A stretch of 27,415 nucleotides of DNA, from the IMG/VR virus record IMGVR_UViG_3300020468_000060, positions 1-27,415 of that record; one strand, written 5' to 3'. The notes under the pieces were generated by a model that was not told the origin of the DNA, ran no database searches, and saw only the letters and a list, made by a program, of their open reading frames with translations. Source of the stretch: a virus. Numbering within the stretch: the first letter of the stretch is position 1; the number at the start of each line of letters is the position of its first letter. Of this stretch, positions 1-27,415 are shown piece after piece. A program made the position numbers and the translations under genes.

Positions 1-3000
1 CCACTGACTTTGTATATAAAGTTGCTACTAATGACACTGGTGGTCGTGTATATGTATCACAAACTATTGGTAGTGATTTAAACGATGGTCGTTCAGCTGC
101 AAGACCAGTAAAAACAGTTAAGAAAGCAGCACAGATTGCTTACGGTTTACAGAAAGCTGTGCCCACAGCAACTGACGAATACGTTTCTATCATCGTATCT
201 GGTGGTGAGTATCTAGAAGATAACCCAATTTCACTTCCTAGGAACTGTTCACTAATTGGTGACAACCTACGTCGTGTTATCATGCGTCCTGCAAATCAGG
301 ATCGTCACATGATCAAGGCGTCTAATGAAACATATATCTTTGGTGTTGTATTCAGAGACGCACTACAAAACTCATCAGACCCACAAAGTACAGTAATCCA
401 TACATGGAAGTATGCCTTTGTATTTGATGATAAGCAAAGATTATACTATGAACCAGAATTAAGACAGATTCCTGCAGTTGCTGGAGATAAGTTCCGTGGT
501 GATAACATATTCAAGATTACATTTAACAACCACACAGGTAGTAATGCAACTCTAGAAGTTGGAGATTTCGTACAAGGTGGATCATCTGGTACACTTGGTA
601 CAATCCAGACTGTCAACTTCACAGGTCCTATTGCATCACCATATTCTACTGGTGATATCACGGTATTGATTACCTCAGGTGTTAATGATGTATTCCAAGA
701 CGCTGAAAAAGTATTCTATGATAATGTTGCTGCAAATATAATTACTGACCTCAACAATGCTAGTGTATCAGATAGATTTGACGTTGTTGATGCTGAATCA
801 TTAAGACCAGAACTTGAAGTTATATCTAATCAAATTTATCAGCACACTATTGATAGTGAAAGAGAATTTGTTTCTTTCCGTGGTAGCAGTAATTATATTG
901 ATACAGCAAATGATACAATTACACTAACAGCTCACAGATATAGAACTGGTGCAGCTGTTGCATATCATAAAGACGAAAACGCTACAGCATTACCTGGTTT
1001 AATTGATGGCACAGTCTATTATATAAGAAGTGTTGACGCTAACAGTGTTGCATTATATGACACTTATGCCAACGCTATTAATGTATCTGTAACTCAGGGT
1101 AGAAAAGATATTACTGGTGTATCATCTGATGATAGATTCCATACATTTGACTCTGGTAATGTTATGCCAGAAGTTAATAACATCTATATTAACAAACATC
1201 AATTCATAACTGGAGATGGTATAATATATCGTGCTAGTAAAATGGGCGGTATTGGTGGACTTGTTGATGGTACTGCATATTTTGTTTATAAAGAAAATGA
1301 TGATTATATAAGACTTGCTGCATCTGCTGCTGACGCTACACAGAAAGATGCTTCTGGAGCTGACAACCCAGTAACAGTAACACTAACAACACCAGGAAAC
1401 GGATTCCAAAGATTTGACATACAGGAAAAAGTATTATCAATTACTACGATTGATACATCTTTGAATACTGTAGCAACATATAATGGTCCTGTATTCACTC
1501 TGCAGAGTTCTAGTACATCATCAGATTTCCATGATTATGAAGTTGGTCAAGAGATTCAAGTATATGGTTTCCAGAATAGTGCTATAGATTTTGGTACTGG
1601 TACAAACTCATCATTTACAATCAGTGGTGGATTAATTACAGTTACTGTATCAAGTGTAGACAACACAAAAACATCTACATTATTCTCCAACTGGGCAACT
1701 CTTACAGAAGCTGGTATTACATTTAACTTCCCTGCTGGTTATGAAAGATTTAGTAAGACATATTCTATAGATGGTTTTAGTACAGGATCTGGAACTCCAA
1801 CTCTTGCAAGTAATACTGACCTAGGTATTGGTATTGCGAGATATAATAGTTCTAACCTAACAATCACCTTTGTTCTAAAACAAGCAAATATTGATACTGC
1901 AAGTGACGTAACAACTGCATCAGGTTCTAACGTTAGTATCCTTGATAACTTAACAGATTTAAACGGAAGAAAATATGTTACTCACCGTATAGAAAGGGCA
2001 GATGGTTACTCACTACAGTTTGTTGTTCGTGGTAATATCAGTCAGATAGGTGCTTCTATTAACCCAACTGGTGACCAAACAGTTATATCATCTTGCAACT
2101 ATGTCTTATCATCCTTAAGGAACTCTCCTTATGGATTCAACAAGATTAGTCAAAGTGACCGTTTTAAAGATGGTGCTGAAGCAATTAAAATTAACCAAGA
2201 ATTTATTGCTCAGGAGGCAGTTGGATATGTCAAATATTATTATGAATCATCCGCTACTCGTAGTAGTGCACTTACTATTGGTGGAACAAACTTCCAACAA
2301 GCCGCAGACACAATAGCAAGAAGTATTACATCATGGTCTGTTAGTGGAGATGATTTAACAGTTGTATGTCAGAGAGGTCATAATTTATATCCTAACTTTA
2401 GTCAACACACTCCTACTCTTGCAGCGTACACACCAGCTACAGGTGTGTTTGTAGTAACTGTAAGTAACCACGGATTTAGTGTTGGAGACTTAGTTAAGTT
2501 TGATGCTGGTGCATTTGTATTCCAGTGTGCTGAAGATAGCGGTGCATCTGATCACCCATATCCTAGAGGTGGAGATCCTGCATTTGATAAGTGGTTAAAG
2601 ATAACTGCAAAGGATACAAATACATTTACTGTTAACGTTGGTGTATCTTCTAACACTACAACTCACACATTTGTAAGTGCTGGAACTAACTCAGTTAAGA
2701 AAGCATTAACAACAGTAACTATTGCGAGTTCTGGTAACTCAACAGTCAATGGTGTCCATGGTATTAAAGATATTGTAGATGATAGAAAATTCATCTTAGA
2801 CCTTGCTAACAACACTGCTAACGGACAGTCTGGAACAGTAGGAACATTTACAGATTTACAAAAACCATTTAGAACTCCAAATAGTATACCAACAGATAAT
2901 AAGTATGCTGATGCTGCTGAGTTATTATTTGGTAATGCAGATATGATTGCCGATTGGTCAGTCAATAAAATGCTTGCTAACAATAGTGGTTACAGTATTC

Positions 3001-6000
3001 CTACAGGAAGTACAGCGTGTTATGATGATGTCAGAGACTTTATACAAAAGTGTGTAGCACATAACCTTAAGTGGGGTGGTAACGATAGAGTATATGATCA
3101 AGCAAAATTCTACATTGATCCTGGTTTCTCATTAACTAGAGATCGTTACGTAGAAGTATTCAACAATGCAAAAGATGCTTGTATTAAAGCAGCTAGAAAT
3201 TTACCATTATACAGAAATCCATATTCTACAAAATTACAATATTATCATACTCTCACTTTAGATACTGCATCACAATCTGTATCTGGTTATGCTGCAACTC
3301 TAATACTTGCTAACTTAGATTTAATTGCATTTGAATCAGTTCAACAATATAACGTAGACAATCCTTCACACAATGTGCCTGGTGGAAACCAGAACTGTAT
3401 TGATGACGTTAGTGATTTCTTACGTGCTGTCGTATGGAACTTAAACCATGGTGGTAACGAGCAAGTTTATGATCACGCACAACTATACACAAACTCTACT
3501 TTCCTAGACGGGGAAGAAACAGAGTCCCGTGCTGTATTCCAATTAGCAAAAGGACTTGCTAAACAGGCAGCTGCTAGTGAAACAATCACTATTGAAGGTA
3601 ATCACGGATTTACTCAAGTAACTAACGCTGGTCTCAAAGGAACTAGTGTTGAACAAAATCTAGTTGAAGGATTCTTCACAATCCTTGATACTGCTATCGC
3701 TAACGATAACATGTCACACGCTACTAGAACTGTTACATCTGCTCCTTCTTGTGCATCTGTTATATCTTCTATTACAACCTTCTTTGATACTGTTACAACT
3801 GCCTTAGGAAGCGGTTCTACTGCGGGTAGTGTGTCAAGTGTTACAAGAACATCTGCACCTGGCGATCAACAGTGTATTGATGACGTAATGAAAATATGTA
3901 GAGCATTCCAGTATGACTTACGTTATGGTGGTAACTCTGCTATTGTAGAAGCATCAAATCTATACATTAGTGGTAGTGCAATTGCATTCTTGAACAATGA
4001 AGTTCAGTACAGTCGTGCAATGTTTGCTGCAGCAAAAGAATTATCAATAGACGCAATAAGAAATAATTTAGAAGCTGGTCAATTCTCACAGATTGTTCCT
4101 GTATCAAATGGTTCTATTACTGTAGATAGTAGTAAACCAGAATGTGCAAACGTTGTATCTGCATTGACTACAAACTGGGGTATTCTTGATAACGTATTAT
4201 CAAGTGCTACAGCATACAGTGGAACAGTAACAACCCCTGATCCTTTACTTCAAGAACAATCAAATAATAGTTACAATTTCCCACTTGGAAATGTATTCTT
4301 AGATCTTCCAGTTATTGAAGCATCTCCTTATATTCAGAACTCTTCACTTATATCATTCCTTGGTGGTTCTGGTTGTGAAATTGATGGTGCTAAGGTTGCT
4401 ACACCTAACGTTCCTAGACCAGGTTTAAAACAGAATTCACAGGGTAACACCGTTGCACAGTTTGATCCACAAGGTAAGTCGATGGTTGCTAACGCATTCA
4501 CCATCATTTGTTTTGGTGGTACTGCGTACAACGTTAGTAATGATGGATATACACAGTTAGTTTCTGTGTTCGCTATCTTCTGTCAAGATGGTATTCTTGT
4601 ACAGTCTGGTGGTTATGCATCTGTTACTAACTCAGCGTCTAACTTTGGTACATACTCTCTACGTGCTACTGGATTTAGATCTGAACCATATTCATTTGAT
4701 ATTGGTGTTATTGATTCTATTGTAGATGACACTGATGGAAATGGAACACCAACTGGTAGACAGGTAATCCAAGTTAGTGGTACAACTCTAACAAACATTC
4801 CGATTGAAGATTATATTATCAAGATTGATGGACATACTCCAACTGATCCTGCTGTAGAGCACATTATTCTAGAGACAGAACTTATTTCTGGTTCTGCTGG
4901 TACACAGATTGTTGCTAAGATCAAGACCAACAGGTCTATGGACTATAAGAATACTAGCACTAATGTTAGATATCAGTCTTCTAACGATGCTGGTTTTGTA
5001 GCTGGTTCTCAACCATTAACTACCCTTGTAGGTTTAGCAATTAAATTCCACAGACCATCTGTATGTAACTCATCATCACACACTTGGGAATACTCTGGAT
5101 CAGGTAACACCTACGCTGCTTTACCACAAAACGGTGGTGTTGGATTAGGAAGTGCATACGAAGCAGCAGAAGAATTATTCGGTCAGGTTTATACATCAGG
5201 AACCAACGAATTTGGTGACTTTAAAGTTGGTAACTTTGTTACGATCTTCAACAGAACTGGTGCTATTAGTTTTGTTGGTACTGTTGCAATCTCAGAACTT
5301 ACATCTATTAAGATTGTTGGTGGTGACATCACAATTACAGGATTCTCACAAGATGATAACTTAGGTGGAACATTCGCATCTGACTCCTTACTACCTACAC
5401 AGGCATCTGTTAAAGATTATATTTCAAATAATTTAGGACCATATCTAAACCAACCGTTCTCAACAAACGCAGTTCCATCTGCTCTAGTTCAGTTAACTTC
5501 AAATGGTAAGATTAACCTTGACCAAATCCCTGCATTACGTCCATTCAATATTACATCTGTTGCATCACAAGCAGAAAGACTTGCTATTGAAGACGCAAAC
5601 GCTGGTGACATTGCGATACAAACAACAGCAACTACATTCAACGTTGCATCATCTTCTGTTAATACAGGTGCTGATACTATTACAATCACAGGTCACGGTA
5701 CATCAACTGGAGATCAGTTAACATATACAGAAGGTTCATCAGCAATTGGTGGGTTGTCAACAAACAATGTCTACTACGTTATTAAAGTTGATGACAATAC
5801 AATCAAACTTGCTGCGACTTCATCTAATGCATCTGCAAACTCTGAGATTACTTTAACTAATCAAGGTTCTGGTACTCATCAATTTGTAACTGCTGGTATA
5901 GCAATATCTTATATCTTAGAAAATGACTTAGAAAGTCAATTCCTAGCATTTACACCAAACAGTGCTTATCAGTTTACTTCTGGAGACATTATTACTGGTA

Positions 6001-9000
6001 GTTCTACAACTGCTCGTGGTACAGTTTCATCATACAATGACGGTGCTGTATTTAACTATGTAATTAGTAACGGTGGTTCTGGATACTCAGGTAACTTTAA
6101 CCTAACAATCGCTGCACCTGATGACACAAGTAATGGAGTTCAAGCTGCTGCAACATGTAATGTAACAAGTGGTGTTGTAACTAGTGTTACTATCACAAAC
6201 CTTGGTAAAGGTTACTACTCGCAACCAACAGTACAGGTATTGACATCACCTAGTGGTGTTGCTAACAATGCAGTTGTTTCTGCTCAGATAGAAGGTAGAG
6301 TTGCGATTGCGATTGCAAACAATATTAAGTTTGACGCTGGTGACTTTATTGTAGACCAAGCATTAGCAAACTTAGCAACTGGAACTTATTCTCAAAGTGG
6401 TACAACAACAATAACATTCACTGAGAGTAATCACGGTCTTGCTAACGGTGCTTTACAATTCTTTGACTTTACTACAGGTGATGGTCCTGATGGATTCTAC
6501 ACTATAACATTATTGAACTCTAGTCAGTTCTCTATTACATCTCCTAACAGTGCAACCACATCTGGTAACTATGCTAGAAAGAGAATAGTTGACCTTTCAA
6601 GAGTAGTTAATACATCAGCACAAAATGCTGGTAACTGGACACAGTTGACATCAACAAATATTGATGCTTCTAATATTGTTGCTGGTACAATTGACCCAGA
6701 AAGAATGGCAGGAAAGGGTACTGCAAACTCATTCACATTCTTACGTGGTGATTCATCATGGGAGTATGCATTACAATCAATTAGACCTACAACTGCTGAT
6801 GCGATATTAATTGGTGGATCAGTAACAGATAGTTCATACATTGACAGTATTACTATTACTAACGCTGGTACTGGATATACAGATGGAACTTATCAGAACT
6901 TACCAATGGAAGGTGGTAACGTTTCTGTTACCAGTCAAGACGTTGCTCGTGCAACATATGTTGTATCAGGTGGTGCAATTACATCCGCACAGGTTACTGA
7001 CTCTGGTACTGGTTATACTGGAACATTCTCTGTAACTATACCAAGTGAACTTGGTTCTGGTAGTTCTGCAGTATTGAGTGCTGTTAAAGGATCAATCAAT
7101 CGTGCCTTTGGTAACATTGAAATTGATATTAGAAAGGGTAATGCACTAACTGCAAGTGCTAGTGTATATGGTAACTACGGTGTATTCAGATTTAGAAAGG
7201 ACGTTGCTAACCAAGCAGTTGCTAACCAAGATCAAGGTGGATTTGTTATTGATGATAATGGTCAAGTTTCAATTGACCAAGGACCTGGTTCAGAACTTAA
7301 CGCTGACAGACTAGATGGTAACCAAGGTATCTACTATCAGACTGCAAACAACATTATCTTTGGTACGTTAGATCCTGCAAGACTTGCAAACGTAACATAC
7401 AACATCTCTATATCTGGTACTGCTGATACTGCAAACAGAATATTTAACGAGACTGCATCACTCACATCAAACCCATCTCCTGCTCAGGCAGCAAATGGTG
7501 TTGCTGCAGCATTAAGAAACAACTCTGCTACAGCATTAAATGATGGTGGTACTACACACGGTATTGTAACTTACAGAAGACAGTCTACTGGAACTGCATC
7601 AACTCAATTAGGATTCACAGATAATAACAATCTATACATCAGAGGTAATGGTGGAATAAATGCAGTCTACTCTAACTGGGAGAAGATATGGTCATCTGGT
7701 AACGATGGTGCTGGAACAGGTCTAGATGCTGACAAATTAGATGGATCACAAGGACTTTGGTATCAGACAGGTTATAACATAGGTGACACACGTGGTGGAG
7801 TTACATCACCTATTGGTGATATGTTCTTACCAGAGGTTCTTGGTCAAGACAAGATGGTCTTTGAGAACTTCTATGTTAATGACACAGGACTAAAATATAC
7901 TCTATACATTCCAAATTTCCATTGTAATAGTGGTGTTGGTGGTAACATCAACAATGGTGGAACATATACTATCTACTCTGATATAGGGGCAACAAACAAC
8001 ATTGGTTCTATCGTAGTTGATAGTTCTGGCGGTGTTCAAGAACTTACACACACAACTGGTGAAATATACTCTCTTGTAACTGGAACGATAGCATTTGTTG
8101 GTTCTAATAATAATCCAAACATATATGTCTTCGGACCTAATCCTGGCACAAAATGGACTGTATCATCATCTAATAAAATTTCTAGTGGATCTAGCACAAT
8201 TATTGGATTACGTGATAATGCAAACGGTGCTAAGTTACAGATTGGTAAAGCAGCGGTATCTACTACACCAACAATAGACTTTAGATCATCAGGTCAAGCA
8301 CCAAACTATGACGTTCAAATGATCGTCTCTGGTGGTAATGGAAGTGATGGTAATGGTGCATTAAGATTTAACGCAAACGACCTAACTGTCAATGGTAACA
8401 CCATGTGGCACGCAGGAAACGATGGAGCATCATCACAGTTAGACGCTCACTATGTTGATGGTTATACTCAGTCAACATCTGCAACAGCAAATACTCTTGC
8501 ACGTAGAGATGCTTCTGGACACTTAACAGTTAATGACTTAACTGCTGACCAAGGTACTTTCAATAATACTGGTGCTTCTTCATTACAACTTGCTGGATCT
8601 AATGGTGTTAATATTGGTAAGGCAGCAACAAACGTTCTTAAGATTAGTGGTAGAGGAAACTCTAACGTAGGTTCAATAAGATTTGGTAATGATAGTAATG
8701 ACTTTGGTTGGAATGGAACCTACTTATCATACAACAATATCACTTTCCGTGGTGGTCGCTTAGGTATTGGGGAAACCAATCCTGCAGCACGTATCCACGT
8801 AGACGAAGGTGGTAACACTGGTGACGGTGATGGATCAGCATCTATGACTGCAACTGGTGGAGAATCAATGTTGATTCAAGTTGACACAGCATTTACTGTG
8901 GGTCATACTTTAGGTTCTCTTGTATGGAGAACTGGAAGTCGTAGACGTGCAATGATTACTGGTGTTTGTGAAAACACAGATAGTGATTACCTAGGTCTAT

Positions 9001-9728
9001 CGTTCTATACACAAGGAACTGATGGTTCTGGCGACTTCTTCGAGTCTATGAGAATCTCAAGAAGTGGTAATGTAGGTGTGGGTAACTTTGGTAGTGGTAC
9101 ACCATCTTACAAACTTGATGTTAAGGGCGACATTCGTTCAACAAATACTATAAGATCTACAGTCGCACAAGGTAGTGCACCGATCTCTGTTAGTTCTACA
9201 ACTGTATGTCCTAATCTTAACGCAGACTTACTTGATGGTTATACTGCATTAGCACTTCCATACTTAGGTGCTAGTGTTAACACATGGTTGAATGATGATG
9301 GTGGACAAGAAAGATTCTACTTTGCTAACAACTCACACACATATCTTAGAACTGGAGATAACTTCTACTTCAGATCTAATAACAATACTGGAATGGGTTC
9401 TATTGATGGTGACGGTGGTTACTGGACAATCTATGGTGGTGGTGACCAAACACAGTCATCTTACCGAATGGAAGTTAGAGGAGCGAACGGTCTAAATATC
9501 AATACATCATCTGTGGGTCTATCTAGCGGACAAAGATCCGTTGTTCTTCGTGCTGATGGAGACAAGCAATGGATAGATAGATATGGTGTAATGAAGCGTA
9601 ATAGAAACTCTATTGGAGAGAGCACATCTGTTAATAGTGGAGACAACTGTTTAAGTTCAGGTCCTATTACTATAAATAGCGGTGTAACTGTTACCATAAA
9701 CAGTGGTGGATACTGGAGCATAGTTTAA
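1..9728 (+). CDS. Giant tail-fibre-like virion structural protein, 5' partial
   Basis: The reading frame is open from base 3 with no stop, so the true start lies upstream; the GTG at 159 is only an internal codon. At least 3241 residues are present. In order: an N-terminal segment with GSDLNDGRS and a pectate-lyase-like beta-helix style (about 3-430); repeated HGF..GD/YY-type beta modules; three helical repeats with a C(I/Y)DDV...GGN core (2905-4085); a second beta-helix-like region around EASPYIQNSS and GGSGCEIDG (4310-4700); a fibre segment starting near GKINLDQIPAL (5505); GxGY modules; and LDADxLDG fibre repeats to the C-terminus, which ends in a hydrophobic strand after SGPITINSGVTV. The LDADxLDG and GKI..xQLPA motifs are known from phage tail fibres. 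I see no C-terminal S74 autoprotease, so the fibre is probably not self-cleaved. It is likely a peripheral tail or baseplate fibre contacting the host. Family assignment is by motif style only; the exact T4 equivalent is unclear. Confidence 0.85.
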   Translation, partial: TDFVYKVATNDTGGRVYVSQTIGSDLNDGRSAARPVKTVKKAAQIAYGLQKAVPTATDEYVSIIVSGGEYLEDNPISLPRNCSLIGDNLRRVIMRPANQDRHMIKASNETYIFGVVFRDALQNSSDPQSTVIHTWKYAFVFDDKQRLYYEPELRQIPAVAGDKFRGDNIFKITFNNHTGSNATLEVGDFVQGGSSGTLGTIQTVNFTGPIASPYSTGDITVLITSGVNDVFQDAEKVFYDNVAANIITDLNNASVSDRFDVVDAESLRPELEVISNQIYQHTIDSEREFVSFRGSSNYIDTANDTITLTAHRYRTGAAVAYHKDENATALPGLIDGTVYYIRSVDANSVALYDTYANAINVSVTQGRKDITGVSSDDRFHTFDSGNVMPEVNNIYINKHQFITGDGIIYRASKMGGIGGLVDGTAYFVYKENDDYIRLAASAADATQKDASGADNPVTVTLTTPGNGFQRFDIQEKVLSITTIDTSLNTVATYNGPVFTLQSSSTSSDFHDYEVGQEIQVYGFQNSAIDFGTGTNSSFTISGGLITVTVSSVDNTKTSTLFSNWATLTEAGITFNFPAGYERFSKTYSIDGFSTGSGTPTLASNTDLGIGIARYNSSNLTITFVLKQANIDTASDVTTASGSNVSILDNLTDLNGRKYVTHRIERADGYSLQFVVRGNISQIGASINPTGDQTVISSCNYVLSSLRNSPYGFNKISQSDRFKDGAEAIKINQEFIAQEAVGYVKYYYESSATRSSALTIGGTNFQQAADTIARSITSWSVSGDDLTVVCQRGHNLYPNFSQHTPTLAAYTPATGVFVVTVSNHGFSVGDLVKFDAGAFVFQCAEDSGASDHPYPRGGDPAFDKWLKITAKDTNTFTVNVGVSSNTTTHTFVSAGTNSVKKALTTVTIASSGNSTVNGVHGIKDIVDDRKFILDLANNTANGQSGTVGTFTDLQKPFRTPNSIPTDNKYADAAELLFGNADMIADWSVNKMLANNSGYSIPTGSTACYDDVRDFIQKCVAHNLKWGGNDRVYDQAKFYIDPGFSLTRDRYVEVFNNAKDACIKAARNLPLYRNPYSTKLQYYHTLTLDTASQSVSGYAATLILANLDLIAFESVQQYNVDNPSHNVPGGNQNCIDDVSDFLRAVVWNLNHGGNEQVYDHAQLYTNSTFLDGEETESRAVFQLAKGLAKQAAASETITIEGNHGFTQVTNAGLKGTSVEQNLVEGFFTILDTAIANDNMSHATRTVTSAPSCASVISSITTFFDTVTTALGSGSTAGSVSSVTRTSAPGDQQCIDDVMKICRAFQYDLRYGGNSAIVEASNLYISGSAIAFLNNEVQYSRAMFAAAKELSIDAIRNNLEAGQFSQIVPVSNGSITVDSSKPECANVVSALTTNWGILDNVLSSATAYSGTVTTPDPLLQEQSNNSYNFPLGNVFLDLPVIEASPYIQNSSLISFLGGSGCEIDGAKVATPNVPRPGLKQNSQGNTVAQFDPQGKSMVANAFTIICFGGTAYNVSNDGYTQLVSVFAIFCQDGILVQSGGYASVTNSASNFGTYSLRATGFRSEPYSFDIGVIDSIVDDTDGNGTPTGRQVIQVSGTTLTNIPIEDYIIKIDGHTPTDPAVEHIILETELISGSAGTQIVAKIKTNRSMDYKNTSTNVRYQSSNDAGFVAGSQPLTTLVGLAIKFHRPSVCNSSSHTWEYSGSGNTYAALPQNGGVGLGSAYEAAEELFGQVYTSGTNEFGDFKVGNFVTIFNRTGAISFVGTVAISELTSIKIVGGDITITGFSQDDNLGGTFASDSLLPTQASVKDYISNNLGPYLNQPFSTNAVPSALVQLTSNGKINLDQIPALRPFNITSVASQAERLAIEDANAGDIAIQTTATTFNVASSSVNTGADTITITGHGTSTGDQLTYTEGSSAIGGLSTNNVYYVIKVDDNTIKLAATSSNASANSEITLTNQGSGTHQFVTAGIAISYILENDLESQFLAFTPNSAYQFTSGDIITGSSTTARGTVSSYNDGAVFNYVISNGGSGYSGNFNLTIAAPDDTSNGVQAAATCNVTSGVVTSVTITNLGKGYYSQPTVQVLTSPSGVANNAVVSAQIEGRVAIAIANNIKFDAGDFIVDQALANLATGTYSQSGTTTITFTESNHGLANGALQFFDFTTGDGPDGFYTITLLNSSQFSITSPNSATTSGNYARKRIVDLSRVVNTSAQNAGNWTQLTSTNIDASNIVAGTIDPERMAGKGTANSFTFLRGDSSWEYALQSIRPTTADAILIGGSVTDSSYIDSITITNAGTGYTDGTYQNLPMEGGNVSVTSQDVARATYVVSGGAITSAQVTDSGTGYTGTFSVTIPSELGSGSSAVLSAVKGSINRAFGNIEIDIRKGNALTASASVYGNYGVFRFRKDVANQAVANQDQGGFVIDDNGQVSIDQGPGSELNADRLDGNQGIYYQTANNIIFGTLDPARLANVTYNISISGTADTANRIFNETASLTSNPSPAQAANGVAAALRNNSATALNDGGTTHGIVTYRRQSTGTASTQLGFTDNNNLYIRGNGGINAVYSNWEKIWSSGNDGAGTGLDADKLDGSQGLWYQTGYNIGDTRGGVTSPIGDMFLPEVLGQDKMVFENFYVNDTGLKYTLYIPNFHCNSGVGGNINNGGTYTIYSDIGATNNIGSIVVDSSGGVQELTHTTGEIYSLVTGTIAFVGSNNNPNIYVFGPNPGTKWTVSSSNKISSGSSTIIGLRDNANGAKLQIGKAAVSTTPTIDFRSSGQAPNYDVQMIVSGGNGSDGNGALRFNANDLTVNGNTMWHAGNDGASSQLDAHYVDGYTQSTSATANTLARRDASGHLTVNDLTADQGTFNNTGASSLQLAGSNGVNIGKAATNVLKISGRGNSNVGSIRFGNDSNDFGWNGTYLSYNNITFRGGRLGIGETNPAARIHVDEGGNTGDGDGSASMTATGGESMLIQVDTAFTVGHTLGSLVWRTGSRRRAMITGVCENTDSDYLGLSFYTQGTDGSGDFFESMRISRSGNVGVGNFGSGTPSYKLDVKGDIRSTNTIRSTVAQGSAPISVSSTTVCPNLNADLLDGYTALALPYLGASVNTWLNDDGGQERFYFANNSHTYLRTGDNFYFRSNNNTGMGSIDGDGGYWTIYGGGDQTQSSYRMEVRGANGLNINTSSVGLSSGQRSVVLRADGDKQWIDRYGVMKRNRNSIGESTSVNSGDNCLSSGPITINSGVTVTINSGGYWSIV
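890..1400 (+). repeat. Tandem HxxxTGDxV...GLxxGTxYY beta modules in the giant fibre
   Basis: Two adjacent coding repeats of about 85-95 residues share the pattern: aromatic/His turn, TG(A/D), a 'GL.DGT.Y(Y/F)' strand and an 'R/KLA' or 'VALYD' strand, ending in a Gly-x-(Q)-RF-type strand. Related copies occur near 2440-2700 (SNHGFSVGD), 5680-5890 (GHGTSTGD...GLSTNNVYY) and 6410-6560 (SNHGLANG). These are protein-level repeats, diverged at the DNA level. They probably form serial beta-sandwich or beta-prism units along the fibre. Confidence 0.6.
2905..4085 (+). repeat. Three helical C(I/Y)DDV...GGN..VY repeats in the giant fibre
   Basis: The core occurs three times: CYDDVRDF...KWGGNDRVYD (about 3018-3100), CIDDVSDF...NHGGNEQVYD (about 3393-3473) and CIDDVMKI...RYGGNSAIVE (about 3873-3950). 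Each is preceded by a helical segment with several Asn/Ala and followed by 'A..Y' and a second helix ending in 'A(K/A)(D/G/E)'. The segment is helix-rich, unlike the beta-rich rest of the protein. Spacing is roughly 375 to 480 bases. Function unknown. Confidence 0.7.
6040..7110 (+). repeat. GxGY beta-motif repeats in the giant fibre
   Basis: Short strands of the form (I/V)(T/S)(N/D)xGxGYx, followed by a beta strand and a Pro/Asp-rich turn, occur at about 6062 (SNGGSGYSG), 6198 (TNLGKGYYS), 6858 (TNAGTGYTD) and 6999 (TDSGTGYTG). Between copies lies a recurring segment with 'G(V/A)(V/I)TS(V/A)'. The same motif recurs in gp14 (24390-24850). Confidence 0.7.
7293..9239 (+). repeat. LDADxLDG tail-fibre repeats
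   Basis: Four copies are visible: LNADRLDG (about 7296-7319), LDADKLDG (7722-7745), LDAHYVDG (8439-8462) and LNADLLDG (9216-9239). Two are preceded by a 'W(H/S)(A/S)GNDG' segment. This pattern is well known in T4-type and other phage tail fibres and marks repeated shaft units. The GRLGIGETNP and GNVGVG segments between the last copies resemble the bead modules often found near fibre ends. Confidence 0.75.
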
Positions 9729-9735
9729 ACTAATC

Positions 9736-10491
9736 ATGGCAGGAATTTTAAGAGTAGACCAAATACAGAGTACTGCAGGATCAAACGTTATCGACGTTTC
9801 CTCAGGAACTTTTAAAATTTGGGATGGTAATTCATACGAAGCATTCACTGTAAGTGGTGCTTTACTTAGCATTAATACATACACCTCACAGAATGGTACT
9901 TGGAACTCTAAGTCAACTTCTGGTGGATCTGGAGTGTGGAGTAAACCATCTGGTTGTACTCACGTTCTAGTATATGCAACTGGTGGTGGCGGTGGAGCAA
10001 GAATTAACGACAACGCTTATCGTGGTGCTGGAGGCGGTGGTGGTGCCACTGCTATCAGATACATTGATGTATCTAATGTCAGTACTGTAAACTACACCTA
10101 TGGTGGTGGAGGAGCATATGCTCGTAACGGTGGTAGAGGATCAACTGGAGGAACTTCATCCTTTGGTTCTTATATAACTGCTACTGGCGGTCAGGGTGGA
10201 CAAACCGATAACCCATATCAGGGAGGACCTGGTGGAAATGCCTCTGGTGGTGATATCAACTTACCTGGCGGTGGTGGTGAAATGTGTCACGGTACTAACC
10301 GAGAAGGTGGCGGTGGATCATCATTCTGGCATAAAGCAGGATCTTCACACCATTATCAAAACGACCAAGAAGAGATTACTCATGGTCAGTGGGGATCTGG
10401 TGGAGGTTATGGTTACTACTCACAAAACAGTTTCGCATACAATAACTCAAACGGTGGTGCAGGCTGCGTTATCGTATTCAATTACACATAA
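9736..10491 (+). CDS. Glycine-rich putative tail adhesin
   Basis: 251 residues, ATG seven bases after the giant-fibre stop. The N-terminus (MAGILRVDQIQSTAG...) resembles the short attachment segments common at the start of marine phage tail-fibre proteins. From about residue 85 the protein has repeated poly-Gly runs (GGGGG, GAGGGGGAT, GGGGA, GGPGGN, GGGGE, GGGGSS, GSGGGYGYY) separated by aromatic and His/Asn-rich loops, ending in a beta strand (GCVIVFNYT). Glycine-rich domains of this kind occur in phage receptor-binding tips, where glycine runs can pack as polyglycine-II helices with variable loops at the end. Position right after the giant fibre supports a distal tip or accessory adhesin role, which is an inference. 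No catalytic motif is seen. Confidence 0.7.
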   Translation: MAGILRVDQIQSTAGSNVIDVSSGTFKIWDGNSYEAFTVSGALLSINTYTSQNGTWNSKSTSGGSGVWSKPSGCTHVLVYATGGGGGARINDNAYRGAGGGGGATAIRYIDVSNVSTVNYTYGGGGAYARNGGRGSTGGTSSFGSYITATGGQGGQTDNPYQGGPGGNASGGDINLPGGGGEMCHGTNREGGGGSSFWHKAGSSHHYQNDQEEITHGQWGSGGGYGYYSQNSFAYNNSNGGAGCVIVFNYT

Positions 10492-10496
10492 AGATT

Positions 10497-10847
10497 ATGA
10501 GTTTCGCATTAATTAACAAAAGCAATAATAACGTTTGTCAGTTTGTTATGACTGAAGACGAGTGTTTTGAAACACACGAAGATTACTTCTGGAAAGATAT
10601 TCCTGATGAAACTATTGAGGGAATGCAACCTCCTGATTTTACCTATGAACCATCAAACGGGAGTGTAATTCCAAAAATATATTCAGAACCAGATCACCAT
10701 TTTCTAAGAAGATTAGACTATGAAGAACTGAGTGTAGAACAACAATTAAATTTGTTGTGGAAAGATATGGATGCAGGACTAATGCCTGGTAAAGATGGTA
10801 ATTGGTATAAAACAATTAAGGCAATTAAAGAGAAATATACCGAGTAA
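10497..10847 (+). CDS. Small protein with an EQLNLLWKDM-type motif, tail-associated
   Basis: 116 residues, ATG five bases after the previous stop. The N-terminal half (MSFALINKSNNNV..FVMTEDECFE) is a short acidic beta segment. The C-terminal half carries LDYEELSVEQQLNLLWKDMDAG...W..TIKAIKEKY, which resembles a motif (YPPIEEQLD.LW..M..G....W...I..IK..YP) I recognise from small proteins encoded beside tail-fibre genes in many phages. Those proteins have no firmly established single function; some are linked to fibre assembly. Its place between two adhesion-type genes fits a chaperone or a small structural partner. The assignment is motif-based and modest. Confidence 0.55.
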   Translation: MSFALINKSNNNVCQFVMTEDECFETHEDYFWKDIPDETIEGMQPPDFTYEPSNGSVIPKIYSEPDHHFLRRLDYEELSVEQQLNLLWKDMDAGLMPGKDGNWYKTIKAIKEKYTE

Positions 10848-10850
10848 ATT

Positions 10851-12230
10851 ATGTCACAGTTAAATGCTGCTACTACACAAGTAAATACTGTTACCTCTAG
10901 TGGTAGTACAGTTGCTATACCAAAGAACATTGATGTTACTGGTAACATAAATTTTACTGGTGATTTATTACAGAACGGTGTTTTATTTGAAACACTACCA
11001 TCTCAAAGTCCTAAGACTGCGGGTGGTATTTTAATGTCTGATGGTAAAAATGCTTTCTGGGGAACAGCAGCAGCATCAGAATCTAGTCAAGCAGCATTTC
11101 AAGGAAGTTATGGTACTAATAACTTCGGTCCTTACAACACAGATACTGGATCTGCTAACGCACAGAACCCATCTGTAAGTTCTGGAAACTATAATCCTTA
11201 TAGTGGAGAAGGACAATGGTACACATATACTGGAAGCACATATAATATCACAGTTGGTTCTTCATTCTTATACAGAAGTATTTTCACACATGGATATTTG
11301 GTTGGTGGTTATAGAGGATCAAATCCATGGAGAACAGTTAATCAGATATATCAAGCAACAGACGTAACTATTTGTCGTGGTGACCAGTTAGACAGAGCAG
11401 CATCATATGTTGATGGAAACTTCGGTGACTTTAACGGATATGTTTACGGTACACAGAACTCATACGGTGGTTCTGGACAAGCGGTAAGTAGTATTAACCT
11501 ACACACTGGAACTAATAGATCTTTTGGTCCTAATGGAACATACGGACATGGCGATGCATATAACTCTACTCCAGACAGTATTGGTGCATCAATAGACAGT
11601 TGGGACAGTACAGACGATCCTGGCTGTGCCTCAGGTCAACAAACACAAAGAGGTTACACTGCTGGTGGAGGTCCTGGTTCTATCCAGAGACTAAACTTTG
11701 TTACTGAAATGTCTACAAGACTAGGTAACGGTTTTGGTAATGGTGGTGCTACTGGATCAGAAGGTGAAACTAGATGTCATCTATTTGGTGATACTGGTAA
11801 CGCAAGATATGTACAGTTTAGTAATGAGTCTGTTTCATCCTACAGTTTATCTGGATGGGGTGGAGATGGTTGGAAGAAAGACTTGTCAACCAAGTGGGGT
11901 TTCTGCTATCATGGTAACGGTAATAATGTTACACTACCATGGCTCAAATTTAACGATGTCACAACTTCATCAATAGGTAGTGCATTCAACCAAGTAGATA
12001 TATCTTCTGGTGAAGAAAATATGTGTATGGGTCAAGACTGGGGTTACTGTATGGGTAACTACGCAGGAGGTGGTGGAGGTTATCAGAACAATAGAACTTG
12101 GAAGAGATTCCACGCTACAGATGGAGACGTTGTTTTAGGATTTAAAGCAGAACCTAAAGGTCATCAGGGACAATCCTCTGGTGCATGTTTCACTGGAGCA
12201 TTTGCAGTAACAGGATTGAGGTATCAGTAA
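10851..12230 (+). CDS. Tail-fibre-type protein with possible kelch-like propeller
   Basis: 459 residues, ATG three bases after the previous stop. The N-terminus (residues 1-70; AIPKNIDVTGNINFTGDLLQNG) is a beta-strand fibre attachment segment common in marine phage tail proteins. Residues from about 145 to the end show a loosely repeated unit beginning with a 'GY.(V/A)GG' type turn (HGYLVGGY, GYVYGTQN, GYTAGGGP, CHLFGDTG, GFCYHGNG, GYCMGNYAG), a strand such as RLNFVTE, YVQFSNE, LKFND or KRFHATD, then a polar strand and turn. Six such units of roughly 40-70 residues would fit a beta-propeller, but they are degenerate and I could not align them formally. A host-contact or decoration role is inferred from the context. 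The stop overlaps the next ATG (TAATG). Confidence 0.6.
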   Translation: MSQLNAATTQVNTVTSSGSTVAIPKNIDVTGNINFTGDLLQNGVLFETLPSQSPKTAGGILMSDGKNAFWGTAAASESSQAAFQGSYGTNNFGPYNTDTGSANAQNPSVSSGNYNPYSGEGQWYTYTGSTYNITVGSSFLYRSIFTHGYLVGGYRGSNPWRTVNQIYQATDVTICRGDQLDRAASYVDGNFGDFNGYVYGTQNSYGGSGQAVSSINLHTGTNRSFGPNGTYGHGDAYNSTPDSIGASIDSWDSTDDPGCASGQQTQRGYTAGGGPGSIQRLNFVTEMSTRLGNGFGNGGATGSEGETRCHLFGDTGNARYVQFSNESVSSYSLSGWGGDGWKKDLSTKWGFCYHGNGNNVTLPWLKFNDVTTSSIGSAFNQVDISSGEENMCMGQDWGYCMGNYAGGGGGYQNNRTWKRFHATDGDVVLGFKAEPKGHQGQSSGACFTGAFAVTGLRYQ

Positions 12231-12391
12231 TGTCAACAGGAAATGTAAGTATTAAAACAGGAAGCGATGCGTTGATGTATTTTAATCAACCAGATTTCGC
12301 AAGTTATCAGGCATTCATGATCTTAAAGAAAGAGCATGAAGACTTGAGAAAGGAATTTGATGCATTGAAGAAACAGGTAAATGGAGAATAA
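12230..12391 (+). CDS. Tiny coiled-coil protein (53 aa)
   Basis: The ATG at 12230-12232 shares its first base with the stop of the previous gene (TAATG), which favours this start over an in-frame ATG at 12185 that lies inside that gene. Residues 1-22 are polar and include LMYFNQPDFASYQAF; residues 23-53 (LKKEHEDLRKEFDALKKQV) form a charged heptad-like helix, likely a short coiled coil. The 3' end overlaps the next gene by 11 bases. Tight overlaps on both sides suggest translational coupling. No function is recognised; a small oligomerisation or fibre-attachment peptide is possible. Confidence 0.6.
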   Translation: MSTGNVSIKTGSDALMYFNQPDFASYQAFMILKKEHEDLRKEFDALKKQVNGE

Positions 12392-13328
12392 TAGATTTGT
12401 AACCAACAGAAACTTCCTAAAGGAGAAGGAAGATACTGCGTGGAAAAAAAGAATCCCTGCTGATCTTATACAAGATGAGGAATTCTTACGTCCAAAATAT
12501 GTACCTCAGCATCCTCTAGAATTAGAGACTAAGAAGTTTATTAAGGACAAAGAAAAAATTAAAGAAGGTTATATCTATATGCTTATCCACGAGGATACAT
12601 TGAGGATGGCAGATATAAAACCACACTCTACAACATATTCAGTTGTATTTAATTTTCATAATGTAACTACTGTCAAGATGAACAAACTTGTCTTTGAGAC
12701 AGTTAAATCTTGCTTCAAGAGATATATCGAATTAGATGAGAAAGAATTTTTAAACGCACCACGATTCCAAGGAGAGGTGAGATCTCACTATAAAGATTAT
12801 GTCATGGAAATGAATGACAAAGGTGAGATGGTACATGTTAAGAAAAAGAAAAAAGTTGAATCTAAAAATATACAACTCGCTCTTTCTTACATGAAGAAGC
12901 AAGCAATCTTAGTTATTGAACACGAGTTTGATTTAAGATTTAAGAACTTTAAAAATTGTTGTGATGTAGAATCAGAGAGTTGGTTATATCAACTTGAAGA
13001 AGCTAGACGGTTTACCGAAGATGAGAACTCGAAGACTCCCTTTATAGATATCTTATGCATGACGAGAGGAATGCAGAAAGGAGAACTTGTAAAAAGAGTC
13101 CTCAAAAACCATGATAAATACCTTATAGATTACGCCTCATTATTAGGCAAATATCATGCAATACGTTCCCAGATCAGGAACTGTGATAATATGTGGGATA
13201 TGAACATCTTGTACGAAGATTACTTGAATGTTGGAATGCCGATTAAGCAGGGTCAGAAGTTAGGACGTATTGATGAAAATCAAAAACGACTTGATGGAGA
13301 ACTAGCTTATGGAACTTTCGGATTCTGA
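12381..13328 (+). CDS. Hypothetical phage protein, basic and helical (315 aa)
   Basis: I do not recognise a family. The protein is rich in Lys/Glu and aromatic residues, with a central stretch (YIYMLIHEDTLRMADIKPH, then TYSVVFNFHNVTTVKMNK) that looks mixed alpha/beta, a Lys run at residues 154-158, and a helical C-terminal half. There is no signal peptide or clear membrane segment. Cysteines are scattered (including an adjacent CC pair near residue 193). It overlaps the preceding tiny gene by 11 bases and the next gene by 20 bases, so it belongs to one translational unit with the following 259-residue protein. The position among tail genes suggests a virion or assembly factor, but this is only context. 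Confidence 0.6.
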   Translation: MENNRFVTNRNFLKEKEDTAWKKRIPADLIQDEEFLRPKYVPQHPLELETKKFIKDKEKIKEGYIYMLIHEDTLRMADIKPHSTTYSVVFNFHNVTTVKMNKLVFETVKSCFKRYIELDEKEFLNAPRFQGEVRSHYKDYVMEMNDKGEMVHVKKKKKVESKNIQLALSYMKKQAILVIEHEFDLRFKNFKNCCDVESESWLYQLEEARRFTEDENSKTPFIDILCMTRGMQKGELVKRVLKNHDKYLIDYASLLGKYHAIRSQIRNCDNMWDMNILYEDYLNVGMPIKQGQKLGRIDENQKRLDGELAYGTFGF

Positions 13329-14088
13329 AAAGGGTTGGATAGAACATTCGTACAAATTAGAAGGTGGACAAACTAAATATCAAAACCAGAATTTTGTAGT
13401 TGGGACACAGATAACACCATTTAAAAAAGTACAGCAAGCATTGCTAGAACTACAGTCTAGAGACAACACTAGAGTGGAGTTACAGTATCGTCTTGACAAG
13501 AACGCTATTGATATTAAAAAACTCAATAGACAATTAAAACTGGCGACTGATCCTTTAGATAAGGAAATGGTTGAAGTTGAAATTGAGAAAGCTCACTACG
13601 ATAGAACTATCTGGGAGCAAAAAGTTTTAGTATGTAAACGAGAGATTGCTAACTTTACAGGTCAGTTGGAAGAGATGGTAGACAAATCTAAAGGAGTAGA
13701 GTATTATCTAGATACCAATGAGGAGGAAGATAAGAAATACTGGATCAGTCGTATGGCAAAACAAGCTGCTTGCGATATGATTTCTTTTGGACACGTTGGC
13801 ACTGGTAACATGGATTCTATTATGAATCTACCTCCTGATGATCAAGTCCAAGTCTTATCTGGAGCTGTACACCACTCTGCTCTTATTGGAGCAGGAGTAG
13901 AAAAGATGAGACAAGCAATGGGTGGATCTGTTGCTAACATCATGGAGGGTGGTAAATTTACTCCTCCGCAAATAAATGGTTCTGAAATTACAACACCTGA
14001 GGAAACTAATCCTCAATTATCTGAAGTGAAACATGACATCCCCAAAGAAAAAATCCGTCTTCAGTCTTCCAATAAACCCAAAGATTGA
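13309..14088 (+). CDS. Hypothetical phage protein with central coiled coil (259 aa)
   Basis: The ATG lies inside the 3' end of the preceding gene (20-base overlap). Residues 40-130 are a long charged helix region (heptad-like, for example VELQYRLDKNAIDIKKLNRQ), then an acidic stretch EEEDKKYW, a small-residue-rich segment with GTGNMDSIMNLP and GAVHHSALIGAGVEKMRQAMGG, and a Pro/Thr/Glu-rich tail. No catalytic motif is visible. The His pair and Gly-rich segment could be structural. The 3' end overlaps the U32-methyltransferase gene by 56 bases. Function unknown; an assembly or baseplate-linked role is a guess from context. Confidence 0.6.
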   Translation: MELSDSEKGWIEHSYKLEGGQTKYQNQNFVVGTQITPFKKVQQALLELQSRDNTRVELQYRLDKNAIDIKKLNRQLKLATDPLDKEMVEVEIEKAHYDRTIWEQKVLVCKREIANFTGQLEEMVDKSKGVEYYLDTNEEEDKKYWISRMAKQAACDMISFGHVGTGNMDSIMNLPPDDQVQVLSGAVHHSALIGAGVEKMRQAMGGSVANIMEGGKFTPPQINGSEITTPEETNPQLSEVKHDIPKEKIRLQSSNKPKD

Positions 14089-15817
14089 TTCGAGATATGC
14101 TGAGGATGTATTCATACCTTGGTTGAAAAGACATAAAGAATATATTGTTGACTTATACTTCACGTGTAGGATGCCTCCTTTTAATCAGGATGCTATGGGT
14201 GATGTATTTCAAGGTGACCCAGTTCAATTGTTTTATAATGCATATGCTATTCATCAAGAGACTGGTATACCATTATCAGCAACGTTCAATAATATCTACG
14301 TAAGACCAGACTTAGAACATCTGGATTTGTTTGTCAAAAATTTTAGGCAACTATATGAAGCGGGTGTCAAGATAGTAACTATACCACATACTAGTTGGGT
14401 TGCTACAGGAATCTTACAAAAAGAATTTCCAGAATTAAAGATTAAGAATACAATACTTAGAAATGTAAGTAGAGCAAATGAAGTTGTGTCTCTTGCGGAA
14501 GCAGGATTCCATTACATCAATTTAGATAGAGATTTGATGAGAGATAAGAATGCTCTATTAAAAATAAAAAAAGCAAAAGAATACTGTGCATCTATTGGCA
14601 AACCTGTAGAGTTATCAATTTTAACTAACGAGGGTTGTTGGGGTGGTTGTTCTATGATGGACGAACACTATCATTTCAATAGCACAAGAACAAAAGATAC
14701 TCCACAATACTTTATGGATCCTATCAGTACAAACTCTTGTGCTAAGTGGGATATAGAAGATAACTCTCACGCACTGAAAGCAGCTAATTTACCTCCTTGG
14801 AAATCAGATTGGAATGAATTTTTGGATCTTGGTATTGATGTATTTAAAATGCACGGTAGAGAAAATGCTATGAAACTCAAAGAGTCCATGGATATAATTT
14901 CTGCTTGGGGCAATGAAAAAATAGAAACAATGTTTCCAGAGTTTAATAAGTATATGGATGACCTTCTTGTAAAAGATAGTCCTATTGCTTTATGGAGAGA
15001 GAAGATAAAGACTTGTGGATTTGATTGTTGGGATTGCAACTACTGTGAAAATGTTGTTAATGCACATCTTAAAAAACAAGATAGACCTGTAGATATGGAT
15101 GAGTATGTACAGAGAGTATTGAATGCTATAGATGACGGTATGCAAGAGAACTCTAACTTCAATCCTGATGGATTTGAACCGATGGGATTAACTTCTAATC
15201 GTGTTAGACATTTCCTTAACAGTCTATGTTCTCACGAGGATGCAGTATATCTAGAACTTGGAACTCATGTTGGAAGCACATTCTTTGCTGCAACTATGAA
15301 TAATAATGTTAAGTGTATTGGAGTAGATGACTTCTCAGAGTCTAATGTAAGACCCCTGACAGACCATATAAGGTGGACAGAGGTTGGGAACCCATATGAT
15401 ACTCTAGTAAACTATTGGGAAAAGTATGAGAATGGTAATGCAGCATTTGTCAAAGCATCTATTGATGAACTAACAGAAGAAGACTTTGATGGTGTTAAAC
15501 CTAACATATTGTTTTATGATGCAAATCATGATATGATGGAACAGATGAACAACTTGAACCATGTTCTTCCATTCTTAGATGATCAGTTCATACTCGTAGT
15601 AGATGATGCCAACTTTGATGGTGTTGTTGAGAGTACAGTTACTTTTATACAAGAGAACCAGTTAGAAGTATTTTTTGAAAGAAGGATACTAAGTGGAGTC
15701 ATAGAGAATCCTACTCACTGGTGGAATGGACTACATGTTCTTGTTTTACGTAAAGACAAATTGATTAAAGATTATTTTGGTGAAGACAGAAATGCATCTC
15801 AGTTAGAAACAGTATGA
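14033..15817 (+). CDS. Peptidase-U32-like Fe-S domain fused to SAM-dependent methyltransferase
   Basis: 594 residues. Residues about 30-345 resemble the U32 family: an opening strand (VDLYFTCRMPPF), a (beta/alpha)-like core (VKIVTIP, FHYINLDRD, VELSIL), a cysteine motif NEGCWGGCSMMDEHYHFN (C202, C206), C236, and KMHGREN at 272-278 matching the U32 'K(I/M)xGR' signature. A second cluster CGFDCWDCNYC (C328, C332, C335, C338) follows. U32 proteins known to date are mostly Fe-S hydroxylases (RlhA, TrhP, UbiU/UbiV), not proteases. Residues about 395-575 form a class I methyltransferase: YLELGTHVGST (406-415), VDDFSES, FYDANHD (494-500) and LVVDDANFDG, in the style of the Methyltransf_24/O-methyltransferase group. 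The gene overlaps its upstream neighbour by 56 bases and its downstream neighbour by four (ATGA). The substrate is unknown. The methyltransferase call is strong; the U32 call is motif-based. Confidence 0.72.
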   Translation: MTSPKKKSVFSLPINPKIDSRYAEDVFIPWLKRHKEYIVDLYFTCRMPPFNQDAMGDVFQGDPVQLFYNAYAIHQETGIPLSATFNNIYVRPDLEHLDLFVKNFRQLYEAGVKIVTIPHTSWVATGILQKEFPELKIKNTILRNVSRANEVVSLAEAGFHYINLDRDLMRDKNALLKIKKAKEYCASIGKPVELSILTNEGCWGGCSMMDEHYHFNSTRTKDTPQYFMDPISTNSCAKWDIEDNSHALKAANLPPWKSDWNEFLDLGIDVFKMHGRENAMKLKESMDIISAWGNEKIETMFPEFNKYMDDLLVKDSPIALWREKIKTCGFDCWDCNYCENVVNAHLKKQDRPVDMDEYVQRVLNAIDDGMQENSNFNPDGFEPMGLTSNRVRHFLNSLCSHEDAVYLELGTHVGSTFFAATMNNNVKCIGVDDFSESNVRPLTDHIRWTEVGNPYDTLVNYWEKYENGNAAFVKASIDELTEEDFDGVKPNILFYDANHDMMEQMNNLNHVLPFLDDQFILVVDDANFDGVVESTVTFIQENQLEVFFERRILSGVIENPTHWWNGLHVLVLRKDKLIKDYFGEDRNASQLETV

Positions 15818-16524
15818 AAATAATTGATCCAAAGATATTAAATTCCCTACACCCAAAAGATTGGGAAGTAGAACAACTTCATATAGGTAAAGCAAAGAAC
15901 AGAGTTATTAAGATAAAAAATTTCTTTGTTAACCCAGAGCAAGTTAGGGCATACGCTATGGCAGCAGATTATGTATCTACTGTCGGTGGTGAGTTTTCTA
16001 ATTTGCCAGGTTATGTTTCTAGATTGGGACATGTTTCAAATCAATTATTACCTCAGTTTAGATTTATCTTAAACAATTATTTTGAAGCATCTAAGAAGGT
16101 AATGAAGGATCCAGAGTTCTCTCATTTTACATTTCAAAGTTACGAAGTAGAAAAGAAATGTAGAATGTGTAGTCTTACACCTCATACGGATGACACACAC
16201 TACGCTGCTGTGTTAGCATTAAACTATGATGAAGAAATGGAAGATACTGATAACGGTACTGCATTTTGGAGACACGCTGAGTATGATGAGGAGTTTGTTT
16301 CATCTGATAAAAATTATCGGATAGAACGGATAGTTAACAAAGTAAATGCATATGTTAACTTTGATCCATCAAAATACAAAACTAAACATTGGGAGAGGTA
16401 CCATGTTGAAAAACACGAATTCAATACTCTCCTTGTTTATGAAGGTAGAATGTGGCACTCGCCATATTTTAGACAAGAGGGATGGGATGTAGACCGCCTA
16501 ACCTTCAATGCATTTCTACACTAA
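15814..16524 (+). CDS. 2-oxoglutarate/Fe(II) oxygenase-like protein (DUF6445 type)
   Basis: 236 residues, start codon overlapping the stop of the U32-methyltransferase gene (ATGA), so probably translated from the same message. Core motifs: HTDDTHYAAVLALN (H124 and D126 as an HxD pair), GTAFWRH (148-154), a WERYHVEKHEFNTLLVYEGRMWHSPYF segment giving H215, and RLTFNAFL with R228. HxD...H with a distal Arg is the iron-binding facial triad plus 2-oxoglutarate anchor of the dioxygenase cupin fold, and the spacing and GTAF(Y/W)RH motif are as in DUF6445-like proteins. The N-terminal helix with FFVNPEQVRAYAMAADY also fits. The protein presumably hydroxylates or otherwise oxidises an unknown substrate. 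The family name is from memory and should be confirmed by profile search. Confidence 0.7.
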   Translation: MKIIDPKILNSLHPKDWEVEQLHIGKAKNRVIKIKNFFVNPEQVRAYAMAADYVSTVGGEFSNLPGYVSRLGHVSNQLLPQFRFILNNYFEASKKVMKDPEFSHFTFQSYEVEKKCRMCSLTPHTDDTHYAAVLALNYDEEMEDTDNGTAFWRHAEYDEEFVSSDKNYRIERIVNKVNAYVNFDPSKYKTKHWERYHVEKHEFNTLLVYEGRMWHSPYFRQEGWDVDRLTFNAFLH

Positions 16525-16527
16525 ATA
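16520..16527 (+). promoter_or_regulatory. Possible T4-type late promoter (ACTAAATA)
   Basis: ACTAAATA resembles the T4 late -10 consensus TATAAATA at six of eight positions. It overlaps the stop of the oxygenase gene and ends 21 bases before the ATG at 16549. The weakest of three similar sites in the window. Confidence 0.35.
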
Positions 16528-16548
16528 GTACACTTATCATTTTAAACT

Positions 16549-16734
16549 ATGGACGCTGAAACAATGGTGAAAGACTTCACCAATCAACTTAAGGAACAAA
16601 AAGCAACAATCGTTGAGATGGAAAAAGCACTTGCAACTCGTAAAGAACAAGTATTGAGATTGGAAGGTGCTGTTGAAGCATTACAAATGACACTAAAGAA
16701 ACCAGATGAAGAGGAAGTCGTTCCCGTCGAGTGA
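16549..16734 (+). CDS. Small coiled-coil protein (61 aa)
   Basis: The ATG follows a short 24-base gap after the oxygenase gene. The protein is almost entirely a charged helix (residues 8-50 with a heptad-like pattern, TNQLKEQKATIVEMEKALAT), followed by an acidic tail. The 3' end overlaps the next gene by 29 bases. It has the look of a short oligomerising or scaffold peptide. No family recognised. Confidence 0.6.
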   Translation: MDAETMVKDFTNQLKEQKATIVEMEKALATRKEQVLRLEGAVEALQMTLKKPDEEEVVPVE

Positions 16735-17047
16735 AGCTAGGAAACTAGAACACGTAGCATCAAGACAACCTGCAACAAAGTTTGATGGCACGTTGGAGAC
16801 CTGCCCCTACAAAGTAGGGGAGTTCTACGATGGTAGAGAAATAATATCAATAGGATTTACCAAAAATGTATATGGTAATTACTATCATATCATAGTGGAA
16901 AGAAATAGAACCCATCTCAGGACTAAATTTGAGTTTGATGAAAAACACGACTTAAAGTTTGTGAAACCTGTTGAAACGATGATGGAATCTGTAAGAGAAG
17001 CAGAGGTTCAGAAACTATTAGCAAAGGCAAACGACAGTAGTACATAA
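16706..17047 (+). CDS. Small hypothetical beta-rich protein (113 aa)
   Basis: Overlaps the preceding coiled-coil gene by 29 bases in a different frame. After a basic N-terminal segment (about 1-20, possibly a late start or poorly conserved) it has a compact beta-type core: CPYKVGEFYDGREIISIGF, then NYYHIIVERN and LRTKFEFDEK, ending in a helix (ESVREAEVQKLLAKAN). No catalytic motif is recognised. The strong hairpin at 16804-16820 lies within its coding sequence. The stop codon overlaps a late-promoter-like site for the subtilase gene. Confidence 0.6.
   Translation: MKRKSFPSSEARKLEHVASRQPATKFDGTLETCPYKVGEFYDGREIISIGFTKNVYGNYYHIIVERNRTHLRTKFEFDEKHDLKFVKPVETMMESVREAEVQKLLAKANDSST
16804..16820. 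other. Perfect 7-bp inverted repeat (CCCCTAC-AAA-GTAGGGG)
   Basis: The arms CCCCTAC and GTAGGGG are separated by three bases and lie inside the 113-residue gene. The downstream bases (AGTTCT) hold no T-run, so this is not a classical Rho-independent terminator. It could form an mRNA hairpin within the coding sequence, in unusually GC-rich local sequence. Confidence 0.5.
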
Positions 17048-17050
17048 ATA
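17043..17050 (+). promoter_or_regulatory. Probable T4-type late promoter (CATAAATA)
   Basis: CATAAATA matches the T4 late -10 consensus TATAAATA at seven of eight positions. It overlaps the preceding stop (TAA at 17045-17047) and ends 28 bases before the subtilase ATG, a usual late-leader distance. A purine-rich GAAGGA lies between them. Confidence 0.55.
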
Positions 17051-17078
17051 TATCTGAAGGACTTATTGTACCAACAGA

Positions 17079-20000
17079 ATGAAGAGGGTAATAGTAAGGG
17101 TCAGTGATAACTATAGTCTAGATTCTGCAACGTCAGCAATCTTGAAATTATATGGTTACTTAACCTTTGTAGAATATTTTAAAACTTTTTCCATAGTATC
17201 GTTTGATTGTCCTGAGAGATATGAGAGCGTTATCTTGGATCAACTCAGAGCATTAAATGTTGTTAAGAAAGCAACATGGGATGAGAATAGAATTTCTTGT
17301 AATCCAATACAAGAGTCTCAGTTAACAACTGTAACTAGTGGGTCTACCACTCTAAACTCTACTGGAGAAAACAATACAACTAGTAATACTAGATCCTTAA
17401 CAGGAAGTGGAACAGGTACAATATATGTCAAAGTAGACTCTACGAGTGGAAACGATTTGTTCGTATTTTCACAGACACAAGGTGGTTCATATACAACATA
17501 CGCAAACCAAACTGGTTTCTTAGACGGAGCAACATATACTTTTGATCAGAGTGATTCATCTAACGCTGGTCACCCAATGTTATTCTCTATAACTCCAGAT
17601 GGCACACATACTACTGGGGGAGTATCTTTCAATACAGGTGTAACTACATCAGGAACTGCAGGACAAGCTGGTGCATCAGTAGAATTAGTAGTAAGTTCTG
17701 CAACACCATCTATACTATATTTTTACAATGTAACTACTGCTGGAATGGGACGTTATGGTGCATCTCCAAACAAATATGGTACTATAAACATATTTGACTA
17801 CTGGCATTTAGATAGAATTACAAAACAAGATAGGCAATATTTAAACAGACAATTTAGTTACAGTCAGCAAGGTGAAGGTGCTGACCTATACGTCATTGAT
17901 ACTGGTGTAAGAGGAGCAAGTAGACCTACAGGTAACAACGCAGCATTACATTCTGAACTATATGACCCAAACTTTGTATCTGACTTAAACGGTACTACAG
18001 AACAACAGAACTATAGAGTATTCCAGTTATCACATTATGCTGGTGGTTATGGATCTAATAACGAAGATGACAATGGACATGGTACTCACTGTGCTATTTT
18101 GGCGGCTGGGAGAACTGCTGGCGTGTCAAAGAGATCAAAGATATATGCACTTAAGGCATTTGATAGTACATTATCAGCATCTTATACGAACATACTTAGT
18201 GCTTATCAGGCAGTTATAGATCACAACACCAGTGGTAATGCAAATTATAAAGGTAGTAATCGTCCAGCTGTTATCAACTCATCCTTTGGTCCTACTATAC
18301 CAACACAGAATTATCCTTACGTTGAATTAAATGACGCTGGTTCCGACAGTGGAACTGATGAAGAGTTATTAGACGACATTGAAGGAACTATATCAAGCAC
18401 ATACAATATTATTATTGTAAGGTCAGCTGGTAATGGATTTAAAAATAGTGCGGATGCCTTTGCAGGACCTATACAAGCAAAGTGTATTGCTGGTTCAAGG
18501 ACTGCAGGATATGCTGACAATACCAATGGTGGTATAAACAATGTAGATGCAAATCAAAATAAAGTATCTGTTGGTGCAACTGAGTATAATGATAGATGGG
18601 CAAACTTCTCAAACTATGGTGCTGGCGTAACATTAGTAGCACCAGGTTCTAGAATCTTAGTTCCACAATATGATTGGTTAGCAAACACACCTCAGACAAG
18701 TGCAAGTAACTATACAGTTATAAGTGGTACATCATTCTCAGCACCTTTAGTTGCTGGTATTGCTCTGGCGTGGTGTGGTGCAAATGGATACACACTCACT
18801 ACAAATAATTTAACAGGAACATTTAAAACTTTCTGTAGAACCACTGATGCTACTGGAGATATAAGAAAAGGTTCATCCACATACTATCCAACTAATAGTA
18901 TAGAAGATAAGAAATTAATAGACAATCCATATGTAACTTTAGCAGGAAATAATTTCTTAGAGATAAAGTTCAACCCTGCTGACTCTTCTCATTTCCTAGG
19001 AAATGTTGGTAAGAAATGTCAGTTGAGAACAACTGGATCTACAGCGGGATCTGGTGGTTCAGTATCAAACACTTACAATATAACAGTAACCGCACCTAGT
19101 GCTTCATATTACACATTAAATGGAACTGATAGAAATGGTAATGTTAGTGGTAACAATGCAGGAGTAACTATAAGTGTTGGAGATACATTAAACTTTAACT
19201 TATCAAACGTAGCGGGTAGTCACCCAACATACTTTAAAACAGTTCAAGGAACTGGAACTGGTAATCAAGTAAACACACCAGCTGCAACAGGACAAGGTGC
19301 CACTGGAAACTCTGTTCTATCATGGACACCAAACGCTACAGGAACTTACTATTATCAATGCTCTGCCCATAACTCAATGTATGGAGCTGTTACAGTTCAA
19401 TCAGCATCTGGTGGATCAGGTGGTATTACTGTTGGTGGTATAGATGTCTCAGGTTTAGCACAATCTGGATGGTTAACTATACAAGCAGAAAGTGGAGTTA
19501 ATAATAGTATTACTGTACAGAATAGTTCAAATGCTACTGCTGGTACAACAGGTGGTGGTTCAAATAATTACTTAGCACTAATAGATCCAGAAGCAAAAAC
19601 CCACGAAAGTATTGATGGCGTAGTCTATACATCAACTACATTACGTTCGCAGACAGATGCACAAGAAGCAGCTGGTACAGGTTCATATACCAACGTAGCA
19701 TACTACCCATTAGATTCAGGTGTTGATTTTGATTATTCAGGAACTGGTTCTACACTCACTAAAAAAATAGGTGCATTCTTCCCATATGTTGATAGCAGTG
19801 TAACATGGACAACATCCAGTGGTGCATTAAATGGTAGTCCATATGCAAACGGTGCAACTGTTAGTGTGCAATTAGGACTTGCTGGAACAACTTTTGCTAA
19901 TGAACCTACATTTGAAGCGTATACACTTAGTGGAGATGGTCTAGGTGCATCTGGATTGACATTCAATACTTCAACAGGTGAGTTATCTGGAACTGTAACA

Positions 20001-22967
20001 TCAGATTATCTTGATACTACCTTCAACTTTACTGTTACTGAAAACGTAACTCAAAATGCTCGTGCATACTCATTCACTACAACAGGAACTGGTGTTCTAA
20101 TAACTGTTACAGGAAACCCTGTATCTACAACAATAGAAGCTGGGGCAAATGTCAATGCTACCTTTGGTCCTGTTGCTGCTACAAGTTCTGATGGTTCTAC
20201 TATCTTATACCAGTGGGAATACTCAAGTAATGGTGGTGCTGGTTGGTCTAACGTAACTAACGGTGGTTTCTATAGTGGTGCAACATTGTCAACATTAACT
20301 GTAGATGATCAATACTCACTCAACACTTATCAGTACAGATGTAAGATGTCTTCATCAACATCTATTGCACCAGGCACAACTACTGCTGCAACACTTACTG
20401 TAACTCGTGTAATTACTGTAGACACACAACCAAGTAATTCTCAACCAATGGCACCCGCAGCTGGATCATTTACCACTGCTGCTAGTACAAAAGATGCTGC
20501 AACTGTTATATATCAATGGCAGATATCACAGAATGGAGATGGCACAACATACGCTGATATAGGTGGTGCTAATAGTACAACATATACTACAGGTAGTACA
20601 TCATACGACAATGACTACGGTGACTACTATAGATGTAAATTAAACGTTGCTGGTGCTGCTGAAGTATTCACTAATCCTGCAAGAAACTTAGTACAAAGAA
20701 CAATCAATGTAACATCTCAACCAGTTAATATAACTGGTGCAGTTGGTGGTACATCATCATTTGGTGTTGCTGCAACTACATCTGATAATGATGCAGGAGA
20801 CATTACATACCAGTGGCAAGTATCAATAACCTCTGGTGCTTCATGGTCTAATGTATCTGAGGGAAGTGGTGGTACAACAGTAACTTATACAACTCCTACA
20901 TTAACTACAGCATACGATTCTTATCAATACCGTTGTTTATTATCAGCAAATGGTGCAACAACTATACCGTCTAACGTTGCTACATTACAAGTAGAAACTG
21001 TAACTGTGGTTGTATCAACTCAACCAAACAGTGCTTCAGTAAATGAAGGTTCCACTGCAACATTCAGTACACTCGGTGATGTTACCATGGCACCTGTTGG
21101 TGGTAACGCAGCTTCATCATCATTCGAGACAGAACAATTTGATACTCCTAGTGGTGGTGGAGGTGGTGCTGCTGGACAGTCATCACATAGTCCTAGTGTC
21201 ACATATCAGTGGGAGCAATCTAATCATGGTAATAAAGTTATTAACGTTACAGTTGGAGTTGACACAGTAGGTGGTCAAGCAACAGGTGTATTTTACTTAT
21301 TTGGTTTAGAAAAACCTGCCCTTAGTGCATATAGGGGACACACTTTTACTTTTGATCAGTCAGATTCTTCTAATGCTAATTACAATAATCAACATCATCC
21401 ATTGATGCTCAGTACAACTTTAGATGGAGAGTTAGCTGGTGGAACTCATTACAATACAGGTGTTACCTATAAGTTGGATGGCGTTACTGTAACTATGGCA
21501 AATTATGTTAGTGGATTTGTCGCTGCTACTACTCGTCAAGTAATATGGAATATACCTAGCAGTGCGACTGGCACCATTTATTACTGGTGTCATTTCCATA
21601 CAGGTCAAGGTAATGCTTTGAATACAGCTGATTCAACTTGGAATACAGTTGCGGGAGCAACTTCTGCATCATATACAACTGCTGCAACTACATACGCTGC
21701 AGATCATCAAGACTCATATCGTTGTAAGATAGATGCTGTTGGAGCATCTGCTTCGGCATATACTAATGATGTTGATCTTACAGTTGTAAGAACATTTTCT
21801 ATTACTGCACAACCATCTAACACAACTGTTAACGAAGGTGGTACTGGAACATTCTCAGTATCAAGCACATCTAGTAGTGGAACTCCAACATACCAGTGGA
21901 ATAGATCTGATGATGGTGGAAACAATTATACTCAGGTAGCAGGAGCAACGAGTGCATCGTATACAACTCCAACAACCACGTTTGCTGCAGACAACAATGA
22001 CCGTTATACATGTACTGTATCTCTTGTAGGTTCATCTGCTCCTATCACATCTACATTTGCTTTACTAACAATCTTACGTGTCATATCAATCGGCACACAA
22101 CCACAAAACGTTGGTGTTATTGAAGGACAGACTGCAACACTTAACATAGTTGCATCAATAACAAGTGATGTTATTACATATCAGTGGCAGAAGTCTGTTG
22201 ATAATGCAGCAACTTGGAGTAATATAAATGGTGCTAACACAGCAACGTATACAACTCCCGCTACAGTTTATCCAACAAACCCCTCAGAACAATTCCGTTG
22301 TATATTAAGTAATCCAAATGCTACAACAGTTACATCGAATGCAGCAACACTCACTGTTAATGAGTCTGAGTTCGTATCTGCACCTAGTTCCATCACTCCT
22401 GTTATTGATACTGATACCAGTAAAACATTCTCTAGACAACCTGTAATCAATACATCAGCATATGTTGTAGAGTATTCTGGATCAGTTCACTTCTCTAGTT
22501 TCTGGAGAATAAGAAGAGTTAGTGATAACGTCACTGTGTATAACACAGCAGACACATTTGCTAGTGGTGATACTGGTAATAAAACATCTATCACTGTTCC
22601 ATCTGGAACTCTAGACTTTGATACCGCATACTCTGTACAGGTTAAATTTAGAGATAACGCTGGTCTTGAGAGTGCATTCTCATCAGCAGTAAACTTTACA
22701 ACTCCATTAGTTGATCAACCAGATATACAAACTATTACACCAGCATTCAACCCAACAATAAATGTTGCTAGTATACAGATGAAGACTGGTTACACACATT
22801 CATCTAGTGATTGGCAATTTTCTCCTGCAAATACCTTTGCAACTATCGTTCACCAATCTCTTGGTAACTCAACAAACTTACTATCTTATACCTTACCTGG
22901 TGCAGTAAACTTAAGTGCTAATACTACATACTATGTAAGAATTAGATTCAACATCAATCCTACCTAA
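17079..22967 (+). CDS. Virion-type subtilisin-like serine protease with cupredoxin and Ig domains
   Basis: 1962 residues. Residues 1-75 resemble a subtilase inhibitor-I9 prodomain. A cupredoxin-like domain (112-225) sits between it and the S8 catalytic domain (about 235-580). The triad is intact: D274 in YVIDTG, H334 in NGHGTHC, S552 in SGTSFSAP, with oxyanion N452 in RSAGNG. Then come a copper-type cupredoxin (664-775; H715, C761, H764, M767), a linker, a putative-Ig segment (NTSTGELSGT, about residue 965), six Ig-like units (about 1008-1760) with a third cupredoxin inside the fourth, and two Fn3-like units to the end. No signal peptide is seen, which fits a protein assembled in the phage rather than secreted. 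It ends two bases before gp13. Likely a structural or tail-associated enzyme acting on cell surface, extracellular polymer or a phage precursor. The protease call is strong; the biological role is inferred. Confidence 0.85.
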   Translation: MKRVIVRVSDNYSLDSATSAILKLYGYLTFVEYFKTFSIVSFDCPERYESVILDQLRALNVVKKATWDENRISCNPIQESQLTTVTSGSTTLNSTGENNTTSNTRSLTGSGTGTIYVKVDSTSGNDLFVFSQTQGGSYTTYANQTGFLDGATYTFDQSDSSNAGHPMLFSITPDGTHTTGGVSFNTGVTTSGTAGQAGASVELVVSSATPSILYFYNVTTAGMGRYGASPNKYGTINIFDYWHLDRITKQDRQYLNRQFSYSQQGEGADLYVIDTGVRGASRPTGNNAALHSELYDPNFVSDLNGTTEQQNYRVFQLSHYAGGYGSNNEDDNGHGTHCAILAAGRTAGVSKRSKIYALKAFDSTLSASYTNILSAYQAVIDHNTSGNANYKGSNRPAVINSSFGPTIPTQNYPYVELNDAGSDSGTDEELLDDIEGTISSTYNIIIVRSAGNGFKNSADAFAGPIQAKCIAGSRTAGYADNTNGGINNVDANQNKVSVGATEYNDRWANFSNYGAGVTLVAPGSRILVPQYDWLANTPQTSASNYTVISGTSFSAPLVAGIALAWCGANGYTLTTNNLTGTFKTFCRTTDATGDIRKGSSTYYPTNSIEDKKLIDNPYVTLAGNNFLEIKFNPADSSHFLGNVGKKCQLRTTGSTAGSGGSVSNTYNITVTAPSASYYTLNGTDRNGNVSGNNAGVTISVGDTLNFNLSNVAGSHPTYFKTVQGTGTGNQVNTPAATGQGATGNSVLSWTPNATGTYYYQCSAHNSMYGAVTVQSASGGSGGITVGGIDVSGLAQSGWLTIQAESGVNNSITVQNSSNATAGTTGGGSNNYLALIDPEAKTHESIDGVVYTSTTLRSQTDAQEAAGTGSYTNVAYYPLDSGVDFDYSGTGSTLTKKIGAFFPYVDSSVTWTTSSGALNGSPYANGATVSVQLGLAGTTFANEPTFEAYTLSGDGLGASGLTFNTSTGELSGTVTSDYLDTTFNFTVTENVTQNARAYSFTTTGTGVLITVTGNPVSTTIEAGANVNATFGPVAATSSDGSTILYQWEYSSNGGAGWSNVTNGGFYSGATLSTLTVDDQYSLNTYQYRCKMSSSTSIAPGTTTAATLTVTRVITVDTQPSNSQPMAPAAGSFTTAASTKDAATVIYQWQISQNGDGTTYADIGGANSTTYTTGSTSYDNDYGDYYRCKLNVAGAAEVFTNPARNLVQRTINVTSQPVNITGAVGGTSSFGVAATTSDNDAGDITYQWQVSITSGASWSNVSEGSGGTTVTYTTPTLTTAYDSYQYRCLLSANGATTIPSNVATLQVETVTVVVSTQPNSASVNEGSTATFSTLGDVTMAPVGGNAASSSFETEQFDTPSGGGGGAAGQSSHSPSVTYQWEQSNHGNKVINVTVGVDTVGGQATGVFYLFGLEKPALSAYRGHTFTFDQSDSSNANYNNQHHPLMLSTTLDGELAGGTHYNTGVTYKLDGVTVTMANYVSGFVAATTRQVIWNIPSSATGTIYYWCHFHTGQGNALNTADSTWNTVAGATSASYTTAATTYAADHQDSYRCKIDAVGASASAYTNDVDLTVVRTFSITAQPSNTTVNEGGTGTFSVSSTSSSGTPTYQWNRSDDGGNNYTQVAGATSASYTTPTTTFAADNNDRYTCTVSLVGSSAPITSTFALLTILRVISIGTQPQNVGVIEGQTATLNIVASITSDVITYQWQKSVDNAATWSNINGANTATYTTPATVYPTNPSEQFRCILSNPNATTVTSNAATLTVNESEFVSAPSSITPVIDTDTSKTFSRQPVINTSAYVVEYSGSVHFSSFWRIRRVSDNVTVYNTADTFASGDTGNKTSITVPSGTLDFDTAYSVQVKFRDNAGLESAFSSAVNFTTPLVDQPDIQTITPAFNPTINVASIQMKTGYTHSSSDWQFSPANTFATIVHQSLGNSTNLLSYTLPGAVNLSANTTYYVRIRFNINPT
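17412..17753 (+). repeat. Cupredoxin-like domain A (prodomain side), ligand-poor
   Basis: Carries TFDQSDSSNAGHPMLFS (residues 154-170, H165), nearly the same as domain C, then a closing strand ILYFYNVTTAGMG where the usual Cys and second His are missing but a Met is present. Probably cannot hold type-1 copper; may be structural. Confidence 0.6.
19068..19403 (+). repeat. Cupredoxin-like domain B with full copper-ligand set
   Basis: Begins near TYNITVTAPSASYYTLNG; H715 lies in GSHPTYF, and the closing loop YYYQCSAHNSMYG gives C761, H764 and M767. This is the His-Cys-His-Met ligand pattern of plastocyanin-type copper proteins. Confidence 0.7.
20101..22360 (+). repeat. Six Ig-like repeats (YQW...YRC type)
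   Basis: Unit pattern: QP.....G..a.F, YQW..S..., W..(V/I)..A.S.(T/S)YTT, Y.YRC, ...LTV, about 95 residues. Starts are near 20101, 20403, 20700, 21000, 21790 and 22075. Each has a paired W and C as in Ig folds. Unit 4 is interrupted by cupredoxin domain C. Such arrays are common on phage structural proteins and may bind carbohydrate or cell surface. Confidence 0.75.
21235..21620 (+). repeat. Cupredoxin-like domain C, nested in Ig unit 4
   Basis: Contains TFTFDQSDSSNA, then QHHPLMLS (H1440) and a closing loop YYWCHFHTGQGN (C1504, H1507, Q1510). Gln takes the place of the axial Met, as in stellacyanin. The Ig unit resumes at STWNTVAGATSASYTT. Confidence 0.65.
22375..22964 (+). repeat. Two fibronectin-III-like units at the subtilase C-terminus
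   Basis: Unit 1 runs from TPVIDTDTSKTFSRQPVI to SSAVNFTTP; it has SSFWRIRRV and TAYSVQVKFRDNAG, a typical Fn3 'YxVxVxxxDxxG' strand. Unit 2 starts at PDIQTITPAFN and ends at TTYYVRIRFNINPT. The second unit stops right after its last core strand. Confidence 0.6.
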
Positions 22968-22968
22968 C

Positions 22969-23784
22969 ATGGCTTCCCCATCAACCAGACAAGGACTTAT
23001 AGATTATGCATTGCGTCAAAACGGTGCACCAGTCCTAGAAATAAACATAGAGGATGATCAAATCAATGACCTCGTGGATGATGCTATCCAGTTTTTTAAT
23101 GAAAGACATATGGATGGTTACATCAGAACCCATTTAAAAGTACAGTACAGTCAGTTGATGTTGGATGATATGACAACAGATACTGATACCACTGTAAGTT
23201 CTGGAACATCATCTGGTCAGACTGTCACATTCAAAGAGCAGAACAACTACATCAAGATGCCACCATACGTGACATCTGTTATTAAGTGTTTTGATTTTGT
23301 ATCTAAGAATGTCACAAACTTATTTGATGTTAGATATCAGTGGAGATTGAATGACCTTTGGGATCTTACACAGACAGAGATTCTTACATATGAAATGGTC
23401 AATAGAAGATTAGAAGATATCTACTATCTGTTAGAGGGACAGAAACAGATTAGATTTCAAAGACGTGGTGATAGATTATATCTTGATTTAGATTTTAAGA
23501 CTGATGTTCCTGCAGATCAGTTCTTAGTTCTCGAATGTTATCGTGCAGTTGATCCTACACAATTTGAGGATGTTTATAATGACGTATGGTTAAAGAGATA
23601 TGTGACTGCATTGATTCAAAGGCAGTGGGGTACTAACTTAATAAAGTTTCAAGGAGCACAGTTGCCAGGTGGAATTACAATGAATGGTGAGTTTATATAC
23701 AACGAGGGTAAAGAAAAGGTAGCAAAGTTAGAGACTGAAATGCTTACACAGTATGAAATGCCACCTCTAGACATGATAGGATAA
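22969..23784 (+). CDS. gp13: Neck protein gp13
   Basis: 271 residues, ATG two bases after the subtilase stop. The N-terminus (MASPSTRQGLIDYALRQNGAP, then VLEINIEDDQINDLVDDAIQ) is the conserved opening of T4-like gp13 proteins. gp13 and gp14 form the neck at the portal vertex, to which the tail joins after DNA packaging. T4 gp13 is about 309 residues; this one is slightly shorter, as in cyanophages. The gene is followed by gp14 with a one-base overlap (TAATG), giving the same order as T4. High confidence in identity, based on recognised sequence plus context. Confidence 0.92.
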   Translation: MASPSTRQGLIDYALRQNGAPVLEINIEDDQINDLVDDAIQFFNERHMDGYIRTHLKVQYSQLMLDDMTTDTDTTVSSGTSSGQTVTFKEQNNYIKMPPYVTSVIKCFDFVSKNVTNLFDVRYQWRLNDLWDLTQTEILTYEMVNRRLEDIYYLLEGQKQIRFQRRGDRLYLDLDFKTDVPADQFLVLECYRAVDPTQFEDVYNDVWLKRYVTALIQRQWGTNLIKFQGAQLPGGITMNGEFIYNEGKEKVAKLETEMLTQYEMPPLDMIG

Positions 23785-25121
23785 TGGCAAGAAACACCTA
23801 CTTCACAAATGGTACTAGGAACGAACAGTTCTTACAGCAAAATCTTACTGAGGAATTCATTAAGATGTTTGGTATGGATATTCTCTATTGCCCTAGAGAA
23901 ATAATGTTAACTGATGGTGTATTTAATGAAGAGGTCATAGGTCAATTTAATGACTCATATATTATAGAAGCATATATGGAAAACTTTGATGGTTTCCAAG
24001 GTGGTGGAGATTTACTTACAAAGTTTGGTGTAGCACAAACTGATGAAATAACTATGGTCGTTTCATCTCAAAGATTTACAGATCTTATATCACAATTTCT
24101 TTTACTAGACAAAGATTATAAAGCTCCAGAAAGACCACAAGAAGGTGATCTAATATACTTACCACTTACTGCTAACTACTTTGAAATTAAATTCGTAGAG
24201 CATGAAGAACCATTCTATCAATTAGGTAAAGGATATGTCTACAAACTTAGAGCAGAATTATTTGAATACAGCGACGAGCAAGGCGATGTATTTGCTGGAG
24301 ATGATGAGATTGTTGATTACGGTTACACTGTTAAGCATTACTATCTCACAACTGCTGGTATCACAGCAACAGGCACTTCTGTACTAGATGGTGGTGCATT
24401 GAGTAATATCTTTATTACTGATAATGGTAGCAGTTATAATGAAACACCTCTAATAACTATCACAGGAGATGGCACGGGTGCAACTGCAGAAGCATTCTTA
24501 GTTAATATAACTCTTAGTGGTGGTTCACCAACTGCATCTGCTGTGATTAGAGGAGTTGTAAAAGAAGGACAGATAAGATCTGTTAACATAGTAAGCGGAG
24601 GTGCAGACTATGATGAGGACAGAGTTTCTATAAATGTAACAGCACCTGATACTGGTGGAGTTAATGCAACTTTAGTCCCCACATTTACTAATGGAGTATT
24701 AACTTCAATTAACATTTTATCAGGTGGATCTGGTTACAAGAGTGTAAAACTCATAGATATAACTAACGGTGGTAGTGGTTACACAAGTGCAACTGTTGCA
24801 TTTACTGCTGCACCTTCTGGTCTAACTGGTACATTCGCAGTACCAGAACAAGTCACTGGTGCTACATCTGCAGCAACTGCTCAACTAGTTGAGTGGGATG
24901 CTCAGGAAGGTTGGGTCAAACTTAAGTCCCCAACTGGTTCATTTGTTATAGGAGAATCCATGGTAGGTGATACTTCGGGTGCTACTATGATTCTAGATAA
25001 TAGAAATGAACAGGCAACCGCTGATCCTAAATACTCAGAGAGTGTAACTTTTGAATCTCTAGGTGATGACATTATGGACTTTAGTGAAGGAAACCCATTT
25101 GGAATAGCAGGAAACTTATAA
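23784..25121 (+). CDS. gp14: Neck protein gp14 with large C-terminal insertion
   Basis: 445 residues. The first 190 (MARNTYFTNGTRNEQFLQQ..., EEFIKMFGMDILYCPRE) and last 25 (ESLGDDIMDFSEGNPFGIAG) match the T4-like gp14 pattern; gp14 pairs with gp13 in the neck. T4 gp14 is about 256 residues, so about 190 extra residues are present between them. The insertion (about 24350-25010) has at least four GxGY-type beta motifs and an FVIGESMVGDTSGAT strand, both like segments of the giant fibre. The insertion may decorate the neck outside. Start overlaps the gp13 stop by one base and gp15 follows after one base. Confidence 0.92.
   Translation: MARNTYFTNGTRNEQFLQQNLTEEFIKMFGMDILYCPREIMLTDGVFNEEVIGQFNDSYIIEAYMENFDGFQGGGDLLTKFGVAQTDEITMVVSSQRFTDLISQFLLLDKDYKAPERPQEGDLIYLPLTANYFEIKFVEHEEPFYQLGKGYVYKLRAELFEYSDEQGDVFAGDDEIVDYGYTVKHYYLTTAGITATGTSVLDGGALSNIFITDNGSSYNETPLITITGDGTGATAEAFLVNITLSGGSPTASAVIRGVVKEGQIRSVNIVSGGADYDEDRVSINVTAPDTGGVNATLVPTFTNGVLTSINILSGGSGYKSVKLIDITNGGSGYTSATVAFTAAPSGLTGTFAVPEQVTGATSAATAQLVEWDAQEGWVKLKSPTGSFVIGESMVGDTSGATMILDNRNEQATADPKYSESVTFESLGDDIMDFSEGNPFGIAGNL
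24390..24850 (+). repeat. GxGY beta-motif repeats inside gp14
   Basis: FITDNGSSYNE (about 24410), NIVSGGADYDE (24586), NILSGGSGYKS (24712) and DITNGGSGYTS (24757) are repeats of the same strand-turn unit, each followed by a beta segment. They parallel copies at 6040-7110 in the giant fibre. Confidence 0.7.
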
Positions 25122-25122
25122 C

Positions 25123-26124
25123 ATGTTAGGTGCATACACATACAATAAAATTATTAGAAAGTGCGTTATTGGATTCGGTACTCTTTTTAATAACATAGAA
25201 TGTCGTAAAGAAAACGCAGACGGTTCAATATACAGTAGGATGAAAGTACCACTAGCGTACGGTCCTCGACAGAAATTTTTAGCAAGACTAGAACAACAAG
25301 CAGATCTAAACCAAAAGGTTGCGATCACAGTTCCCCGTTTGTCTTTTGAAATGACAGGGATATCATATGATGCTGCTAGAAAACTTGCTCCCACTACACT
25401 TACTTTAAAATCTAGTGATAAGGATACAGTAAAGAAACAATTTACTCCCGTACCATATAATATTGATTTTGAATTAAATGTAATATCAAAAACAAATGAT
25501 GAAGCGTTAGAAATAACAGAACAAATACTACCATTATTCCAACCGTCATATCAAATGACTATCAGATTAGTTGATGATATGAGTGACTTCAGAGACATTC
25601 CTATCATACTCAATAGTGTAAACTATAGTGATGACTATGAAGGTTCATTTGATGACAAGAAAATTACTTTGATTACAATGAATTTTACTTGTAAGTCATA
25701 CATCTTCGGACCTGTAGGAACTCAAGGACCTATCAAGAAAGCAAAAGTGGATACTTATACAACTACAGATCTTTCTGCTACAAGGCAAGTTTCATATCAG
25801 GTTGTACCTAAAGCAAAAACAGACAAGGATCAAGATGGTACCACTGAATTGGTTAGTGCTATCAATACAAGAAACCTTGTTATACAAGTTCTTGACTACA
25901 GTAATATTCCTACTCAGTCATACATTGAGATAGGAAACGAAGTCATGTATGTGAAGAGTAAGACTTCACCTGATAAGTTAAATGTACGTCGTGCACAGAA
26001 CGGAACAAAAGCAGGATCTGCAAATGCAGCAACACCTGTTGATGTAATCTCTGCTGCAGATGATGCATTACTAACTGCTGGTGATGACTTCGGATTCGGT
26101 GAAACAACTTCTTATTATGAATAA
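25123..26124 (+). CDS. gp15: Tail sheath stabiliser / tail completion protein gp15
   Basis: 333 residues. The N-terminal two thirds (MLGAYTYNKIIRKCVIGFGTLFNNIECRK, split as read; RMKVPLAYGPRQKFLARL; FELNVISKTNDEALEITEQI) match T4-like gp15, which caps the tail tube and contracted sheath end and binds the neck. T4 gp15 is about 272 residues. The extra C-terminal part (about residues 228-333) has an IEIGNEVMYVKS...NVRRAQNGT module, a beta motif common in phage structural proteins. Gene order gp14-gp15-gp16 supports the call. Confidence 0.92.
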   Translation: MLGAYTYNKIIRKCVIGFGTLFNNIECRKENADGSIYSRMKVPLAYGPRQKFLARLEQQADLNQKVAITVPRLSFEMTGISYDAARKLAPTTLTLKSSDKDTVKKQFTPVPYNIDFELNVISKTNDEALEITEQILPLFQPSYQMTIRLVDDMSDFRDIPIILNSVNYSDDYEGSFDDKKITLITMNFTCKSYIFGPVGTQGPIKKAKVDTYTTTDLSATRQVSYQVVPKAKTDKDQDGTTELVSAINTRNLVIQVLDYSNIPTQSYIEIGNEVMYVKSKTSPDKLNVRRAQNGTKAGSANAATPVDVISAADDALLTAGDDFGFGETTSYYE

Positions 26125-26551
26125 CCCAAACCCAATCAATAAAGATACATCAGGTCTTGACCAAGTATTTGATACTATGGAAGGAGCAACTACACCAAAA
26201 GTAGTCTCTGATAAAAACAAACTTCACTTATCAAAAGGTGAAGATGTTGATAAAGACTATGATTATGCAAGAGGGAACTTGTACTCTTTAATTGACAAAG
26301 GACAAGAAGCAGTCAATGGTGCTCTTGACCTTGCTATGTCATCTGATCATCCACGTGCTTATGAAGTTGCAGGACAACTAATCAAACATGTAGGTGATGT
26401 CGCTGATAAATTAATGGCACTTCAGAAAGATAAGAAAGCTATCAAAGACGAAGGACCTAAAAAAGTAGTAACTAACAATTCGTTATTTGTTGGCAGTACT
26501 GCTGATCTTCAGAAAATGCTCAAAGAAGCAAGTAAGAAGAAAGATAAATAA
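26117..26551 (+). CDS. gp16: Small terminase subunit gp16
   Basis: 144 residues when started at the ATG at 26117, which overlaps the gp15 stop by eight bases; an in-frame ATG at 26081 lies inside gp15 and would add 12 residues with no family support. Matches cyanophage gp16: acidic N-terminus, then DKDYDYARGNLYSLIDKGQEA, a helical region (LDLAMSSDHPRAYEVAGQLI), and a Lys-rich C-terminal tail. Small terminase subunits recognise DNA and stimulate the large terminase during packaging. T4 gp16 is about 164 residues. Position after gp15 agrees with T4 order. Confidence 0.88.
   Translation: MNNPNPINKDTSGLDQVFDTMEGATTPKVVSDKNKLHLSKGEDVDKDYDYARGNLYSLIDKGQEAVNGALDLAMSSDHPRAYEVAGQLIKHVGDVADKLMALQKDKKAIKDEGPKKVVTNNSLFVGSTADLQKMLKEASKKKDK
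26543..26550 (+). promoter_or_regulatory. Probable T4-type late promoter (GATAAATA)
   Basis: GATAAATA matches the T4 late consensus TATAAATA at seven of eight positions, overlaps the gp16 stop (TAA 26549-26551) and ends 24 bases before the next ATG at 26575. A purine-rich AAAGGAAG follows, a plausible ribosome binding site. Confidence 0.5.
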
Positions 26552-26574
26552 CAAAGTAAAGGAAGTATTCTATC

Positions 26575-26832
26575 ATGGTAATCAAATTATTAGCAGCTGA
26601 AGCGGATCTATCCTCTGCATCTAATGTCGGTAATGCAACTCTTGTTCGTTTATATAATGGACATAGTGCTGCGTTAGTAGTTACAAGGAAGAACTCTGGT
26701 GGTACAACCATTGGTAGTATGACAGTTCTAAATGGTGCAGTAGAAGTATTTGAAAAAGTTGCAACAGATACACTGTCTGTAGCATCTAACGGTAGTTCAG
26801 TTAAGGTAGCAAAAATAGCATTCTCAAAATAA
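26575..26832 (+). CDS. Small conserved-looking phage protein (85 aa)
   Basis: A compact beta-rich protein: MVIKLLAAEADLSSASNVGN, then a strand-turn series (VRLYNGHSAAL, VVTRKNSGGTTIGSMTV, VFEKVATDTLSVAS, VKVAKIAFSK). It resembles small cyanophage proteins I have seen in virion or neck regions, with no known function. It follows gp16 by 23 bases with its own candidate late promoter and ribosome binding site. The stop overlaps the next ATG by one base (TAATG), implying coupling. Confidence 0.65.
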   Translation: MVIKLLAAEADLSSASNVGNATLVRLYNGHSAALVVTRKNSGGTTIGSMTVLNGAVEVFEKVATDTLSVASNGSSVKVAKIAFSK

Positions 26833-27415
26833 TGGCAACACGCATACCAACAATGTACGGAAGATACTATGTTATCTCTCTAGTATGGAGAGGTAAGCAG
26901 TTTACTGTTCCAGTGTATAGAGCAAGTCTTTCAAAAATGCAAAGACCTCAAGCACAAAAAATTGTAGATGGTATGTATCCTGGCAGTAGAGTTTTAGCAT
27001 ACCACGAGTCAGATGCTACAGATGATGCTGTCATCATGGTGAAAGAGGGTAAAGAGAAATGTGGTGAGGGAGAATATTACTGTAACGATTGTCAGAAATG
27101 TAAACCAATACCAGCTGGTCATCACGTAATGCCAGATGGTACATTGATGAAAGGTAAGAAACATAGTGTGGACGAAGGTAAAAAGATAAAGAAGAAAGAA
27201 AAGTCAGTTCAACACGCAACGGATGTTCCTAACTTTCCACAAGATCAGGTAAGTGAGGGTGCAGCATGGACAAAGAAAGCAGGAAAAAATAAAGAAGGTG
27301 GTTTAAATGAGAAGGGGAGAAAGTCTTACGAAAGAGATAATCCTGGTTCTGACTTAAAAGCACCAAGCAAGAAGAAAGGTAATAAGCGAAGAGCAAGTTT
27401 CTGTGCTAGAATGAA
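26832..27415 (+). CDS. Cys-rich phage protein with DUF6321-type C-terminus, 3' partial
   Basis: The reading frame runs open to the window end; 194 residues are visible. N-terminal part (MATRIPTMYGRYYVISLVWR...TVPVYRASLSKMQRPQAQKI) is mixed alpha/beta. A Cys cluster C77, C84, C87, C90 (CGEGEYYCNDCQKC) plus H97/H98 looks metal-binding, probably Zn. Then a Lys-rich linker and AWTKKAGKNKEGGLNEKGRKS followed by YERDNPGSDLKAP at about residues 145-177, a motif I recall from DUF6321-type phage proteins. No function is established. It continues the gp16 block. Confidence 0.6.
   Translation, partial: MATRIPTMYGRYYVISLVWRGKQFTVPVYRASLSKMQRPQAQKIVDGMYPGSRVLAYHESDATDDAVIMVKEGKEKCGEGEYYCNDCQKCKPIPAGHHVMPDGTLMKGKKHSVDEGKKIKKKEKSVQHATDVPNFPQDQVSEGAAWTKKAGKNKEGGLNEKGRKSYERDNPGSDLKAPSKKKGNKRRASFCARM

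Follow-up and report, generated by a model that had tools for sequence, protein, structure and literature searches.

A conserved subtilase with cupredoxin-like modules encoded directly before gp13 in a cyanophage related to P-HM2

The S8 gene in described cyanophages and in the window

A passage of Sullivan et al. (2010; PMC3037559) lists an "S8 peptidase (T4-GC518)" among 70 genes of the cyanophages P-HM1 and P-HM2 that all other sequenced cyanophages considered there lack. The number in that passage is off by one relative to the sequence records: GenBank numbers the S8 gene T4-GC 519 and its small neighbour T4-GC 518. The gene is therefore already known, its domain having been noted in 2010. 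In the records of P-HM1 (PHM1_104), P-HM2 (PHM2_106) and MED4-213 (CPMG_00018), three phages cultured on Prochlorococcus MED4, it lies directly before gp13 and is labelled hypothetical protein. Among the open-licence papers searched, PMC3037559 appears to be the only one that concerns a phage S8 protein.

The window analyzed here is an entire IMG/VR record of 27,415 bases. Megablast of its first 25 kb returned P-HM2, P-HM1 and MED4-213 (59-67% of the query, about 78% identity) and its gp13 is 91.5% identical to that of P-HM2, so we regard the window phage as a Eurybiavirus relative. Its host is probably the ocean cyanobacterium Prochlorococcus, judging from the cultured relatives. A preliminary description of the window had reported an intact set of S8 active-site residues (D274, H334, N452, and S552) within a 1962-residue gene directly before gp13, and we confirmed both observations. 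It had missed that the gene was known from P-HM1 and P-HM2, and had also overlooked the three cupredoxin-like modules, which are gained and lost among relatives.

The proteins of P-HM1, P-HM2 and MED4-213 share 67-68% identity with the window protein over the N-terminal 658-659 amino acids, but they have no module 3, and their module 1 retains the full set of four copper ligands. The 'peptidase S8' of S-BM3 (SBM3_00202, 2648 aa) resembles the window protein in its S8 domain (two pieces, 39% and 37% identical), its Ig-like region and its C-terminal part (40.6% over 441 aa), whereas no module separates its S8 domain from the small N-terminal domain, and its gene lies about 19 kb from gp13. The S-BM3 protease also carries a YHYH domain (PF14240, E=2.7e-37). 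More distant are 1251/1287-aa proteins of Agrobacterium phage Atu_ph07 and Sinorhizobium phage Phosso, which likewise combine S8 with Ig-like (He_PIG) domains but come from jumbo phages, are 25-29% identical over the S8 part and have no cupredoxin family among their Pfam matches. The Atu_ph07 gene lies two genes before a tail fibre gene, and tblastn with its protein gave matches in Bacillus, Xanthomonas, Moorella, Variovorax and other phages.

A search of genome_contigs with a single protein query, which finds close relatives only, returned one relative, a 7-kb contig (L092) in a Dehalococcoidia MAG that is 73% identical to the window; we take it to be most likely a mis-binned phage contig, and a host or bacterial origin of the S8 domain gains no support from this search. 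Two matches named Acinetobacter "phage MD-2021a" were not counted as phage. The one contig examined (L096) looks bacterial, encoding cysteine desulfurase, transporters and an I9-S8 protease.

Domains of the S8 protein

The 1962-aa protein matches phrog_27200 with 3075 bits (unknown function). The profile search proposed in the preliminary description placed Peptidase_S8 (PF00082) on residues 272-573 with E=1.3e-25 and 90.7 bits, above the Pfam cutoff of 21.8, and in a PDB sequence search aqualysin I was the best subtilase (E=8.7e-14), with proteinase K and relatives also matched. Conservation was assessed on 78 aligned N-terminal regions, from the window, P-HM1, P-HM2, MED4-213 and 74 IMG/VR loci (the best 80 of 129 confirmed relatives, minus six without a 5' end), a set that is biased to close relatives and includes near-copies. 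The four active-site residues are invariant in this alignment and also across 50 full-length proteins. Codon comparisons of the S8 domain between the window and relatives L006, L011 and L034 gave dN/dS of 0.10, 0.10 and 0.14; against L011 and L034, synonymous divergence had by then reached high values (pS 0.60 and 0.63). Judged by these sequence comparisons, the S8 part is a real enzyme domain under purifying selection.

Table 1. Features of the S8 locus in window coordinates
Feature	Coordinates	Strand	Remarks
Late-promoter-like CATAAATA	17043..17050	+	fits cyanophage late-promoter consensus NATAAATA
113-aa partner ORF, phrog_26228	16706..17047	+	nearest tested upstream gene in 64/72 relatives
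1962-aa subtilase / cupredoxin-like / Ig-like protein	17079..22967	+	ATG start, stop within end coordinate, ORF intact
Possible I9-type pro-domain, residues 1-72	17079..17294	+	suggested by model topology
Module 1, residues 109-230	17403..17768	+	block pLDDT 73-93 from residue 111
Peptidase_S8 catalytic domain, residues 236-585	17784..18833	+	ends approximate
Catalytic Asp274	17898..17900	+	conserved 78/78
Catalytic His334	18078..18080	+	conserved 78/78
Oxyanion Asn452	18432..18434	+	conserved 78/78
Catalytic Ser552	18732..18734	+	conserved 78/78
Module 2, residues about 656-780	19044..19418	+	PF00127 match sub-threshold (E=0.0075)
Ig-like repeats, six YQW...C units	20106..22373	+	ends approximate
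Module 3, residues about 1384-1517, within an Ig-like unit	21228..21629	+	sequence-based
C-terminal domain	22386..22967	+	only with this protein and S-BM3 protease
gp13 neck / head-tail adaptor	22969..23784	+	Ad2/gp13 phrog_211 E=1.6e-40

In the structure prediction, which had also been proposed earlier, the AlphaFold model has pLDDT below 60 over most of the S8 part, which may be because the underlying alignment contains close relatives only. Searched with this low-confidence S8 model, Foldseek returned subtilisin 1spb_S (E=1.0e-4) and VIA-align returned 4ov6_B (Z 13.1, rmsd 3.7, 197 aligned); the VIA-align list is headed by PCSK9 chains, and its rows, tied within 1 Z, indicate the S8 fold only. 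The domain resembles proteinase K and aqualysin-type subtilases in the order of its catalytic motifs, and its low-confidence model gives fold matches to subtilisins. Unlike them, it is embedded in a 1962-aa phage protein, its pro-domain is putative, and we saw by eye no N-terminal hydrophobic stretch or signal peptide in the translation.

Residues 1-72 were modelled as beta-alpha-beta-beta-alpha-beta (block pLDDT 58-78 up to residue 70), which is the arrangement of the I9 pro-domain. Neither Inhibitor_I9 (PF05922) in Pfam nor a propeptide in the PDB matched the N-terminal domain, and hhalign gave probabilities of 0.1 against one I9-bearing protein and 4.4 against the N-terminal domain of S-BM3; we did not keep homology to either. 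On topology, residues 1-72 are a possible pro-domain. Outside the N-terminal domain, S8 and the modules the protein is mostly Ig-like, and these repeats match the head protein phrog_613 and the Hoc-like phrog_4069. In the phage collection, the C-terminal domain was found in seven phage records, the same seven cyanophage records that match the S8 part.

Cupredoxin-like modules around the catalytic domain

The window protein has three cupredoxin-like modules. In module 1, the ligands H165 and M223 are present in 78/78 aligned proteins and C217 and H220 in 70/78. The window has two of the four copper ligands replaced (N217 and T220), and the same double replacement of Cys and His by Asn and Thr accounts for all eight exceptions (the window and L002-L008). 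Module 2 occurs in 32 of the 50 full-length relatives and is absent from 18; its ligands H715, C761, H764, and M767 form a His-Cys-His-Met set in 32/32. Module 3 was found in 15/50, with H1440, C1504, H1507, and Q1510 in the window; His-Cys-His is kept in 15/15 and the fourth ligand is Gln in 10 and Met in 5. One insertion point in the Ig-like unit is shared by the Gln form (window, L015) and the Met form (L011), which are distinct in sequence. Modules 1 and 2 were modelled as mostly confident beta modules (block pLDDT 73-93). A Foldseek search with the whole model ranked rusticyanins top (E=2.1e-5, probability 1.00; rows that give no model range), although with TM-scores by target of only 0.43-0.48; subtilisins came next.

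The 50 full-length proteins fall into length classes of 1700-1719, 1826-1840 and 1962-1974 aa, which correspond exactly to the absence of both modules 2 and 3 (18 proteins), the presence of module 2 only (17) and the presence of both (15). The catalytic triad is unchanged across all three classes. For 44 distinct rows, a tree made by a quick method (LG+G4) with the module columns left out requires 11 changes of module state, compared with a mean of 21.7 after shuffling, and the starred branches alone force at least four changes for rows without module 2. On this distribution, cupredoxin-like modules 2 and 3 behave as cassettes that are gained and lost.

Related modules occur in other cyanophage proteins. 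The best match of the Met-type module 3 of L011 was a piece of P-HM2 gp7 (55.6% identity over 99 aa). This baseplate wedge initiator (50959-51855 in its record) has, by eye, a module with His, Cys, His, and Met. The L011 query matched 152 phage records, all cyanophages by name, and among the matches listed (25 of 152) all align to the module part of the query. Of three other modules inspected by eye, those of ACG-2014d and S-TIM5 keep the His-Cys-His-Met pattern and that of S-RIM2 is without it. S-BM3 has a cupredoxin-like insert inside its S8 domain, for which Pfam Copper-bind gave E=0.32 only. In the literature searched we found no description of phage tail proteins whose cupredoxin modules behave as cassettes and keep their ligand sets intact.

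Gene neighborhood and the slot before gp13

The homologues beside gp13 that the preliminary description proposed to look for were found not only in P-HM1, P-HM2 and MED4-213: gp13 directly follows the S8 gene in 51/51 testable relatives, meaning those whose sequence covers the 3' end of the gene and runs on for over 150 nt. Counted from the final base of the stop codon, the gp13 match starts two positions on in 46/51 and four positions on in 5/51. Upstream of the gene, the window has a sequence that fits NATAAATA, given in PMC2984593 as the late promoter of S-PM2. Late-promoter matches in this window alone are not above chance. Across the relatives, ATAAAT lies 32-36 nt upstream of the start codon in 56/72 (a set that includes near-copies), compared with 3.1% of random 73-nt windows drawn from the same loci, coding or not. 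At that position P-HM2 has ATAAAT, and P-HM1, MED4-213, L048 and L062 (the latter two among the 72) have CTAAATA. The conservation of ATAAAT before the S8 gene argues for late transcription.

Further upstream, the 113-aa ORF has H16, C33, H61, H70, and H81 invariant in 35/35 aligned sequences; as to a role as inhibitor or chaperone we draw no conclusion, the model being too weak (pLDDT 69, pTM 0.47). It is overlapped by a 61-aa ORF (16549-16734) that corresponds in position to a small gene of P-HM2, PHM2_104 (T4-GC 517). A DUF6445 protein (15814-16524, E=3e-18) with the PHROG label minor coat protein and, in the fibre-gene region, a 594-aa protein (14033-15817) with a Methyltransf_24 match at residues 407-525 lie beyond it.

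In P-TIM40, S-TIM4, S-RIM2 and S-SM1 the gene before gp13 encodes proteins of 2301, 2236, 1912 and 1988 aa, respectively, all labelled structural or putative structural protein. They occupy the same slot as the window S8 protein and are of similar length, but start with Mtd_N and have no S8 domain: a Pfam scan of the P-TIM40, S-TIM4 and S-RIM2 proteins found Mtd_N at the start and no S8, and genome searches found Mtd_N without S8 in all four phages, S-SM1 included. Conversely, Mtd_N (PF18454) gave no match in the window protein, and the records of P-HM1, P-HM2, MED4-213 and S-BM3 contain S8 and no Mtd_N anywhere. These eight phages, four with S8 and four with Mtd_N, were hand-picked, and the mutual exclusion that holds in them is broken in 4 of 17 contigs that carry S8 and may each be incomplete, where an Mtd_N protein passes the cutoff elsewhere on the contig (a fifth has a weaker match). 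We therefore dropped strict exclusion. S8 and Mtd_N can thus coexist in one genome: it is the slot that is substituted, not necessarily the function. In S-BM3, gp13 is preceded by another virion structural protein, and ahead of the S8 gene lie gp8, a large virulence-associated gene and T4-GC_112; in S-SM1 the genes upstream of the slot are gp8, VrlC, T4-GC 112 and T4-GC 401, an order close to that of S-BM3. With T4 Wac (fibritin) and gp12 only the slot is in common, on what we take to be the T4 gene order; their family is absent from the Pfam and PHROG matches.

Possible roles of the S8 protein

Our best explanation, about as apt to be right as wrong, is that the gene encodes a late tail- or neck-associated virion protease acting on surface or extracellular proteins. 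The 1962-aa protein would be a late-expressed virion protein of a T4-type cyanophage like P-HM1 and P-HM2, taking the slot used elsewhere for a long Mtd_N fibre-type structural protein. Its small N-terminal domain may be a pro-domain, assisting folding and keeping the active site closed until it is cleaved off, and attachment to the tail or neck may come from the Ig-like stalk together with the conserved C-terminal domain. The protease would trim proteins of the host surface or its surroundings, either during adsorption or on extracellular material that the particle encounters. In this view the cupredoxin-like modules would be interchangeable add-ons (for binding, stability or metal) outside catalysis. 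This reading is supported by the invariant S8 set, purifying selection, linkage to gp13, the late motif, the slot and the module shared with gp7, and we also counted for it the S-BM3 gene order close to that of the S-SM1 slot, the Ig-like matches to head and Hoc PHROGs and the S8 plus He_PIG proteins of Atu_ph07 and Phosso. Counted against it were the distance from gp13 in S-BM3, the hypothetical labels in P-HM1 and P-HM2, the coexistence of S8 with Mtd_N, and the finding of no proteomic record of the S8 protein or its clade in the open-licence literature. The proteomics of Sullivan et al. (2010; PMC3037559) was done on S-SM1, and the further data cited there are from S-PM2 and Syn9, all of them other phages.

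The location in the virion is one that we infer from sequence. The preliminary description had argued for it from the missing signal peptide, an argument that is weak alone; synteny, the late-promoter motif and the shared modules are better ones. Its proposal of a phage-borne protease of the virion region agrees with the S8 enzyme domain, the late structural block, the Mtd_N slot and the module shared with a baseplate wedge protein. The idea that the enzyme opens the host surface layer was not kept: the nearest relatives in culture are phages of Prochlorococcus MED4, and none of our findings suggests an S-layer target.

The late-type S8 gene sits among giant fibre-type genes and its product has no export signal seen by eye, and a folded cytoplasmic protease would most easily meet phage proteins. 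The enzyme could thus be an assembly protease that processes itself and the neighboring giant fibre proteins in morphogenesis and has no extracellular role, which we consider rather unlikely. Head maturation in T4-type phages uses a different protease, gp21, and a role in prohead maturation was rejected, the protein being S8 and encoded outside the head genes, so that the idea survives only for fibre maturation. The fusion to Ig-like and cupredoxin-like domains is also more like a surface protein, and S8 matches are rare (7 cyanophage records, compared with gp13 in 463 records named Synechococcus, Cyanophage or Prochlorococcus). Cyanophages without S8 do assemble, but their slot then has a different protein, which leaves this alternative some room.

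Subtilases with Ig-like tails are mostly extracellular enzymes, and release by lysis would need no signal peptide. On this basis the protein might build up in the cell and, once freed at lysis, clear receptor-bearing debris, vesicles or matrix so that progeny are not trapped. The very tight linkage to gp13 and the module shared with the baseplate point instead to the particle, and we regard such a released enzyme as improbable. Some phage fibres reuse enzyme folds, but a catalytically idle S8 scaffold, kept only as a structural or binding unit, is very improbable given the four active-site residues in 78/78 proteins and, by eye in an alignment, in the S-BM3 protein and its three IMG/VR relatives, even though the S8 pieces of S-BM3 share no more than about 37-39% identity with the window.

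A bolder form of the virion-protease reading, unlikely in our view, has a virion-borne zymogen whose accessory type-1-copper modules (His-Cys-His-Met/Gln) would be exchanged as cassettes with gp7 at fixed sites, making the particles both proteolytic and copper-loaded. If this were true, copper might provide a redox or activation trigger on reaching the cell surface, or might be delivered to a copper-sensitive host.

New here are the gp13 linkage, the late-promoter conservation, the slot comparison and the module cassettes around an invariant triad; we found no earlier account of the slot comparison, the late-promoter conservation or the cassette behavior in open-licence papers. Little is known about the receptors of Prochlorococcus phages or the steps by which these phages enter. 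A conserved protease in a fibre slot would give a direct handle on entry, and would let one ask if cleavage by such phages is aimed at surface proteins, for infection, or at their own fibres, for maturation. Cassette-like cupredoxin modules in phage tail proteins would be measurable by metal analysis of particles.
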